Origin: Arthrobacter bambusae
GTDB lineage: Bacteria > Actinomycetota > Actinomycetes > Actinomycetales > Micrococcaceae
Assembly: GCF_030812595.1 (NCBI RefSeq)
Contig: NZ_JAUSSZ010000003.1
Span: forward strand, 62,001-126,000
Length of the DNA stretch: 64,000 bases
Reading direction: 5' to 3'
The number at the start of each line of letters is the position of its first letter. Within the stretch, counting starts at the first letter, position 1. Made by a program: the position numbers and the translations under genes. The notes beneath the pieces are model-generated. The model saw only the letters and a program-made list of their open reading frames with translations, ran no database searches and had not been told where the DNA came from. Of the stretch, positions 1 through 64,000 are shown one piece after another.

Positions 1-458
1 TTCGCAAACACAGCGGCAGAGGAAAGGTCATCCGAGGCACCGTCCCAAGCGGCTTCCACTTCGGATCGCAGGAGGTCCGTGGCGTTGATCGCGTTCTCGC
101 AGGCCATGACCTGGAGCGGAGCCAACGACGGTGAGCGTTCGGCGATGCCTCGCGCGATCACCGGTGCCACGAACTTGAGGATGTGCGGCCCCACCGCCGT
201 GGTGACGAGGTCCGCCGTCGCGATTTCCTCGACGACGGCGGCCTCTTCGGTGCCCGAATTCAGGGCCCGGAAACCGGACACGGTCTTGACCGCCGCGTTT
301 TCGCCGACCTCGTGGACCTCGTAGGAGGACGCTGCGGCGAGCTGGCTGATCAAGGCATCCGCGACATCGGCGAAGACCACCTCATATCCGGCCTCGTGCA
401 GCAGCAGGCCGACGAATCCCCGTCCGATGTTCCCTGCCCCGAAATGGACTGCCTTCAC
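1..458 (-). CDS. mtlD: mannitol-1-phosphate 5-dehydrogenase, N-terminal part (runs off the left edge)
   Basis: NAD-dependent oxidation of mannitol 1-phosphate to fructose 6-phosphate in the cytoplasm, the step after EII uptake. The first 152 codons are present; the rest lies left of base 1. Read on the minus strand the protein opens [16 protein letters not shown], the Rossmann dinucleotide loop (GAGNIGRG) at the usual extreme N-terminus of MtlD. About 100 residues on there is a [10 protein letters not shown] segment, close to the conserved family motif. The start is GTG at 458. It shares its G with the TAG stop of mtlA (TAGTG), so translation is probably coupled to mtlA and the two form one operon. 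Function is clear from the N-terminus; integrity of the C-terminal half cannot be judged. Confidence 0.93.
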
Positions 459-2485
459 TATGCGTTGACCTTTCCGAACATATCCAACACTTCCTCCACC
501 GAGGTTGCTTGCTCAAGCTTGGCTACCTGCGCCTTGTCCGTGAAGATCTTCGCGATGGAGGACAGGATGTGGAGATGCTCGTTGTTGATGCCGGCGACGC
601 CGACGACGAACTTGACCTGCTTGCCGCCCCAGTCGATGCCCTGGGGGTAGCGGACGATCGATACAGCGGAGTGCCGGATGTGGTCCTTGGCAGCGTTGGT
701 TCCGTGCGGGATGGCCAGGAAGCTGCCCATGTAGGTGGACACGGATTCCTCGCGCTCATGCATGGCGTGGATGTAGCCCATGTCCACGGAACCGCGGTCC
801 AGCAGGAGCTTTCCGGCCTCATCGATGGCGGAGTCGCGGTCGGTTGCCGTGCCGCTGAGGATCACGCTTTCGGGGAGCAGGACTTCCTTGCCCCCGGCGG
901 CGGTAGGCGCGGTGGACTGCCCGACGGCGGAACCCGCTGCGGTACCGGAAGCGGCGGCTGCGGCGGAAGCGTCTACCGCACCGGCCGCCGTCGTGCCTTC
1001 ACCGGGACCTTCGTTGCTGCTCTTCACGAGGTCGACGATTTCGTCATAGCGCGGGCTGTTCATGAAGTTGTCAACGGAGACGTGCACCGCGCTGGAGGTG
1101 ACCGGCCGGGCGCGTTCTGTCAGGTCCTGGTGTGTAACCACGACGTCGTACGTGTCGCTCAGGTTGGCGATGGACGCGTTGGTCACCTTCACCTGGGGGA
1201 AGCCGGCCGCCTTGATCTTGTTGCGCAAGACCGTGGCGCCCATGGCACTGGAGCCCATTCCGGCGTCGCATGCGAACACGATGTTCTGGATGGGCTTGGT
1301 CAGGACGGCAGTGCCGCCTGAGCCCACCAGGGCCGAAGCTACGGAGCTCTTCTTGCCCTTCATTTCCTCCATCTTGGAGGTGGCTTCGCTAAGGTCGACC
1401 TCGTCGCTGTGGTGCGTGGTCCGCAGAATCAATGACGAGACGAGGAACGAGACCGTCGCCGCCAGGATGACCGACAGGATAACGCCCACATAGCTGTCGC
1501 GGGATGTCTGGGCAATGACGGCGAAGATGGATCCCGGGGCTGCGGGAGCCACGAGGCCGGAGTTGGTGATTGCAAGGGTCGCGATGCCCGTCATGCCACC
1601 AGCCATGGTCCCGAGGATCAACAGCGGACGCATGAGGACATACGGGAAGTAGATCTCGTGGATCCCGCCGAGGAACTGGATGATGAAAGCGCCCGGCGCC
1701 GACGCCTTCGCCGCCCCGCGTCCGAAGAACATGTAAGCGAGGAGAAGTCCGGCACCCGGACCGGGGTTGGCTTCAAGCAGGAACAGGATCGACTTGCCCT
1801 GCTCCAGCGATTGCTGGATGCCGAGCGGGGTCAGTACGCCGTGGTTGATGGCGTTGTTCAGGAACAGAACCTTCGCGGGTTCGATGAAAATGCTGGTGAG
1901 CGGAAGGAGCCCGTTGTGCACCAGGAACTGGACGAAGTTGCCTGCAGCCGTGCTGAAGGACTGCACCACTGGCGAAATGCCGAAGAATCCGAACAGGGCC
2001 AAAATGGCGCCCCAAATGCCAGCGGAGAAGTTGTTCACCAGCATTTCGAAGCCCGCGCGGATCTTGCCCTCCCAGATGGAGTCGATCTTCTTCATGGTCC
2101 AGCCACCGAGGGGGCCCATGATCATGGCGCCGATGAACATCGGAATGCCGGCACCGACAATCACGCCCATGGTACCGATCGCCCCGACGACGCCACCCCG
2201 CGCACCATACACGTTCCGGCCACCGGTGTAGGCGATCAGGAGCGGCAGCAGGTAGGTGATCATGGGGCCGACGAGGCCCACGTTAGGCGTGCCCGCAGCG
2301 TCGTTGCCGAAGCCCCCGAGCACGGGGACGGGCAGCCAACCGGTCTTGATGAACAGGGCGGTGATGATGCCCCATGCAATAAAGGCCCCGATGTTGGGCA
2401 TGATCATGCCTGAGAGGAACGTTCCGAACTTTTGGACACCAACGCGCACGCTGGTGCGCTGTTTCGCAACTGACGCTGTTGCCAT
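458..2485 (-). CDS. mtlA: PTS mannitol transporter, fused EIICBA
   Basis: Membrane permease that imports mannitol and phosphorylates it to mannitol 1-phosphate with phosphate passed from HPr. The 675 residues hold, in order, the EIIC membrane domain (about 15-350, with [13 protein letters not shown] and EANPGPG motifs typical of MtlA), EIIB with the phosphocysteine loop [12 protein letters not shown] (Cys406), an Ala/Gly/Ser-rich linker (about 490-535) and EIIA with phosphohistidine 594 in AIPHGT. E. coli MtlA is 637 residues; the excess lies mostly in the linker. ATG start at 2485 is preceded by AGGA nine bases upstream. It overlaps mtlD by one base and lies downstream of the tetR gene on the same strand. 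A fused CBA form needs no separate EIIA. Confidence 0.97.
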
Positions 2486-2506
2486 TGTGTGAATTCCTAA
2501 CGTGAG

Positions 2507-2524
2507 TCCCGCATCAGTGCGGGA
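2507..2524 (-). promoter_or_regulatory. hairpin in the mtlA leader
   Basis: Perfect inverted repeat TCCCGCA-TCAG-TGCGGGA, 22 bases upstream of the mtlA start and downstream of tetR. There is no T-run, so it may be a weak terminator for tetR, a leader hairpin of mtlA, or an operator. The sequence alone does not decide. Confidence 0.45.
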
Positions 2525-2535
2525 TCAGTCGATAT

Positions 2536-2551
2536 ATACCTCAAGCGGTAT
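2536..2551 (-). promoter_or_regulatory. inverted repeat upstream of mtlA, candidate operator
   Basis: ATACC-TCAAGC-GGTAT, a perfect 5-6-5 repeat with AT-rich flanks between tetR and mtlA. It partly resembles the site at 3315-3329 (TATA-rich half sites) but has a six-base rather than a three-base centre. Whether the same TetR protein binds it is inference. Confidence 0.4.
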
Positions 2552-2570
2552 TTACCCAAGAGGCACAGCT

Positions 2571-3296
2571 CTAGGAGCTGCTGCTGGAGATTCGGTGAAG
2601 CCATTCAAGGAAAAGCTTCAGTTCCGAACTGGATAGCTGGTCTGAATGCGAGGCTTGGAGGGCCGCATTCAGCGCGATTGCCGCAACAACAACCGACGAC
2701 TTACCGGAGTCGTCTGATGCGGCGCCACGGGTTGCATCCGTGGACACGGCGAAAATCATGGAATCCCGGGTCATGGTCGAAAGCTCGATGTTCCGGTCTT
2801 CCAAGGGGTCGGCAATGAGCATGAGCGTAACTCCAACGTTGGCTGCGAGGATGCTCCTCGCAGCCTCACGCGGCGGTACGTTGATCTGCCCGGCAATTGC
2901 AGCCTTGCTCAGCATTTCCTCCAAGAGCGACTCGGCATCAGCCACGATGGACGGTCTGCTCTCGGGACGGATGTTGCCGAACATCACGAGATATAGGTGC
3001 GGTTGGGTGAGCCCGAACTTCACGTGGTTGTCCCACATCCGACGGACGTCCTCCAGGGGTTCGCCTGAAGGTGCGAAGTCCCGCTCCCCCGCCACGTACT
3101 CCTCGAAGCCGGCTGAAACGACGGCGTCGAAAAGCCCCTCCTTGTCCCCAAAGTGGTGGTAGAGCGTGGGTGCCGTTACACCGGCGAGTTTGGTGATTTG
3201 GCGCGTAGAGACCGGTGACCCGTCCGAATTCGCCAGCAACTCGGCAGCTGCGCGAAGCAGCCGAGTTTTTGGCGGAAGCTGGTCATCGAAACTCAT
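2571..3296 (-). CDS. TetR-family regulator of the PTS locus
   Basis: A 241-residue DNA-binding regulator. An N-terminal TetR helix-turn-helix (about residues 12-60: TRQITKLAGVTAPTLYHHFGDKEGLF) is followed by an all-helical ligand domain I cannot assign. It stands between mtlA (downstream, same strand) and ptsI (divergent), and a perfect palindrome in the divergent promoter (3315-3329) is the expected kind of autoregulatory operator. The probable job is control of ptsI-ptsH and of its own gene, possibly also mtlA. The effector is unknown; a sugar phosphate or a PTS-related signal would fit the context. The C-terminus has a Ser-rich tail (SSSS). Confidence 0.85.
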   Translation of the reverse strand: MSFDDQLPPKTRLLRAAAELLANSDGSPVSTRQITKLAGVTAPTLYHHFGDKEGLFDAVVSAGFEEYVAGERDFAPSGEPLEDVRRMWDNHVKFGLTQPHLYLVMFGNIRPESRPSIVADAESLLEEMLSKAAIAGQINVPPREAARSILAANVGVTLMLIADPLEDRNIELSTMTRDSMIFAVSTDATRGAASDDSGKSSVVVAAIALNAALQASHSDQLSSSELKLFLEWLHRISSSSS

Positions 3297-3314
3297 AGCC
3301 GCTACCCTAGCACC

Positions 3315-3329
3315 TATAGCAACGCTATA
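3315..3329. promoter_or_regulatory. TetR-type operator between tetR and ptsI
   Basis: Perfect 15-bp palindrome TATAGC-AAC-GCTATA. It begins 19 bases before the tetR start and lies 85 bases before the ptsI start, a position where one dimeric repressor could control both divergent promoters. Size and symmetry are typical of TetR-family operators. Confidence 0.7.
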
Positions 3330-3413
3330 TGAAGTGAGTCACAGGAGATTTTTTCGGACCTCGAGGCGCCGCAGCCGGTGGGTCCGATCCGAGAGCAGGA
3401 ACAGAGGATTTCA

Positions 3414-5102
3414 GTGCAGAATTTCCAAGGAGTAGGCGTCAGCCCGGGCCGAGTCATTGGCACTATCCGTCAGATGCCCAAACCAGTCAGCGAGCCGCCG
3501 TCGGGCGAGCAACTTGCCGCTTCCACCACGGCGGAGGAGGCCGTCGCAGGCCTGAAGGCGGCGGCCCAATCGGTCCACGACGAACTCAAAGCCCGTGCGG
3601 ACAAGGCCAGCGGAGACGGCAAAGCCGTGCTGGAAGCCACCGCGCTCATGGCCAAGGACACCATGCTCCTGAAATCGGCCACCAAGCTCATCAACAACAA
3701 CGGCAGCTCCGCCGAACGCGCCATCTGGGAAGCCGGCGCCTCCGTGTCCGAAATGCTCCACAACCTGGGCGGATACATGGCCGAGCGCGCAACAGACGTC
3801 CTCGACGTCCGCGCGAGGATCGTCGCCGAACTTCGCGGCGTCCCCGCCCCGGGCATCCCGGCGTCGGACTCTCCGTTCATCCTGGTAGCCGAGGACCTCG
3901 CTCCCGCCGACACCGCAACGCTAGACCCCGCGATCGTGACGGCACTGGTCACCTCGGGCGGCGGACCGCAGTCCCATACGGCGATCATCGCTCGCTCGCT
4001 GGGCCTGCCCGCTGTTGTCGCGGCCCGCGGAGTTGACGAGATTCCTGACGGCACCGAAGTCTTCGTCGATGGCGCTGCCGGCTCACTCTCCCTCGAACCC
4101 ACCGAAGAACAGCGCGCGGCCGCCCTCGCATGGGTAGAAAATGCCGCGACCCTGTCGGTTTTTGATGGAAACGGCACGACGGCGGATGGCCACTTGGTGC
4201 CTCTCCTCGCCAACGTCGGCGGCGCCAAGGACGCCGCAGCAGCCGCTGCCCTGGGCGCTCAGGGCGTGGGCCTTTTCCGCACCGAATTCTGCTTCCTGGA
4301 GCGCGACACCGAACCGACCGTCATTGAACAGGCCGCCGCGTACAGGGGCGTGTTCGACGCCTTCCCGGGCAAGAAAGTGGTGCTCCGGACCCTCGACGCC
4401 GGCGCTGACAAGCCTCTTCCCTTCCTCACTGACGCCACCGAACCCAACCCGGCCCTCGGTGTGCGCGGCTACCGCACCGACTTCACCACACCAGGAGTTT
4501 TGGAACGCCAGCTTGAGGCCATCGCCATAGCCGCCGACGAAACAGAAGCTGAGGTCTGGGTCATGGCACCCATGATTTCGACGGCGGCCGAGGCTGCCCG
4601 CTTCGCGTCGATGTGCGATGCCGCCGGAATCAAGACTCCCGGCGTGATGGTGGAAGTTCCCTCGGCGGCCCTGACCTCGGCGTCGGTCCTGCGACACGTG
4701 GGCTTCGCTTCCCTCGGAACCAACGACCTCACCCAGTACGCCATGGCCGCCGACCGGCAACTCGGCCCCCTCGCCGAACTCAACACGCCGTGGCAGCCCG
4801 CCGTCCTGCGCCTCGTGCAACTGACGGTGGCGGGCTCGGCCGAGGAGGGCAACGGCAAACCCGTTGGCGTCTGCGGTGAGGCTGCCGCGGACCCCGCCCT
4901 CGCCGTCGTGCTCGTTGGCCTGGGCGTATCCACGCTGTCCATGACCGCCCGCTCGCTGGCCGCCGTCGGAACCGTGCTCAAGACGGTGACGTTGGAAGAG
5001 GCGCAAGAGCTGGCCCGGCTTGCCCTCAGCGCCCCCGACGCGCTTGACGCCAAGGCCTGGGTCCGCGCCAAACTGCCGATCCTCGAGGAACTCGGACTCT
5101 GA
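3414..5102 (+). CDS. ptsI: PEP-protein phosphotransferase (PTS Enzyme I)
   Basis: Cytoplasmic Enzyme I: autophosphorylates on histidine from phosphoenolpyruvate and passes phosphate to HPr, feeding all PTS permeases. The protein has 562 residues. The phosphohistidine loop GGGPQSHTAIIARSLGLPAV places His188, against His189 in E. coli. The C-terminal PEP-binding barrel has GLFRTEF, the NDL/TQY segment and the catalytic GVCGEAA (Cys487). I chose GTG 3414 because AGAGGA lies five bases upstream and the protein then begins QNFQGVGVSPG, the normal EI start; an in-frame GTG at 3378 would add 12 unconserved residues. ptsH follows after 54 bases. It is divergent from tetR with a palindrome between. 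Confidence 0.97.
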   Translation: MQNFQGVGVSPGRVIGTIRQMPKPVSEPPSGEQLAASTTAEEAVAGLKAAAQSVHDELKARADKASGDGKAVLEATALMAKDTMLLKSATKLINNNGSSAERAIWEAGASVSEMLHNLGGYMAERATDVLDVRARIVAELRGVPAPGIPASDSPFILVAEDLAPADTATLDPAIVTALVTSGGGPQSHTAIIARSLGLPAVVAARGVDEIPDGTEVFVDGAAGSLSLEPTEEQRAAALAWVENAATLSVFDGNGTTADGHLVPLLANVGGAKDAAAAAALGAQGVGLFRTEFCFLERDTEPTVIEQAAAYRGVFDAFPGKKVVLRTLDAGADKPLPFLTDATEPNPALGVRGYRTDFTTPGVLERQLEAIAIAADETEAEVWVMAPMISTAAEAARFASMCDAAGIKTPGVMVEVPSAALTSASVLRHVGFASLGTNDLTQYAMAADRQLGPLAELNTPWQPAVLRLVQLTVAGSAEEGNGKPVGVCGEAAADPALAVVLVGLGVSTLSMTARSLAAVGTVLKTVTLEEAQELARLALSAPDALDAKAWVRAKLPILEELGL

Positions 5103-5156
5103 GCCTGCCGGTAGTCGGCCCCGCAGTACCGAGTTACATGAACACAAGGAGAAACC

Positions 5157-5435
5157 ATGCCCGAACGCACCGCCACCATCGCCAGCCGCTCCGGACTGCA
5201 CGCCCGCCCGGCGGCGATTTTTGCTGAAGCCGCGGGGGAATCCCCGGTTGAAGTGACCATCGCGATGGCCGGTTCGCCCACCGATGACGCGCTCGACGCC
5301 GCCAGCATCCTTTCGCTCATGACACTCGGTGCGGCTAAGGGCGACGTCGTCGTGCTTCGGGCCGAGGGCGACGGCGCCGACGCTGCCCTGGATTCCTTGG
5401 TGACGCTGCTGGAAACGGACCTCGACGCCGAGTAA
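5157..5435 (+). CDS. ptsH: phosphocarrier protein HPr
   Basis: Small cytoplasmic phosphocarrier between Enzyme I and the EIIA domains. It has 92 residues, and SRSGLHARPAAIF places the phosphohistidine at His15 exactly as in the family. A serine at the usual regulatory position lies in AASILSLMTLG; whether an HPr kinase exists cannot be told from here. An AAGGAG Shine-Dalgarno sequence precedes the ATG. It is co-directional with ptsI and probably in the same transcript. Confidence 0.97.
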   Translation: MPERTATIASRSGLHARPAAIFAEAAGESPVEVTIAMAGSPTDDALDAASILSLMTLGAAKGDVVVLRAEGDGADAALDSLVTLLETDLDAE

Positions 5436-5460
5436 GTGCCGTCTCCAGCCCGAGGCTCGC

Positions 5461-6708
5461 TCAGGCGAAGGCTGAGACACCCGTAATCGAGCGTCCGATA
5501 ATCAACGCTTGGACGGTCTCGGTTCCTTCGTACGTATGGATGCCCTCTATGTCGGCGAAGTGCCGGGCCACGCGGTTGGCCAACAAGATTCCGTTGCCCC
5601 CGAGCAGGTCGCGTGCATTCGAGGCGATGCTGCGGGCAGTGCGGGTGCACGTGAACTTCGCAAGGGCCGCCTGCGCTGGAGTGAGCACGCCCTCCTCGTC
5701 CAGCTTGGTCATCTGCATGACCATGAGTTGCATGGTGGCGAGCTCGGAGTGCATGCGGGCAAGGCGCTCCTGCACAATCTGCGAAGCAGCAAGCGGGCGG
5801 CCGAACTGCCGGCGCTGCGCGGCGTACTGGACCGCAGCTTCATAGCAGGCGGTGGCATGCCCGACGGCGGACCAGGCCACTCCCAGCCTGGTCGCCAGGA
5901 GCACCCGGGCCGTGTCCTTGAAGCTCCGGGCACCCGGGAGCACGTTTTCGGCCGGGACGAAGACATCCTCGAGGCGGATATGGGCCTGCCAGATGGCCCG
6001 GAGTGAAAGCTTGCCTTCGATGGTCGTGGCGGAGTATCCGGGCGAATCCTGCGGGACAAGGTATCCGTGAACCTGCCCGTCGTCGCCGCGAGCCCAGACG
6101 ACTGTCAGGCCGCCGATCGAGCCGTTGCCGATCCATTTCTTTTCACCGTTGAGCACGTAACCACCCTCGACGGCGGTCGCAGTCGTCTCGAGTCCTACCG
6201 AATCGGAGCCGTGCGCCGGCTCGGTCAAGGCGAAGGCGCCGTATTCCTCGGCTCGGGAGAGGGCGGGAAGCCAGCGCGCCTGCTGCTCCGGGGAACCGCA
6301 TTCGGCCACGGACCGCAACGCCAAACCGCCCTGGACCGCAACCACCGTACCGATGGACCCGTCCCCGCGGCTTAGTTCCATGGTCACAAGTCCCGCAGCG
6401 GTTTTGCTCATCGCAGGGAACCCGTCGATGTTGATTCCGTCGCGCAGCAGGTCGAGTTCACCCAGGCGCTTCACCAGCTGCAGCGGATACTCCGCGCGCT
6501 CCCAGTACCCCGCGATGACCGGAAGCACTTCGTCCTGGACAAAGGTCCGCGCACGGTTCCAGTAGGCGCGGTCTTCGCCGCTGACGTCCTTGAAAACTGA
6601 GGCCGGATCGGGGTCAAGGGCTTTGTCCAGGACGTATTCGGGCTCCACCGTGCCGGTGGGAAAAACCGCGTCCAGTTCTTCGGAGGTGCTGTCGGACGTC
6701 GTCGTCAT
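5461..6708 (-). CDS. acyl-CoA dehydrogenase, glutaryl-CoA dehydrogenase type
   Basis: FAD-dependent dehydrogenase of 415 residues. Family features are FALTEPAHGSDS and GEKKWIGNGS (FAD and substrate contacts), RRQFGRPLAASQIVQE, LGGNGI and the catalytic-base segment HTYEGTETVQALIIGRSITG near the C-terminus, which aligns by eye with the Glu of human GCDH (TYEGTHDIHALILGRAITG). This supports the GCDH subgroup, which may also decarboxylate its substrate; actual substrate specificity is not settled. Start ATG 6708 has AGGA six bases upstream; upstream in-frame codons encode nothing conserved. A TetR-family gene lies upstream on the same strand, a frequent arrangement for acyl-CoA dehydrogenases. 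It is convergent with ptsH, 25 bases away. Confidence 0.88.
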   Translation of the reverse strand: MTTTSDSTSEELDAVFPTGTVEPEYVLDKALDPDPASVFKDVSGEDRAYWNRARTFVQDEVLPVIAGYWERAEYPLQLVKRLGELDLLRDGINIDGFPAMSKTAAGLVTMELSRGDGSIGTVVAVQGGLALRSVAECGSPEQQARWLPALSRAEEYGAFALTEPAHGSDSVGLETTATAVEGGYVLNGEKKWIGNGSIGGLTVVWARGDDGQVHGYLVPQDSPGYSATTIEGKLSLRAIWQAHIRLEDVFVPAENVLPGARSFKDTARVLLATRLGVAWSAVGHATACYEAAVQYAAQRRQFGRPLAASQIVQERLARMHSELATMQLMVMQMTKLDEEGVLTPAQAALAKFTCTRTARSIASNARDLLGGNGILLANRVARHFADIEGIHTYEGTETVQALIIGRSITGVSAFA

Positions 6709-6798
6709 GGGAATCCTCGCTTTGGGTTGTGCGATCTGCGACTCCCAGCATGCGCTGACACTCAGTTTCATGTCAAGGAACTCAATTTCAAAGATACA

Positions 6799-6884
6799 TT
6801 CTGCTGGATCATCCCGCCCTGCTCGCGGACCGGCCCCGAAAACAAGCGGCTTTCGAGGTTGGACACGCGAATGATCCAGCAAAA
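6799..6884 (-). repeat. long-range inverted repeat between tetR and the acyl-CoA dehydrogenase gene
   Basis: Arms 6799-6812 and 6871-6884 (TTCTGCTGGATCAT and ATGATCCAGCAAAA) are complementary over 14 bases with one mismatch, separated by 58 bases. The repeat lies just after the tetR stop. It could be a stem of an mRNA leader, a terminator, or paired regulator sites. Confidence 0.5.
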
Positions 6885-6905
6885 TCTGACGCGCCGCGGA
6901 GACGG

Positions 6906-7676
6906 CTAAGCCAGGGCGTCTCGGACCGCCTGAAGAATCTGCTCGGTGCCCGCTGCCGGATCCAGGACGGCAACCACGACGGCGGGACGATTATGTTCCG
7001 GACGAGGCGCACCGGCCGCCTCACTACTCGCCGCGGCGGCCGCTGAAACAGTCGCGAAAGCGTTGGCCAGAGCGCCCAATTCACCCCTGAGCCGGGCGGC
7101 CAGCTCTTGGGCCTCGGCTTCGCGCGCATCACGCTCGATGCGTTCGGGACCTTCGATGCGTTCGGCCGCCGCGATTGCCCGAAGCCATTGGCGCAGGACG
7201 CTGTTGTGCACCGCAACAACCGATGCAGCGAAGGCCACGGCAGTGACCTCCCGGCTTTGGCCCCCGGGCAGCGCGGAAAGGAGATGGTTCCGAAAGGCCC
7301 GCTCATATCGGTGTGTCATCACCAGTTCTCGGTCGCGAAGGGCGGGTACCTGGTGCAGAAGTTCGTAGCGGGCCAGCGAAGTTGTCCGGTTGCCCACATG
7401 GTGGCCAAAGACCAAAAGCGCCGCATCCACAACCGCACGTAACGGATCCGCCGTCGCGCCTGCAAGGGACTCTTGGACCCGGGTAAGGATACGGTCGTGA
7501 TCGGCGAAAACAATGTCCTCTTTGGAACCGAATTTGCGGAAAAACGTGCTCCGGCTAATACCGGCGGCATCGGCGAGGTCGTCCACGGACGTTGCATCGT
7601 AGCCTTGCCGCACCAGCAGCTCGATTGCAGCAGCCACGGCGGGGCCTGGATCCGCATTGGCGGGGTAGTTGACCAT
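6906..7676 (-). CDS. TetR-family transcriptional regulator
   Basis: Regulator of 256 residues. The N-terminal HTH reads VDDLADAAGISRSTFFRKFGSKEDIVF (about 28-55). An unusually Ala-rich C-terminal region follows (VSAAAAASSEAAGAP) and ends in a short hydrophobic segment VVVAVLDPAAG. I chose ATG 7676 (MVNYPANADP), which puts the HTH at the family's usual distance from the N-terminus; extending upstream gives Arg/Pro-rich low-information sequence. Target unknown. The downstream acyl-CoA dehydrogenase on the same strand, about 200 bases away, is the natural candidate. Divergent from the HTH gene at 7736. Confidence 0.82.
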   Translation of the reverse strand: MVNYPANADPGPAVAAAIELLVRQGYDATSVDDLADAAGISRSTFFRKFGSKEDIVFADHDRILTRVQESLAGATADPLRAVVDAALLVFGHHVGNRTTSLARYELLHQVPALRDRELVMTHRYERAFRNHLLSALPGGQSREVTAVAFAASVVAVHNSVLRQWLRAIAAAERIEGPERIERDAREAEAQELAARLRGELGALANAFATVSAAAAASSEAAGAPRPEHNRPAVVVAVLDPAAGTEQILQAVRDALA

Positions 7677-7735
7677 AGGCGTGAATCTACACGACGGCGT
7701 AACCGCACAGCCTTGAGCAAGGCTAGGCTTCTGCC

Positions 7736-8167
7736 ATGGCATTGATAGCTCCCCGCGTGACGCCCGGCTTGCCCTCGGACGATGCCCGAAATTTGGCGCG
7801 CTCACTTCAGGGCAGCAACGACATCACCGTTTTCGTAGACGGCACGGTCCACCGCCTGCCGGATGAGGCGAGGGACGCCGTCGTCGACCTCCTTGGCAGG
7901 CTGGGCCGAGGAGAATCGGTGACCGTGAGCAGCGTCGAGGAAATGCTCACGACGTCGCAGGCGGCCGAACTCGCCGGAATCTCACACACCTACCTGCGGA
8001 ACATGACCGACCGCGGCGAAATCCCGGTGGAATACCGTGGCACACACCGGCGCATCAGGCTCGCGGACATCATGGCGTGGCTGGAGACACAAAAGCGGAC
8101 GGGCGAGACAAGCGGTACGGATGAGCCCGCGGCCCCGCCCTTGATCGGGTCCGCGGGCGCGGACTAG
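7736..8167 (+). CDS. excisionase-family HTH protein (antitoxin-like, without a toxin partner)
   Basis: A 143-residue protein with an N-terminal region (1-60: DITVFVDGTVHRLPDEARDAVVDLL) and a MerR/excisionase-like winged HTH at about 70-120 (EMLTTSQAAELAGISHTYLR and HRRIRLADIMAWLETQKR). This architecture is typical of antitoxin-like 'excisionase family' proteins, which usually precede a PIN-domain toxin. Here no PIN gene follows; the next gene encodes a 75-residue acidic protein. It could be an orphan antitoxin or a stand-alone regulator. Divergent from the TetR gene at 7676, sharing a 59-base promoter region. Confidence 0.75.
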   Translation: MALIAPRVTPGLPSDDARNLARSLQGSNDITVFVDGTVHRLPDEARDAVVDLLGRLGRGESVTVSSVEEMLTTSQAAELAGISHTYLRNMTDRGEIPVEYRGTHRRIRLADIMAWLETQKRTGETSGTDEPAAPPLIGSAGAD

Positions 8168-8186
8168 GCTGGCCGGACGACCCAAT

Positions 8187-8200
8187 ACTAAGTGTGCTTA
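8187..8200 (+). promoter_or_regulatory. inverted repeat upstream of the small acidic protein gene
   Basis: CTAAG-TGTG-CTTAG, a perfect 5-4-5 repeat immediately before the AAAGGGA ribosome-binding region of the gene at 8214. It is too short for a terminator and could be an operator or a start-proximal hairpin. Confidence 0.4.
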
Positions 8201-8213
8201 GAAAGGGAATGCC

Positions 8214-8441
8214 ATGACGAGCTACGACCCTGAAGACGATCCTCGAACGTTCGGAGCGCCCGACACTGACGAACCGGTGGACACACCGGAGGAGGATAAG
8301 GCGAAGGATCCCGGAGCATCGGCAAACCCGGACCCGCTGGAGGGCACGATTACCGGCCTCGAGCCCGGCGGCGGGGTGCCCCAGGGCGAAACGCCGCCCG
8401 CAGAGGACCAGATGAGCATGGACCAAGGGCACGAGGAATAG
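8214..8441 (+). CDS. small acidic, probably disordered protein
   Basis: 75 residues, very rich in Asp, Glu, Pro and Gly, with no membrane segment and no predicted fold. The central GLEPGGGVPQGETPPAEDQ stretch resembles a phrase I associate with short actinobacterial proteins of the DUF6480 type, which usually add a membrane helix; that helix is absent here. An AAAGGGA Shine-Dalgarno sequence with good spacing supports the ATG. Function unknown. It ends seven bases before the convergent ligC stop. Confidence 0.7.
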   Translation: MTSYDPEDDPRTFGAPDTDEPVDTPEEDKAKDPGASANPDPLEGTITGLEPGGGVPQGETPPAEDQMSMDQGHEE

Positions 8442-8447
8442 TCCCCA

Positions 8448-9506
8448 TTACTCCAGTGGCAGAATCTCCCCAAGGTCGTAATCGGCCGGCTCTTCCAGTT
8501 GGGCGTATGTGCAGCTTTCCGGATCCCGGTCCGGCCGCCAACGCCTGAACTGGGTGGTGTGCCGGAACCGATCGCCTTCCATGTAGTCGTAGGCCACCTC
8601 GATCACGAGTTCGGGACGCAGCGGCTCAAAAGACAGGTCCTTTCCGCCGCTCCAACGGCTCACTGCGCCCGGCATCCTGGAACCTGCCCCGGCGGGATCG
8701 GCCCAACTGCCCCACGGATGCTCGCTCAGCTCGGCGCGGTAGGGCTCAAGTTCAGCCACCAAGCTCTCGCGGCGCGCCATCGGAAACGACGCCACGACGC
8801 CCACGTGTTGCAGGCGCCCTGCACCGTCGTACAGCCCGAGCAGCAGCGACCCGATAACCTTGGCGGTTTTGTGCCAGCGGAAACCTGCCACGACGCAGTC
8901 TGCGGTGCGTTCGTGCTTGGTCTTGAACATAGTTCGCTTGCCGGGCTGATAAAGGCCATCGAGGGGCTTCGAAACGACGCCATCGAGCCCCGCGCCTTCG
9001 AGAAGGGCGAACCAATCCTGCGCCTTGCCGAGGTCCGTCACAGCCGGAGTGATGAAGACCGGATCCGACGCCGCTTCAAGCGCATCCTCGAGCGTTGCGC
9101 GCCGTTCCGCGAAGGGCCGGTCCATCAGGTTGTCCTGCCCCAACGCGAGGATGTCGAAAGCGATCAACGATGCCGGACTCTGCTCAGCGAGCATCCGCAC
9201 CCGGCTGTCAGCGGGGTGTATCCGCTGCTGGAGTCCTTCGAAGTCCAGCCGGTTCTCCGCAATAAGGACGATCTCCCCGTCGATCACGCACTTTTCCGGA
9301 AGGTTCTTCCTTAATGCGTCCACGAGTTCGGGAAAATACCGGGTCATGGGCCGTTCGTTGCGGCTGCCGAGGATGATCTCGTCTCCATCTTTGAAAACGA
9401 TCGTCCTGAACCCGTCCCATTTGGGCTCGAAATGCCCCACATCGGGAATTGTCGGAACAGCTTTGGAGAGCATGGGCGTGATCGGAGGCATCACTGGCAG
9501 GTCCAT
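8448..9506 (-). CDS. ligC: ATP-dependent DNA ligase, LigC type
   Basis: Stand-alone ATP-dependent DNA ligase of 352 residues. Nucleotidyltransferase motif I is EPKWDGFR, with the adenylated lysine about residue 30, and SRNERPMTRYFPEL, DGEIVL and EGAGLDGVVSKPL supply the later motifs. The OB-fold half ends FRHTTQFRRWRPDRDPESCTY. The whole protein tracks mycobacterial LigC (opening LPVMPPITPMLSKAVP). No polymerase or nuclease domain is fused, so this is not LigD. In mycobacteria LigC is a back-up ligase, linked to repair and dispensable. I chose ATG 9506 over GTG 9533 because it matches that N-terminus. Neither Ku nor a LigD polymerase gene is nearby. Confidence 0.92.
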   Translation of the reverse strand: MDLPVMPPITPMLSKAVPTIPDVGHFEPKWDGFRTIVFKDGDEIILGSRNERPMTRYFPELVDALRKNLPEKCVIDGEIVLIAENRLDFEGLQQRIHPADSRVRMLAEQSPASLIAFDILALGQDNLMDRPFAERRATLEDALEAASDPVFITPAVTDLGKAQDWFALLEGAGLDGVVSKPLDGLYQPGKRTMFKTKHERTADCVVAGFRWHKTAKVIGSLLLGLYDGAGRLQHVGVVASFPMARRESLVAELEPYRAELSEHPWGSWADPAGAGSRMPGAVSRWSGGKDLSFEPLRPELVIEVAYDYMEGDRFRHTTQFRRWRPDRDPESCTYAQLEEPADYDLGEILPLE

Positions 9507-9649
9507 AGGACCGGTTCTACCAACAGATGACACCTCGAAGCTAGCGCCCGTTATTCAAATGTGACTTTAGACGACCGCTGTTGTAACGTCGAGGGGCGAC
9601 CCAGTCCCCAGCCGGGCCGCTTCCGAGTTGACGCCGAGCTCTGCCGCAA

Positions 9650-9793
9650 CCCGGAATCCGCTAGATCCGCGGCAGAGACGGGGGACCCAGAGTCTCCGGG
9701 CCTCCTTTTCCACAGGCCCTTGGGGTGAAGCCGCCTTGTGCGGCCGGACGGCCTCGTCCGAACCCGACAGCTAACCTCGAAGGCGTTGAGAGG
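9650..9793 (+). ncRNA. c-di-AMP riboswitch (ydaO-yuaA class)
   Basis: The 5' leader of the gene at 9802 carries the conserved blocks of the ydaO class in the right order: CCGCTAGATC at 9658, GGGGGACCCA at 9680-9689, GGGGTGAAG at 9722, then TCCGAACCCGACAGCTAACC at 9757-9776 and CGAAGGCG closing at about 9785. CGCT (9659-9662) can pair with GGCG (9782-9785) to close the outer helix. The class binds cyclic di-AMP and normally switches expression off when c-di-AMP is high; in actinobacteria it usually precedes wall-remodelling genes. The motif ends only about ten bases before the start codon, so control of translation initiation or of termination just ahead of it are both possible. Confidence 0.9.
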
Positions 9794-9801
9794 CAATCAC
9801 C

Positions 9802-10827
9802 ATGTCCCCAACCATGGATCGGCCTCGCCGTGCCCAAGTGGCGCGCGAGGGTACCAAACCAACCGGACGTCGTCGCGCCAAAGACGGCGGAACGTTTATC
9901 GCTGTACCGGCAACTGAGTCCTTGAGTTCGACGGCGGAGCCCACGACGGCGGCCCCTTCCGCCACGGCAACCCCGGCGACGGCGGCGCCCACCACGCGGG
10001 CGGCCGCACGAGCTGCCGAACGCGCTGCCGAACAGAAGCGAGCTTCCCAAGCCAGCGAAACCGCGGCCATTCCGACAGTGGCTCCTGCAACAGAGGCCCC
10101 TGCAACAGTGGCTCCCGCGATACCCGCACCTCCCACCGCCGTGGGTCCAGCGTCCTCTGCGGGTTCCTCGTTCAGCCGTGAACCGCACACCGTCCTCAAG
10201 AAGGCCGCCAGCATCAAGACGATGAGCAACCGCATGGCCGTGGTTGCAGGAGCCCTAGGCATCTTGTTGACCGCCGGTTCCCTTGGCCACGCGCTTGAGT
10301 TGCCCTTCTTTGGCCAGGAATCCCGCGCCCAAGACACCAGCAGCGCGGACAACCAGGGCGCCACGCCGTCCGGCGCTTCCTCCATGACGGCAAGCATTTC
10401 CCCCAGCCCCGCAGCTTCGCCCTCGGCAGCTGCCCCCAGCGCGAAGGCCGGACAGACCGGCGCGGACCCGGCGCAGGTTTCGCCGCAAGGACCCGCCGTC
10501 CTCCAGCCGTCGAGCGCACCGGCCCCCTCGATCTCCGTCCGGGTTCCGGCCGCAATCCCGTCAGCACTGCCCCCGAGCCTCACTCCGGCGCCTGTTCCTT
10601 CCATTCCGGTGCCGGCACAACCTGCTCCGGCTCCCAGCCCTGTTCCGACCGGGCCGGCGACTTCGGACCCGGCTCCGGATCCCACGGGGCCGGCGTCTCC
10701 GACGCCCGCGCCCACCGGTTCCTGGAAGCCGCGGACCCCGGCCAACCCCTCCCCTACACCGCAACCCACCCAACCCGGAGTTGATCTGGGATCGGTCTTG
10801 GACACAGCAACCAAGGCCTTGCAGTGA
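9802..10827 (+). CDS. riboswitch-controlled Ala/Pro-rich membrane protein, no known enzymatic domain
   Basis: 341 residues. An Arg-rich, Ala/Thr/Pro-rich N-terminal half (1-142) is probably cytoplasmic and disordered. One membrane helix at about 145-163 (MAVVAGALGILLTAGSLGHA) follows, then an extracytoplasmic Pro/Ala/Ser-rich tail ending VDLGSVLDTATKALQ. No LysM, NlpC/P60, transglycosylase or Rpf domain is visible. Its leader is a c-di-AMP riboswitch, which in actinobacteria normally controls cell-wall hydrolases or resuscitation factors, so a role in the envelope is inferred. It could be a wall-spanning spacer or a relic that has lost its catalytic domain. No frameshifted hydrolase remnant is evident in the 177 bases downstream. 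Confidence 0.8.
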   Translation: MSPTMDRPRRAQVAREGTKPTGRRRAKDGGTFIAVPATESLSSTAEPTTAAPSATATPATAAPTTRAAARAAERAAEQKRASQASETAAIPTVAPATEAPATVAPAIPAPPTAVGPASSAGSSFSREPHTVLKKAASIKTMSNRMAVVAGALGILLTAGSLGHALELPFFGQESRAQDTSSADNQGATPSGASSMTASISPSPAASPSAAAPSAKAGQTGADPAQVSPQGPAVLQPSSAPAPSISVRVPAAIPSALPPSLTPAPVPSIPVPAQPAPAPSPVPTGPATSDPAPDPTGPASPTPAPTGSWKPRTPANPSPTPQPTQPGVDLGSVLDTATKALQ

Positions 10828-11004
10828 GGATGGGAGAGCATCGAACATTCGCGGTCGAGTGGCACGGGCGCTGCTGCCGGCATACCCGGACGCAGACGAT
10901 TCAACACCGCCCGGACCGGTGGCGCTGCAGTATTCAGCTGAGGCAGTTCAACAGGTAGGCCAGCGTCACCAATCAGGCCCGGGCAGCCTCCGTTGCCTGC
11001 GCCG

Positions 11005-12219
11005 TCAAATCCGCGGGCGTCCGGCCCAGCGGCGGGCTTTGAGGGTTGCATGGAGTTCGAGCCGGGTGGCGCCATTCAGCGGATCTGCCCCGATGAGCTG
11101 GCGGACCCTGGCCAGCCGGTTGTAGATGCTGCTCCGGTGCAAGTGGAGCTTCGCAGCCACGTCCTGCACGGAGCCGTCACTGTCGTAGAGCAGCTCAAGC
11201 ACGGGAAGCAGCTCGCCGTTGCGGTCCGCGTCCTCGATCGCTTGGAAATGCACCGAGCCTGAATCGTCCCAGCCGCCGGGCGCCTGAAGCCGTTCGAACA
11301 ACTGGTAGATTCCCGCGGAGCGACTGTCTACGAGCTCGCCGAGCGGAGGATCGACGGCAGCGGCCTGGGCGGCGATCTTCGATTGCCGGTACGCCCGGCC
11401 AAGTTGGCGGATGACTGAAAACGGCTCGCTGATGCCCAGAATGACGCGGTCCACCTTCCGGCCTGCGCGCTTGGCGAGTTCCAGCTGATAATGGACCAGG
11501 ACTTGGGCATGTTCTGCCCTGCCGCCGGTTTCCCGGAATAACAGGACCGAGTGGGTCTCGGTGCCGGCGCTGAAAAGCACGGAATCGACCCCGATGGTGG
11601 CCTGCAGCGCGGCGGAACGGTGCGTCAGTGTTGCCGCGATCGGATCCGAGACCCCGCCACTGTCCTCTGCGTCGAGCACGGTAACCAGCTGCCAGGGTCC
11701 CCGGCCCTGGATCTCCTTCCATCCCGCGACGGCGGCCACGGCGTTGGACTCGCCCTGGCATGCAGCGAGGAACTCCTGCTCGCGGCGGCGCCGGAACTCC
11801 GACTCGGCAGTATTGGAATCGAGCAGCAATCCCGCGAGGAGGTCCAGCTCGTCCCGGACGGCCGGCAACTCGGCGAGGATCGCCGTCGCCGTCTGCTCGT
11901 CAAGGTCCTGCTGGACCCAGAGGTATCCGACGCGGAATCCGCGCACCAGCAACGGGACGCAGACGCGTCCCACCATCCCGAGTTCCTCGTTGGCGGGCAC
12001 GACGACGGGACGCACCGCGGTGGCAATCCCGTGCGAGAGCTGCCATGCACTGACATCCACAGGAACCCGTTTGCTCAAGAGGAAATTCACGCGCACACGG
12101 TCGGCGTGGGACTGGTTGGAACTGTAGGCGAGCAGCACGCCGTCGAGGTCTTCCAGGGAGAGCCCGCGGCCAAGCTTTAGTGCGACGTCCTCGACGATTT
12201 TCTCCACGTCCTGCTGCAT
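11005..12219 (-). CDS. PucR-family transcriptional regulator, divergent from ald
   Basis: About 404 residues: an N-terminal sensory region (SLEDLDGVLLAYSSNQSHAD), a central GGDEF-like/CdaR-type linker (about 170-320), and a C-terminal PucR HTH (VQDVAAKLHLHRSSIYNRLARVRQLIG). The family activates amino-acid, purine or proline catabolic genes. It stands divergently to alanine dehydrogenase, 220 bases apart, so it probably controls ald, as PucR-type AdeR does in Bacillus (family knowledge). I favour ATG 12219 (MQQDVEKIVEDV); an in-frame ATG at 12249 would add ten residues. Neither has a strong Shine-Dalgarno sequence. Confidence 0.85.
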   Translation of the reverse strand: MQQDVEKIVEDVALKLGRGLSLEDLDGVLLAYSSNQSHADRVRVNFLLSKRVPVDVSAWQLSHGIATAVRPVVVPANEELGMVGRVCVPLLVRGFRVGYLWVQQDLDEQTATAILAELPAVRDELDLLAGLLLDSNTAESEFRRRREQEFLAACQGESNAVAAVAGWKEIQGRGPWQLVTVLDAEDSGGVSDPIAATLTHRSAALQATIGVDSVLFSAGTETHSVLLFRETGGRAEHAQVLVHYQLELAKRAGRKVDRVILGISEPFSVIRQLGRAYRQSKIAAQAAAVDPPLGELVDSRSAGIYQLFERLQAPGGWDDSGSVHFQAIEDADRNGELLPVLELLYDSDGSVQDVAAKLHLHRSSIYNRLARVRQLIGADPLNGATRLELHATLKARRWAGRPRI

Positions 12220-12275
12220 GGAGAAAACACTACTTTGCCTCACGAACATCAGGCGACACCTGCCGCCCTCAGTAT

Positions 12276-12287
12276 CGACAAATGTCG
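12276..12287. promoter_or_regulatory. short inverted repeat in the pucR/ald intergenic region
   Basis: CGACA-AA-TGTCG, a perfect 5-2-5 repeat, 57 bases upstream of the preferred pucR start and about 150 upstream of ald. A candidate regulator site by position only. Confidence 0.35.
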
Positions 12288-12439
12288 AGCGAGGGACGGC
12301 AAAAACCCCGGAATTTCGCGGAACCCCATGACGGCCGTGATCGCCTTTCCTGTCGCCTGGCTCACAGCGGATTTATTCTGGAATCACAGTCCACCGCAGA
12401 GAAAAAGGCCGCTGAGGCCTTTCGAACATGGAGCCCTAA

Positions 12440-13558
12440 ATGATCATCGGTGTCCCTAAAGAGATCAAGAACAACGAATTCCGCGTCGCCATCACAGCCG
12501 CGGGCGTTCACGAGTTCCGCACCCACGGCCACACCGTACTGGTGGAGCGCGGCGCAGGCCTGGGCTCCGGCATCACCGATGAGGAATACGCAGTCGCCGG
12601 CGCGGAGATCGTGGCCGAAGCCGACGACGTCTGGGCACGCGCCGACATGGTCATGAAGGTCAAGGAACCCATCAAGGCCGAATACCACCGTTTCCGCCAG
12701 GGCCTGATCCTCTTTACCTACCTGCACCTGGCCGCCGAACCCGAGCTGACCCAGGAACTCATCAACTCCGGCGTCACGGCAATCGCCTACGAAACCGTCC
12801 AGGATGGCCGCGCCCTGCCCCTCTTGGCCCCGATGTCCGAGGTTGCCGGCCGCCTGTCGGTCGTCGTCGGCGCTTCCTCACTGATGGCTCCTGCCGGCGG
12901 CAAGGGCGTGCTGCTGGGCGGCGTCCCGGGTGTCCGCCCCGCGAAGGTAGTTGTCCTCGGCGCCGGTGTTGCCGGCACCAACGCCGCCGCCATGGCCCTG
13001 GGCCTGGGCGCCGATGTCACCATCATGGACATCAACATCAACCGCCTCCGCGAACTCGATGCCCTCTACCAGGGCCGCCTGAAGACGGTCGCTTCGAACG
13101 CGTACGAGATCGAGAAGTCCGTGGTCGACGCCGACCTCGTCATCGGGTCCGTGCTGATCCCGGGCGCCAAGGCTCCCAAACTGGTCACCAACGAACTCGT
13201 GTCCCGCATGAAGCCCGGATCCGTGCTGGTGGACATCGCCGTGGACCAGGGTGGCTGCTTCGAGGACACGCACCCGACCACGCACCAGGAACCCACGTAC
13301 AAGGTCCACGACACGATCTTCTACTGCGTCGCCAACATGCCGGGCGCCGTTCCGAACACCTCCACCTACGCACTGACCAACGTCACGCTGCGCTACGCGG
13401 TTTCGCTGGCCAACCTGGGCGTCAAGGCCGCATTCGACCGCGACCCGGCCCTCGCCGCCGGCCTCAACATCGCGGCAGGCAAGGTCACCCACCGCTCGGT
13501 ATCCGAGGCGCACAACCTGCCCCTCGTTGCCGACTGGCACAACCTGGTCTCAGCGTAA
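12440..13558 (+). CDS. ald: alanine dehydrogenase
   Basis: NAD-dependent interconversion of L-alanine with pyruvate and ammonia, in the cytoplasm, usually as a hexamer. 372 residues. The N-terminal signature [20 protein letters not shown] carries the conserved lysine and arginine of the pyruvate site. [15 protein letters not shown] and the Rossmann loop [15 protein letters not shown] (about 171-186), followed by an acidic residue in IMDIN, match the Ald family. GGAG precedes the ATG. It is divergent from a PucR regulator. A near-perfect 20-bp hairpin follows the stop. Confidence 0.97.
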
Positions 13559-13574
13559 CGGCTTAGACGAGCTC

Positions 13575-13617
13575 GACGGCGGGGTGCGGCTTCCACAGGA
13601 AGCGGCACCCCGCCGTC
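13575..13617 (+). terminator. strong hairpin after ald
   Basis: Arms 13575-13594 and 13598-13617 pair over 20 bases with one mismatch (GACGGCGGGGTGC.. with ..GCACCCCGCCGTC) around a three-base loop. It lies 16 bases after the ald stop. There is no T-tract, but such hairpins commonly end genes in this group; it can also serve transcripts from the opposite strand. Confidence 0.75.
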
Positions 13618-13628
13618 GTCGTCTCCTC

Positions 13629-13676
13629 CGACGCCCGGTCACCTATACCGGCGTTCTTGGCGACGCCCGGTCACCT
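13629..13676. repeat. 16-bp direct repeat between ald and the anti-sigma gene
   Basis: CGACGCCCGGTCACCT occurs identically at 13629-13644 and 13661-13676, 32 bases apart (about three helical turns). It lies downstream of both flanking convergent genes, so a promoter role is unlikely. Confidence 0.6.
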
Positions 13677-13697
13677 CTTCTCCGCGAGGGCGTCTGA

Positions 13698-14426
13698 TTA
13701 AGGCTTGACCGGGCTGCCCGGGAGCAGATCTGACGGGACCGACTGCGGCAAGGTGATTCCGGGGCTTGGGATCGTCGGCGTCGGGATGGTGACAGGCGCA
13801 GGCTTGCCTTTGGCGATGTCCGGCAATCCCTTGCTCGGGTCCGCCTGCGAACCGGCACTATCGGGACCAGGAGTCGCCCGCGGCGTGGACGGCTCGCCGT
13901 TAACCGCTGCGTCAGGGCTGGTATGGGCCGGCGTCGGTTGTACCGGCAGGCCGGCGTCGTGGCTCGGGAGCCGGTCCGGCGTCGGGAGTGTTCCCTGCTG
14001 CTGCGGCGCGTTCCCACCGGATCCGGGGGCAAACTTTGAGACGACGGATCCCACCGCGGCACCCAAGTGCTCGATCGTGCCGGGGATGCCGCCGTTGGAC
14101 GCTGCTGCTGCTGTGGCCCCGGCGGCAAGTGACGCTGCCACCGCGAGGGTGGCAATGCCTGCACGGCGCTTACGACGACGGCGGGCGGCCAGTTCATCGA
14201 AAGGCTCGGCAGGGCTTTCGGCCGTGTCCGTTTCGACCGTGGGCGCCATCGCCACGCGGGCGGGCGCCATCAAGGCCTGCACAGCCGCCGATGGCTGCGG
14301 CCGGGTGCCCGCGAGGGCGCGCAGCTCCAGCAGCTCGGCCCGGATCTCGTACGCTTCGTCGAGGCCGGCCTCAGCAAGCAGACGGTCAATGCCCTGCTCT
14401 CCGCGGGATGCGGATTTTTCGCTCAT
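13698..14426 (-). CDS. putative membrane anti-sigma factor, coupled to the ECF sigma gene
   Basis: 242 residues. The first 85 are cytoplasmic and helical (GIDRLLAEAGLDEAYEIRAE), followed by a basic stop RRRRKRR, one membrane helix (about 90-110) and a Pro/Gly-rich extracytoplasmic tail. There is no His/Cys zinc anti-sigma motif, so it is not a ZAS protein. Its ATG overlaps the sigma-factor TGA by four bases (ATGA), a coupling typical of sigma/anti-sigma pairs. The anti-sigma role is inferred from topology and coupling, not from a recognised domain. Confidence 0.7.
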   Translation of the reverse strand: MSEKSASRGEQGIDRLLAEAGLDEAYEIRAELLELRALAGTRPQPSAAVQALMAPARVAMAPTVETDTAESPAEPFDELAARRRRKRRAGIATLAVAASLAAGATAAAASNGGIPGTIEHLGAAVGSVVSKFAPGSGGNAPQQQGTLPTPDRLPSHDAGLPVQPTPAHTSPDAAVNGEPSTPRATPGPDSAGSQADPSKGLPDIAKGKPAPVTIPTPTIPSPGITLPQSVPSDLLPGSPVKP

Positions 14427-15010
14427 GATGTGCCATTCCTTAGTAGTGCACGTTCTCTCAGTGCACTCAATGCCCTGCGCTGCAATTGCTTCACGGCCCC
14501 TTGGGACTTGCCCATGATGTCCGCTGTTTCTTCCACTGACAGGTCCGCCACGACCCGTAGTGCCAGGACCTCCCGGTAGTCGGGGTTGAGGTCGGCCAGT
14601 AACTCGGTTACGCCCAGGCCTTCCCCATGCCCGAATGCCTGCTCCTCGGCTGAAGGCGTGCGTCGAGAATCCAGGTCGGATTCGTAGGGCGCGGAATCAG
14701 GTGTGCGCTCCCGCTTGCGGTAGTGGTCCACCATTCGGGCGTGCGCTATGGAGAAGAGGAGGCTCTTGGCCCCCTGGAGACCTCCGCGGAGGGATTCCAG
14801 TTTGGGATAGAGAGCCAGGAACACGTCCTGGGTCACTGCTTCCGGATCGTCTACGCCGCGGGCGCGTAGGTATCCAAATACCGGTCCGGAGAACTCGTTG
14901 TAGGCAGCTGTGAAGAGCAGGGCGGGATCCTGCTCTTCCGCCTGCAAATATTCATCAGCCACAGGGTCAAGCACCCGCGACCCCTCCATCCCACGCAGCG
15001 CGGTGGTCAT
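14423..15010 (-). CDS. ECF-type RNA polymerase sigma factor
   Basis: 195-residue extracytoplasmic-function sigma factor with region 2 (about 32-100: YNEFSGPVFGYLRARGV, AHARMVDHYRKRER) and region 4 (about 135-190: LNPDYREVLALRVVADLSVEE, DIMGKSQGAVKQLQRRALSAL) and no sigma-1.1 or sigma-3. An extension of about 30 residues precedes region 2; ATG at 14989 (MEGSRVL) is an alternative start. It is translationally coupled to the downstream membrane protein. Stimulus and promoter consensus cannot be read from the sequence. Confidence 0.9.
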   Translation of the reverse strand: MTTALRGMEGSRVLDPVADEYLQAEEQDPALLFTAAYNEFSGPVFGYLRARGVDDPEAVTQDVFLALYPKLESLRGGLQGAKSLLFSIAHARMVDHYRKRERTPDSAPYESDLDSRRTPSAEEQAFGHGEGLGVTELLADLNPDYREVLALRVVADLSVEETADIMGKSQGAVKQLQRRALSALRERALLRNGTS

Positions 15011-15061
15011 TCCTGGCCTGGGAGATGATCACTGCTGCCGTTTGTTGCATCTTGTTGCGGC

Positions 15062-15096
15062 GCGGGGCTCCTTGTCACTTCGCCAAGGAGCCCCGC
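15062..15096 (-). terminator. hairpin between the exported-protein gene and the sigma gene
   Basis: Perfect 13-bp stem: GCGGGGCTCCTTG (15062-15074) with CAAGGAGCCCCGC (15084-15096), loop of nine. It lies 21 bases after the stop of the gene at 15118 on the minus strand and just upstream of the sigma-factor gene, so the two genes probably have separate transcripts. Confidence 0.7.
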
Positions 15097-15117
15097 CGTT
15101 CAAGCCTAGCCGCCTTG

Positions 15118-15804
15118 TTACGGGGTGACGGAATCGGACGGCACGTGCACAGGTACGGTCGGCACCTGGGAAGGGACGGCCGGAACAGTGGGGACAGCCG
15201 GGACGGACGGCACGGCAGGCGTAGCGGGGACAGCCGGCACAGCAGGCGTAGCGGGCAGTGCGGCGGTTCCGTCAGCGTTGGCGTTGGCGTTGGCGGAAGC
15301 GGACCCGTCAGCCTTCAGGCCGACGGCCTTGCCTTCGGTCACCACGGTTGCGCAGTGTGCGTTGACGTTGGCTTCGCCGCCAGCGGCAACAACCAGCGAG
15401 GAGTAACCGGGCACCTTGGCGTCGCCCTTCAGGCCACCGTTGAGGAGAGCGGTGCAGAGGCCGAACGCCTCAGGCGAGGTGGCCTTGGCAGAAGCGGCTG
15501 CTGCGGTGGCCTTCGACTTTGCGTCGTCGACAGCGTCCGTGGCCTTGGACTTCGCGTCGGCCACGGCGTCCGTGGCCTTGGACGTCGCCATCTGGGACGC
15601 GCCAGCCGTCTTGGACAGTGCGGACTCGGCTGCTTTGGACGCTACCGGGGCCGGGGCGCCGAGCAGCTCGTGGGCGCTCTTCTGCAAATCATTGGGGAGT
15701 GCTCCGTTGAAGGCTGCGACGCCGGTTCCGCCAACCGCTACAGCTCCGGCGGCAAGGGCGCCGGCGGCGATTTTGCTGGTGGCAAGGACAGTGAACAAGG
15801 ACAT
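15118..15804 (-). CDS. exported Ala-rich protein with internal repeats
   Basis: 228 residues. An N-terminal hydrophobic segment (9-31, Ala/Gly/Val) resembles an uncleaved anchor or signal peptide. Residues 76-107 hold three copies of an 11-residue helical repeat (SKATDAVADAK, SKATDAVDDAK, SKATAAAASAK). A compact domain with two cysteines (Cys117, Cys151) follows, then a C-terminal run of PAVP/TVP repeats likely to span the cell wall. Function unknown. Its position beside an ECF sigma/anti-sigma pair suggests an envelope-stress link, but a terminator hairpin separates them. Confidence 0.75.
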   Translation of the reverse strand: MSLFTVLATSKIAAGALAAGAVAVGGTGVAAFNGALPNDLQKSAHELLGAPAPVASKAAESALSKTAGASQMATSKATDAVADAKSKATDAVDDAKSKATAAAASAKATSPEAFGLCTALLNGGLKGDAKVPGYSSLVVAAGGEANVNAHCATVVTEGKAVGLKADGSASANANANADGTAALPATPAVPAVPATPAVPSVPAVPTVPAVPSQVPTVPVHVPSDSVTP

Positions 15805-15938
15805 GAGACCTCCGACAAACGTTTTCAGGACTACTCCGGCAGCGGTTTTGTCGCTACTGGATGATCAGCGCGGACGTTGTCCACACTCCCCTTACATCGC
15901 TGGCGGTCCCGGCGAGGTTACGCCCGATACAAAAAACT

Positions 15939-16985
15939 TCAGGCCAGCGCCCTGGCCTGCTCAATCAGCTTGAGTACCTCCACCGGTCCGGCCGGATCCA
16001 CGGGGAGCGGCAGGGCGGAGGCCACCCCGCCGTCGGCGATCTTCTCCGCAAGGATCCGGTAGAACTCCTGGTAGGCGCCGCGCTCAGTGGGTACCGTGGT
16101 CCGCGCGCCATCGACTTCCAGGATGCCGTAGTGCTGCGGATCGTCGACGCCGTAACCGCCATCTGTGGGTAGGCCGCCTGCCAGGATGAACGGCTCCTGG
16201 GGATCGATTCCGTACTTCACGAAGCCGCCTTTGCTGCCGAGGATGCGAAAGCGTGGTGCGTGAAGCTGGCTGCTGACGTTCATGGCGATGTGGCTGATCA
16301 CACCGGTAGCGTGCTTTAGGACCAGGAAGTCGTCGTCATCGGCCAATTCTTGTGGCCGTCGCGCCAGGATTTCTGCATGGATGACTTCGGCGGCCCCGAA
16401 CATCTGCACAGCCAGGTCCAGCAGGTGGGTTCCCAGGTCGAAAAGCAGCCCACCGCCGTCGTCGGCTGTGGCGCTTGCCTTCCACGCCTTGCTTATTTGG
16501 GGCGCCCACCGCTCCATCGAGGCTTCGCAGCGCATGACCTCGCCCAGCTTCCCGTCGTCGAGGAGCTTCTTCACCGTGAGGGCGTCACCGTCCCAGCGGC
16601 GGTTCTGGTAGACCGTGAGAACGCGGCCCAGCCTCGCGGCCAGCTCGATCAGCTCCTGCCCCTGCGCGCTAGTCACCGCGAATGGCTTGTCCACGACGAC
16701 GTCGAGTCCGGCTTCCAGCGCGGCCTTCGCGAACGGGTGATGAGTGGCGGGCGGCGTGCCGAGCACCACGAGGTCCAGCTCGCCTGCGAGCGCCAGGACG
16801 TCGTCCGGGCTGTCCACGATCCTCGTGCCCGGATACCGTTCCTGGGCTTTGGCCCTACGGCCCGCGTCCGAAGTAGCGATCACGTCGAGCGAGTACGCGG
16901 GGTCGGCCGCGATGAACGGCGCGTGAAAGACGCTGCCGGAAAGGCCAAAGCCGACGACGGCCGTGCGGATCGGTGTGAGGTTCAT
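15939..16985 (-). CDS. Gfo/Idh/MocA-family oxidoreductase
   Basis: NAD(P)-dependent sugar or inositol oxidoreductase, 348 residues. The N-terminal Rossmann fold (VVGFGLSGSVFHAPFI), the family's catalytic-lysine motif VVDKPFAVTSAQGQEL (about residue 97) and the C-terminal alpha/beta domain beginning YQNRRWDGD are all present. This subgroup (opening with a FHAPFI motif) resembles E. coli YdgJ/YhhX-type proteins, whose physiological substrates are poorly defined. It stands alone, with TetR divergently arranged behind it on the same strand. Substrate not assigned. Confidence 0.88.
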   Translation of the reverse strand: MNLTPIRTAVVGFGLSGSVFHAPFIAADPAYSLDVIATSDAGRRAKAQERYPGTRIVDSPDDVLALAGELDLVVLGTPPATHHPFAKAALEAGLDVVVDKPFAVTSAQGQELIELAARLGRVLTVYQNRRWDGDALTVKKLLDDGKLGEVMRCEASMERWAPQISKAWKASATADDGGGLLFDLGTHLLDLAVQMFGAAEVIHAEILARRPQELADDDDFLVLKHATGVISHIAMNVSSQLHAPRFRILGSKGGFVKYGIDPQEPFILAGGLPTDGGYGVDDPQHYGILEVDGARTTVPTERGAYQEFYRILAEKIADGGVASALPLPVDPAGPVEVLKLIEQARALA

Positions 16986-17026
16986 GCCGCTACGCTACCG
17001 GGCCAAGGTATCCCGGTGATGGTTTG

Positions 17027-17638
17027 TCAGCAGTCTTTCAGGAGGCGCGTGACGAGCTCGCGCCATGATGCCGCGACGCGCGCCGGCGCGACTCCGTGAG
17101 CGCGAAGGAAATGGAGAATGCGCTCGGGATCCAAGGTGGCACCGAGGGAAAGAGCAAGAAGCCAAGGATCGCGGTCCAGTCCCGCTTCCCGCAGCAGCAT
17201 TTCGATATGCCGGTGCCACAACACTACCGGCGGGGCGTCGTGGCGGTTTTGCGGGGAATGTTCCGCGGCGGCACGCGCCAGCTCGCCGTATTCTTCGACA
17301 TACTTGATGCGCGCTTCGCCGAAGGCAATGAGGCGCTCAAGCGGGGGCGCCCCTGGGCCCAACGGCGGCGGACCGAAAATGAACTCTCGCTGGAATTCCG
17401 CTTCGGCGTCGCTCAGGAGGGTCATCATGAGTCCTGCCCGGCTGCCGAATCGGCGGAAAACCGTTCCCTTCCCGACATCGGCCCGGCACGCCAGCATGTC
17501 CATGGTGACGGCGTCCACTCCGTGTTCGGCCACGAGATCCCTGGCAGCTTGAAGGAGCCGTTCGCGGTTACGCGCGGCGTCGCTGCGCTCCGGCTGCGTC
17601 CCGAAAGGCTGCCCGGGCCGGATGGGGATGAGGCTCAC
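17027..17638 (-). CDS. TetR-family regulator, divergent from the FMN reductase gene
   Basis: 203 residues with a standard TetR HTH (RERLLQAARDLVAEHGVDAV then DVGKGTVFRRFGSRAGLM, about 24-75). A perfect inverted repeat of the common TetR type (CGGAC-CGCA-GTCCG) lies in the intergenic region with the divergent FMN reductase gene, so autorepression plus control of that flavoprotein is the likely arrangement, as in many redox- or xenobiotic-responsive pairs. ATG start at 17638. It is followed at 41 bases by the MocA-family gene on the same strand, which may be co-transcribed. Confidence 0.87.
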   Translation of the reverse strand: MSLIPIRPGQPFGTQPERSDAARNRERLLQAARDLVAEHGVDAVTMDMLACRADVGKGTVFRRFGSRAGLMMTLLSDAEAEFQREFIFGPPPLGPGAPPLERLIAFGEARIKYVEEYGELARAAAEHSPQNRHDAPPVVLWHRHIEMLLREAGLDRDPWLLALSLGATLDPERILHFLRAHGVAPARVAASWRELVTRLLKDC

Positions 17639-17664
17639 AAAAACATTCTAGCCTCGGGAATATT

Positions 17665-17684
17665 AAGCGGACCGCAGTCCGTTT
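17665..17684. promoter_or_regulatory. TetR operator between tetR and FMN reductase gene
   Basis: AAG-CGGAC-CGCA-GTCCG-TTT: a perfect 5-4-5 core with near-symmetric AA/TT flanks. A TAGAAT -10-like element (17684-17689) for the rightward gene abuts it, so a bound repressor would occlude that promoter. The form matches operators of many actinobacterial TetR proteins. Confidence 0.72.
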
Positions 17685-17761
17685 AGAATCTACGAAGGCG
17701 GTAAAAGCCTCTAAGAACGAACGCCTGCGGCACCGTCCGCGGCCAGACCCAAGGAGTTCCC

Positions 17762-18328
17762 ATGTCCAAGAACACCGTTCTCGCCCTGGTTGGCAGCCTC
17801 CGCGCCGATTCCCACAACCGCAAGCTCGCCGAAGCCATCCAGCTCAACGCCCCGGAAGATGTCGACGTACAGATTTACGGCTCCCTCGGCGACATCCCGT
17901 TCTACAACGAAGACATCGATGTGGAAGGCCAGGTTCCTGCCGCAGCCGCAGCCTTGCGTGCGGCAGCAGCCGAAGCTGACACTCTCCTGTTTGTCACGCC
18001 CGAGCACAACGGCACCCTGACCGCTTCCCTCAAGAACGCCATCGACTGGCTGTCCCGCCCCTACGGCGCCGGCGCCCTCGCAGGCAAGCCGACCGCCGTC
18101 GTCGGAACCGCGTTTGGCCAGTTCGGTGGAGTCTGGGCACAGGACGAGGCCCGCAAAGCTGCCGGCATCGCCGGCGCCAAGGTTCTCGAGGACGTCAAGC
18201 TTGCCGTTCCGGGTTCCATGATCCGCTTTGCCGAACTTCACCCGAAGGACGACGCCGAGGTTGTTGAGCAGATCAAGGGCATCTTCGAGCCGCTGACCGC
18301 CGTCCAGGAAGAAGAAGTAGCAGCCTAG
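17762..18328 (+). CDS. NAD(P)H-dependent FMN reductase
   Basis: Flavodoxin-fold reductase of 188 residues. The FMN phosphate loop is GSLRADSHNRKLAEAI (about 12-27), followed by the conserved TPEHNGTLTASLKNAIDWLSR (about 81-101). This is the NADPH-dependent FMN reductase family, acting on flavins, quinones or azo compounds. It is probably induced through the divergent TetR repressor, whose operator lies 78 bases upstream. A strong hairpin with T-run follows the gene. Confidence 0.92.
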   Translation: MSKNTVLALVGSLRADSHNRKLAEAIQLNAPEDVDVQIYGSLGDIPFYNEDIDVEGQVPAAAAALRAAAAEADTLLFVTPEHNGTLTASLKNAIDWLSRPYGAGALAGKPTAVVGTAFGQFGGVWAQDEARKAAGIAGAKVLEDVKLAVPGSMIRFAELHPKDDAEVVEQIKGIFEPLTAVQEEEVAA

Positions 18329-18352
18329 TTCCCAGGCTTGCCCCGCATTGAG

Positions 18353-18397
18353 AGAATGCTCCCGTCCTGCCGTAAGGCGGGGACGGGAGCATTCTTT
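18353..18397 (+). terminator. rho-independent terminator after FMN reductase gene
   Basis: Perfect 15-bp stem AGAATGCTCCCGTCC (18353-18367) with its complement at 18381-18395 around a 13-base loop, followed by TT. It starts 24 bases after the stop codon. This is the clearest intrinsic terminator in the window. Confidence 0.88.
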
Positions 18398-18534
18398 GTC
18401 GGCAAGCAGCGGGTCACCGCACCGCTACCATTCCGTGACTGAGCTGAGGCCGAACCGTCATGGGCTGGGCGCCCCACACCCGGACGGCCGGCCGTAACGT
18501 TGAGGTACAGGCACCAGAGGTGAGCGGGGCTGTC

Positions 18535-19266
18535 ATGGGGGTCAGGCACGGAGTGGAAGGCACGACGACGGCGGTCGCTGCCCTCTGCCTATCGCTCGCG
18601 CTCTGCCTGGCTGCCTGCGCTTCCCCGGACGGCGGCAATCCGGCAGGGTCACGCTCGGCGCAAGCGGCCCCACCGGGCACTTTCCAGGCTACCCAGAAGC
18701 CCGTAGCAGGGCCGGTCCCGGCACCCCGTCCGGCCGCTCCCCCGTATTTCAACCCACCGACGGCGGCAATTCCGCGGGCGCCAGTGCCCCTCCCAACCAC
18801 AGCGACTCCGCGCGCACCGGCGCCCCTCCCCACCGCCGGCGGATCGACTGGGACCACTGTGTATTTCGTAGCAATGGGCGACGGCGGCAGCCGGGGTGTC
18901 CGGTTCGGCTGCGACGACAGCCTGGTGCCCGTGCAAATCACGGCTCCTTCGGGCAGCGACCCGCTGGCCACGGCAATGGGTCGGCTGCTGGCGTCCGACG
19001 ACACTGCGTCCCGGGCAGGCTTGTACAACGCGATCTCCGGCTCCGCGCTTCGCTACGTTTCGGGCTATCTCGACGGCACCACCGCCGTCGTAAACCTCAG
19101 CGGATCACTTCGCTCCGGAGGCGCATGCGAGCAAACGCGGATCGAAGCCCAGCTGGCGCAGACCGCGGTGGCGGCTACGGGAGCATCCCAGGCCGCAATC
19201 TACCTTGACGGGGATACCTTGGCGGACGCCTTGATTTTGCGCCCGGGCGGCCAGTCACTCGAATAG
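18535..19266 (+). CDS. GerMN-domain lipoprotein
   Basis: 243-residue exported lipoprotein. The signal peptide ends with the lipobox LAAC (Cys28, in LALCLAAC). A Pro/Ala-rich linker (about 35-105) leads to a C-terminal GerMN (sporulation/spore germination) domain, about 107-235, with TTVYFVAMGD, VNLSGSL and QLAQTAVAATG. In actinobacteria the domain occurs in LpqB-like and other surface lipoproteins and is likely a binding module, not an enzyme. I chose ATG 18535 so that the signal peptide begins normally; an earlier in-frame ATG (18460) would add 25 unconserved residues. Its end overlaps the convergent gene by 12 bases. Confidence 0.82.
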   Translation: MGVRHGVEGTTTAVAALCLSLALCLAACASPDGGNPAGSRSAQAAPPGTFQATQKPVAGPVPAPRPAAPPYFNPPTAAIPRAPVPLPTTATPRAPAPLPTAGGSTGTTVYFVAMGDGGSRGVRFGCDDSLVPVQITAPSGSDPLATAMGRLLASDDTASRAGLYNAISGSALRYVSGYLDGTTAVVNLSGSLRSGGACEQTRIEAQLAQTAVAATGASQAAIYLDGDTLADALILRPGGQSLE

Positions 19267-20082
19267 CGCATCCATGTCTGCATAGCTCCGCGTGCCGGCC
19301 AGGCCTGACCAGTTTCCGTCCCCAAGGACTTCCTTCGCCAACCTGGAGACCTTTGCGTACGCGGCCCTGGCGGTACTGCCTCCAATGCTGATTCGCCGCA
19401 CACCGACGTCGTGCAATTCTCCGGGCGACGGCGAGCCCAAGCCCGCCAGCGCATTGAGCGGCACGCTAATCCGCCGGGAAAGTTCGTGCAGGACATGGAG
19501 ATCCGCCAACCCCGGCACGAATATTCCGTCCGCCCCGGCCAGGCAATAGGCATCCGCACGGCGCAGCGTTTCCTCGTATGCGGTATCGGGGAACTTTCCA
19601 GACCAGTACGTGTCCGTGCGCGCATTGATGAAGAGCCTGACGCCTGCGTCCTCGGCCGTCTGCCTGATCAGTGCGATGCGACTGGACTGTTCGGCGATCT
19701 CGCTCAGCGGTTGGTCCGCTGAGTCCTCGATATTGATCCCGACGGCGCCCGCGTCCAGCACCGCTCGAATCGTGGCCCGGAGTTCCTCGTCGGTACGCCC
19801 GTACCCAGTCTCGATATCCGCCGTCACGGGCAGGCGAGTGGCCTTTGCCATGCGCGACAGGGCGGCCATCGCGAGTTCGCGGGGAAGGTGGTCCCCGTCC
19901 CGGTACCCCAGGCTCCAGGAGACCGCCGAGCTGGAGGTTGCTACTGCCGTCGCTCCCGCCTCCTCGACCATCCGCGCCGATGCCGCATCCCACGCGTTCA
20001 CCAGTACCAGGGGCGCATGCGGTGCGGCATGGAGCTCGTGGAAGCGGAAAGCCTTGGACTCGAGTTCAGGATGCGTCATCAT
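19255..20082 (-). CDS. isocitrate lyase/PEP mutase superfamily protein
   Basis: 275-residue TIM-barrel protein of the PEP mutase/ICL superfamily: VLVNAWDAASARMVEEAGA, TADIETGYG, GINIEDS (Mg-binding acids) and NARTDTYW. The KKCGH/C-type ICL catalytic motif is absent, so it is not isocitrate lyase itself. Members of this group cleave or rearrange C-C or C-P bonds (2-methylisocitrate lyase-like, oxaloacetate decarboxylase-like, carboxyPEP mutase-like). The exact reaction is not assigned. ATG 20082, or the adjacent ATG at 20079. It stands alone and overlaps the convergent lipoprotein gene by 12 bases. Confidence 0.85.
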   Translation of the reverse strand: MMTHPELESKAFRFHELHAAPHAPLVLVNAWDAASARMVEEAGATAVATSSSAVSWSLGYRDGDHLPRELAMAALSRMAKATRLPVTADIETGYGRTDEELRATIRAVLDAGAVGINIEDSADQPLSEIAEQSSRIALIRQTAEDAGVRLFINARTDTYWSGKFPDTAYEETLRRADAYCLAGADGIFVPGLADLHVLHELSRRISVPLNALAGLGSPSPGELHDVGVRRISIGGSTARAAYAKVSRLAKEVLGDGNWSGLAGTRSYADMDALFE

Positions 20083-20196
20083 GGCTCTATTCCAGCCTTC
20101 CCGTGTCAGGACGTAAAGCGCTTCGCACCGGGAATTCCGAATTTGGGATGAAACATCCGTTGCTCAGTTGGCAACTCCGGGGAGTATCCTGTCACT

Positions 20197-21504
20197 GTGA
20201 CCCACGAAACATTGGATGCCGGGCCCGAGTTGCCCGCGGAAGCAATCGACGCAATAGAGCGGGCAGCAACTGCCGCCCACCGCCACGAGGAACTTTTCTC
20301 GGAGCGCGCCGCCAACATCAAGCAGTCCGCCGTGCGTGACGTCTTCGACATATCGATGCGGCCAGGCCTCGTGTCCCTGGCCGGCGGGAACCCCTACCTG
20401 CAGTCCCTGCCCCTTGAGAAGCTCGGCCAAACCGCCGCCCGCATCATCGCGGAAGAAGGCATGACGGCGCTGCAGTATGGCGGCGGCCAGGGCACCGAGG
20501 AGCTACGCACCCAGATTTGCGAGATCATGGCCGCCGAAGGCATCAAGGACGCCCGGCCGGAGAACGTGATTATCACCGCGGGTTCCCAGTCGGCCCAGGA
20601 CGTGGCCACAAAGGTCTTCTGCAATCCGGGCGATGTCGTCCTCGTCGAGAACCCCACGTACGTGGGCGCACTGAACACCTTCGAGGCTTACCAGGTCCAG
20701 GTTGAAACGGTGGACATGGACGAGGACGGACTGGTCCCCGAGCTTCTCGAAGCCAAGATCGCGGAGCTTCACGCCCAGGGGAAGGCCATCAAATTCCTCT
20801 ACACGATCCCCAACTTCAATAACCCCTCCGGCATCACACTCGCTCCAGCGAGGCGTCAGCGCATCGTCGATATATGCCGCAGCGCGAATATCCTGGTGCT
20901 GGAGGACAACCCCTACGGACTCTTGCGCTTTGACGGCCACCCGCTGGAACCCATGCGGGCCGCCAACGAGCACGACGTCATATACATGGGTTCCTTTTCC
21001 AAGATCTTTGCCCCGGGATTGCGAATCGGGTGGGCCCTCGTCCCCGATCACTTGCAGCGGCGCTTCTATCTGGCCTCGGAAGCCGTGACCTTGTGCCCTC
21101 CCACCCTGAACCAGATGATCATCTCGGCGTATCTTCGGGACTACGACTGGCGCGGGCAGATCGACACCTACCGGGCCCTCTACGAGGAACGCTGCAACGC
21201 CCTGCTGGTGGCGTTGCAAGAGCACATGCCGTCCGGCCTCAGCTGGACCAGGCCCGAGGGCGGCTTCTTCGTCTGGGTCACCCTGCCTGAGGGGGTCGAC
21301 ACTTATCCGCTGCTCAAGAAGGCGATCGAGGCCGGGGTCGTGTTCATCCCCGGCGCGGCGTTCACGCACTCCGACGAACCATCCAACAAACTGAGGTTGG
21401 CTTTCAGCGCAGTGCCACCGGAGTCCATCGCCGAAGGCGTCCGCCGATTGGCACCGGTTTTGCAAGAAGCCATCGACGTCATCAGCAAAGGAGCAGATAT
21501 ATGA
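20197..21504 (+). CDS. PLP-dependent aminotransferase, class I (2-aminoadipate/branched-chain type)
   Basis: Fold-type I aminotransferase of 435 residues. The PLP lysine lies in GSFSKIFAPGLRIGW, with the NFNNPSG and LVLEDNPYG motifs before it. The sequence type (SLAGGNPYLQSLPLE, ALQYGGGQGTEELR) matches the LysN/2-aminoadipate and kynurenine aminotransferase-like group, which often has broad specificity and lacks the GntR domain of MocR proteins. The actual substrate is unknown. GTG start, with a rather distant GGGGAG. The stop overlaps the start of the universal stress gene (ATGA), indicating a two-gene operon. Confidence 0.88.
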   Translation: MTHETLDAGPELPAEAIDAIERAATAAHRHEELFSERAANIKQSAVRDVFDISMRPGLVSLAGGNPYLQSLPLEKLGQTAARIIAEEGMTALQYGGGQGTEELRTQICEIMAAEGIKDARPENVIITAGSQSAQDVATKVFCNPGDVVLVENPTYVGALNTFEAYQVQVETVDMDEDGLVPELLEAKIAELHAQGKAIKFLYTIPNFNNPSGITLAPARRQRIVDICRSANILVLEDNPYGLLRFDGHPLEPMRAANEHDVIYMGSFSKIFAPGLRIGWALVPDHLQRRFYLASEAVTLCPPTLNQMIISAYLRDYDWRGQIDTYRALYEERCNALLVALQEHMPSGLSWTRPEGGFFVWVTLPEGVDTYPLLKKAIEAGVVFIPGAAFTHSDEPSNKLRLAFSAVPPESIAEGVRRLAPVLQEAIDVISKGADI

Positions 21505-21929
21505 GCGGAATAGTCCTCGTCGGAGTCGACGGCAGCGCAACAGCGCGACGGGCCGCCGATTCGGCAAAGAATTTGGCGACCGCACTGGGAGCGGAACTTC
21601 GGGTCATCACAGCTTTTGAAGGCGCCCACGTGGAGGTCGTCGAAAGCGGAGGGGACAAGTGGGTTCTCTCCGACGCCGACGCCGCGGAGAAGGTGGCCGG
21701 CAAAGTGGCCGCCGAACTCGCTTCCGACCAGTTGACCACAAGCTATGCGGCCGTCTTCGGCAAGCCCGGTGAGGCCTTGGTCAAGGAAGCCGAACGAGTG
21801 GGTGCCGAAGTGATCGTCGTCGGGAACCGTCGTATGCAAGGACTGGCCAGGGTCCTGGGCAGCGTTGCCAACACGGTGGCACACAGCGCGCCGTGCGACG
21901 TCTACATCGCCAAGACGGACGAACGCTAG
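21501..21929 (+). CDS. universal stress protein
   Basis: 142-residue single-domain Usp. It opens GIVLVGVDGSATARRA and ends with the ATP-binding loop VVGNRRMQGLARVLGSVANTVAHSAPCDVYI, the G-2X-G-9X-G-S/T pattern that marks ATP-binding Usp proteins. Its start overlaps the aminotransferase stop by four bases, with AAAGGAG upstream. A 13-bp hairpin follows. Confidence 0.93.
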   Translation: MSGIVLVGVDGSATARRAADSAKNLATALGAELRVITAFEGAHVEVVESGGDKWVLSDADAAEKVAGKVAAELASDQLTTSYAAVFGKPGEALVKEAERVGAEVIVVGNRRMQGLARVLGSVANTVAHSAPCDVYIAKTDER

Positions 21930-21984
21930 GCCCCCGGAAGACGTTACCGCCCGGGCTGGGCCTTCTCGGTCCGGTGGACCGGGC

Positions 21985-22024
21985 CGCGTGATCCCCGCCC
22001 GGGAACTTTGACGGGGATCACGCG
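21985..22024 (+). terminator. hairpin after the aminotransferase-usp operon
   Basis: Perfect 13-bp stem CGCGTGATCCCCG (21985-21997) with CGGGGATCACGCG (22012-22024) and a 14-base loop, 55 bases after the usp stop. No marked T-run follows. Confidence 0.72.
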
Positions 22025-22134
22025 TTGTGGTGGGCGGTCTCACCCCGATTTTGGCCGTTTAGGGCCTTGAGGCCAGGGCGCCTCCGATAAAATTGAGGTG
22101 GCCCCCGAGGGCGCGAGCCGCCCATCACCACAAC
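22024..22134 (+). other. large folded intergenic element upstream of the gene at 22151
   Basis: GTTGTGGTGGGCGG (22024-22037) can pair with CCGCCCATCACCACAAC (22118-22134) apart from a three-base bulge. The 80 bases enclosed contain smaller helices: GGCC-GTTTAG-GGCC, CCTC-(10)-GAGG at 22081-22098 and GCCC-CCGA-GGGC. It resembles a structured leader RNA or a compound hairpin. It does not match any riboswitch consensus I know. A TAAAAT -10-like word lies inside (22087-22092), so the left arm may not be transcribed with the right. Confidence 0.4.
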
Positions 22135-22150
22135 CCGTAGGGGATCCCCT

Positions 22151-22489
22151 TTGCTTAGTCTTCAGCCGCGCCAACGCGTCGGACACGACATTCTGCTCGC
22201 CCGCCACGGCAACCACATCACCTCCATGCGCTTCGACCGGGCAAATGACCGCATCGTGGCACTTCTCGACGACGGCTCAGTAGACAGCGCGCCGAACATG
22301 ATCTCCCCGCTGCTCCAGATGCCCGAGACGTTCCGCAGCATCCTTCGCTCCGACTGGAAATTGCTGCTTGTAGTTTCTTCCGCCATGCTCGCCGTCGGAG
22401 CCCTCGCCCTGGTGCTGTCCTTTGGAATGATCGGCAGCTTGAGCGAGCAGCAACTGCGCGACCTTGCGCTGAGCTACACGTCCTACTAG
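22151..22489 (+). CDS. small single-pass membrane protein
   Basis: 112 residues with a TTG start (AGGGGA six bases upstream). A soluble N-terminal 75 residues (HDILLARHGNHITSMRFDRA) is followed by one membrane helix at about 75-97 (LLLVVSSAMLAVGALALVLSF) and a short tail. No family recognised. ATG 22226 is a later alternative start. Its stop TAG lies in a CTAG that also supplies the stop of the convergent gene at 22486. Confidence 0.65.
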   Translation: MLSLQPRQRVGHDILLARHGNHITSMRFDRANDRIVALLDDGSVDSAPNMISPLLQMPETFRSILRSDWKLLLVVSSAMLAVGALALVLSFGMIGSLSEQQLRDLALSYTSY

Positions 22490-23061
22490 CCCAGCCAGCC
22501 GCTCAGGATCCACCAAAGTCCCGCGATGACCACCCCGCCGAACAACGATCCGGCAATGACCTGGCTCCGGGTGTGGTCCCTCAGGACGACGCGGGACCAG
22601 CCGACCGCCGGCACCAGAAGCAGCAGCGGCAGCCACACCGGCCCGAACATGAGGGCAACTATGACTGCGGCCGCGGAAATTGCCGAAGCATGACCGCTGA
22701 TCTTCCACACGAGGCTGACCGCGGCTAGCACCGCGATGCCGCCAATCAGGGCAAGGATCATCGCGGAGACGCTCGTCGGGGCATGGATGAGGTTGAGAAC
22801 CACCAGCCCCACCACCACTGACACGAGCGCGAGCATCAGCACGGCCGTACGCTCCCTGCGATCGCTCACGTGGTGGTCGCTGAGCCTTCCGAGCCTCACC
22901 ATGAGCAGGATGTAGGCCAGCGGCAGCATGCACACAAAGAACGCCGCCAGGACACCGAACCATATCGTCCCCGGGAATCCCGGCTGCACCGCAGGGCTGA
23001 TGAGCAGCAAGACGGACACGACGACGGGCGGCTGGAAGACTTCAGTCAGGATCCGGGCCAC
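22486..23061 (-). CDS. PAP2-like (phosphatidic acid phosphatase-type) membrane protein
   Basis: 191 residues, about six membrane helices. PAP2 motif 2 is present as KISGHAS (SGH, residues 122-124), and motif 3 as SRVVLRDHTRSQ (Ser156, Arg157, His163), though the usual final Asp is replaced. Motif 1 (KxxxxxxRP) is not convincing: only SDRRERT appears in its place. It may be a degenerate or regulatory relative. GTG 23061 is my choice; TTG 23076 would overlap the E2 stop. It is the last gene of the bkd transcript by position. Confidence 0.72.
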   Translation of the reverse strand: MARILTEVFQPPVVVSVLLLISPAVQPGFPGTIWFGVLAAFFVCMLPLAYILLMVRLGRLSDHHVSDRRERTAVLMLALVSVVVGLVVLNLIHAPTSVSAMILALIGGIAVLAAVSLVWKISGHASAISAAAVIVALMFGPVWLPLLLLVPAVGWSRVVLRDHTRSQVIAGSLFGGVVIAGLWWILSGWLG

Positions 23062-23068
23062 CCGGCGC

Positions 23069-24628
23069 TCAGTCAAGCAGCAGCGCCGGCTCTTCGAGAA
23101 TGGCTGCCACATCGGCCATGAAGCGGGCGGAAAGGTCCCCGTCCACCACCCGGTGATCGAATGAACCGCCGAGCGTTGTGATCCAGCGGGGAATGACCTC
23201 ACCGTCGAGCACCCACGGCTTTTGCTTGATCGTGCCGAACGCGACGATTGCCACCTCGCCGGGGTTGATGATGGGCGTTCCGGTGTCGATGCCCAAGGCG
23301 CCGACGTTCGTGATGGTCAGCGAGCCGCCCTGCATCTGCGAAGGCTGGGTCTTGCCCGCGCGTGCCGTACTGGCTAGCTCGTTGAGCGCGAGGGCCAATT
23401 CCTTGAGGGAAAGGTCCTGGGCATCCTTGATGTTCGGGACCATGAGCCCTCGCGGCGTTGCCGCAGCGATACCCAGGTTCATGTAGTGCTTGACGTGGAT
23501 CTCCGCTCCGCCCTTGCCGTCGGCGTTCTCCACCCAGGTCGCGTTAACGCTCGGGTTGCGTGCCGCCGCCCAAATCACGGCCTTCGACAGAATCAACAGG
23601 GGCGATATCTTGATCCCCTCAAAGTCCCTGGAGGCCTTGAGCCGCTTGACGAATTCCATCGTGCGGCTGGCATCGACATCAACAAAGATGCTCACATGCG
23701 GCGCCGTGAAGGCCGATTCCACCATGGCCTTCGCGGTGGCCTTGCGGACCCCCTTGACCGGGATCCGTTCCACCCGCTGATCCTGTGGTTTCTTGGAGGC
23801 GCCCCAGAACTTATCTGCTTGGTCCACCTCGGCGTCGCGCTGGGACTGGTAGCTGACCAGGTCCTCGCGGGTTACCTCGCCGCGGGATCCCGTGGGAACG
23901 ACGTCGGCAAGGTCAATCCCAAGGTCGCGGGCGATCTTGCGCACGGGAGGCTTGGCCAACACCCGGTTGACGAGGCCGCTGACCGTCGCACCCAGGCCCG
24001 TGAGGCCCGGCGCCTGGTTTGCAGCTGCCTGGTTTGCTGCGGCCTGGCTTGCTGACGTGGGCTGGTTTGCGGACGTGGGCTGCTGTGCCGCGCTCGGGGC
24101 GGCCGCGGGTGCCGCGCTCGTGGGCTGCTGTGCCGCGCTCGGGGCGGCCGCGAGGACAGCGGTAACGCCTCCCGGACGCTTGCGCGGGCGGCGCTTGACG
24201 GCGTCGGCCTTTGGACCTGAGCCGACCAGCGGACCGCCGGCGGGGCCGCCGTCGGGCGTTCCGGCGTCGTCGGGCAACTTGCCGTACATCAGGGTCTCTT
24301 CGAGCTGCTCCGCGGCAGGCTCAGCGGACGCTGGCGGCACCCCCGCAGGCGAAGCCGGCGCCGGGGTGGGCCGTTGTTCTTCCGACGCGCTGTCCGAAAT
24401 GCCGATAATCGGGGTTCCTACTTCAACCGTGATGCCCTCGGCAACGAGCAATTCCGCCACGGTACCGGCGTACGGCGAGGGCAATTCCACGAGGGACTTG
24501 GCGGTCTCGATCTCGCAGATGACGTCGTTGATGGCAACGGTGTCGCCCGGCTTGACCTTCCACGAGACGATTTCGGCCTCGGTCAGGCCTTCGCCGACAT
24601 CCGGCAGGTTGAATTTCTTAACAGTCAC
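23069..24628 (-). CDS. bkdC: branched-chain 2-oxoacid dehydrogenase E2 (dihydrolipoyl acyltransferase)
   Basis: 519 residues. One N-terminal lipoyl domain ([19 protein letters not shown], lipoyl Lys44) is followed by a Pro/Ala linker, a peripheral subunit-binding domain ([22 protein letters not shown] in segments, about 215-250) and the C-terminal acyltransferase catalytic domain with [10 protein letters not shown] holding the catalytic His. It transfers acyl groups from E1 to CoA. The linker contains a recent in-frame duplication (33-bp direct repeat, [13 protein letters not shown] twice). GTG start with GAGGA five bases upstream. Downstream of E1beta. Branched-chain specificity is inferred from the E1 type and the single lipoyl domain; a pyruvate role is less likely because actinobacteria typically use AceE for that. 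Confidence 0.9.
24075..24152. repeat. 33-bp perfect direct repeat inside the E2 gene
   Basis: Identical 33-base copies at 24075-24107 and 24120-24152 (beginning GTGGGCTGCTGTGCCGCG), offset by 45 bases, a multiple of three. It encodes the repeated [13 protein letters not shown] in the flexible linker, so linker length may vary between strains. Confidence 0.9.
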
Positions 24629-24685
24629 TTAGGTCCTCGATCTCGGCTGGCCCGGCCGCTTGGCGGCGGGTGCAATCAGGGGCGG

Positions 24686-25666
24686 CTAGTAGGCCAGGGA
24701 ACGGTCCAGGGCTTCGAGCAGCTTGTCGATGTCCGGCAAGTAGTCCTCTTCCACCTTCGCCACGGGATACGGCATGTGGAAACCGCCCACGCGGATCACC
24801 GGAGCCTCGAGGTGCAGGAACGCACGCTCGCTGATCCGCGCGGAGATCTCGCCGCCGATCCCGCCGAACGTCGGGGCTTCGTGCGCAACGATCAAGCGGC
24901 CGGTTTTCTTGGCCGAAGCGGTGACGGTGTCGAAGTCGATGGGTGAAATCGAGCGAAGGTCGATCACCTCGATGCTGCGCCCGTCCTCTTCCGCCGCCGC
25001 TGCGGCGGCCAGGGCGACCGGTACAAGCGGCCCGTAGGCCACGATGGTGGCGTCGGAGCCTTCCCGCAGGACGTGCGCCTGGAACGGGTCCGACGCCGGC
25101 CCTGGGGCGTCGGTGTCCACCTCGCCCTTCAGCCAGTAGCGGCGCTTGGGTTCGAAGAAGATGACCGGGTCCGTGCAGTCAACAGCCTGCTGGATCATCC
25201 AGTAGGCGTCGTGGGCGTTGGAGGGCGTAATGATCCGCAGCCCGGCGGTGTGCGCAAACAGCGCTTCCGGCGATTCCGAGTGATGTTCGATCGAGCCGAT
25301 CCCGCCGCCATAGGGAATGCGGATGACCACGGGAACGGTCAGCTTGCCGCCGCTGCGCGAATGCATCTTTGCCAGTTGGGTGGTGATCTGGTTGAACCCA
25401 GGGAACACAAAGCCATCGAACTGGATTTCGCAGATAGGACGGTAGCCGCGCAAGGCCAGGCCGATGGCGGTGCCGACGATGCCGGACTCAGCCAGCGGGG
25501 TATCCACTACCCGGTCTACGCCGAACTCCCTGACAAGTCCGTCGGTCACGCGATAGACGCCACCCAACGGCCCGATGTCTTCCCCCATGAGCAAGGACTT
25601 CGGGTTGTTGGTGAGCGAGGCCCGCAGGCCTTCGTTGATGGCCTTGGCAATCGTCATGGTGGACAT
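24686..25666 (-). CDS. bkdB: branched-chain 2-oxoacid dehydrogenase E1 beta subunit
   Basis: 326 residues: transketolase pyrimidine-binding and C-terminal domains, with LLMGEDIGPLGGVYRVTDGL (conserved Glu), TPLAESGIVGTAIGLAL, EIQFDGFVFP and GGIGSIEHHSES. It forms the alpha2beta2 decarboxylase with the upstream subunit. The start ATG 25666 shares its A with the E1alpha TGA (TGATG), so translation is coupled; earlier codons in frame lie inside E1alpha. E2 follows after 57 bases. Confidence 0.93.
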   Translation of the reverse strand: MSTMTIAKAINEGLRASLTNNPKSLLMGEDIGPLGGVYRVTDGLVREFGVDRVVDTPLAESGIVGTAIGLALRGYRPICEIQFDGFVFPGFNQITTQLAKMHSRSGGKLTVPVVIRIPYGGGIGSIEHHSESPEALFAHTAGLRIITPSNAHDAYWMIQQAVDCTDPVIFFEPKRRYWLKGEVDTDAPGPASDPFQAHVLREGSDATIVAYGPLVPVALAAAAAAEEDGRSIEVIDLRSISPIDFDTVTASAKKTGRLIVAHEAPTFGGIGGEISARISERAFLHLEAPVIRVGGFHMPYPVAKVEEDYLPDIDKLLEALDRSLAY

Positions 25667-26874
25667 CAGTTGCTCGTCCCCTCTTCCTCGTCGCCTTCGA
25701 ATCCGGCGGAGTATTCCTCGAACCAAGCAAGCTCCTCGGCCACCAGCGGGTGCGGCTCGGCATAGACCCCCGCGAATGACTCGCGGAAGTCCGGGCCCTG
25801 CAGACTTTGGGTGGTGCTGCGGACGTGGGCTGCGAGTTTGTCGCCGTCAACCTTGACTTGCTCAAAGAACGCATCGTCGGCCAAGCCCTCGTTGCGGAGA
25901 TATTTCTCCAGGCGATCCAAGGGATCCTTGCCACGCCACGCCGTTTCCTCAGCCGTTTCGCGGTACTTGGTGGGGTCGTCCGCCGTGGTGTGGGCACCGA
26001 CGCGATACGTATACGCCTCAATGAGCACCGGCCCGCGGCCCTCGCGCGCATGCTCAAGCGCCCACTCGGTGACCGCATGGACGGCGATGACGTCGTTGCC
26101 GTCCACCCGGATGCCCGGGAAGCCGTATCCCTTGGCCCGGTTGAACAAGGGAACCTTGGTTTGGACCTCGGTGGGGACCGAGATGGCCCAGTGGTTGTTC
26201 TGGCAGAAGAACACCACGGGAGCGTTGTAGGACGCGGCGAAGACCATGGACTCGTGAACGTCGCCTTCGGAGCTGGCACCGTCGCCGAAGTAGGCCACAA
26301 CGGCAGCCTTCGGGTCATTGGAACCATTGGCTTCCGCGAGCTTCTGGTCGCGCTGGATTCCCATGGCGTACCCAACGGAATGCAGCGTCTGCGCCGCAAG
26401 CACGAGCGTGTAGAGATGGAAGTTGTTTTCGGTGGGATCCCATCCACCATTCGAAATTCCGCGGAAAAGCTTCAGGAGTTCCGCCAGATCCACATCACGA
26501 GTCAGCGCAACACCGTGTTCCCGGTATGTGGGGAAGATGTAATCCTGCCGCTGGGTGGCACGGCCGGAGCCGATCTGGGCGGCTTCCTGGCCGGTGAGGG
26601 GAACCCAAAGAGCGAGTTCGCCTTGGCGCTGAAGGGCCGTGGCCTCCTGGTCGAAACGGCGCACCTTGGCCATATCGGCGTAGAAGCCCCGGAGCTGCTC
26701 AGGATCAAGGCGCTTGGCGTAGTCCGAGAAGACGGGATCTGTCCCTAGCTTGCCGTCCGGCCCCAGCAGCTGGATCATCTCGGCAGCGGGATCGCTTGAA
26801 GAGCCTCCCGCGGGAGACTGCTGATCCAGTCCCGTTCCGTTGATCCCGGGGGTGGGCAATTGAGTTGAGCCCAT
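25666..26874 (-). CDS. bkdA: branched-chain 2-oxoacid dehydrogenase E1 alpha subunit
   Basis: 402 residues, thiamine-diphosphate enzyme that decarboxylates branched 2-oxoacids from Val, Leu and Ile. The ThDP motif GDG..NN is clear: GDGASSEGDVHESMVFAASY to CQNNHWAIS. IRVDGNDV and the phosphorylation-loop region YRVGAHTTADDPTKYR match the BCKDH/PdhA-type alpha subunit. AAGGAGACGGA precedes the ATG. First gene of bkdABC; two large palindromes lie 50-125 bases upstream. The protein could also be annotated pdhA; the two are hard to separate by sequence alone. Confidence 0.92.
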   Translation of the reverse strand: MGSTQLPTPGINGTGLDQQSPAGGSSSDPAAEMIQLLGPDGKLGTDPVFSDYAKRLDPEQLRGFYADMAKVRRFDQEATALQRQGELALWVPLTGQEAAQIGSGRATQRQDYIFPTYREHGVALTRDVDLAELLKLFRGISNGGWDPTENNFHLYTLVLAAQTLHSVGYAMGIQRDQKLAEANGSNDPKAAVVAYFGDGASSEGDVHESMVFAASYNAPVVFFCQNNHWAISVPTEVQTKVPLFNRAKGYGFPGIRVDGNDVIAVHAVTEWALEHAREGRGPVLIEAYTYRVGAHTTADDPTKYRETAEETAWRGKDPLDRLEKYLRNEGLADDAFFEQVKVDGDKLAAHVRSTTQSLQGPDFRESFAGVYAEPHPLVAEELAWFEEYSAGFEGDEEEGTSN

Positions 26875-26923
26875 TCCGTCTCCTTGCCTGCCGCAGCCAG
26901 ATGCTGGAGCAATATTCGCTGAT

Positions 26924-26961
26924 ATATGCCGATTCCGGAATGCATTCCGGAATCGGCATAT
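26924..26961. promoter_or_regulatory. 38-bp perfect palindrome upstream of bkdA
   Basis: ATATGCCGATTCCGGAATG (26924-26942) followed directly by its exact complement (26943-26961), with no loop and no mismatch. It sits 50 bases upstream of bkdA and 58 bases past the upstream aminotransferase stop. No T-run follows on either strand. A zero-loop palindrome is poor as a terminator and good as a binding site for a dimer or tetramer, for example an Lrp/AsnC-type BkdR, though no such gene is in the window. Confidence 0.75.
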
Positions 26962-26971
26962 CTTGGCTTTC

Positions 26972-26999
26972 GTCCCTTACTTTATCCGCAGTAAGGGAC
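26972..26999. promoter_or_regulatory. second inverted repeat upstream of bkdA
   Basis: GTCCCTTAC-TTTATCCGCA-GTAAGGGAC, a perfect 9-10-9 repeat, 10 bases from the 38-bp palindrome. Half-sites one helical turn apart are typical of dimeric regulators. It could alternatively be a terminator of the upstream aminotransferase gene (stop at 27020), but lacks a T-tract. Confidence 0.65.
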
Positions 27000-27019
27000 A
27001 CAGGGGCATTTGTTAACCG

Positions 27020-28138
27020 CTAGGAAGCCTGCGGCGCTTTTGTATAGGACGCACAGAGCTCCAGGAATCGGGTATTGGCCTCGACCTCTCCGATGCTGAC
27101 CCGCACGCCTTCGTTGCCGAAGGCCCGCACGGACAGCGCCCGTTCGCCTGCCAGTCCGGCAAATTCGGCGCTGCTCTCTCCAAGATTCAGCCACACGAAG
27201 TTGCCCTGCGCCTCAGGCACGAACCATCCCAGCTCCCGGAGTCCTGCGGTAACGCGGTCCCGTTCATCGACGAGGCTTTGTACCCTTTCAACAACTTGGT
27301 CGAAATTCTCCAAGGAAGTAATGGCAGCGCGTTCGGCAATCTGCGAAACGGCAAACGGCGTTGCAGTGACGCGCAGGTGCTGCGTGAGTTCCGGACCGGA
27401 AACGCTGTATCCGACGCGCAGTCCCGCAAGGCCGTGGGCCTTGGAAAAGGTGCGCAGGACCACGACGTTGGGGTACTTGCGGTACAACTTGATACCGTCC
27501 ACGGCGTTCTCGCTCCTGACGAACTCCTGGTAGGCCTCGTCGATAACAACGACGACGCCCGCCGGAACTGACTGGATGAACCGTTCGGTCTCCTCGGCGG
27601 TGAGGATGGGACCCGTGGGATTGTTTGGAGTGCAGAGCAAAATCACCTTGGTGCGGACGGTGACAGCGGCCGCCATGGCCTCGAGATCGTGGCGTCCATC
27701 GGAAAGCAATGGAACCTGGACGCTTTCGGCCCCGGCCAGCCCCACGCTGATCGGATAAGCCTCGAACGAGCGCCAGGCATAGATGACCTCGTCAGCCTTG
27801 CCGTCGTGGTTCTGTCCGGCAAAGGTGCAAAGGATCTGGTTCAGGGCCCCGAGGCTTCCGGCACCGGTGACGACGTCGTCAGCGGGGATGCCCAGGAAGT
27901 CAGCGAGCGCAGTGCGCAGCTTGGTGGACAGCGGGTCCGGGTACCGGTTGATGTCCGACTGATCAGCAATCGCCTCAAGCACAGCGGGAATCGGGGGTAG
28001 CGGGTTTTCATTGGACGACAGTTTGTAACTGGTCAGGCCCGCTATCGCTGCAGGCGGCTTGCCTGCAGCATATTTTGGGAGCCTGTCCACAACCGGGCGG
28101 GGACGCACGCCCTCCGGTGCGTTGTCAGAAGAATTCAT
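27020..28138 (-). CDS. pat: HisC-family aminotransferase, aromatic (Pat) type
   Basis: 372-residue PLP enzyme. The catalytic lysine is in RTFSKAHGLAGLRVGY, with CTPNNPTGP and VVIDEAYQEFV upstream and KLSSNENPLPP at the N-terminus. The segment YAWRSFEAYP matches, from memory, the FGWRSFELYP of mycobacterial Pat, which transaminates phenylpyruvate and hydroxyphenylpyruvate; so the aromatic aminotransferase subgroup is preferred over histidinol-phosphate aminotransferase proper. No his genes are nearby. Upstream of bkdA on the same strand but separated by two palindromes. Confidence 0.82.
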   Translation of the reverse strand: MNSSDNAPEGVRPRPVVDRLPKYAAGKPPAAIAGLTSYKLSSNENPLPPIPAVLEAIADQSDINRYPDPLSTKLRTALADFLGIPADDVVTGAGSLGALNQILCTFAGQNHDGKADEVIYAWRSFEAYPISVGLAGAESVQVPLLSDGRHDLEAMAAAVTVRTKVILLCTPNNPTGPILTAEETERFIQSVPAGVVVVIDEAYQEFVRSENAVDGIKLYRKYPNVVVLRTFSKAHGLAGLRVGYSVSGPELTQHLRVTATPFAVSQIAERAAITSLENFDQVVERVQSLVDERDRVTAGLRELGWFVPEAQGNFVWLNLGESSAEFAGLAGERALSVRAFGNEGVRVSIGEVEANTRFLELCASYTKAPQAS

Positions 28139-28228
28139 GGCACCAGCCTACTGGCAGGGCTTTGGGCCATGCTGGCGAGCCCTCCGGCTAGCTCCTGCGA
28201 AAGCAAGCGCATATGAAAGCATGGGCGT

Positions 28229-28654
28229 ATGGGTTCATTCATTGTGCGTGTCCTGATCAACGGGCTGGCCCTTTGGGTTGCCAGCTGGATTCTGCCCGGC
28301 ATGGATATTTCCACTTCGGCTACCACCAAGGCAGTAAGCAACGCGGGGGTCACACAAGGCGACGAAACCTTGGGCGTGATTCTTGCCTATCTCTTCATAG
28401 GGCTCATTTTCGGCATCGTCAACGCCTTAGTCCGGCCTTTGGTCAAGCTTCTCTCCCTTCCGATCACGATCCTTACCCTCGGCCTGTTCACCATTGTCAT
28501 CAACGCGGCCATGTTGTCCCTGACGGCGTGGCTCAGCAGCTACACGCCGGTACACCTCACCATCGACCGCTTCTTCTGGACCGCAGTCCTCGCCGCGATC
28601 ATCATCAGCCTGATCTCCATGGTGGCCAGTTGGATTCCGGGTGGGAGGCGGTAG
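28229..28654 (+). CDS. phage-holin-family (YvlD-like) membrane protein
   Basis: 141 residues with four hydrophobic helices (about 5-25, 48-66, 76-102, 114-135) and the pattern FGIVNALVRPLVKLLSLPITILTLGLFTIVINA in segments, characteristic of the 4-TM 'mycobacterial phage holin' family that includes B. subtilis YvlD. No lysis genes are near, so a holin function is unlikely despite the name; in Bacillus the relative belongs to an envelope-stress operon. Monocistronic by position. Confidence 0.85.
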   Translation: MGSFIVRVLINGLALWVASWILPGMDISTSATTKAVSNAGVTQGDETLGVILAYLFIGLIFGIVNALVRPLVKLLSLPITILTLGLFTIVINAAMLSLTAWLSSYTPVHLTIDRFFWTAVLAAIIISLISMVASWIPGGRR

Positions 28655-28687
28655 GGAGCCTTACGCCGGCATCTTCGTCCGCTTTTC

Positions 28688-30058
28688 TCACCGCCCTCCC
28701 CGCGGGGCACGGTGTGCCTCGCGGGTCAGCTTGAACCGGCTGGCCTTGGCTACTCCGCCAACGCCCAGCATTCCGGCCAGCGTGGCTGTCGAGGCGGCCA
28801 GTGAAGGATCGGAACTGCGCTGCACCAGCTTTGCCCCTTCCTCGTAGCCCGAGAGCTTGTGCGCCAGCCCGATGCCCGGGTTTTCGCCGGGTTCCAGGAT
28901 CACCGGGTTCGTCATGGTCACCGTAACCCTGTCCTTGGTGTCCGGATTCGCTTTGCCTTCCGCACCGGGAACCCAGTCATGTTCGTGCTCGAGATGCAGG
29001 CTCCCGATGCCCGTTTGCGGCGTGATCCCGCCCACCGGTGATCCGGCCGTCACCACAAAACGGAGGTTATATTCGGCGAGGAACGCTTTGTCCTGTGCCA
29101 GGTTCATGGCATGGATACCGCCTTGGCTGTGGCCGACTGCCACCACCGTTTCGCCGGCCGCCGCGCCTGCCTGATGCAATGCCTGACGGATGGCCTTGCT
29201 GGTTTCGGTCGAGTTGTATCCCAGCGCTTCGGCGATACCGGCTTCGTCCAAAGGATTTCTGCCTCCCGGCGGATTGCCGGGCTGGGTTCCCGGAATCAAC
29301 ACCACCCACGCCCGTTCTCCCTCCTTATCTACCTGGACCACTTCAATTTCGCCCTCTGAAGCGGCAGCGACGTGACCCAATTCCCGGAGCATTCCTGCGG
29401 CCGAAAGGTCCACGCTCTTGGTGGCTGTTTCTCCCTTGCTCACCGAAATAGGGCGCGGCCTGAGGAAGGCGAATGCGGGAATCGCCACGATGGCCCTGAC
29501 CATGGCACCGGCGTCGCTTGGTCCGGCGATGGCACCTGCGAGGTTGGCCGCTGCCGGCGGCAACCCCATCATCGATGCCAGAATCCGGGAGAGGTCCTGG
29601 ACGATTCCTTCTGTGACTCCCCGGGCCCCAAGATCCAAACGATTCGGGCCGTTCCCGAGGTCCGGCATTCCCAGGCCCATTCGTAGCCTGATCGCCATGT
29701 GTGATTCAGCAAACTCGTATTCACGGTGGCTTGCCCTGACGCCATCACTAATTCGCTGGAGCTGTTCGCGGACCCGTCCAATCTCCCGGCCGCTCTCACC
29801 GACCGCGATAATCGCCCTGCTTCCACTCGCGTAGGAGGAGGCCTGATGTGGGAAGAGTGCCACCCTCACCGCTTCAGCCTCCACCTCAATGGCCTGCAGT
29901 TGGAGCGCCAGCCCGTCCAGCGCGGCAGCGCCTGCATGGAGTTCTTCGAATTGGAAGTGGATTCCTCCGACGCCACCGCGTATCCGCAGTGTGCCATCCG
30001 GCTCGGGTGCCCGGGGGCGGGGAGGTCCGCCCCCGCCGATCGGAGCGACCTCAGCCAT
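28688..30058 (-). CDS. alpha/beta-hydrolase with helical N-terminal domain, coupled to a WXG100-like gene
   Basis: 456 residues. An N-terminal Gly/Pro leader (1-30), then a helical region (about 35-125, FQFEELHAGAAALDGLALQL) resembling the LXG/WXG-type targeting modules of type VII substrates, a middle low-complexity part, and a C-terminal alpha/beta-hydrolase domain (about 235-410). The latter has the oxyanion segment VVLIPGTQPGN, the nucleophile elbow VAVGHSQGGIHA (Ser311) and a candidate Asp361 in EHEHDWVPG, with His in LAHKLSGY. Its ATG overlaps the upstream small gene's TGA by one base (TGATG). Likely a lipase or esterase. Export by type VII secretion is inferred only; no Ess/ESX machinery is in the window. 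Confidence 0.78.
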   Translation of the reverse strand: MAEVAPIGGGGPPRPRAPEPDGTLRIRGGVGGIHFQFEELHAGAAALDGLALQLQAIEVEAEAVRVALFPHQASSYASGSRAIIAVGESGREIGRVREQLQRISDGVRASHREYEFAESHMAIRLRMGLGMPDLGNGPNRLDLGARGVTEGIVQDLSRILASMMGLPPAAANLAGAIAGPSDAGAMVRAIVAIPAFAFLRPRPISVSKGETATKSVDLSAAGMLRELGHVAAASEGEIEVVQVDKEGERAWVVLIPGTQPGNPPGGRNPLDEAGIAEALGYNSTETSKAIRQALHQAGAAAGETVVAVGHSQGGIHAMNLAQDKAFLAEYNLRFVVTAGSPVGGITPQTGIGSLHLEHEHDWVPGAEGKANPDTKDRVTVTMTNPVILEPGENPGIGLAHKLSGYEEGAKLVQRSSDPSLAASTATLAGMLGVGGVAKASRFKLTREAHRAPRGGR

Positions 30059-30366
30059 CAGAAGCCCGGCAGGGGTTTCAATGCAACATTCCGGGCATGG
30101 CGGAGGGTCGCCGCAGCGGCCTCGCGCAAGGCATCGCGCCCTCTGCGAAGGGAGGCAGCCTGCAAAGCCAGCGTGGTCCGGTAGGCGCGGCCGGCGGGCG
30201 ACTCCCATTGCTCAAGTTGCAACTGCGCCAGTTTGGCAAGAACTGCGTCTGCTTGCTCGGCGCAGGCGCTCATCCTCGATCCGAGCTTCTGGATCTCCCC
30301 GGCTCGAGAAATACATTGCTGCGAATCCAGATCCGTTCCCCCGGCCGCCACAAGAATGCTGCTCAA
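30058..30366 (-). CDS. WXG100-like small helical protein
   Basis: 102 residues, almost entirely helical in character, with a central turn at LEQWESPAGRAYR (Trp54) between two amphipathic helices: the size and layout of WXG100/ESAT-6-type partners, though the strict W-x-G is here W-E-S-P-A-G. TTG start with a strong AGAGGAGG nine bases upstream. Translationally coupled to the hydrolase gene. It probably acts as the secretion or folding partner of that hydrolase. It could be missed by automatic callers because of the TTG start. Confidence 0.75.
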   Translation of the reverse strand: MSSILVAAGGTDLDSQQCISRAGEIQKLGSRMSACAEQADAVLAKLAQLQLEQWESPAGRAYRTTLALQAASLRRGRDALREAAAATLRHARNVALKPLPGF

Positions 30367-30447
30367 GACCGTGCCTCCTCTGTGTCATCGGATGTTGTGG
30401 CACCGACGCTACGTTGAGCTCCGAAGGTGCGGAACCGAGGTGCCCGG

Positions 30448-30509
30448 CTATGTGGATAACCTGCCGGAAACGTCACTTCGAAGGGGAAGCCGAGGTCTTG
30501 TCCACATAG
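30448..30509. promoter_or_regulatory. pair of DnaA-box-like sites upstream of purB
   Basis: TGTGGATAA (30451-30459), the exact complement of the consensus box TTATCCACA, faces TTGTCCACA (30498-30506), the high-GC actinobacterial form. They lie within a larger inverted repeat CTATGTGGA/TCCACATAG (30448-30456, 30501-30509). They lie 52-107 bases before the purB start and 85-140 bases before the divergent WXG gene. Confidence 0.5.
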
Positions 30510-30557
30510 AGAAGGCCGGCTTAATGGCACGAGCCGAGTTCATGAAAGAATTGCCTC

Positions 30558-32000
30558 ATGCCTGAAACCGTCGCCGCCGCTGTAACCCGTACGCCCTCTG
30601 GACGCCTGGCTCTCGCCGAGTCGCCGGAGCCGATCGCCTTGGGCCCGCTGGACGGCCGCTATCAGTCCGCCGTCGCTCCCCTGGTCGACTACCTGTCCGA
30701 GGCCGCGCTCAACCGGGACCGCGTGGCCGTCGAAGTCGAATGGCTCATCCACCTGACCAGCAACAACGTACTTCCCGGCGCCGCGCCCCTCACCAGCGAA
30801 CAGCAGGAGAAGCTGCGCGCCATTGTCACCGAGTTCGACGCCGCTTCAGTCGCGGAACTCGCTGAAATCGAAGCCGTCACAGTCCACGACGTCAAGGCGG
30901 TTGAGTACTACATCGGCCGCCGCCTCCCGGCGATCGGTATCGAGAACCTGACCGCAATGGTGCACTTCGGCTGCACATCGGAAGACATCAACAACCTTTC
31001 CTACGCCTTGGGCGTCAAGGGTGCCGTGGAAGATGTCTGGCTCCCTGCTGCCAGTGCCTTGGTGAAGCAGATCGAGGCGATGGCAGAGGAGAACCGAGCC
31101 GTCCCCATGCTTTCCCGCACGCACGGCCAGCCGGCAACTCCCACAACCCTTGGCAAGGAACTGGCAGTCATCGCGCACCGCCTCAGCCGCCAGCTGGACC
31201 GCGTTTCCAAGACCCAGTACCTGGGCAAGATCAACGGCGCTACCGGCACTTATGCAGCGCATGTCGCTTCCGTTCCCGGCGCCGATTGGGAGGCCGTAGC
31301 CCGGTCCTTCGTTGAGGGCCTGGGACTGACGTGGAATCCGCTGACAACGCAGATCGAAAGCCACGACTGGCAGGCCGAGCTCTATGCCGATGTCGCCCGC
31401 TTCAACCGCATTCTGCACAACGTCTGCACGGACATCTGGAGCTACATCTCGATTGGCTACTTCCGGCAGATCCCGGTTGCCGGCGCCACCGGCTCCTCCA
31501 CTATGCCGCACAAGGTCAACCCGATCCGCTTCGAAAATGCCGAGGCCAACCTGGAAATTTCCAACGGACTGTTGGACACTCTCGGCGCCACACTGGTCAC
31601 TTCCCGCTGGCAGCGGGACCTCACCGATTCTTCCTCGCAACGCAACATCGGCGTCGCATTCGGGCACTCGCTCCTGGCAATCTCGAATGTTGCCAAGGGG
31701 TTGAAAGCACTTGACGTTGCCGAGGAGGTACTGGCAGCCGATCTCGACACCAACTGGGAAGTCCTCGGCGAGGCGATCCAGATGGTCATGCGCGCTGAGG
31801 CAATCGCCGGCGTCGAGGGCATGGAGAACCCGTACGAGCGTCTCAAGGACCTCACCCGTGGTCAGCGCGTCGATGCCGTCCGCATGCAGGAGTTCGTCTC
31901 GAGCCTGGGCTTGTCGCCCGAAGCCGAAGCACGCCTCCTGGCACTCACTCCGGGCAAGTACACCGGTATCGCGGACCAGTTGGTGGACCACCTGAAGTAA
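30558..32000 (+). CDS. purB: adenylosuccinate lyase
   Basis: Cleaves adenylosuccinate and SAICAR to release fumarate in purine synthesis. 480 residues, homotetrameric fumarase/aspartase superfamily. The signature loop reads GSSTMPHKVNPIRFENAE (about 310-327), with catalytic-histidine segments TSEDINNLSYAL and LSRTHGQPATPTTLGKE. This longer form (LGPLDGRYQSAVAPL) matches the E. coli-type PurB. ATG 30558. A 10-bp perfect hairpin lies after the stop, ahead of the next gene. Confidence 0.96.
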   Translation: MPETVAAAVTRTPSGRLALAESPEPIALGPLDGRYQSAVAPLVDYLSEAALNRDRVAVEVEWLIHLTSNNVLPGAAPLTSEQQEKLRAIVTEFDAASVAELAEIEAVTVHDVKAVEYYIGRRLPAIGIENLTAMVHFGCTSEDINNLSYALGVKGAVEDVWLPAASALVKQIEAMAEENRAVPMLSRTHGQPATPTTLGKELAVIAHRLSRQLDRVSKTQYLGKINGATGTYAAHVASVPGADWEAVARSFVEGLGLTWNPLTTQIESHDWQAELYADVARFNRILHNVCTDIWSYISIGYFRQIPVAGATGSSTMPHKVNPIRFENAEANLEISNGLLDTLGATLVTSRWQRDLTDSSSQRNIGVAFGHSLLAISNVAKGLKALDVAEEVLAADLDTNWEVLGEAIQMVMRAEAIAGVEGMENPYERLKDLTRGQRVDAVRMQEFVSSLGLSPEAEARLLALTPGKYTGIADQLVDHLK

Positions 32001-32065
32001 AACGCTGCCCGGCGGAAAGCGCAGGAATCGATCGTCCGGCCGTGCTGCGGAATGAGCGGCGTGTC

Positions 32066-32089
32066 GGCCCGGCACTTGGGTGCCGGGCC
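32066..32089 (+). terminator. hairpin after purB
   Basis: GGCCCGGCAC-TTGG-GTGCCGGGCC: a perfect 10-bp stem, 66 bases past the purB stop and 15 bases before the next start codon. A short T-poor tail follows. Confidence 0.65.
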
Positions 32090-32104
32090 TGATTGGCTGA
32101 AATC

Positions 32105-32764
32105 ATGAGGCTCTTGCTTATCCGCCACGGGCAGACCCCGGGAAACGTCTTGGGGCAATTGGACACAGCGTTCCCCGGTCCGGGACTGACTGACCTTGGC
32201 GAACGCCAGGCCGCCGCACTCCCGGGGTCTCTCGCCAACGAGGACATAACGGCCATCTATGCATCCACGCTGGTCCGCACCCAGCTGACGGCCGCGCCGC
32301 TCGCAAAAGCCCTCGGGCTCGAGGCCACCGTTTTGCACGGCTTGCAGGAGATCGAGGCCGGGGACTTGGAGAAGCGCACCGACCACGAATCGCACCACCG
32401 GTACATGAGCACCGTTTTCGCATGGACCGACGGTGAGCTGGACCTTCGCATGCCGGGAGCCGGTGACGGCCACGGGTTCTTCGCCCGCTATGACGCTGCC
32501 ATTGCCAAGGTCGCAGCGGCGGGCGACGAAACCGCCGTCGTGGTCAGCCATGGTGCCGCTATCCGTTGCTGGGCAGGCCGCCGCGCCATGGATGTTGGCC
32601 GCGATTTCGCTGCCGAGCACCAGCTGCAAAACACCGGAATCGTGGTGCTCGAGGGCGAACCGGAGATGGGCTGGCGCCTCCTCCACTGGGACCAAAGCCC
32701 CGTAGGCGGACTCGCTCTGGCCGACCGGGCGGCCGAAGATCCCACCGGCGACGCCATCGAATGA
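32105..32764 (+). CDS. histidine phosphatase family protein
   Basis: 219-residue phosphoglycerate-mutase-like phosphatase. The phosphohistidine motif is at the N-terminus (LLLIRHGQTPGN), with VVVSHGAAIR providing the second catalytic histidine (about residue 150). Substrate not assignable; relatives act on small phosphate esters. ATG 32105 was chosen because it places RHG at residues 7-9 as usual; a TTG four codons earlier is less likely. Only 15 bases separate it from the purB hairpin. Confidence 0.88.
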   Translation: MRLLLIRHGQTPGNVLGQLDTAFPGPGLTDLGERQAAALPGSLANEDITAIYASTLVRTQLTAAPLAKALGLEATVLHGLQEIEAGDLEKRTDHESHHRYMSTVFAWTDGELDLRMPGAGDGHGFFARYDAAIAKVAAAGDETAVVVSHGAAIRCWAGRRAMDVGRDFAAEHQLQNTGIVVLEGEPEMGWRLLHWDQSPVGGLALADRAAEDPTGDAIE

Positions 32765-32888
32765 CGGCTGCTTGGGGCCAACCCCACCACGCCGGTATTT
32801 CTCCGGACGCTTACGCGAAGGAAACACTGCGGTAACCCCCGCTTCCTAGGCTTGATTTGCATAACCCCTCCGGCGAAAAGAGGTTCCG

Positions 32889-33392
32889 ATGCAGACCAAT
32901 CCGCGGCTCAACATCAGGCAGGTCACTTGGGCCAACCCGGTGGGTGCAGACCTCCGCGCTGCGCAGCAAGCGGAACTGGACACCCGCTTCGGCAACTCAG
33001 ACCACGAGCCCGGACCCGCACCATCGGAAGCCGACACTGCCGTTTTCGTCGTGGCCTACGAAAAGTGTTCCGGCCAGCCCCTGGGCTGTGGAGGGCTGAG
33101 GATCCTGGATGCCGAAACCGCGGAAATCAAGCGGCTATATGTTGTCCCGTATGCGAGGGGCTCCGGAGTTGCCAGCTCCATCCTTGCCGCACTGGAAGCT
33201 CAGGCACACGCCCACGGTTTCAGCGTGATCACCGCGGAAGCGGGGTCGGCCCAATCGGACGGCCGCAGCTTCTACGAGAGCGCCGGTTTCGCCGCGGTGC
33301 CCAACTTCGGCCCCTACGTCGGGGTCAGCCACTCGCGGTGCTACGCCAAGCCGATCGATTCGCGCAGCGCCTCGCACACGGCGATGGCTTAG
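32889..33392 (+). CDS. GNAT-family N-acetyltransferase
   Basis: 167 residues with the acetyl-CoA site AEIKRLYVVPYARGSGVASSIL (motif A, Q/RxxGxG/A form: ARGSGVA) at about 78-98, and the later FYESAGFAAVPNFGPY. Acceptor unknown. A GAGG ribosome-binding site precedes the ATG. Downstream is the convergent CtaG-like gene, 35 bases away. Confidence 0.88.
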   Translation: MQTNPRLNIRQVTWANPVGADLRAAQQAELDTRFGNSDHEPGPAPSEADTAVFVVAYEKCSGQPLGCGGLRILDAETAEIKRLYVVPYARGSGVASSILAALEAQAHAHGFSVITAEAGSAQSDGRSFYESAGFAAVPNFGPYVGVSHSRCYAKPIDSRSASHTAMA

Positions 33393-33427
33393 AGGACACT
33401 GCGCTTAGGGACAATGCGCTTCCCGGA

Positions 33428-34321
33428 TCAATCCAGGCTGCGGCCGCCCTGCCCAAGGTGTGCCCGGTTCAGGGATTCGATTTCTTCATCGCTCAGGTCA
33501 TCGAAGCTCCTGGCCTCGTGTTTATCGCTCCGGGAGAACCGGACGAACATGAGGATGATGAGGGGAAGATCCACGGTCTCAGCGAGGAACCACATCAGGT
33601 CTCCCGCGAGTTGCTGGTCGCGCAACGGCGAGGGGAACCAGCCCGGCTGATTGCCCGTGACCGTGGTGGCGCCATCGAGGACTCCCGGACTGAGCCGCAT
33701 CAAGACTCCCGGCACGGCGTCGGCGAGGAGCTCGATAAATACAAAGATGAATTCGACCACAATGAGCGATCCGGTTCGTCCTGCGCCGTCTTCCATGATC
33801 GGCACCGTCATGAGGAGTCCCATGGCCGGCACCAGCAGGGTCAGGATGACATCGGCTGCGGGGTTGGTCCGGAGCACGTAGAAAAACGGTGTCAGGAAGA
33901 GTGTGAACATGGCGAGTCCCAGAAGCGCCGCCACGAGCGTGTTGCTGAGCATGCGGACGAGGCGGTGCTGCAGGATCGCTTCCACCCTCGCCGCTCCCAC
34001 GGGGCCGAGGGTCTTCCTTGCGAGTGTGAGCGGCTTGCCCAAGCCAATCAACAGCGGGACCACAAACAGATAGGACGTCACTTTGAGGGTGAAAGCCCAC
34101 CGCAGATCGTGGCTGTAGGTTCCCGGGAAGCCAAAGCTCAGTGCCGCGAAACTGCCCAGGCCAAGGACGAAGAAGGCGAACGAATTCCACAAGGGCCAGC
34201 GGATACCGCGGCGCTTGGCGGCAATCAACCCCTTGGAATACAGGGCGACTGCGCCAATGAGAATGACCAGGGCGGGCCAATTCATTGACCACGCATCCAA
34301 CACGGCCTCCAACGGTGGCAT
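33428..34321 (-). CDS. CtaG-family cytochrome c oxidase assembly protein
   Basis: 297-residue polytopic membrane protein with about seven helices. The pattern HDLRWAFTLKVTSYLFVVPLLIGLGKPLTLA, HRLVRMLSNTLVA and the GVLMRLSPGVLDGA / DQQLAGDLMWFLAE segments belong to the caa3-type oxidase assembly family (CtaG, Bacillus type, DUF1404). These help insert copper or assemble the oxidase. No oxidase structural genes lie nearby, as is common for this paralogue in actinobacteria. The soluble tail contains SFDDLSDEEIESLNRAHLG. Confidence 0.82.
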   Translation of the reverse strand: MPPLEAVLDAWSMNWPALVILIGAVALYSKGLIAAKRRGIRWPLWNSFAFFVLGLGSFAALSFGFPGTYSHDLRWAFTLKVTSYLFVVPLLIGLGKPLTLARKTLGPVGAARVEAILQHRLVRMLSNTLVAALLGLAMFTLFLTPFFYVLRTNPAADVILTLLVPAMGLLMTVPIMEDGAGRTGSLIVVEFIFVFIELLADAVPGVLMRLSPGVLDGATTVTGNQPGWFPSPLRDQQLAGDLMWFLAETVDLPLIILMFVRFSRSDKHEARSFDDLSDEEIESLNRAHLGQGGRSLD

Positions 34322-34471
34322 GGTCAGTGCTCCACGTCGGAAGGCCGGGCGTTCAACGCCGCTCTACGGTGGGTTTTGTCGATCTTCATCACCGTATCCA
34401 TGTTACGGAGTCGCGCCAAGCATGGCACGCCGCAGGAGACGCGGGCGCCCGGCCTCAGCTAATCTCGCATT

Positions 34472-34906
34472 ATGGAAAAGGCTGACATCACGTTCCGCAC
34501 CCGCAAGTGGATACGTCCGGAAGACCTCAACGCCAACGGCACGCTGTTCGGTGGAAGCCTGCTGAAGTGGATCGACGAGGAAGCGGCTATCTACGCCATC
34601 CTCCAACTGGGAAACGGCCGCGCCGTGACCAAGTACATCTCCGAAATCAACTTCGTCAGCTCTGCCGTCCAGGGCGACCTGGTGGAGATGGGCCTGACAG
34701 CAGTCCGCTTCGGCCGGACGTCACTGACCATGCGCGCGGAGGTACGCAACATGATCACCCGTGACAGCATCCTGACCATCGAGGAAATCGTGTTCGTCAA
34801 CCTCGGGCACGACGGACGGCCGGAACCGCACGGCTACACGGAAATCACCTATGACCGCGACCGCATCCCCACGCACCACTTGACGCAAACGCTCCAAGAG
34901 GACTGA
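34472..34906 (+). CDS. acyl-CoA thioesterase, hotdog fold
   Basis: 144 residues of the BACH/YciA-type hotdog thioesterase family: RPEDLNANGTLFGGSLLKWIDEEAA, with the catalytic Asp (about residue 34) after GG, and the later VTKYISEINFVSSAVQGDLVEM. Hydrolyses acyl-CoAs in the cytosol; chain length not predictable. Lone gene between two convergent or divergent neighbours. ATG 34472. Confidence 0.9.
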   Translation: MEKADITFRTRKWIRPEDLNANGTLFGGSLLKWIDEEAAIYAILQLGNGRAVTKYISEINFVSSAVQGDLVEMGLTAVRFGRTSLTMRAEVRNMITRDSILTIEEIVFVNLGHDGRPEPHGYTEITYDRDRIPTHHLTQTLQED

Positions 34907-34975
34907 GCGCCCGGCGTCGGGCCCTCCCGACGGAACGGTTCCTGTCGTCCATTGGGCGGCCTGGACTGGCTTCAC

Positions 34976-35827
34976 CTAGGCGTGGCGGATTGCCGGAATT
35001 CCCCGGGCGGAACTGGTCAGTGCCGCCACTGATGCCGTGCCGGCGACTGCAAGCACGACGATGACGGGAACGACGCTGCCGAACAAAGCTGCGTCGCCGG
35101 CAAGGATCACTGCCGCAATGTCGCACACGCTCATTGTTGCCAGGACCAGTGCGAGCGGCACGGCGAGCAACGCCGGTAGCTGCAGCGTCGAAGCTCCGAT
35201 CTCCAGACGTTGGAGGCTCACCGCAGCCCCTATGCCCAGGCACCCCAAGAAGGCTGCCAGGCCGACGAGCCACCCGATCAAGACAGCGGACGCGATCGTT
35301 GGAGTCTCCGCGACGGCGTTCGACTGGCTCATCAGGACCAGTGCGAGCATGACGGCTGCCTCGATGACCCCCAGGACCACGGCTGGAAGCAGGGGCTTCA
35401 GGGCAAACCAGGCCCGTGACCGGGTTACCGGCAGGACCGCCCGGATGAGCAGGAAGATCGCGGCGGCCAGCGCAAGCAGCCAACCGACCGTGAACAGCCC
35501 CAGGCCGCAGTACAGCAGAATGCGAACGGTCATGCCCGCACCGGCACCGGGCGGGTCAAGCAGCGCCTTGTTCGCTGCGGGTGCGACCAGAAAACCGGCG
35601 CACCACGCGATCCATGTGGTCGAAACACTGGCTAGCAACCTTCGACGGAGTCCGTCCGCTCCGGGGAAGACCGGCCGGACCCATGCCCGGACAGCACCCC
35701 ACAAAAGATCAGCCGTGGTCCGCGCTGAGCCAGGGAGGCTGTCCACCAACTCGTCGAGCTCATCGCCGTAACGGGCGCGGAACGACGGCGGATACCACCG
35801 CAGCACCCGCCGGGCAAAGCGCCTCAC
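34976..35827 (-). CDS. polytopic membrane protein paired with PadR regulator
   Basis: 283 residues: a short cytoplasmic head (RRFARRVLRWYPPSFRARYGDELDELVDSLPG), a module common in PadR-linked membrane proteins (permease-prefix/HAAS-like), followed by about six helices. No transporter motif. Its ATG overlaps the PadR stop by four bases, so the pair is an operon. Function unknown; PadR-linked membrane proteins often respond to envelope stress. Confidence 0.78.
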   Translation of the reverse strand: MRRFARRVLRWYPPSFRARYGDELDELVDSLPGSARTTADLLWGAVRAWVRPVFPGADGLRRRLLASVSTTWIAWCAGFLVAPAANKALLDPPGAGAGMTVRILLYCGLGLFTVGWLLALAAAIFLLIRAVLPVTRSRAWFALKPLLPAVVLGVIEAAVMLALVLMSQSNAVAETPTIASAVLIGWLVGLAAFLGCLGIGAAVSLQRLEIGASTLQLPALLAVPLALVLATMSVCDIAAVILAGDAALFGSVVPVIVVLAVAGTASVAALTSSARGIPAIRHA

Positions 35828-36144
35828 GGCTGGGCCGTCCGAAGCCGTGCAAGCCCTTCGCTGGCCAAGTTCCGCATCGCCTTCAGGCGCTCCGCCAAAA
35901 CGGCCGAACCGCTGGCCGTCAGTTCATAAGGACGTCGGCGGTCCTCACCGGGCAGTGCGCGGATATGGCCCCGTTCTTCCAACCGCGCCAGCGCTCCGTA
36001 GAGCGTCCCGGGCCCGAGCGTTACGCCGGCTTGTTCTTCCGTGTCCTGGATGATCGCGTAGCCGTGTTTTGGCCCGCCCGCGAGGCTTGTGAGGATCAGC
36101 AGCGCCGGATCGGCCCAGGCCACTTCCGTCTTGTTTCGTGCCAT
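35824..36144 (-). CDS. PadR-family transcriptional regulator
   Basis: 106-residue small PadR: winged HTH with LLILTSLAGGPKHGYAIIQD (about 16-35), TLGPGTLYGALARLEERGHI (recognition helix) and a short C-terminal helix. Subfamily 2. Translationally coupled to the membrane-protein gene. A 23-bp inverted repeat CGTTTCA-(9)-TGAAACG, ten bases before the start codon, is the expected operator. Ligand unknown. Confidence 0.9.
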   Translation of the reverse strand: MARNKTEVAWADPALLILTSLAGGPKHGYAIIQDTEEQAGVTLGPGTLYGALARLEERGHIRALPGEDRRRPYELTASGSAVLAERLKAMRNLASEGLARLRTAQP

Positions 36145-36153
36145 TGCCTACTC

Positions 36154-36176
36154 CGTTTCATGTACTACGTGAAACG
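36154..36176. promoter_or_regulatory. PadR operator candidate
   Basis: CGTTTCA-TGTACTACG-TGAAACG, perfect 7-9-7 inverted repeat, 10 bases upstream of the padR start codon. An ATGT word lies inside, as in many PadR sites. The position would block the promoter or the start. Confidence 0.72.
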
Positions 36177-36269
36177 ATACAGCGAACGGCGTTTGGAAGC
36201 TACCCTCAAGGCCCTTGAAGATGGGCTCACTCCACGGGCGTCCGCTGGAATTCCCCGCTTTTCACGCCC

Positions 36270-36311
36270 GACGACGGCGCCGCCCGCTGCGTGGCGCGGG
36301 TCGCCGTCGTC
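36270..36311 (-). terminator. hairpin after the gene at 36358
   Basis: GACGACGGCG (36270-36279) pairs perfectly with CGCCGTCGTC (36302-36311) around a 22-base GC-rich loop that can form its own CCCGC/GCGGG pairing. It lies 46 bases after the stop of the minus-strand gene. Confidence 0.6.
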
Positions 36312-36357
36312 ATTTGGATCCAAAGGTGGGAAGCTTCAGCGGTCGGTGCCCCGAACC

Positions 36358-36810
36358 CTAGATGGTTGCCTCTTTCTTCGCCGGAGGCGTCCGGCAGCTG
36401 AAGAGTTCCTGTAGTCCTGTCTTCCTGGCGATGAGGACCGTCAATGCGCGGGCCGAGGTCGAAATCGGGTCGAAATGTTGGATCGATCGCGCGCCGACGT
36501 TCCAGATGCGCTTCACCCCCAGCACCCGGTCATGCTCATCCGTAGCAACCAAGGGCGGAGTTCCCTGTCCTGCCGAGGGCCTGCGTTTCCAGCACAGGCT
36601 GACTACCGTCGCGTGCTCCCAGAACTCCACGGCAGTCACGAAGAATTCGCGCCCCTCATCATCCAGGAACAGTCCGGACTGCGGGACGTAAACCGCCCGG
36701 AGATCGTATTCCACGGGGCCTGAACGGCGTGCAGCAGGCAGTTGGGTAGTGGCTGCAGCTTGTTGAGGATTGAGATCTGGTTGCGCGACCACGGCATACT
36801 CCATTGACAT
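36358..36810 (-). CDS. hypothetical protein
   Basis: 150 residues, no signal peptide or membrane helix. The N-terminal 35 residues are low-complexity (NPQQAAATTQLPAARRSG). A folded-looking core follows with alternating hydrophobic strands (YDLRAVYVPQSGLFLDDEG, FFVTAVEFWEHATVVSLCW, LGVKRIWNVGARS), perhaps a beta-barrel. A Cys/Lys-rich end. Not recognised. ATG 36810 or 36804. It is transcribed away from the hpa operon end. Confidence 0.65.
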   Translation of the reverse strand: MSMEYAVVAQPDLNPQQAAATTQLPAARRSGPVEYDLRAVYVPQSGLFLDDEGREFFVTAVEFWEHATVVSLCWKRRPSAGQGTPPLVATDEHDRVLGVKRIWNVGARSIQHFDPISTSARALTVLIARKTGLQELFSCRTPPAKKEATI

Positions 36811-36829
36811 TGCGAACGGCCCCCTTCCC

Positions 36830-36847
36830 GGCCGCCCCCGAGCGGCC
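36830..36847 (-). terminator. short GC hairpin between hpaI and the hypothetical gene
   Basis: GGCCGC-CCCCGA-GCGGCC, perfect 6-6-6. It lies in the 99 bases between the hpaI stop and the next start codon on the minus strand, with a second small stem (CCCCG/CGGGG) beside it. Probably ends the hpa transcript; weak evidence. Confidence 0.4.
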
Positions 36848-36909
36848 TCGGGATATCCAATGTAGCCCCGTCCGGGGACCTCCGAAAGAGTACCGACTAC
36901 CTACCTCAC

Positions 36910-37746
36910 TCAGTAGCTCAACGGAGTGCCACTTGGCTCGCCGAGGGGCCCTCCGACGTCGGGACTTGCCGGAATGAACTTCTCCGCGAGGGCTTCGGTG
37001 CCTCGGGCGAGGAGCGCGACGTCGGCGCCCACCAGGACGAACGACGCACCGGCGTCCATATAGCTATGGGCCGTGCCTTCGTTGAAAGCGTTGACCCCAG
37101 CCGGTTTGCCCGCGGTCTTCGCCGCACTAAGGCAGTGTTCGACGGCGGCGCGCACCCGCGGATGTTCCTGCTGTCCCAGCAGGCCCATGGATGCCGCGAG
37201 GTCGGAGGGCCCGAGGAAGATGGCGTCGACGCCGTCGACCGCCAGGATCTCCTCCACGGCGGCGACGGCGGCCTCGGTTTCGATCTGGACCGTGAGGCTG
37301 ATGGTTTCAGCGGCCCGGGCGAGGTAGTCCGGGATGCGATTCCAGCGTGAGGCGCGCGCCAATGCCGATCCCACGCCCCGAACCCCATGCGGCGGGTAAC
37401 GGACGGCCGCGACGGCGGCTTTGGCTTCCACGGCGGAGTTGACCATGGGGATGAGCAGGTCCTGGACGCCCAGGTCCAGGTATTGCTTGAGGAGCACCGT
37501 GTCGTTGACCGGCGGGCGGACCACGGCCTGGACGGGGTATCCGCGGACGGCCTGCAGCTGGGCGAGGATGGATTCGAGGCCGTTGGGGCTGTGTTCGGCG
37601 TCGATCAGGAGCCAGTCCAGCCCGGCCCCGGCGCACAGTTCGGCGATGAGCGGACTGCCGGAACATACCCACATCCCGGCGAGGGGCCGGTCCATGGCGG
37701 CCAAGGCTTCGCGGAACGTGCGGTCTGGTTCTACTCGAACCGGCAT
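36910..37746 (-). CDS. hpaI: 4-hydroxy-2-oxoheptanedioate aldolase (HpaI)
   Basis: 278-residue class II, metal-dependent pyruvate aldolase of the HpcH/HpaI family. It cleaves 4-hydroxy-2-oxoheptane-1,7-dioate to pyruvate and succinate semialdehyde, the last step of homoprotocatechuate degradation. Seen motifs: LLIDAEHSPN (catalytic His), VQIETEAAV (metal Glu) and FLGPSDLAASMG (metal Asp). ATG 37746 lies 16 bases inside the hpaH gene; the longer reading upstream is Arg-rich and unconserved. Last gene of the hpa operon. Confidence 0.93.
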   Translation of the reverse strand: MPVRVEPDRTFREALAAMDRPLAGMWVCSGSPLIAELCAGAGLDWLLIDAEHSPNGLESILAQLQAVRGYPVQAVVRPPVNDTVLLKQYLDLGVQDLLIPMVNSAVEAKAAVAAVRYPPHGVRGVGSALARASRWNRIPDYLARAAETISLTVQIETEAAVAAVEEILAVDGVDAIFLGPSDLAASMGLLGQQEHPRVRAAVEHCLSAAKTAGKPAGVNAFNEGTAHSYMDAGASFVLVGADVALLARGTEALAEKFIPASPDVGGPLGEPSGTPLSY

Positions 37747-38516
37747 GTGACAACTCCCAAGGGCCCGTAGTCGGCGTGGACGGTATCGCCTTTGTACACC
37801 CACATGGGGCGGGTGAAGGAGCCGGCGAGGATGATTTCCCCGGCCTTCAGCCCGTCACCATGCGGTGCGATCTTGTTAACGAGCCAATGCACTCCGTTGG
37901 CCGGGTGGTCCAGGACGCCTGCGGCGACGCCGGTTTCCTCAACGGTCTGGTTCTTGTACAGGATCGCCGATACCCAGCGGAGGTCGACGGCGTCCGGACG
38001 GACCGGGCGTCCGCCCACCACCATGGCACCCATGGCCGCGTTGTCCGAGATGGTATCGACGATGGTCCGGCCCTCCATCTCGATCCTGGAATCCAGGATC
38101 TCCAAGGCCGGAACCACGTAATCGGTTGCGTTCAGGACATCGAAGATGGTGCAGCCCGGGCCGGACAGGTCCTTCTTGAGCACGAACGCCAGCTCCACCT
38201 CCACCCTTGGGTGGGTGTACTGGTCCCACGCAACGGAGCAGCCCGTCTCCAGGACCATGTCGTCGAAGATGGCCCCGTAGTCCGGTTCGGTAATACCGGT
38301 GGCGGCCTGCATGGCCTTGGAGGTCAGCCCGATCTTACGGCCCACCATCGTTCGCCCGGCGTCCTCGTTCCGGCGCCGCCACAACTGCTGCACGGCATAG
38401 GAGTCCTCCACCGTCATGTCCGGATACCGGGCAGTCAGGCGCGGAACCGGGGTCCGGCTCCGGCCTGCTTCCAGTAATTCATCCGCGATGGTTTCTATCG
38501 TCTTCTGGTCAAGCAT
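37731..38516 (-). CDS. hpaH: 2-oxo-hept-4-ene-1,7-dioate hydratase (HpaH)
   Basis: 261-residue hydratase of the FAH-related MhpD/HpaH family. It hydrates 2-oxo-hept-4-ene-1,7-dioate for the HpaI aldolase. Motifs: GRKIGLTSKAMQ, EPDYGAIFDDM, VEVELAFVLKKDL (metal-binding Glu pair) and DNAAMGAMVVGGRP. The ATG at 38516 follows directly on a 14-bp tandem repeat that carries several TGGAGATGG words. It overlaps hpaI by 16 bases. Confidence 0.93.
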   Translation of the reverse strand: MLDQKTIETIADELLEAGRSRTPVPRLTARYPDMTVEDSYAVQQLWRRRNEDAGRTMVGRKIGLTSKAMQAATGITEPDYGAIFDDMVLETGCSVAWDQYTHPRVEVELAFVLKKDLSGPGCTIFDVLNATDYVVPALEILDSRIEMEGRTIVDTISDNAAMGAMVVGGRPVRPDAVDLRWVSAILYKNQTVEETGVAAGVLDHPANGVHWLVNKIAPHGDGLKAGEIILAGSFTRPMWVYKGDTVHADYGPLGVVTCRFE

Positions 38517-38523
38517 CTACACA

Positions 38524-38565
38524 CACCCATCTCCACGCACCCATCTCCACACTTCCATCTCCACA
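38524..38565. repeat. 14-bp tandem repeat ahead of hpaH
   Basis: Three units (CACCCATCTCCACG, CACCCATCTCCACA, CTTCCATCTCCACA) at 38524-38537, 38538-38551 and 38552-38565. On the coding strand each unit presents TGGAGATGG, a Shine-Dalgarno-like word followed by an ATG, just upstream of the hpaH start at 38516. Confidence 0.88.
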
Positions 38566-38610
38566 CTCCGTTCGGGTGTCCTGCGGTCAGCATACGTTGA
38601 GGCTGCGCGC

Positions 38611-39699
38611 CTAGAGCTGTGAGCCGACCTTGAAGCCTTTCATTTCCCCGGCGGGGCCGTCCTCGGGCTGGCGGGTGTAGGAGAAGCCGTCGGCGCCGAC
38701 GGTGACGGCCATCTCGGACTTTTCCTCGCGTTCGACCACCGGTTGCGGATTGCCGTCCAGGTCCAGGACGAGGGAGGCTTCGGTGTACCAGGACGGGACC
38801 ACGGGGTTGCCCCACCAGTCGCGGCGCTGGTTGTCGTGCACGTCCCAGGTGACGGTGGGGTTGTCCGGGTCCCCGGTGTAGTAGTCCTGGGTGTAGATCT
38901 CGATGCGGTGGCCGTCCGGGTCCAGGATGTACAGGTAGAAGGCGTTGGACACACCATGCCGGCCGGGGCCGCGTTCGATCCGGTCGCTGATGCGCAGGGC
39001 GCCCATCTTGTCGCAGATCTGGATGATGTTGTGTTTCTCGTGGGTGGAGAACGCGATGTGGTGCAGGCGGGGTCCGTTGCCGCCGGTCAGCGCGGTGTCG
39101 TGCACGGTCTGCTTGCGGTGCATCCACGCGGCGTACGTGACGCCGTCGGAATCCTTGATGTCCTCCGAGACTCGGAAGCCGAGGTCCTCGAGGTACTTCC
39201 GGCCGCGGGGAACATCAGGGGTGACCTGGTTGAAGTGGTCGAGGCGGACCAGTTCCCCGGCCGAGTAGAGGTCGTAGCGCTGGGTGAGGCGTTCGACGTG
39301 CTCCACGTCGTAGAAGAATTCATAGGGGAAACCCAGCGGATCCTCGACCCGGACGGAGTCGCCCACGCCCTTGGTGAAGCCGTCCTTGCGGCGCTCAACC
39401 CGGCAGCCCAACTCGCGGTAGTACGCCTCGGCGGCGTCCACCTCGGCGGGGGACTTGACCCGGTATGCGAACGCGGCGGCCGCGGCGACCGGCCCCTTCC
39501 GCAGGACCAGATTGTGGTGGATGAACTCCTCGAAGGAGCGCAGGTAGATGGTGTCCTCGTCCTCCTCGGTCACGTGCAGGCCCAGGAGGTCAACGTAGAA
39601 CTCACGGGACTTGGCAAGGTCCGTGACCACGAGTTCAAGGTAGGCGCAGCGCACGATGTCCGGGGCCGGGACGGTGGGGGTAGGGACGAAGTTGGTCAT
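38611..39699 (-). CDS. hpaD: homoprotocatechuate (3,4-dihydroxyphenylacetate) 2,3-dioxygenase
   Basis: Extradiol ring-cleaving enzyme of 362 residues with two VOC modules. Metal ligands sit at exactly the positions known for Brevibacterium fuscum HPCD: His155 (LDHFNQ), His214 (RLHHIAF) and Glu267 (HRIEIYTQDYY), and the second-sphere His200 (QTVHD) is present. Product: 5-carboxymethyl-2-hydroxymuconate semialdehyde. The closest well-known enzymes use Fe(II) (HPCD) or Mn(II) (MndD of Arthrobacter globiformis) with the same ligands, so the metal cannot be told from the sequence. Between hpaE and hpaH. Confidence 0.97.
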   Translation of the reverse strand: MTNFVPTPTVPAPDIVRCAYLELVVTDLAKSREFYVDLLGLHVTEEDEDTIYLRSFEEFIHHNLVLRKGPVAAAAAFAYRVKSPAEVDAAEAYYRELGCRVERRKDGFTKGVGDSVRVEDPLGFPYEFFYDVEHVERLTQRYDLYSAGELVRLDHFNQVTPDVPRGRKYLEDLGFRVSEDIKDSDGVTYAAWMHRKQTVHDTALTGGNGPRLHHIAFSTHEKHNIIQICDKMGALRISDRIERGPGRHGVSNAFYLYILDPDGHRIEIYTQDYYTGDPDNPTVTWDVHDNQRRDWWGNPVVPSWYTEASLVLDLDGNPQPVVEREEKSEMAVTVGADGFSYTRQPEDGPAGEMKGFKVGSQL

Positions 39700-39755
39700 G
39701 GCGTTCTCTCTTCTTTGAAAGGGCTCTGGCTGGTTCTTAAGCGCCGAACTGTGTC

Positions 39756-41282
39756 TTATGCACCGAATTTGGGGGTGTGGACGGTGCCGAGGGTGATGTG
39801 CACTGCCTGTTGGTCAGTGTAGAAATCGATGGAGCGGTAGCCGCCTTCGTGGCCCAGGCCGGACGCCTTGACGCCGCCGAACGGGGTCCGCAGGTCCCTG
39901 ACATTGTGGCTGTTCAGCCAGACCATGCCTGCCTCGACGTTTTGTGCGAAGTTGTGGGCCCGGGTCAGGTTCTGGGTCCAGATATAGGCCGCCAGGCCGT
40001 ATTTGGTGTTGTTCGCCAAGGCGAGGGCTTCGTCGTCGTTCTCGAACGGGGTGATCGCCACCACGGGACCGAAGATTTCCTCCTGGAAGATCCGCGCTTC
40101 GGGCGCGACGTCGGCGAACACCGTCGGCGCGATGTAGTTGCTGTTGTTGATCCCTTCAGGGAGGTTTTCAGGCCGGCCGCCCCCGGCGAGCAGGCGGCCT
40201 TCGGACTTGCCGATCTCCACATAGGAGGCCACCTTCGCGTAGTGCTCGGGATGGACGAGGGCACCCACTTGGGTCTTGGGATCGTGCGGATCCCCGACGA
40301 CGATCTTCTTCGCGCGGGCGGCATACTTTTCGCAGAACTCGTCGTAGATCGCGCGCTCGACCAGGATCCGGGAGCCGGCGGTGCAGCGTTCCCCGTTGAG
40401 GGAGAAGACCCCGAACAGGGCCGAATCGATCGCGGCGTCCAGGTCGGCGTCGGCGAACACCACGCAGGGCGACTTGCCGCCGAGTTCCATGGACAGGCCC
40501 TTGAGGTTGGCCGCCGCATTGCGGAAGATCGTCTGCCCCGTGGTGGTCTCGCCGGTGAAGGAGATCAGGGGCACGTCCGGGTGCGTCACGAGGGCGTCGC
40601 CGGCTTCCTCGCCGAGGCCGTTGACCAGGTTGAACACGCCGTCGGGCAGGCCGGCATCCTTGAAGATCTGCGCCCAGAGCGAGGCCGAGAGCGGGGTGAA
40701 TTCAGCCGGCTTCAGCACCACAGTGTTGCCGGTAGCCAGGGCCGGGGCGAGCTTCCAGGACTCGAGCATGAACGGGGTGTTCCACGGCGTGATCAAACCG
40801 GCGACGCCGATCGGCTTGCGGTTCACGTAGTTGATCTGCGAACCCGGGACCTTCATGGCGTCGTCGAACTGGGCCACGATCAGGTCCGCGAAGAAGCGGA
40901 AGTTCTCGGCCGCCCGCAGCGCCTGGCCCTTGGCCTGGGTGATCGGCAGGCCGGTGTCGAAGGTTTCGAGCTCCGCTAGGCGCTCCTCCTGGGCTTCGAC
41001 GGCGTCGGCGATCCTGTTCAGGACGCGGGCACGCTCGCGGGGCTTCATCTTCGGCCACGGACCGTTGACGAAGGCTTCGCGGGCCGCGCCGACGGCGAGG
41101 TCGATGTCTTCCTTCTGCCCGGCTGCGGCGGTGGCGTAGTTGCCGTTGGATACCGGGTCCAGGACGTCGAAGGTCTTTCCGCTGACGGAGTCAACGGACT
41201 GGCCGTTGATGAAGTGCTGGATGTGGGTGGGAAGGTCCTTCGGGACGTAATGGGCGGTGGTTTCTGGAGCGGTGAACGTCAT
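39756..41282 (-). CDS. hpaE: 5-carboxymethyl-2-hydroxymuconate semialdehyde dehydrogenase
   Basis: NAD-dependent aldehyde dehydrogenase of 508 residues. It oxidises the ring-cleavage semialdehyde made by HpaD. The catalytic cysteine is in NGERCTAGSRILVE, the general base Glu in LSMELGGKSPC, and the nucleotide-binding SFTGETTTGQ is present. Operon position between gntR and hpaD fixes the role. Immediately after its stop, an imperfect echo of its last codons occurs (see findings). Confidence 0.94.
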   Translation of the reverse strand: MTFTAPETTAHYVPKDLPTHIQHFINGQSVDSVSGKTFDVLDPVSNGNYATAAAGQKEDIDLAVGAAREAFVNGPWPKMKPRERARVLNRIADAVEAQEERLAELETFDTGLPITQAKGQALRAAENFRFFADLIVAQFDDAMKVPGSQINYVNRKPIGVAGLITPWNTPFMLESWKLAPALATGNTVVLKPAEFTPLSASLWAQIFKDAGLPDGVFNLVNGLGEEAGDALVTHPDVPLISFTGETTTGQTIFRNAAANLKGLSMELGGKSPCVVFADADLDAAIDSALFGVFSLNGERCTAGSRILVERAIYDEFCEKYAARAKKIVVGDPHDPKTQVGALVHPEHYAKVASYVEIGKSEGRLLAGGGRPENLPEGINNSNYIAPTVFADVAPEARIFQEEIFGPVVAITPFENDDEALALANNTKYGLAAYIWTQNLTRAHNFAQNVEAGMVWLNSHNVRDLRTPFGGVKASGLGHEGGYRSIDFYTDQQAVHITLGTVHTPKFGA

Positions 41283-41340
41283 TGTTTCTCTTCCTTTGCT
41301 TTTTGCAACGCGGGGTCACTTACGGCCCATGCGGGGGCGC

Positions 41341-42021
41341 TTAATGGGCGCTAACTGACTCCGCGTTGCTTTGAGGTAGCGCCAGGTAGGCGTCAAGCGT
41401 GGCGCTGCGGTGGCGGCGGGCGGCTTGTTCGATGGTGTCGGCGTCGGCGTTGCTTTCAATGAGCTGAAGCAGCGCCTCGTGCTCCTTGACGGATTCCTGT
41501 GCACGCCCGGGAACGAAGCGGAACGTCGAGGCCCTGATGGAGGCGAGCCGGTTCCATCCCCGGTGCACGAGGTCCAGGATGTGCGGATTGGGGCAGTGTT
41601 CAAAGAGCACGCTGTGGAAATCCTGGTTCAGCGCGGTGAAGCGGACCGGATCGAAGTGCTCCAGGCAATCACGCATCTCCGCGTTCACTGCGCGGGCCCG
41701 GGCGATGGCCACGGAATCGATCAGGGGTGCTGACAACGCCGTGGCCGCTCCCTCGACGATGCTCAGGGTCTGCATCGTGTACAGGTATTCCGTGGGGTCG
41801 ATCCCGGAGACCGTGGCGCCGACGTTGCGCTCGAATTTCACGAGTCCTTCGGCCTCCAGGCGGCGGATCGCCTCCCGGACCGGAACCACGCTCACACCAA
41901 GGTCCTCGGCGATCTTCGCCAGCACCAAACGGTAACCCGGCGTGTAGGTGCCCTCGACGATGCGTGCCTTCACGGCCGCGTACGCCTGCTCGGACTTGCT
42001 CCCTACGGCGGCCTCAGTCAC
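41341..42021 (-). CDS. GntR-family (FCD subfamily) regulator of the hpa operon
   Basis: 226 residues: N-terminal winged HTH (VPVREAIRRLEAEGLVKFERNVGATV) and a C-terminal FCD effector domain, all-helical with metal-type residues (DFHSVLFEHC, EHEALLQLIESNAD). I chose GTG 42021, preceded by GGAAGGA at good spacing; it overlaps the stop of the upstream fusion gene by eight bases (GTGACTGA). A canonical FCD-type operator TCGTATACGA lies in the promoter of the operon (43497-43506), so it likely autoregulates hpa and responds to a pathway intermediate. Confidence 0.88.
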   Translation of the reverse strand: MTEAAVGSKSEQAYAAVKARIVEGTYTPGYRLVLAKIAEDLGVSVVPVREAIRRLEAEGLVKFERNVGATVSGIDPTEYLYTMQTLSIVEGAATALSAPLIDSVAIARARAVNAEMRDCLEHFDPVRFTALNQDFHSVLFEHCPNPHILDLVHRGWNRLASIRASTFRFVPGRAQESVKEHEALLQLIESNADADTIEQAARRHRSATLDAYLALPQSNAESVSAH

Positions 42022-43471
42022 TGTGCGATCCTTCCCACTCTGCGTAGCGGGCACGCCATTGAGCGTTCATCGGATACAGGCCGTCCACGCTGTTGCCCTG
42101 CTTGACCATTTCGAAGATGAAGGATTCTTCCTTCTCCTGCTCGATGCACTCGTCCACGAGCTCCCCGGCAATGGCCGGCGGGATCACCAGGATGCCGTCC
42201 GAGTCGGCCACGATGATGTCCCCGGGCTGGACCGTGGCACCGCCGCAGGCGATGGTGATGTCCGTGTCCCACGGGATGTGCCGGCGGCCCAGGACGGCGG
42301 GGTGCGGGTTGGCGAAGTAGGTGGGCATGTCCAGTCCTGCCACAGCGGAATAGTCGCGTACGCCGCCGTCGGTGATGATGGCCGCGGCGCCGCGCATCTG
42401 GGCACGCAGCGCCAGGATGTCGCCCACCGTTCCGGTGCCCTTTTCGCCGCGGGCCTCCATGACCAGGATTTCGCCTTCGTTGACGGAGTCGATGGCCCGT
42501 TTCTGCGCGTTGAAGCCGCCGCCGTGGGTCGTGAACAGATCCTCGCGATTGGGAACATAGCGCAGGGTCCGGGCCAGGCCCACGACGCGGCGCTCAGGGC
42601 GGGTGGACTGCAGTCCGTCGATGCTCACGTTGTTCAGTCCGCGCTTGCGCAACTGGCTGGACAGGGTGGCTGTGGCGACAGACTCAAGCTTCTTCTTCAG
42701 TTCCGGCGTAAGGACGGGAACGACGGCGGCGAGGCCGGCCGCTTCGCGTGAACCGTACGCTTCCTCCCGCTGCGCGTCATCGGCCTTGGGCCGGGCACCG
42801 AAGTCTGCGAGCGCCGTCGTACCCTCCGTCACCGTGGTGGTGAGACGACCCGAGCTGAAGCCGCCGGCGGTGACTTCAACCTCGATGACGTCGCCGGGCT
42901 GGGCGACTGAGGCGCCGGCCGGGGTGCCGCTCAGGATGATGTCGCCGGTTTCCAGGGTGAGGAGTTGGGACAGATCGGCAACGAGCCGCGCGAACGGAAA
43001 CAGGAGTTCTTCGGTGGTGTCGTCCTGGACGAGTTCACCGTTGTGCCAGGTGCGGATGCGCAGCCCGGAGGGGTCGACGTCGGCGGCGGGGATGAGCGCG
43101 GGGCCCACCGGAGTGAAGCCATCGCCGCCCTTGGACCGGAGGTTCGAACCCTTGTCCGCGTACCGGAGGTCGTAGACACCGAGGTCGTTGCTCGCGGTGA
43201 CCCACTGGACGTGCCCCCAGGCATCCTCGAGGCTCACACGGCGGGCAGGCTTGCCGATCACCAACGCGATCTCGCCCTCGTAACCGAGCAGTTCACAGCC
43301 CGCCGGACGCTCCACCGTTGAGCCGCTGAGCGCAAGGGAAGACGAAGGCTTCAGGAAGTACGACGGCTGCTCCGGCGTACGGCCGCGCTGGGCCGCCCGG
43401 CTGGGGTAGTTGATGTGCACGGCGATGACCTTGCGGGCCGCGGCCAGGATGTGGTCGGTGACCTGTTCCAA
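42014..43471 (-). CDS. FAH-family / RraA-family fusion enzyme of the hpa pathway
   Basis: 485 residues, two enzyme modules. The N-terminal half (about 1-225) is a fumarylacetoacetate-hydrolase-family domain (YEGEIALVIGKPARRV, ASNDLGVYDLR, GDIILSGTPAG), as in the HpaG decarboxylase/isomerase. The C-terminal half (about 255-470) is RraA-like (NNVSIDGLQSTRP, RAQMRGAAAIITDGGVRDYS), the fold of 4-hydroxy-4-methyl-2-oxoglutarate aldolase/oxaloacetate decarboxylases. Enterobacterial HpaG is instead a tandem of two FAH domains. TTG start with GAGGAG seven bases upstream. First gene of the operon, under the GntR site. It may supply the decarboxylase/isomerase steps; the exact reaction of the RraA half is inference. 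Confidence 0.88.
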   Translation of the reverse strand: MEQVTDHILAAARKVIAVHINYPSRAAQRGRTPEQPSYFLKPSSSLALSGSTVERPAGCELLGYEGEIALVIGKPARRVSLEDAWGHVQWVTASNDLGVYDLRYADKGSNLRSKGGDGFTPVGPALIPAADVDPSGLRIRTWHNGELVQDDTTEELLFPFARLVADLSQLLTLETGDIILSGTPAGASVAQPGDVIEVEVTAGGFSSGRLTTTVTEGTTALADFGARPKADDAQREEAYGSREAAGLAAVVPVLTPELKKKLESVATATLSSQLRKRGLNNVSIDGLQSTRPERRVVGLARTLRYVPNREDLFTTHGGGFNAQKRAIDSVNEGEILVMEARGEKGTGTVGDILALRAQMRGAAAIITDGGVRDYSAVAGLDMPTYFANPHPAVLGRRHIPWDTDITIACGGATVQPGDIIVADSDGILVIPPAIAGELVDECIEQEKEESFIFEMVKQGNSVDGLYPMNAQWRARYAEWEGSHSD

Positions 43472-43496
43472 GATTCACTCCTCATCGAGTACGAAA

Positions 43497-43506
43497 TCGT
43501 ATACGA
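43497..43506. promoter_or_regulatory. GntR (FCD) operator in the hpa promoter
   Basis: TCGTATACGA, a perfect 10-bp palindrome flanked by AA on both sides, fitting the TNGTnnnACNA-type consensus of FCD-GntR regulators. It lies 26 bases upstream of the fusion-gene start, in the divergent region with the flavin hydroxylase, and overlaps a tandem TACGAAA motif. Confidence 0.75.
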
Positions 43507-43591
43507 AAACTATGACCCGGGAATTTCGGGACGTCAACCCCTCTTTCGGCGCCGCCCTTGTGGCCCATGTCACGCCTGCCGTACAGTTGGA

Positions 43592-43638
43592 ATCCAGTTC
43601 GAGGTTCAAATAAAGAATATCCAGTTCTATAATTGAAC
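43592..43638 (+). promoter_or_regulatory. promoter and repeats upstream of the flavin hydroxylase gene
   Basis: TTCAAA (43605-43610) and a consensus TATAAT (43628-43633) with 17-base spacing make a good vegetative promoter. ATCCAGTTC is repeated at 43592-43600 and 43619-43627, 27 bases apart, flanking and entering the promoter, and GTTCAA (43604) pairs with TTGAAC (43633-43638). They look like activator or repressor sites separate from the GntR site. Confidence 0.6.
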
Positions 43639-43665
43639 ACCCACACAATGAAGTGAGGATAGTCC

Positions 43666-45585
43666 ATGCAGTTCCACCACCACGGATATGTCTCCGGCGA
43701 CCCGCGAATTCAACCGGCAGCCGGCGTCGGCATCGACCGGCCGGACGAGCTTCCCGACGAGGTCGACGTGCTCATTGTGGGCAGCGGACCTGCCGGCATG
43801 CTCGCCGCCGCGCAGTTGTCACAGTTCCCCGGAGTCACAACCCGGATCGTGGAACGCCGCGCCGGGAGGCTCGCGATCGGCCAGGCCGACGGCATCCAGG
43901 CCCGGAGCGTCGAGACCTTCCAGGCCTTCGGATTCGCCGAGCGGATCATTGCCGAGGCGTACCGGATCACCGAGATGGCATTCTGGAAGCCCGACCCCTC
44001 GGACCCTTCGCGCATCATCCGCACCGCGCGCGCCCTCGACGATCCGACGGGAGAAATCAGCGAATTCCCGCACCTCATCGTCAACCAGGCGCGCGTGCTG
44101 GACTACTTCGCGGAGTTCATGGCGAACTCACCTACCCGCATGTCCCCCGACTACGGTTACGAGTTCCGTCGCCTCGAGGTCACCGACCAGGGCGACTACC
44201 CCGTCACCGTCACCCTTCTCCACACCGCCGGACCCCACGAAGGCCAGGAGCGCATTGTCCGGGCCAAGTACGTCGTGGGGGCCGATGGCGCCCGGAGCAA
44301 AGTCCGGGAGTCGATCGGCTGCACGCTGGCCGGCGACCAAGCCAACCACGCCTGGGGTGTCATGGACGTCCTCGCCGTCACGGACTTCCCGGACATCCGC
44401 ACGAAGTGCGCCATCCAGTCCGGCACCGGCGGCAGCATCCTCCTGATTCCGCGCGAAGGCGGCCACCTCTTCCGCATGTACGTCGACCTCGGCGAGGTGG
44501 ACCGGAATGACAACCGTTCCGTGCGCAACACCACCATCGAAGAGATCATCGCCAAAGCCAACGAAATCCTGCATCCGTATACCCTCGATGTGCGCAACGT
44601 CGCCTGGCACAGCGTGTACGAAGTAGGCCACCGCCTCACGGACAGGTTCGACGACGTCCTGCCGGAGGAGCGCGGCACCCGCACACCGCGCGTGTTCATT
44701 GCCGGCGACGCATGCCACACCCACAGCGCCAAAGCCGGACAGGGAATGAACGTCTCCATGCAGGACGGCTTCAACCTGGCATGGAAGCTCGGACACGTGC
44801 TCGAAGGCCGCAGCCCGGAGAGCCTGCTGTCCACGTATTCGGCCGAGCGCCAGGTCATTGCCAAGAACCTCATCGACTTCGACGAAGAGTGGTCCACGCT
44901 CATGGCGAAGAAGCCCGAGGACTTTGCTGACCCCACGGAGCTGGAGAACTTCTACGTGAGCACCGCGGAATTCCCCGCCGGCTTCATGACCCAATACGCC
45001 CCGTCCGCGCTCATCGCCGAGCCCGCACACCAAAGCCTGGCCACCGGGTTCACGATCGGCAAGCGTTTCAAGTCCGCGCCGGTGGTACGCGTGTGCGATA
45101 CCAACCCGCTGCAACTCGGCCACCAGGCGAAGGCGGACGGACGGTGGCGCATCTACGTCTTCGCGGACGCAAGCCAGCCCCGGACGGGACAGCAAGCCGC
45201 ACCGTCGCCCCTCGTCGACTTTGCCGAGTGGATCACGAACTCGCCGGACTCGCCGCTGGCCGCAACGCCGTCGGGCGCTGACCGGGACGCGTGGTTCGAC
45301 GTGAAGGTGATCTACCAGCAAGAGCACACGAGCGTCGACATCGGGGCGGTGCCGGAGGCTTTCAAGCCGCAAGTGGGACCGTTCAAGCTCACGTACCTTG
45401 AAAACGTCTACGGCACCGATCCTTCGGCGGACATCTTCGAACTGCGCGGCCTCGACCGCAACGGCGTCGTGGTGGTGGTGCGTCCGGACCAGTACGTGGC
45501 GAACGTCTTGCCCTTGACCGCGACGGCGGAACTCGCCGCATTCTTCGCGCCCCTCCTTCGGTCCGGACGGACCGCGGCAGTGTGA
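43666..45585 (+). CDS. mobA: FAD-dependent aromatic hydroxylase, MobA/phenol-hydroxylase type
   Basis: 639 residues, the size of the Comamonas 3-hydroxybenzoate 4-hydroxylase MobA. GxGxxG FAD loop LIVGSGPAGMLAAAQL (about 36-51), the DG motif VVGADGARSKVR (about 205-216) and the GD motif FIAGDACHTHSAKAGQGMN (about 344-362) are all in place. A C-terminal thioredoxin-like dimer domain (about 460-630) marks the phenol 2-monooxygenase/MobA group. It would hydroxylate 3-hydroxybenzoate to protocatechuate using NADPH and O2. Its position, divergent from the hpa operon, raises the alternative that its substrate is a hydroxyphenylacetate. ATG 43666, ribosome site GTGAGG. Confidence 0.85.
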   Translation: MQFHHHGYVSGDPRIQPAAGVGIDRPDELPDEVDVLIVGSGPAGMLAAAQLSQFPGVTTRIVERRAGRLAIGQADGIQARSVETFQAFGFAERIIAEAYRITEMAFWKPDPSDPSRIIRTARALDDPTGEISEFPHLIVNQARVLDYFAEFMANSPTRMSPDYGYEFRRLEVTDQGDYPVTVTLLHTAGPHEGQERIVRAKYVVGADGARSKVRESIGCTLAGDQANHAWGVMDVLAVTDFPDIRTKCAIQSGTGGSILLIPREGGHLFRMYVDLGEVDRNDNRSVRNTTIEEIIAKANEILHPYTLDVRNVAWHSVYEVGHRLTDRFDDVLPEERGTRTPRVFIAGDACHTHSAKAGQGMNVSMQDGFNLAWKLGHVLEGRSPESLLSTYSAERQVIAKNLIDFDEEWSTLMAKKPEDFADPTELENFYVSTAEFPAGFMTQYAPSALIAEPAHQSLATGFTIGKRFKSAPVVRVCDTNPLQLGHQAKADGRWRIYVFADASQPRTGQQAAPSPLVDFAEWITNSPDSPLAATPSGADRDAWFDVKVIYQQEHTSVDIGAVPEAFKPQVGPFKLTYLENVYGTDPSADIFELRGLDRNGVVVVVRPDQYVANVLPLTATAELAAFFAPLLRSGRTAAV

Positions 45586-45660
45586 GCTGACCGGAGGGCC
45601 TGAGGTGTCCGGGCAACCGGAAGGGTTCATTGTGTCGGTGGCCCGTCGTAGGGTACCGGC

Positions 45661-46386
45661 ATGGACATCATCATGGTTCCCGGATTCTGGTTGGACGCTT
45701 CTTCGTGGTCGGAGGTCACGCCGCCGCTCGTTGCTGCGGGACACACGGTCCACCCTCTTACGCTGCCTGGGCTGGAGGCCGTTGACGCCCCGAGGTCCGG
45801 GATCGGCCTCAGGGATCACATTGACGCAGTGGTGGCGGCTGTCGACGCCGTCGGCAATCCCGTTGTCCTGGTCGGCCACTCCGGCGGAGGGGCCATCATC
45901 CACGGCGCTGTCGACGCCCGCCCGGATCGCGTGGTCCGGGCGGTCTACGTTGACAGCGGGCCGCTTGGCGAGGGCGGCGTGATCAACGACGAATTGCCGG
46001 TTGAAGGCGATTCCGTGCCTTTGCCGCCATGGGAGCTTTTCGAAGATGAGGACCTCGTGGACCTCAATGACGAATTGCGGGCCGCCTTCCGCGCACGTGC
46101 CATCCCGGAACCAAAGAACGTGGCCACCGACAAACAGCGCTTGCACGATGTCCGGCGGTACGACGTCCCGGCCACCATCATCGCGTGCGAGTTCCCGTCC
46201 AGCCTGCTCGGCGAATGGATCGAGTCCGGCCATCCGTTCGTGGCCGAGCTCGCACGCATCAACGACGTCGAATTCATGGATGTGCCCACCGGACACTGGC
46301 CCCAGTTCACCAAGCCGTTCGAACTCGGGCAAGCCATTCTCGCTGCGGTTGAGGGGCGGGATAGCCCACTTACCCGTCACCCTTGA
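45661..46386 (+). CDS. alpha/beta-fold hydrolase
   Basis: 241 residues. The oxyanion loop is MVPGFWLDASSW and the nucleophile elbow VLVGHSGGGAIIHG (Ser about residue 83). A His near the C-terminus in VPTGHWPQFTKP is the likely catalytic base. No lid-domain signature for a specific substrate. Downstream of the flavin hydroxylase on the same strand by 75 bases; it may serve the same aromatic catabolism (an esterase), but that is inference. Confidence 0.88.
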   Translation: MDIIMVPGFWLDASSWSEVTPPLVAAGHTVHPLTLPGLEAVDAPRSGIGLRDHIDAVVAAVDAVGNPVVLVGHSGGGAIIHGAVDARPDRVVRAVYVDSGPLGEGGVINDELPVEGDSVPLPPWELFEDEDLVDLNDELRAAFRARAIPEPKNVATDKQRLHDVRRYDVPATIIACEFPSSLLGEWIESGHPFVAELARINDVEFMDVPTGHWPQFTKPFELGQAILAAVEGRDSPLTRHP

Positions 46387-46485
46387 CAAGTTCCGGGGGT
46401 GGAATGAATGATACGAGCCTCACCTGCTTTGTCCCCTTCCCGCGGTCAATAGCTAACTGGTGTCCGGCGTTGTCGAAAGAGCACA

Positions 46486-47640
46486 GTGACAATAATCGTG
46501 TGGGCGTGTTTTTCAGTCGGGTTGCTTGGCTTGCTCATGAACTGGATGAGCGTGATCGGAACGCTGATTGTGCCGCGGCCGCTGCACAGCAACCTCTCAC
46601 GGGCGACCCATCTGGTCACCGCGAAAATATTCACGATCATTACGAAGCCCGTGGCCACGTACGAAGTGCGCGACCGGATCCTTGCCTGGCAGTCTCCCAT
46701 GGCGCTGTTCGTCCGCCTGCTGGTTTGGGTGATCGTCTTCGACTTGTCGTTCAGTCTCATGCTTCTTCCATTCGTCGACGGTGACTTCTGGCAAGCCGCA
46801 AGCGAGGCCGGCTCCGCAATGTTCACACTCGGCTACGCTGCCCCCTCGAATGTCGGCAACACGGTGTTGGTTTACATAGCCGCGTACACCGGATTGATTG
46901 TCATCGCTTTGCAGATCGGCTACCTGCCAACGCTCTATGCGGCTTTCAACAGGCGTGAAGCGGAGGTGACGCTCCTGGTATCGAGGGCGGGCTCGCCCTC
47001 CTGGGGACCGGAGCTTCTGGTGCGGACGCGGTTCGGCATGGCCGCTCAAACCAGCACCACGGAACTGAGCGAGCTGTATCGTACGTGGGAGCGGTGGGCG
47101 GCGGATGTAGCCGAATCGCACAGCACCTACCTCACGTTGGTATGGTTCCGTTCACCCTCGCCGCAATCGAACTGGCTCAACTCCCTCCTCAGCGTCATGG
47201 ATGCCGCGGCGCTGCAGCTTTCCTTGAGTCCGGGGTCAGCCCCGAGCACCAGGGCGCGGCTTGTCCTCCGGATGGGTTTCACCTGCATGAATCAAGTGGC
47301 GCGGGCAATTGGCATCCCGGTCGAGGAAGACCCCGATCCCGATTCCGAACTCGACGTGAAATTCGAAGACTTTCAAGCGGCTGTGGAACTCATGCGGACC
47401 GTCGACTACCCGGTTGAGGTGACAGCGGAACAAGCGTGGCCCCATTTCAGGGGCTGGCGCGTCAACTACGAAAAGGTCGCCTACGCACTTGCCTACGCAA
47501 TCGACGCGCCGCCATCAATGTGGAGCGGCCCACGACGCTTCGCGTCCGAACCGATCATGCCGTACCGCCCAAAGAACCGCACCTCCAAGGACGTCAAACC
47601 GGACGACCCGCAAATACTCGCCCAGAGGAAGACCCAGTAA
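46486..47640 (+). CDS. pore-loop membrane protein, ion-channel-like
   Basis: 384 residues. Three hydrophobic helices (about 4-28, 73-96, 128-150), the last two framing a pore-loop-like stretch with FTLGYA at residues 113-118 where a potassium channel would have the TVGYG filter. The C-terminal 230 residues are cytosolic and helical (LSELYRTWERWAADVAES, FEDFQAAVELMRTVDYP). The sequence resembles two-TM channel-family proteins, but the filter glycine pair is not canonical. GTG start. Selectivity and gating cannot be inferred. Confidence 0.72.
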   Translation: MTIIVWACFSVGLLGLLMNWMSVIGTLIVPRPLHSNLSRATHLVTAKIFTIITKPVATYEVRDRILAWQSPMALFVRLLVWVIVFDLSFSLMLLPFVDGDFWQAASEAGSAMFTLGYAAPSNVGNTVLVYIAAYTGLIVIALQIGYLPTLYAAFNRREAEVTLLVSRAGSPSWGPELLVRTRFGMAAQTSTTELSELYRTWERWAADVAESHSTYLTLVWFRSPSPQSNWLNSLLSVMDAAALQLSLSPGSAPSTRARLVLRMGFTCMNQVARAIGIPVEEDPDPDSELDVKFEDFQAAVELMRTVDYPVEVTAEQAWPHFRGWRVNYEKVAYALAYAIDAPPSMWSGPRRFASEPIMPYRPKNRTSKDVKPDDPQILAQRKTQ

Positions 47641-47684
47641 CAGCGAGGTGTGCCAGCGGCAAAGCACGCTCAGGTGGCGAAGCA

Positions 47685-48227
47685 TCAGAGCGAGGTATAC
47701 CGCGTGAGTCCCACCACTCCGCCGGCGGCAATCAGGGTTCCGCCGAAGGCCATCAAAATTCCAGCCACTGAGACCGTAGGAGCGAGTGCGTGGTCGTCCT
47801 GGGCGGGGGTATCGGAGCCAACCCTGGTGGCGGCCGCCGCCGAGGCCCGATTTTGCATCGAGGGGCTCGGGCTGGAAACGGCCGGCGGCGGCACTGCTGC
47901 CACGGTTGTGGCGGGTGGAGCGACTTGGGTGGGCGCCGGCTCCCCGATCACCTCCGGCGAAGGTATTGAGGCTGGCACGGAAGGAACCGCGACGCCGGGA
48001 TTCGGCTGGGGTTGCGGTTGTACCGGCGGGTTGGCCGTCGCGGACGGAGTGGGTTTCCCCGCCGGCCGGGGAGATGGGGAGCTGCCGGGAGAGCACATGC
48101 CCACCACCCCAAGGAGGCCTTGAGAACTGCAGTTTGCGGCCAGTGCAGCCTGTGCGGGGGCAAGCGCGATCAGGCACAACGCGAAAGGGAGTGCGACGAG
48201 GGCAACTGGAACCTTCCGGCGAGTCAT
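47685..48227 (-). CDS. exported Pro-rich protein with C-terminal membrane anchor
   Basis: 180 residues: signal peptide (VPVALVALPFALCLIALAP, cleaved near AQAALA), a small Cys-bounded segment NCSSQGLLGVVGMCSPG, a long Pro/Ala/Ser wall-spanning stretch (about 50-135) and a C-terminal helix (VAGILMAFGGTLIAAGGVV) ending RYTSL. The layout is like a sorted surface protein, but no LPXTG motif is present. ATG 48227 chosen to give a normal signal peptide. Function unknown; no operon partner. Confidence 0.72.
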   Translation of the reverse strand: MTRRKVPVALVALPFALCLIALAPAQAALAANCSSQGLLGVVGMCSPGSSPSPRPAGKPTPSATANPPVQPQPQPNPGVAVPSVPASIPSPEVIGEPAPTQVAPPATTVAAVPPPAVSSPSPSMQNRASAAAATRVGSDTPAQDDHALAPTVSVAGILMAFGGTLIAAGGVVGLTRYTSL

Positions 48228-48336
48228 GGCTTCGACTCTACCTACTCCGCGGCAACTTGGGAGGGAGGCGGAGGCATCAAGGTACATTGGACGGAGTCTT
48301 CACGGAGATCGGAGAACGGTGGAATCCGCCGTTGGC

Positions 48337-48849
48337 TCAATCGCCCAGTTGCCCCAGAATCCGGGCCAGCTCGGCTCGGTCCCCTGCGCTGAGCCGGGCA
48401 AAGTACTCAGAGGACTTGCCCCGCCGTTCGGCACTGATTTTCGCAAAGAGCTGCTGTCCGGCTGGAGTGGCGGCGACGAGGGTCGCCCGGCGGTCGGTGG
48501 GGTCCGGATCACGACGGACGAGGCCTTTGACCTCGAGCTGGTCCACCACTTCCGTGGCCGAACGCGGCGCGATGCGCAGCCGTTCCGCCAGGTCCTTCAG
48601 TCGCATAGGCTCCCCCGCCGCCGGGGCATCGCGCCCGGGCTGTTCCGCAGTCGGTGCAGAACCGGTCGATGCAGAACCGGTCGCCACGGAACCGGACGGA
48701 TGCCGTCGCATGAGCGTCACGAGGGCCCGCCATTGGTGCGGCGTGAGCTCCCAAGGCGACAGTTGCTCGGCCCAGGTCCGGCGCAGCCCTCGGAAAGCAG
48801 CATGGAAGAGATCGCCAAGGTCGGCAGGATCAGAGGGCTGTGAATGCAT
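48337..48849 (-). CDS. MarR-family regulator with repeat-derived insertion
   Basis: 170 residues. N-terminal helix and HTH as in MarR: LTPHQWRALVTLMRRHP, then RLKDLAERLRIAPRSATEVVDQLEVKGLVRRDPDPTDRRATLV (in segments), the wing included. About 30 Ser/Thr/Ala/Pro residues (SGSVATGSASTGSAPTAEQ) are inserted between the second helix and the recognition domain. At the DNA level they come from tandem GCAGAACCGGTCG copies. It is divergent from the ABC exporter, so a repressor of that exporter is likely. Confidence 0.85.
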   Translation of the reverse strand: MHSQPSDPADLGDLFHAAFRGLRRTWAEQLSPWELTPHQWRALVTLMRRHPSGSVATGSASTGSAPTAEQPGRDAPAAGEPMRLKDLAERLRIAPRSATEVVDQLEVKGLVRRDPDPTDRRATLVAATPAGQQLFAKISAERRGKSSEYFARLSAGDRAELARILGQLGD

Positions 48850-48876
48850 GCCGCCAGTCTAGCAATTTGACCCATA

Positions 48877-48891
48877 ACCACATAGTGAGGT
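48877..48891. promoter_or_regulatory. imperfect palindrome between marR and the ABC gene
   Basis: ACCACATAGTGAGGT matches its own complement at five of seven positions per arm. The location (28 bases before marR, 59 before the ABC start) fits a MarR operator, but the symmetry is weak. Confidence 0.35.
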
Positions 48892-48949
48892 AACCTCTGC
48901 ATTAGTGGGTGCGATTCCCGCACCCCGCTCGCCACTGGAGGTGGTGCTT

Positions 48950-50842
48950 ATGACGGAGAACATCCTCAGCCGAAATCCCCATCTACCGGGCGCCGGCGCC
49001 CGGAATCCCGGCCGCGGTCCAGCCCGCCTCAATCCCGCGGACCGAACCCAGCTGAAACAACATCCCGTCGGTCTCAAGCGGATTGCCGCGCTGTTCACAC
49101 CGCACAAGATGACCATTGCCGCCGTCGTGCTTCTCATCAGCGCTTCCAGCATCATCGGCCTGGCCCAGCCGTTCCTGGTCCGCCACATCATCGACGTGGC
49201 GCTGCCCGGCAGAGATCTGCCACTTCTCGCGTGGCTTGCTGCAGGATTGATCGCCGTGGCAGCCGCAACCGCGCTCATCGGCGTGCTGCAAACCTGGATG
49301 ACCACGGGCATGGGCCAGAAGATCATGCACACGCTGCGCACGCGCTTGTTCACCCACCTCCAGCAGCAATCACTGGGATTCTTCACCCGGACCCGCAGCG
49401 GCGAGGTGCAGTCGCGGTTGAACAACGACATTTCCGGCCTGCAGCAGGTCATCACCTCCACCGCGACCGGCGTTGCCTCAAACCTGACCACGGCCATTGC
49501 CACCGCCATCGCCATGGTGGCCATTTCACCCGGGCTCTCGCTCCTGTCCCTGATAGTGATCCCACCGGCCGTCTGGTTCACCCGCCGGGTGGCCCTGCTT
49601 CGACGCAACATCACGTCCACGCTGCAGAGCGAGTTGGCCACCATGAACACGCAGGTCGAGGAAGGGCTGTCGGTCTCCGGCGTTCGGCTCTCGAAGACCC
49701 TCGGAACCACCAAGCGCGACGCCCACCGCTACATGGAAAGCTCCAAACGGCTGATCGGCCTGGAGATGCGTTCCCAGTTGGCCGGCCGCTGGCGGATGTC
49801 GACCATGGGCATCATTTTCTCGGCCATTCCGGCGCTTATTTACCTGGCCGCTGGGCTGCCCGTCGCCAGCGGAGGAATGACCATCGGCACGCTCGTGGCG
49901 TTCACCGCGCTGCAATCCGCCATCTTCCGCCCCGTGATGAGCCTGCTGGACCTCGGCGTCCAATGGGTCACCGCGATGGCCTTGTTCAGCCGCATCTTTG
50001 AATACCTGGACTTAACTCCCGAGATCACGGCACCGTCCCGGCCCGTCGCCCTGGACCCGTCCGCAATACGCGGCGAGGTCCGCTTCGAGGGCGTCAGTTT
50101 CGCGTACGACGGCGGCGCTGACGTTCTGCGCGGCATCGACCTGACGCTTCCTGCCGGCACCAACACCGCAATCGTCGGCCCCACCGGTTCGGGGAAATCG
50201 ACGCTGGGCTCGCTGGTCCCGCGCCTGCATGACGCCACGGCCGGCCGGATCACCATTGACGGAGTGGACGTCCGCGACATCGTCCCTGAGGAGCTGACGA
50301 AGATCGTGGGTGTGGTGTCCCAGGAGACATATTTGATTCACGACACCATCCGGGAAAACCTCCTGCTGGCAGCGCCCGGGGCGGGCGACGCCGTCCTGTG
50401 GAACGCGCTGGCCTCGGCGCAAATCGCCGACTTGATCGCAAGCTTGCCCGACGGCCTGGACACCATGGTCGGGGCCCGGGGCCACCGCTTCTCCGGAGGA
50501 GAACAGCAGCGCCTGGCGATCGCCCGAACCATCCTGCGCAATCCCAAAGTGCTGGTCCTCGACGAGGCCACGTCCGCCTTGGATAACGCTACCGAAGCGC
50601 AGGTCCAGGCCGCGCTCGACCGGCTATCCGTGGGCCGGACGACATTGACCATCGCCCACAGGCTTTCGACAGTGGAAAAAGCGGATCAGCTGGCCGTCCT
50701 TGCCGGCGGTGCGATCGTGGAGTTCGGAATACCCGGTGAGCTTCGCGATGGCGGGGGAGCCTTTGCGCGGCTCGTCGAGGCCGGAGGGACTGTGGACTTC
50801 GAAGATCCCGCTACGGAAGCCTTGGCCCGGCTCACGGCATGA
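48950..50842 (+). CDS. ABC exporter, fused permease and ATPase
   Basis: 630-residue type IV half-transporter working as a homodimer. The N-terminal domain has six helices (about 30-330) and the ATPase follows: Walker A GPTGSGKST (about 415), signature FSGGEQQRLAIARTI, Walker B VLVLDEATSAL and H-loop IAHRLSTV. Substrate probably a hydrophobic drug or lipid. ATG 48950 has GGAGG eight bases upstream; a GTG at 48905 would add unconserved residues. Divergent from the MarR gene that probably controls it. Its stop overlaps the convergent kdpE gene by 11 bases. Confidence 0.92.
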   Translation: MTENILSRNPHLPGAGARNPGRGPARLNPADRTQLKQHPVGLKRIAALFTPHKMTIAAVVLLISASSIIGLAQPFLVRHIIDVALPGRDLPLLAWLAAGLIAVAAATALIGVLQTWMTTGMGQKIMHTLRTRLFTHLQQQSLGFFTRTRSGEVQSRLNNDISGLQQVITSTATGVASNLTTAIATAIAMVAISPGLSLLSLIVIPPAVWFTRRVALLRRNITSTLQSELATMNTQVEEGLSVSGVRLSKTLGTTKRDAHRYMESSKRLIGLEMRSQLAGRWRMSTMGIIFSAIPALIYLAAGLPVASGGMTIGTLVAFTALQSAIFRPVMSLLDLGVQWVTAMALFSRIFEYLDLTPEITAPSRPVALDPSAIRGEVRFEGVSFAYDGGADVLRGIDLTLPAGTNTAIVGPTGSGKSTLGSLVPRLHDATAGRITIDGVDVRDIVPEELTKIVGVVSQETYLIHDTIRENLLLAAPGAGDAVLWNALASAQIADLIASLPDGLDTMVGARGHRFSGGEQQRLAIARTILRNPKVLVLDEATSALDNATEAQVQAALDRLSVGRTTLTIAHRLSTVEKADQLAVLAGGAIVEFGIPGELRDGGGAFARLVEAGGTVDFEDPATEALARLTA

Positions 50843-51509
50843 AACGGTACCCTATCCCCACCTCGGTGATCAGGTGGCGCGGGTTCCCAGGCTCCGGTTC
50901 CAGTTTCCGCCGAAGCTGCGCCATGTACACGCGGACGTAATTGGCTTCCTTGGCATACGCCGGACCCCAAACCTCGCTGAGGAGCTGCTGCTGGGTGATC
51001 AGCTTCTCGGGGTTCCGTACGAAAAGATCCAGGATTCTCCACTCGGTCGGCGTCAGCCGGACGTCCTTGCCTTCACGCGTCACTCGCCTCATGGCAAGGT
51101 CCACTGTGAACGCTTCTGTGACCAGCATGGGCGCTTCTTCGCCTGGATCCGTGGTGCGCCGCAGGATCGCCCGGAGTCGCGCCAAGAGCTCGTCGAGTCC
51201 GAACGGCTTGGTGATGTAGTCGTCCGCGCCCGCGTCCAGCGCTTCAACCTTGTCCTCGGAGCCGTGCCGTGCGGAGAGGACCAGGATGGGCACGCTGCTC
51301 CACTCACGCAAGCGGGCGATGACGGTGGTTCCGTCGATGTCCGGCAAGCCCAGGTCGAGGATCAAGACGCCCACCGGGTGCTGGGCTGCGGAGCGCAAGG
51401 CTGATTCGCCGTCGGACGCGGTGGCCACGGTGTAACCGTGGGCCTGGAGCGTGATCCGCAGGGCCTTGACGATATGGGGATCGTCGTCCACAACCAAGAC
51501 GTTGCTCAT
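50832..51509 (-). CDS. kdpE: KdpE response regulator
   Basis: 225-residue OmpR/PhoB-type regulator of the kdp operon. Receiver domain with phosphorylated Asp52 (LILDLGLPDIDG) and acidic pocket VVDDDPH, then the winged-helix DNA-binding domain (LTPTEWRILDLFVRNPEKLI, VRVYMAQLRRKLE). It overlaps kdpD by four bases (ATGA) and is the last gene of the operon. Candidate TTAAC-type sites lie upstream of the operon (58968-59061). Confidence 0.96.
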   Translation of the reverse strand: MSNVLVVDDDPHIVKALRITLQAHGYTVATASDGESALRSAAQHPVGVLILDLGLPDIDGTTVIARLREWSSVPILVLSARHGSEDKVEALDAGADDYITKPFGLDELLARLRAILRRTTDPGEEAPMLVTEAFTVDLAMRRVTREGKDVRLTPTEWRILDLFVRNPEKLITQQQLLSEVWGPAYAKEANYVRVYMAQLRRKLEPEPGNPRHLITEVGIGYRFMP

Positions 51510-54154
51510 CCCGCCTCCTTGGAGGCGCTGTCCGGGATGCCCGACGGCGGCGTATGGCGGCGCTCCAAAAGAACCGATTGCGCTTCCATGGGAGCTTGCG
51601 GCGCCCCGTACGGGAACGCGACGCCCGTGGACAGCGGAAGCCGAATGACCATGGTCAGGCCTCCGCCGGGAGTCTCTTCCGCGGTGAGTGTGCCTCCCAT
51701 CGCTTCCGTGAATCCCTTGGCCACGGCTAGCCCGAGGCCAACGCCGGTGGTGGAAGGGACGTCGTTGAGCCGCTGGAAGGGCTGGAACATCCTGACCACG
51801 CTTTCGGCGGGGACTCCCTGGCCGTGGTCGATGATGCGCAGTTCCCCGGAAGGCCGCCCGTCCAGGGTGGACGAACTGAAGCCTCCCGCGGCTCCCACCA
51901 GCACAACATCTGAATCCGGAGCGTACTTGATGGCGTTCTCCACGATGTTTGCGATGACGCGTTCCAGCATCCCGGCGTCGGCGTCGATCTCGGGCATGTT
52001 TCCCGGCAGGTCGACCCGCACCCGCCCCGGCGGCACTCCATGAAGTGCCGCCGGAATCACTTCATACCAGCGCACCGGGCGAATAAGGGCGTTCACCGAG
52101 TCCGAGGTAATACGGGACATGTCCAGGAGGTTCCCCACGAGGACGTCGAGCCTGTCAGAGCATTCCTCGATGGTTGCCAGCAGTTCCTGTTCCTCCTCGG
52201 GCGTGTAATGAACGTCGCTTTGCCGCAAACCGCCCACCGCCAATTTGATTCCGGCCAGAGGAGTCCGCAGGTCGTGGGAGACCGCACGCAGGATGGAAGT
52301 GCGCATGGTGTTGCTTTCGGCCAAGCGCGCGATTTCACGCCGGCTCGCCGCCAATTGGCGCCGCTCAAGCTGGGCTGAGAGATGCGCGCCGAAAGCGCTG
52401 AGAAGCCTACGGTCGCTGGCTGGGAGGATGCGGCCGGACAGGACCAGCCGGGTTCCTGCGTCGATCTGTTCGGTGTTTTCGCCGCCCTCAGGAGAGAGGT
52501 CTGCGACTTCTCCGGCCTTGGCGACGAGGCGCCAGCGGTCGGTTGGTCCGCCAGTGGAAACCGCGCCGGCGGCTTTGAACAATGCCGCCCCGCGCATCTG
52601 GAACACGTCCAGTGCCTGCTTCAAGAGCCCTTCCACGGTGTCCTCGGCGCTGGATGCCCCGCGCGTGAGGTCACCGAGGGTCGTAGCCTCGGCGCGGGCA
52701 CGCGCGGCCTCCTTGGAACGCCTCGCCGAGACGTCCACCACGGCGGCGACAGCGGCCGAGACACCCACGAAAACCAGCAAGGCCAGAATATTTTCGGGGT
52801 CACTGATGGTCAGGGTGCCCACGGGCGGAATGGAGAAGAAATTCACCAACAGGCTGCTCCACAGGGCACCGAGCAGGGCTGGCCACAAACCACCCACCAA
52901 AGCCACAGCAACCGAACCCGTGAGCTGGACGAGCACGGCCGTCGCAATGCTGTGCGAAGGGCTCGCGGCAAGCAGGAGCTGCAAAATAACCGGAACAACC
53001 ACCGCCATCGCAAATCCGACGATCACCCTGCTCCGCCCAAGGTCCCGCTGCCGCGGACGGTCGACCCCCCGGCCACCCAAAGGATGGGAAACCATGTGCA
53101 CGTCGATATCGCCGGAATCACGCACCACCCGGTTGCCGATCCCCCGGCCGGTCAGCCTGGCGACCAGAGACCGACGCCGGGAAATCCCGACGACGATCTG
53201 CGTCGCGTTCACGCTCCGGGCGAAGTCCAACAAGGCCTTGGCCGGGTCCTCCCCTGCCACCGTGTGGTAGCTACCGCCCAAATCCCGGACCAACAGGCGC
53301 TGGGCTTCCAAGGCTTGCGGAGATTCCGAGGCCACGCCATCGGCCGCACGGACGTGCACGGCGAGCAAGTCGCCACCGTTGACGCGTTTGAGGATCCGGG
53401 CGGCCCTGCGGACGAGGACCTCCCCTTCCGGGCCGCCGGTGAGGCCGATGACAATTCGTTCCCGGGCTGGCCAACTCGCATCGATCCCCTGTTCCGAGCG
53501 GTACTTTGCCAGTCCCTCGTCCACGCGGTCGGCCAGCCACAGCAATGCCAGTTCACGCAACGCAGTCAGGTTGCCCATCCGGAAATAGTTGGACAACGCG
53601 GCGTCGATCTTGTCCGCCGCATAGATCTTGCCGTCGCCCAGCCGTTGCCGAAGCAGCTCCGGTGAGATGTCCACAAGGTGGATCTGGTCGGCCCGCCGCA
53701 CCACGTCGTCGGGCACTGTTTCCGCCTGGCGGACATCTGTGATGGCACTCACGACGTCACCGAGGGAAGCCAGGTGCTGCACGTTCACGGTGGAGAGGAC
53801 GTTGATGCCGGCGTCGAGCAGTTCCTCCACGTCCTGCCAGCGCTTCGGGTTGCGGCTTCCGGGGATGTTCGAGTGGGCATATTCATCGACGACGGCGGTG
53901 TGCGGCCTGCGCGCCAGAACCGCGTCGATGTCCATCTCCTCGAACGCCGTGTCCCGATACGCGATGCTGCGCGGCGGAATCACTTCCAATCCGTCCATCA
54001 AGGCACGGGTGTCGCTGCGTCCATGGTCCATGGCGAAAGCCACCACCACGTCTTCACCACGCCCGCGCAGCCGGTGGGCCTCTGCAAGCATGGCGTAGGT
54101 CTTCCCTACTCCCGGGGCTGCCCCGAGGAAAATGCGCAGCGTCGCCCGTGCCAT
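51506..54154 (-). CDS. kdpD: KdpD sensor histidine kinase
   Basis: 882 residues. N-terminal KdpD domain (about 5-210) with Walker A GAAPGVGKT and Walker B AVVDEYAHSN, a Usp-like domain (about 220-350), four membrane helices (about 395-490), a GAF-like region, and HisKA with phosphoacceptor His627 (VSHDLRTPL) followed by the ATPase domain. It senses potassium limitation and phosphorylates KdpE. The SxS-X20-FTAxY c-di-AMP motif described for staphylococcal KdpD is not evident. Full-length compared with the roughly 890-residue E. coli protein. Confidence 0.96.
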   Translation of the reverse strand: MARATLRIFLGAAPGVGKTYAMLAEAHRLRGRGEDVVVAFAMDHGRSDTRALMDGLEVIPPRSIAYRDTAFEEMDIDAVLARRPHTAVVDEYAHSNIPGSRNPKRWQDVEELLDAGINVLSTVNVQHLASLGDVVSAITDVRQAETVPDDVVRRADQIHLVDISPELLRQRLGDGKIYAADKIDAALSNYFRMGNLTALRELALLWLADRVDEGLAKYRSEQGIDASWPARERIVIGLTGGPEGEVLVRRAARILKRVNGGDLLAVHVRAADGVASESPQALEAQRLLVRDLGGSYHTVAGEDPAKALLDFARSVNATQIVVGISRRRSLVARLTGRGIGNRVVRDSGDIDVHMVSHPLGGRGVDRPRQRDLGRSRVIVGFAMAVVVPVILQLLLAASPSHSIATAVLVQLTGSVAVALVGGLWPALLGALWSSLLVNFFSIPPVGTLTISDPENILALLVFVGVSAAVAAVVDVSARRSKEAARARAEATTLGDLTRGASSAEDTVEGLLKQALDVFQMRGAALFKAAGAVSTGGPTDRWRLVAKAGEVADLSPEGGENTEQIDAGTRLVLSGRILPASDRRLLSAFGAHLSAQLERRQLAASRREIARLAESNTMRTSILRAVSHDLRTPLAGIKLAVGGLRQSDVHYTPEEEQELLATIEECSDRLDVLVGNLLDMSRITSDSVNALIRPVRWYEVIPAALHGVPPGRVRVDLPGNMPEIDADAGMLERVIANIVENAIKYAPDSDVVLVGAAGGFSSSTLDGRPSGELRIIDHGQGVPAESVVRMFQPFQRLNDVPSTTGVGLGLAVAKGFTEAMGGTLTAEETPGGGLTMVIRLPLSTGVAFPYGAPQAPMEAQSVLLERRHTPPSGIPDSASKEAG

Positions 54155-54208
54155 GTGGTCATTCTTTCACTTGTTGAACGCGGCGGTTGCCCGCCGAGCC
54201 GGCCGCCC

Positions 54209-54835
54209 TCATTTAGACGGGATAGCTGTGGACGGCGCCGCTGCGGCGACGTCCAGGTTCAGCTCCGTGACGTTGACGGACGGCTGCCCCAGGAAGGCCT
54301 CGAGCCCCGTGACGGTGCGGCGGTCCACCATGGCCTGCACCGCCTCCGGACTCAGCCCGTGAGCCTTGGCCACCCTGGGCACCTGAAGGCGGGCATAGGC
54401 TACCGAGATCTGCGGGTCCAGCCCGGAGCCGCTTGCCGTCACGGCGTCGGCGGGGACATCGGATTCCTTAACTCCCTCTTCAGCGGCGATGGCAGCACGG
54501 TTGGCTTTGACGGCGTCGAGCAGCTTGGGATCGTTGGGGCCCAGGTTGCTCGCGGTGGACGCGCCCGGGTCCCACTTGGCTGCCGAGGGGCGGGCGTGGA
54601 ACCACAGGGGGCTCTGGGTGCCGGCACTATCCGCGGAGACCTGGGCAATCAGCGCAGAAGCCGCGGGCCTTCCGGCCGCGTCTTTCACGATGGAGCCATT
54701 GGCTTGGAAGGGCACAACCGCCTGGCCGATACCGAAAATCACCAGCGGGTAGATCAACCCGAGGACAACAGTGGCCAGAAGCAGGAACCGCAGGGCCGTT
54801 CCAGCTTGACGAAGATAGCCGGGAATGGTGTTCAA
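54209..54835 (-). CDS. kdpC: KdpC subunit
   Basis: 208 residues: one N-terminal membrane helix (about 12-32, FLLLATVVLGLIYPLVI) and a periplasmic/extracytoplasmic domain with the conserved WFHARPSA and GSGLDPQISVAYA segments. It stabilises the complex and raises ATP affinity of KdpB. Nine bases downstream of kdpB. Ends before a 54-base gap to kdpD. Confidence 0.96.
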   Translation of the reverse strand: MNTIPGYLRQAGTALRFLLLATVVLGLIYPLVIFGIGQAVVPFQANGSIVKDAAGRPAASALIAQVSADSAGTQSPLWFHARPSAAKWDPGASTASNLGPNDPKLLDAVKANRAAIAAEEGVKESDVPADAVTASGSGLDPQISVAYARLQVPRVAKAHGLSPEAVQAMVDRRTVTGLEAFLGQPSVNVTELNLDVAAAAPSTAIPSK

Positions 54836-54844
54836 GGTGGACTC

Positions 54845-57004
54845 CTAGCCGATGCCGGGGATGAGGGAAATGAGGAGGTCGATGAGCTTGATCCCGATGA
54901 AAGGCGCTATCAGACCGCCCAGGCCGTAGATCGCCAGGTTCCTTGCCAGCGCCTGGTTCGCCGAGACGGCCCGGTACTTGACGCCGCGCAGGGCGAGCGG
55001 AACCAGCGCGATGATGATCAAGGCGTTGAAGATGACCGCGGACAGGATGGCCGAGGAAGGCGAAGCGAGGCCCATGATGTTCAAAAGCCCCAGCCCGGGA
55101 AAAGCGCCCGTGAAGAGGGCCGGGACGATCGCGAAGTACTTTGCGACGTCGTTCGCCACCGAGAACGTGGTCAGGGCGCCGCGGGTGATGAGCAGCTGTT
55201 TGCCGATGCCCACAATGTTGATGAGTTTGGTGGGATCCGAGTCCAGGTCCACCATGTTGGCCGCTTCCTTCGCAGCCGGAGTGCCCGAGTTCATGGCGAC
55301 ACCGACATCCGCCGCAGCGAGTGCGGGGGCATCGTTGGTGCCGTCCCCGGTCATGGCCACCAACCGGCCGTGCGCCTGTTCGTCCTTGATGACAGCGAGT
55401 TTGTCTTCCGGAGTTGCCTCGGCGACAAAGTCGTCGACGCCGGACTCCGCAGCGATTGCCTTGGCCGTGATGGGGTTGTCGCCCGTGATCATCACTGTCC
55501 GGATGCCCATTCGGCGCAATTCGGCGAAGCGGGCATGCATGCCCGGCTTGACCACATCGGCGAGGTGGATAGTGCCGAGAACGCGGGCACCGCCGTCGTT
55601 CGCGACTGCGGCAACCAGCAACGGGGTGCCGCCCTGGGCGGAAATTTCCCGCACCTTGAGTTCCACTTCAGCCGGGGTGTGTCCTCCAGCTTCCGCTACA
55701 AAGTTGGCGACGGCGGTTGCGGCGCCCTTGCGGATCTTCCGGCCGTCAAGGTCCAAGCCGCTCATGCGCGTGCTCGCGCTGAACTCGACAACAGCAAAGC
55801 CTTCCGAGCCTTTCAAGAGGGCCGCAAGGTCCGGGCCGCCGACGCCCTTTTCCGCCGCGAGATCCACGATCGACCGCCCTTCCGGCGTCTCGTCGGCCAA
55901 GCTGGAGAGCCGGGCCGCGTCGATGAGTTCGGTCCGCTCGACGTCGTGGGCCGGGAAGAACTTGACTGCACGGCGATTGCCGTAGGTGATGGTGCCGGTC
56001 TTGTCGAGCAGGAGCGTGGTGATGTCTCCCGCGGTCTCCACGGCGCGTCCGGAAGTGGCCAGGACATTGTGTTGCACCAAACGGTCCATGCCTGCGATCC
56101 CGATGGCAGGCACGAGCGCCCCGATGGTGGTGGGGATCAGGCAGACCAGCAGCGCCACCAGCACGATCGGCGATGGCGTTGCACCCGGCAGGGAAGCGAA
56201 CGGTGCCAAACTCATGGTGACTGCAAGGAAGACAATCGTCAGGGAGACAAGGAGGACGTGGAGGGCGATTTCGTTGGGCGTCTTTTGCCGAACAGCGCCT
56301 TCGACGAGCTTGATCATCCGGTCGATGAACGTTTCACCCGCCTCAGCCGTAATGCGGACGGCGATGTGGTCCGAAAGGACCTTGGTGCCGCCGGTCACCG
56401 AGGAGCGGTCGCCGCCGGATTCGCGAATGACAGGTGCCGACTCGCCGGTGATGGTGGATTCGTCCACGCTCGCCAGGCCTTCGATGATCTCTCCATCGGA
56501 GGGGATGACGTCCCCGGCTTCGCAAATCACGACGTCGTTCTTCCGCAGTTCCGTTCCAGGCACCTCTTTGAGGGTGCCATCCTCAAGCCGAAGCCGGGCA
56601 ACAACACCTTTCCTGCTGGCCCGGAGGCTATCTGCCTGGGCCTTGCCGCGGCCCTCCGCGATGGCTTCCGACAACGTCCCGAAGAGCACCGTCAGCCAAA
56701 GCCAGACTGTCACCGAGATGCCGAAAACGGCTGGTTTGAGAATGCAGATGGCCGTGCAGAGAGCCGCCCCCACCAACACTGTGAACATCACCGGAGAGTG
56801 GACCATCTGCCGGGGCCCCAGCTTCCTTATCGCGACCGGCAGCGCGGTCCGGATACCGGCAAGGTCAAGCTTGGCCGGCGCCTTGGTGTGGTGTTTATGC
56901 TCCCCCGGCGTGCCCAGGGGATTGCCGTCGGCGTAGGTTTGGGCCTCGGTGTCCGCGGCCAGGGCACGGCTGGACTTGGTAGTTGCCATGACAGACTTGG
57001 TCAT
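54845..57004 (-). CDS. kdpB: KdpB, P-type ATPase catalytic subunit
   Basis: 719 residues. Phosphorylated Asp334 lies in [14 protein letters not shown], with TGE ([10 protein letters not shown]) in the actuator domain and [12 protein letters not shown] in the hinge. It hydrolyses ATP to drive high-affinity K+ uptake through KdpA. It overlaps kdpA by four bases (ATGA). A His/Thr-rich extension precedes the first helix ([11 protein letters not shown]), somewhat longer than in E. coli KdpB (682 residues). Confidence 0.97.
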
Positions 57005-58668
57005 TTCAGGAGTCCTTCTGCGAGGGGGCCCAAGGAAAGGGCCGGGAAGTAGCTCAAGGCGGTCATGATCACCGTCACGCCGAGCAAGAGGGAACCGAAG
57101 AGCCAGCCGTGGGTGGGGACGGTTCCGGATGACGCCGGGATCCGGGGTTGTTTTGCGAGGGAACCCGCCAAGGCGAGCACCAGCACGATGGGCAGATAGC
57201 GGCCAAGGAGCATGGCGAGGCTCATCATGATGGACAAATATGGACCGGACGTGGTGATACCGCCGAACGCCGAGCCGTTGTTGTTGGCTCCGGAGGTGAA
57301 GGCGTAGAGCACTTCGCTGAATTGGTGCGGGCCGGACGCTGGTGCGTTAGCCATGGCGTCCGGCAGCAGGACTGTGATTCCAGCCGTGGCAAGCACCACC
57401 ACCGGCGTCACCAGGATGTACATCGCGGTGAGCTTCATCTCCCGGGGTCCGATCTTCTTTCCCAGGAACTCAGGAGTGCGGCCCACCATGAGCCCGGCGA
57501 TGAACACGGAGACAATCGCGAGGATCAGCAGGCCATAGAGCCCTGATCCCGTGCCTCCCGGGGCCACTTCTCCGAGCATCATGTTCACCATGGCGACACC
57601 GCCGGCCAGGGGCGGCAGGGAATCGTGGGCGACGTTAATGGCACCCGTGGAAGTCAGCGTGGTGGCAGTGGCAAAAATCGAGCTTTGGGCCGCGCCAAAG
57701 CGTTGCTCGAAGCCCTCACCAAGACCTCCCGCAGCGGCGGTCGCTGTTCCTTCGGCGGAGGCAACAGCCCAGCCCATCAGCATGGTGGATGTCAGCCAGA
57801 GCGTGCCCATGACACCCACTACCGTGTAACCCTGCCGCTGATCCCCCACCATGCGGCCATAGGCGTACGGCAACGCGGAAGGAATGAGCAGGATCAGGAA
57901 GACCTGGAACAGGCTGATGAAGACGTTCGGGTTCTCGAACGGGTGCGCGGAATTGGCGTTGAAATAGCCGCCGCCGTTCGTGCCCAGGATTTTGATTGCT
58001 TCCTGGGAGGCTACGGGCCCACCCGGGATGGTCTGGGTGACGCCGGTTGCCTGGTTGAGGACCTCGGTCGACCAAAAATTCTGCACTACCCCGCCGATGA
58101 CCATGACGATCGCCGCGAGCGCAGCCATGGGCAGCAGTACGCGGAACGAGGTGCGGGCAAGGTCCACCCAGAAGTTCCCCAGCCTGTCCGTCTTGGTTCG
58201 CGCGATGCCACGGATCAGGGCGACCACCACCACGATTCCGACGGCGGCGGAGAGGAAGTTCTGCACGGCCAGTAAGCACATCTGCGCGAAAACGCCCATG
58301 GTGGCCTCGGGCGTGTACGTTTGCCAGTTGGTGTTCGTGGCAAAGGAAATGGCCGTGTTCATGGCCGTCCAAGGGTCCACGCCGGGGAGGGAATTGTTCC
58401 CCGGCAGGACGCCTTGAAGCCGCTGCAGGAGGAACACCACCAGGATGGAGACAGCGGAGAACACCAAGACGCTGCGCAAATAGATGGACCAGCTCTGCTC
58501 GGTGCCCGGATCCACCCCGGCCAGGCGGTAAAACCATCGTTCCACGCGGGTGGACTTCTTGCCCTCAAAGACCCGGGCGAGGTACACGCCCAGCGGCTTG
58601 TGAACCAAGACCAGCAGCAAGAGCAGGATCGCCACCTGGGTGACGAAAGAGGCAATACTGAAAACCAT
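57001..58668 (-). CDS. kdpA: KdpA, potassium channel-like subunit
   Basis: 555-residue membrane protein, ten helices, containing the four pore-loop repeats of the superfamily of K+ transporters ([40 protein letters not shown]). It binds and translocates K+. GTGT/ATG region: ATG 58668, six bases after the kdpF stop. First large gene of the operon. Confidence 0.97.
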
Positions 58669-58674
58669 CCCGGA

Positions 58675-58773
58675 TCACCACTTTTCCGGGTGGATCAAGA
58701 CGAGCAACAGGTAGCCGAACAAGCACAGGCCCGCAATAAACAAGACCAACCACATCACGGCATCCGCGCTCAC
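58675..58773 (-). CDS. kdpF: KdpF, small subunit of the Kdp complex
   Basis: 32 codons from GTG 58773; a later ATG at 58755 would give 26. It reads SADAVMWLVLFIAGLCLFGY followed by LLLVLIHPEKW: one membrane helix. The E. coli protein is 29 residues and also begins with Met-Ser-Ala. GTG 58773 is preferred because it overlaps by four bases (GTGA) the stop of the small ORF upstream, so translation is coupled. Its stop lies six bases before kdpA. Confidence 0.85.
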   Translation of the reverse strand: MSADAVMWLVLFIAGLCLFGYLLLVLIHPEKW

Positions 58774-58883
58774 CGCCCGTTCACCGGCCCATCGCCATCG
58801 ACGATTTTGCCCAGAAGACGGGCAATCCACATCACGATCCCCATTGACACCACGAAGATCCCCACAACAGCCACGTCGGCCAC
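58770..58883 (-). CDS. 37-residue membrane protein leading the kdp operon
   Basis: Small ORF, GTG start at 58883 with AAAGGA seven bases upstream. Residues 1-19 read MADVAVVGIFVVSMGIVMW, then IARLLGKIVDGDGPVNGR: one membrane helix and a short, charged C-terminal tail. Its TGA overlaps the kdpF GTG by four bases. It is too small for usual gene callers and I know no named Kdp subunit that matches it. It could be an accessory subunit, a regulatory peptide, or only a leader used for translational coupling. Confidence 0.7.
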   Translation of the reverse strand: MADVAVVGIFVVSMGIVMWIARLLGKIVDGDGPVNGR

Positions 58884-58903
58884 TGGAACGTCCTTTCATC
58901 CTT

Positions 58904-58919
58904 GCCCCGTTTGCGGGGC
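58904..58919 (-). promoter_or_regulatory. leader hairpin of the kdp transcript
   Basis: GCCCCG-TTTG-CGGGGC, perfect 6-4-6, 21 bases upstream of the small kdp leader ORF. It could be a leader stem or an attenuator; it has no T-run on the minus strand. Confidence 0.4.
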
Positions 58920-58967
58920 TGATGCCAGTCAACTCCTCGCCCCGCGGCGAAAAGCGGTTCCTGATGG

Positions 58968-59072
58968 TTCCTTAACACGGCGGGGCCGAATCTTGACGCC
59001 TTCTTAACAAGCGCGACTCCCGGAGGGTGGGCTGTGGCTTCCGATCCGTGGACGTTAAGGATTCGTCAAGAT
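58968..59072. promoter_or_regulatory. kdp/permease divergent control region
   Basis: Contains TTCCTTAAC (58968-58976), TTCTTAAC (59001-59008; 32 bases, three turns, from the first) and an inverted copy GTTAAGGA (59054-59061). An additional inverted repeat ATCTTGACG (58990-58998) / CGTCAAGAT (59064-59072) brackets the middle. The TTAAC words are the only AT-rich blocks in the region and are candidate KdpE sites. Confidence 0.55.
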
Positions 59073-59155
59073 CGGCTTCCACCAGCGAAAAGACTTCTTG
59101 CCGGTGCTATGTTCAGCAATGATCGCGGAGCTCCGCGTTGCGCGGAAAGGACACC

Positions 59156-61132
59156 ATGACTACCTTGAGCAGGCCGCCGGCCGATCCTTCGGCACCACGG
59201 CCAGGAGGCATGTCTTCCTTACGGACATGGCTGCTTTTCGGACTGCAAGACAGCAAGGGGACCCATCAGGGCCCCGGTGCCGTGAGCGATTCACATCTGA
59301 AGAAGCACTCGTGGTGGCAGGTCATGTGCCTGACCGGCGTGGACTACTTCTCCAGCCTGGGATACGCGCCTGCCATCGCGGCACTGGCCGCCGGGGTGAT
59401 TTCCCCGCTGGCCACCCTGGTGCTGGTGGGACTCACCCTGCTCGGTGCCTTACCGGTCTACCGGCGGGTAGCGGGCGAAAGCCACCGCGGCGAGGGATCC
59501 ATCGCCATGCTGGAGCGGCTGATGCCTCGGTGGAGCGGCAAACTCTTCGTCCTGGTGCTGCTGGGTTTCGCCGCGACTGACTTCATGATCACCATGACCC
59601 TGTCCGCCGCCGATGCCACCGCCCACCTGATCCAGAACCCGATCACGCCCGGCTGGCTGCAGGGACAGAACGTCACCGTCACACTGTTCCTCCTCGCATT
59701 GCTCGCCGCGGTATTCCTGAGGGGATTCAAAGAAGCCATCGGAGTAGCCGTTGCCCTCGTCATCCTGTACCTGGGCCTGAACGCAGTGCTGGTCGTGGTG
59801 ACGTTGGCAGAGGTCATCACGCATCCCGTGGCAGTCGGCGATTGGTGGACGGCATTGTCCACCTCGCATGGCAGTCCGCTTGTTGTGGTCGGCATTTCGT
59901 TGGTGGTTTTCCCCAAACTGGCGCTGGGCATGTCTGGCTTCGAGACCGGCGTCGCCGTCATGCCGCAGATCAAGGGAGGCCCCGGCGACACCGAGGAAAA
60001 CCCCGTCACCCGCATCAAAGGCGCCCGGCGCCTGCTCACCTCAGCGGCGGTCATCATGAGTTCTTTCCTGCTTGCCACTAGCTTCATCACAGTGGTGCTG
60101 ATCCCCGAGCAGGAATTCCAGACCGGCGGACAAGCCAACGGCCGCGCATTGGCCTTCCTCGCACACCAGTACCTGGGTGTGGGGTTCGGTTCCGTCTATG
60201 ACTTGAGCACCATCACTATCCTTTGGTTCGCCGGCGCTTCTGCCATGGCTGGTCTGCTGAACCTCGTGCCCCGCTACCTGCCCCGCTATGGCATGGCTCC
60301 GGAGTGGGCCAAGGCAGTGCGTCCGCTGGTCCTGGTGTTCACCCTGATCGGGTTCCTGATCACTTTTCTCTTCGATGCCGACGTCGATGCCCAGGGCGGC
60401 GCCTACGCAACCGGGGTGCTGGTCCTGATGACCTCCGCCGCAGTCGCAGTAACGCTCTCGGCCCGGCGGGCGAGGCAGAGAAAACGCATGGCGGGCTTCG
60501 GGATCATCGCAGTCGTGTTCATTTACACGACGATCGCCAACATGTTCGAACGTCCGGAAGGCATCCGCATCGCCGCGATCTTCATCGCGGGCATCATCGT
60601 CATCTCCCTCCTGTCGCGCATCATGCGCTCCTTTGAGCTGCACGCCAGCCATGTCCGGCTGGACCGGCAGGCCTTGGAATTCCTCTCCGATGTCCAAGAC
60701 GGGCCCCTCGCGGTCATTTCCCACGAGCCGCTGCGCATCAGCAGGGAGGCCTACCGGGACAAGCTCAATTCCGCGATCGAAGTCAGCCACCTGCCCTTGG
60801 ACCAGGAGGCGCTGTTCCTGGAGGTGATCGTCGACGATTCCTCCGACTTCGAAACGGAACTTGAAGTGCGCGGCGTGAACAGGCACGGCTACCGGGTCCT
60901 GGAGGTCCACGGGCCCGTAGTGCCGAACACGATCGCTTCGGTGCTCCTTCACATCCGGGACGCGACCGGCCTGATGCCGCACATCTACTTCCGCTGGACC
61001 GAGGGAAACCCGGTCATCAACCTCCTCAAGTTCCTCTTCCTCGGCGAAGGGGAGATCGCCCCCGTCACCAGGGAAGTGTTGCGAGAAGCCGAACCCGACG
61101 TCACCCGGCGCCCCTGGGTCCACGTCGGCTGA
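59156..61132 (+). CDS. APC-superfamily permease divergent from kdp
   Basis: 658 residues: about 12 membrane helices (from 45 to about 500) and a cytosolic C-terminal domain of 150 residues ([41 protein letters not shown]). Distant similarity to KimA/YdaO-type APC proteins is visible ([10 protein letters not shown] for LSSVAY.., [17 protein letters not shown] for TGVEAISNAIPNFK). The location opposite kdp would suit a potassium or osmolyte transporter, but amino acids are equally possible on sequence. ATG 59156 has AAAGGA five bases upstream; an earlier in-frame start at 59138 is unlikely. Confidence 0.82.
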
Positions 61133-61160
61133 GCACCACGGTAAGGTGCCCAGATCGCTG

Positions 61161-61388
61161 TCAGGGCACTCCGGGTGCTTCGCCGTTCGCTACCGCTTCG
61201 ATCCAGTCGACCGTTTCGTCTGAGAAATAGAACCCCGAAGGCCCGCTTTGACCGACATCGGAAGCGATCGGGCCGCCAGCTCGGGTGATCTCGTCGATCA
61301 TTTCGGGGGGAATTGCATCGCCATTGTTCTCGATCAACCATTTTCGTGTTGACGGCTTCAGCTTCGGCCACCAGTGCTCGATACTCAT
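61161..61388 (-). CDS. small hypothetical protein
   Basis: 75 residues, no membrane segment. It opens SIEHWWPKLKPSTRKWLIENN and has a GDAIPPEMIDEITRAGGPI middle and an acidic end (SDETVDWIEAVANGEAPGVP). Looks like a compact folded protein. No family recognised. ATG 61388. Convergent with the permease gene, 28 bases away. Confidence 0.65.
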   Translation of the reverse strand: MSIEHWWPKLKPSTRKWLIENNGDAIPPEMIDEITRAGGPIASDVGQSGPSGFYFSDETVDWIEAVANGEAPGVP

Positions 61389-61432
61389 GGCCGAAGTCTG
61401 CCACGCCTGCCGCCAGCACTCGAGCCCTGCCC

Positions 61433-61452
61433 GTTAAGGGAGTGCTAAATCT
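61433..61452 (+). repeat. left copy of a 20-bp direct repeat flanking a gene
   Basis: GTTAAGGGAGTGCTAAATCT, 18 of 20 bases identical to the copy at 62196-62215; both are followed within ten bases by CCTGC. It lies in the promoter region of the gene at 61577. Confidence 0.75.
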
Positions 61453-61576
61453 GTACCTGCAGGCATATGGAACCCATTAAGATCCGGGGGGACGGCCTGT
61501 CGGGTGGTGTGATGAAAGAGAGGAATCCAAGACCAGCGGGGCCTTGGATCGGTCCTCCACAGGAGATGAATCCACT

Positions 61577-62200
61577 ATGAAGCGCACTGCGCTGATCAAG
61601 GGAACGGCACCCGACGCCACGGCCCCGCGCACGCGTCCGAAAGACTACGTCGTGGTCGATGACATCGGAGAGTTCACCTACTACCGGTCCGAGGCGGCGA
61701 TGCTGGAAGACCTTGAGTACCTGGACGAAGCAGCTTGCGTCCTTGACCGGGAAGGCAACGATTGCCGACTCACCCTGGATAAAGACAGGAACCTCTGCCT
61801 CGGCCCCTCGTTGGGCCCGGTGGAATTCAGCTGGCTGCGCCAGGCATGGATGAACAACCGGCACCGGAATCTTCCGGCGCATCGTTTGCAGCGCTTCTTC
61901 CCGGCAACCCGCGAGGCCCTCGTGGCCGAACTGTTTGAAATCCTCACCCTCGAACGCGCGCGGAATGCCAACGGCACACCATGGGTGCTGCATGTAGGTG
62001 AAGAGGAAACGCACCCGGCGACGCTGAGGGACATAGACGGGCTCCTAGCGGGGCTGGATCACCTTGAACAGGCCACGGTGCGCGACCCTTTCGGCCATGA
62101 ATACCGGCCAGTCCGCCACCAGACCCACCGGCACCTCGCTCCGGGCTCGGGTTCGGTCTACTATGTGGAGGTCAAACCCACGGAGGCACTGAGCTGTTAA
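61577..62200 (+). CDS. hypothetical protein flanked by direct repeats
   Basis: 207 residues, soluble. N-terminal half: KDYVVVDDIGEFTYYRSEAAM, LEDLEYLDEAACVLD, then LDKDRNLCLGPSLGPVEFSW; the middle is rich in Arg and Leu (WLRQAWMNNRHRNLPAHR), and the C-terminus ends VYYVEVKPTEALSC. No family recognised. ATG 61577, with AGGAGA ten bases upstream. The 20-bp direct repeat flanks the gene (61433 and 62196), the second copy covering the stop codon. Confidence 0.7.
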   Translation: MKRTALIKGTAPDATAPRTRPKDYVVVDDIGEFTYYRSEAAMLEDLEYLDEAACVLDREGNDCRLTLDKDRNLCLGPSLGPVEFSWLRQAWMNNRHRNLPAHRLQRFFPATREALVAELFEILTLERARNANGTPWVLHVGEEETHPATLRDIDGLLAGLDHLEQATVRDPFGHEYRPVRHQTHRHLAPGSGSVYYVEVKPTEALSC

Positions 62201-62215
62201 GAGAGTGCTGAATCT
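62196..62215 (+). repeat. right copy of the 20-bp direct repeat
   Basis: GTTAAGAGAGTGCTGAATCT, starting inside the last codons of the gene at 61577 and including its TAA stop (62198-62200). The spacing between the copies is 763 bases. Confidence 0.75.
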
Positions 62216-62236
62216 CCGCCCTGCCGCGGGGTCGGC

Positions 62237-63424
62237 CTACTCCCCCGTCGGCCACCCCGTGTAGGACTCCGCGAGGTATGCCCGTGCGTGCCGGGACGAA
62301 ACAACGGAGCGGAGTTCGCCGAGCTGGCGGGCCCGGCTGAAGTCGTCAGCCCCGGGGACGGTGTGCAACATCGACGTCATCCAGTACGAGAAGTGCTGGG
62401 CCTTCCAGACCCTCTCCAGGGCGCGGTCGCTGTAGGACTCAAGCAGGCCGCTGGAACCGTTCGAGTAGAAGGACTCAAGGCCTTCGAAAAGCACCTTGAC
62501 GTCGTGCAGGGCTAAATTGAGTCCCTTGGCACCCGTCGGCGGGACAGTATGGGCGGCGTCGCCGGCGAGGAAGAGGTTCCCATGGCGCATGGGTGTGTGG
62601 ACGAAGCTGCGGAACGGCAGGACCACCTTTTCCAGGACCGGGCCTTCTTTGAGCTCGAAGCCGTTTCCGTTGACGCGCTTGCGGAATTCGGACCAGATGC
62701 GTTCATCGTCCCAATCGGCGACGTTTTCCTTGGGATCGCACTGGAAGTACATCCGCTGGACATGCTCCGTGCGCTGGCTGATGAGGGCGAAGCCGTTCTC
62801 CGAGTTGGCGTAGATGAGTTCGTCCGAGCTGCGCGGAGCCTGCGCGAGGATGCCGAACCAGGCAAAGGGGTATTCGTGGAAGTACCACTTGCGGGTGGCC
62901 TCCGGGATCTGGATACGGCAGTGGCTGCGGGAACCGTCCGCGCCCACGAGGAAATCGGCCTGGATCTCGAATTCCTGGCCATCGGCGTCGGTGAACCAGA
63001 CTTTGGGCTTGCCTTCGAGGTCGTGGATGCTGGTGTCCGTGACGCTGTAGCGGACGTCACCGCCGTCGTCCTCTCGCCGCGCGGCGAGATCCAGGAAGAC
63101 GTCCGTTTGCGGGTAGAGCCACACCGATTCCCCGACGAGTTCCTTGAAATCGATCCGGTGGCTTTCGCCGTTGAACCGCAGTTCGATGCCGTCGTGCCGG
63201 TCGCCGTCGCGCAGGACGCGATCCGAGACGCCGCTGTCCACTAGCAGGTTCACGGACCCGTGCTCCAGGATGCCTGCGCGGACGGTTTCGGCGATCTGCT
63301 GGCGGCTGCGGACCTCGATCACGGTGGATTCGAGCCCGGACTTGGCCAGCAAGTGGGAGAGCATGAGGCCAGCAGGGCCAGCGCCCATGATGGCCACTTG
63401 GGTGGTGATGGTTTTTCGTGCCAC
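62237..63424 (-). CDS. pobA: 4-hydroxybenzoate 3-monooxygenase
   Basis: 395-residue single-component flavin hydroxylase: 4-hydroxybenzoate to protocatechuate with NAD(P)H and O2. FAD loop MGAGPAGLMLSHLLAKSG, DG motif LVGADGSRSHCR, and GD motif FLAGDAAHTVPPTGAKGLNL are present; the length matches the Pseudomonas PobA (394). GTG 63424 is chosen: GAGGA lies six bases upstream, and the FAD loop then falls at the normal distance from the N-terminus. An in-frame extension to 63529 would be Arg/Pro-rich and overlap the regulator region. Downstream of the IclR regulator on the same strand. Confidence 0.93.
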   Translation of the reverse strand: MARKTITTQVAIMGAGPAGLMLSHLLAKSGLESTVIEVRSRQQIAETVRAGILEHGSVNLLVDSGVSDRVLRDGDRHDGIELRFNGESHRIDFKELVGESVWLYPQTDVFLDLAARREDDGGDVRYSVTDTSIHDLEGKPKVWFTDADGQEFEIQADFLVGADGSRSHCRIQIPEATRKWYFHEYPFAWFGILAQAPRSSDELIYANSENGFALISQRTEHVQRMYFQCDPKENVADWDDERIWSEFRKRVNGNGFELKEGPVLEKVVLPFRSFVHTPMRHGNLFLAGDAAHTVPPTGAKGLNLALHDVKVLFEGLESFYSNGSSGLLESYSDRALERVWKAQHFSYWMTSMLHTVPGADDFSRARQLGELRSVVSSRHARAYLAESYTGWPTGE

Positions 63425-63546
63425 TGGTGTCCTCGCTTCATTGCGGAGTTTTGCGGAGATTTGCTGAGCTTCCTTGCGGGACCGCGGCGGGAGCCGCGGG
63501 TTCTGCAAACAGTGTGGGCCCCGCCCCATGGCTGAAGTTAGCCGAA

Positions 63547-63561
63547 TTCCGTTGAACGGAA
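63547..63561. promoter_or_regulatory. inverted repeat between iclR and pobA, candidate IclR operator
   Basis: TTCCGT-TGA-ACGGAA, a perfect 6-3-6 repeat, immediately after the IclR stop (63563) and 123 bases before the pobA start. IclR regulators of protocatechuate and hydroxybenzoate genes commonly act on such short palindromes. Its position would place a regulator upstream of the pobA promoter. Confidence 0.6.
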
Positions 63562-63562
63562 A

Positions 63563-64000
63563 TTAGTCTCGCTGGGTCCCAAGTTGGCGCCCGATACCCC
63601 GGGCCGCGGTCTGCAGCGCCGGCACGAGGGCCTGCAGGCGCATTTCCGCCAGCGGAACGACGACGCCGAGCGCGGCGATGGTGCGCCGCTTGCCGTCCAT
63701 GACCGGCACCGCAATCCCCCATGTATCGGGGTCGACCACACCGGCGAGCTGCGCGAAACCCTGTTGGGCGGTTTCGGCCAACAGATGGCGCACGATGTCG
63801 GCCGTCACCTTCCTGTCAGGGTCGCTGAACTGCCTGAGGTACTGCGCCTGTTGCTCGCGGGACTGGTTGGCCATGAGGGCCAGGCCGGCCGAGGAGATGT
63901 GGATGGGCATGCGCCCCGCAACCCGGGCCCGGTTGGCCACGGATCCGCGGCGGGAAAGACGCTCGACGAACAACGCCTCCCAGCCGTCGAGCACGGCGAG
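63563..64000 (-). CDS. IclR-family regulator, C-terminal part (runs off the right edge)
   Basis: At least 145 residues, the C-terminal effector domain of an IclR protein: FVERLSRRGSVANRARVAGRMP, HISSAGLALMA, and the late conserved GIAVPVMDGKRRTIAALGVVVP. The HTH lies to the right of base 64000, so start and full length are unknown. It lies upstream of pobA on the same strand; PobR/PcaR-type control of that gene is the simplest reading. An inverted repeat follows its stop codon. Confidence 0.87.
   Translation of the reverse strand, partial: LAVLDGWEALFVERLSRRGSVANRARVAGRMPIHISSAGLALMANQSREQQAQYLRQFSDPDRKVTADIVRHLLAETAQQGFAQLAGVVDPDTWGIAVPVMDGKRRTIAALGVVVPLAEMRLQALVPALQTAARGIGRQLGTQRD

Follow-up and report, generated by a model that had tools for sequence, protein, structure and literature searches.

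Nearly all targets of actinobacterial c-di-AMP riboswitches are described as cell-wall genes (PMC9960051, citing Nelson 2013), and two of these switches are described as lowering expression: that of C. glutamicum nlpC, likely at the level of translation (PMC9960051), and that of Streptomyces rpfA, via transcription termination (PMC10117811). The B. subtilis prototype has a terminator as its expression platform. Degenerate wall hydrolases of the EnvC/NlpD type regulate active ones. Among open-licence PMC papers, we found none joining ydaO or a c-di-AMP riboswitch with Arthrobacter, and among the titles listed by broader searches none concerned a protein of the kind described here. We analysed a 64-kb stretch of the Arthrobacter bambusae genome (the window, taken at its full length) in which a riboswitch of this class precedes a gene whose product, unlike those of rpfA and nlpC, has no hydrolase domain. 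The switch is ordinary, its target is unusual and the finding is sound; the reading that we favour, and hold to be reasonably probable, is that the gene under this genuine riboswitch encodes a paralogue of a wall-hydrolase-like protein, one that is old, has no domain and is still under selection.

The riboswitch was identified with cmscan, which over the whole window returned a single Rfam match at the gathering threshold: a c-di-AMP (ydaO/yuaA) aptamer, RF00379, at positions 9649–9799 of the plus strand, as are all features of the locus given below (69.2 bits versus a gathering score of 38, E = 5.7e-14, model positions 1–134 complete). A preliminary description had proposed a ydaO-class switch here from conserved blocks, all of which are present, and a scan of the organism's own genome (assembly 4.28 Mb) recovered the aptamer again at G000:C3:71649-71799. 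As at S. coelicolor rpfA and C. glutamicum nlpC, the match is full length and lies just before the gene, whose ATG (9802) stands 2 nt past the end of the model match and 16 nt past the outer closing helix; the earlier placement of the start within ten bases thus holds from the first of these points and fails from the second. On the 5′ side of the aptamer, an inverted repeat read from the sequence (CTCTGCCGC / GCGGCAGAG, 9639–9677) has arms that are largely kept in 27 orthologues and paired in all five MFE folds inspected. RF00379 precedes the gene in 9/9 family loci, and the aptamer core GACAGCTAACCTCG ends 21–22 nt ahead of the start in 30/30 loci (drawn from the named records and the family survey, several of them the same genomes as in the genus set).

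The leader also carries a Shine-Dalgarno-like GAGAGG (9788–9793), 2 nt past the outer aptamer helix GGCG (9782–9785), which was seen by eye in all 45 leaders compared (27 window-type, 7 sister-type and 11 intact-type, the types being described below). A simple consensus scan of positions 9300–11100, which is weak evidence, found no terminator-like site (0 versus 1.4 in shuffles); the leader thereby differs from the B. subtilis prototype and resembles rpfA and nlpC as these are described in PMC9960051. Translational control fits because no terminator-like site was found by this weak test and because the aptamer ends two bases before the Shine-Dalgarno sequence. A CCUC on the 3′ side of the aptamer can pair with the GAGG of that sequence, which alone would argue for an ON switch. 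By analogy with the nlpC switch, c-di-AMP most likely represses translation of the window gene, and a diadenylate cyclase domain is encoded in the same genome (PF02457, E = 8.2e-27).

The reading frame behind the riboswitch (9802–10827) encodes a 341-aa, Ala/Pro/Thr-rich protein of predicted single-pass topology. Pfam and NCBIfam gave no match to it at E ≤ 1, and Pfam gave none to 22 orthologues at E ≤ 0.1; the catalytic domains of riboswitch-led wall hydrolases and Rpf proteins (M23, NlpC/P60, SLT, Rpf) are absent, and zero families claimed the protein, including NF052397 at its cut-off of 40 bits. The earlier account of a one-helix protein without a wall-hydrolase domain is therefore borne out, since there is a single hydrophobic segment (hydropathy peak at residues 147–165) and no Pfam or NCBIfam domain. 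The segment overlaps a predicted helix that we assign as the membrane anchor (residues 129–164, 10186–10293), and its N side has a net charge of +9. Ahead of it, the AlphaFold2 model, of low confidence overall (mean pLDDT 50.1; 68 and 79 in residues 61–80), predicts a cytoplasmic helix at residues 66–84 (RAAARAAER..., 9997–10053), in which or near which P63, T65, R66, A67, R70, A71, E73 and R74 are invariant in 22 orthologues. Beyond the anchor, a Pro/Ser/Thr/Ala-rich linker (residues 173–325, 10318–10776), placed outside the cytoplasm by its charge context, has low pLDDT and no predicted secondary structure. A conserved C-terminal helix (residues 329–341, LGSVLDTATKALQ, 10786–10824; predicted helix 329–340, pLDDT 80 in residues 331–340) is the sole structure that the low-confidence model predicts after the anchor, and it occupies the place of the lysozyme-like domain of the relatives. 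By its predicted topology, the product would be an envelope protein.

Two other parts of the window bear on its surroundings. The preliminary description had connected the riboswitch with potassium through a kdp system; KdpA is indeed encoded at 57010–58629 on the minus strand (converted from G000:C3:119010-120629), and the proposed c-di-AMP/potassium link is not supported, the aptamer at 9649–9799 being the sole riboswitch found in the window, with none found near KdpA. Closer to the locus, a sigma-factor-like ORF, 14423–15010 (−), stands beside two Ala/Pro-rich ORFs, 13698–14426 and 15118–15804 (−), whose make-up resembles that of the window protein by eye.

A profile built from 22 orthologues detected the gene in 28/121 genus genomes, its own included (E < 1e-70), and in 4/197 family genomes, all of them of this genus (1/32 genera). 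The 27 named records with an orthologue belong to Arthrobacter and Paenarthrobacter, among them P. aurescens TC1 (L115). A PucR-type regulator gene lies downstream at 26/27 window-type loci; at the exceptional locus, L031, just the ligase gene of the opposite flank was detected. At one locus, L106 (Arthrobacter sp. Hiyo8), the window-type gene has a deviant C-terminus, which may reflect a frameshift, an assembly error or a real change.

We read the window gene as encoding a real, selected protein under purifying selection. Among 9 close orthologues dN/dS was 0.24 overall, 0.13 in the anchor region (residues 128–172), 0.15 in the C-terminal residues 326–341 and 0.25 in the linker; across 22 orthologues, 50 columns are invariant. 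Were the gene instead a decaying lysozyme-like remnant, visible only through its conserved riboswitch, one might expect the free variation in length that its low-complexity parts display, the visible decay of two sister-type genes (G111 and G063) and the dN/dS of 0.56 in the first 31 codons, a value that arises because dS is merely 0.15 there. Against such decay, the full reading frame has been kept in 28 genomes within a shared neighbourhood, the leader and long ORF recur at 30/30 loci, 29 of them with the usual C-terminus, and the low dN/dS values and invariant columns lie in the protein itself; we regard a dying gene as highly improbable. Retention of the domain-less protein in many related species suggests a non-enzymatic job in the envelope, and the earlier proposal of an unrecognised c-di-AMP-regulated envelope protein fits this conservation, with 'envelope' taken from the predicted topology.

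The same genome places three further genes under RF00379 switches, four in all counting that of the window gene: a 247-aa lysozyme-like gene, an M23 peptidase (PF01551, E = 6.3e-33) and an NlpC/P60 peptidase (PF00877, E = 3.8e-12). RF00379 was found in 121/121 genus genomes, in 3–9 copies, with 2 in one 63%-complete assembly. In the A. bambusae genome, the M23 and NlpC/P60 genes lie in tandem, led by two riboswitches about 1 kb apart (L002 / G000:C2:158727-160070), and the M23 gene there has a TTG start as read. At five other loci of the genus (L027, L033, L037, L044 and L048), a riboswitch-led gene has a glucanase-like C-terminal sequence, and the one of these that was scanned matched PF00722 (GH16).

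A paralogue of the window protein in its own genome is the 247-aa product, which carries the SLT/lysozyme-like AggPromo_Cterm domain, named for its likeness to the C-terminus of aggregation-promoting factor (NF052397, E = 8.8e-34, 115.8 bits versus a cut-off of 40). The window protein finds this paralogue at E = 4.8e-5, over anchor and linker, and this match, together with an anchor tree of few columns, places the two in common descent outside the domain. Like AggPromo_Cterm proteins, the window protein has the leader, a basic N-terminus, a related anchor and a low-complexity linker; unlike them, it lacks the domain, has a longer part before the anchor and ends in a short helix instead. The pre-anchor part measures 119–277 aa in 28 window-type proteins, 126–181 in 7 of the sister type and 29–50 in 15 of the intact type. 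The motif T[AE]A[ILV]P, picked after viewing the alignment and with a shuffled expectation before the anchor of 0.022 per window-type protein, occurs there in at least one copy in 26/28 window-type, 3/7 sister-type and 0/15 intact-type proteins, and after the anchor in 1/28, 0/7 and 0/15, respectively. A kinase/FHA role would be a conceivable but speculative reading. A domain profile detected the intact domain in 119/121 genus genomes, among them every one of the 28 that have a window-type gene; because each of these 28 also holds an intact-domain gene, the window gene is an extra, non-enzymatic member of the regulon.

The label 'lysozyme-like' rests on NF052397 and on weak Pfam matches, which among 10 members were to SLT in 8 and Phage_lysozyme2 in 7 (best E = 1.4e-5 and 4.7e-5) and fell below cut-off in the one member examined in full. 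Foldseek returned no match to the intact domain at E ≤ 0.001, the AlphaFold2 model of the paralogue being poor (mean pLDDT 57.4). Profile matches to solved structures (9/10 to WD40 or designed propellers and one to a receptor at E = 0.2) were discarded as artefacts, and the two propeller matches examined in full consisted of many weak matches to repeats. A further paralogue with an intact domain was seen at L136 (G016), L137 (G103), L138 (G100) and L092 (G112), in frames of 440–524 aa with a long Ala/Glu/Gln-rich middle; cmscan of these four loci found no same-strand riboswitch ahead of it.

Between the intact and the domain-less form stands a sister type, present in 8/121 genomes, none of which has the window type, and marked in most by ELPFFGKE in the anchor region. 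Its domain is abridged in 6/8, with 33 residues out of the middle (in G075 according to visual inspection of fragments at the ends of two contigs), and lost in 2/8. Presumably, the stretch lost from the domain would hold the SLT 'ES' and 'GLMQ'-like motifs. The four abridged genes scanned, of six, scored 29.0–32.7 bits on NF052397, below its 40-bit cut-off, and the G063, G111 and window proteins gave no match to it. The G063 frame (L134) stops, as judged by eye, within the domain's first helix. In G111 (L135), the domain is missing from the protein, and DNA resembling the end of the linker and the initial ~25 domain codons persists out of frame (197 nt at 69% identity to G004, E = 5e-15, without low-complexity filtering). 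G124 holds two copies in tandem, one abridged and one intact; each has its own riboswitch, and the pair lies beside what appears by eye to be a kinase gene. A kinase gene related to it (75% identity) stands ahead of the intact copy in the A. bambusae genome. Together, the relatives span a graded series in which the domain runs from intact through abridged and frameshifted to absent.

At the window-type loci, no trace of the domain was detected: the lysozyme-like domain profile found nothing in 30/30 loci, and a search with filters off, in three forward frames from −150 to +500 nt around the coding end, revealed no remnant at the stop or beyond it in 27/27 genes and no match better than E = 3.1. 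This profile search is blunt, the G111 remnant that DNA alignment reveals having given merely E = 3.4. A fresh frameshift in the window gene was rejected, since the domain-less form is common to 28/121 genomes; the loss is old because the domain is missing in the whole orthologue group. The preliminary description had left the choice between an unrecognised envelope protein and a lost catalytic domain. Loss fits, the intact members of the riboswitch-led family ending in a lysozyme-like domain, and the choice falls on a paralogue of long standing that lost its domain and has been retained.

Phylogenies of the anchor and of the riboswitch, both midpoint-rooted for drawing, agree on the unity of the window type and disagree on the sister type. 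In the anchor tree, which has 72 columns, several long branches and many forks that it cannot resolve, the 28 window-type rows form one clade (support 100/99) inside a 35-row clade with the sister type (97/95). In the riboswitch tree, the window-type leaders form a clade of their own (100/98), and the sister leaders fall together with the leader of the intact tandem copy in G124 (93/85). Since window-type genes occupy another locus than sister and intact genes, a move must be assumed. Taking relatives and trees together, domain erosion after duplication is the best reading and, we consider, a very likely one. The alternative, that this line never had the lysozyme-like domain, a copy of the riboswitch and anchor module having been placed ahead of a new Pro-rich linker by fusion or shuffling, and that the sister type gained its domain, draws on the separation of window-type leaders from all others in the riboswitch tree and on the lack of a domain remnant at 27 window-type loci, a result from the profile that also missed the G111 remnant. 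We think it unlikely: presence of the intact domain is the common state across the genus (119/121 genomes), the sister domains are shortened and two of them lost, which fits loss and not gain, and the anchor region around ELPFFG[QK]E is common to window and sister types.

Unlike rpfA and nlpC, moreover, the window gene belongs to an orthologue group in which the start of the reading frame is nearly frozen. In 27 orthologues, the third positions of codons 2–4 (within codons 1–10, 9802–9831) are invariant, with a synonymous entropy of 0 bits, and a second near-invariant synonymous block covers codons 18–26 (9853–9879, TKPTGRRRA in most orthologues), where codons 20–26 have 0–0.69 bits against 1–2 bits at most other conserved codons; codons 44 and 237 are likewise low. 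The sequence ATGTCCCCAACCATGG is present in 26/27 orthologues (L045 has one change) and in 30/30 further loci, partly from the same genomes. Both blocks (codons 2–4 and 20–26, window 9802–9879) contain CCAACC. Over 20 genomes, mean entropy was 0.31 bits across the 17 columns of the first 30 codons and 1.40 across the 88 remaining columns (Mann-Whitney p = 1e-9), and in a matched control, the M23 gene that a riboswitch leads in these 20 genomes, 0.61 (13 columns) versus 1.05 (121 columns; p = 0.004); the two starts differ at p = 0.053, and all these p values are guides only, columns and genomes not being independent. Control starts at the window-type loci gave 0.98 for PucR (24 loci), 0.76 for the ligase (20) and 0.60 for AlaDH (17). 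Part of the 5′ synonymous constraint reflects selection of the kind common at gene starts; the block at codons 20–26, beyond the initiation site, may be an RNA element.

These patterns could be taken to mean that the RNA is the conserved thing, the riboswitch and the first ~26 codons forming a longer regulatory RNA to which the protein matters less. The nearly invariant third positions of codons 2–4 and 20–26 and the entropy contrast across the 20 genomes speak for this; the protein-level selection along the ORF, the milder 5′ effect in the M23 control and the AlaDH start, where 5/12 scored third positions are invariant, speak against it, and we judge it quite improbable. Folding predictions place the start codon in the stem of a hairpin, CCATG-TCCCCAAC-CATGG (9800–9817), with a loop complementary to UUGGGG in the aptamer (9720–9725) and a predicted mean unpaired probability over 27 orthologues of 0.04 for the AUG and 0.84 for codons 2–4. 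The hairpin prediction is weak evidence because the structure is largely dictated by the coding of Thr-Met-Asp. Possible pairing of the coding start with the aptamer, CCCCAA/UUGGGG and GUCGGG/CCCGAC, seen by eye, is only a lead because such 6-mers are expected by chance in G+C-rich sequence.

In the mechanism that we propose, a riboswitch and its gene would have been duplicated, after which the catalytic domain would have eroded, with the riboswitch, membrane anchor and linker being kept. Binding of c-di-AMP would be an OFF signal at the level of translation. The product would be oriented N-in/C-out: its long cytoplasmic part would lead into a single anchor, followed by a disordered linker that reaches into the wall and by a short C-terminal helix. 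It may act without catalysis, as a tether, a sensor or a modulator of the hydrolases under the same switch, namely the M23 and NlpC/P60 peptidases and the intact lysozyme-like paralogue. High c-di-AMP would shut off the window protein together with these hydrolases; at low c-di-AMP, it would be synthesized, pass through the membrane and reside in the wall, which it would not cut. As a non-catalytic relative that would act on the envelope, the window protein recalls the EnvC/NlpD type, with the difference that the whole domain is gone here instead of the active site being altered. The role itself, as tether, ruler or modulator, is a guess and holds most of the doubt. A more specific version, in which the eroded regulon member is a wall-spanning tether or sensor and an RNA element reaching ~78 nt into the ORF hides the start codon, is tentative and rather doubtful; it would combine the cytoplasmic T[AE]A[ILV]P repeats, the anchor, a linker of wall length and the C-terminal helix with a start-codon hairpin whose loop could pair with the aptamer core.

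The graded series of relatives illustrates the path from a regulated enzyme to a regulated protein without enzymatic function, and with the window protein the contribution of anchor and linker could be studied apart from the enzyme's. If a target without an enzyme is conserved under this switch, control of the wall by c-di-AMP would go beyond the cutting of peptidoglycan.
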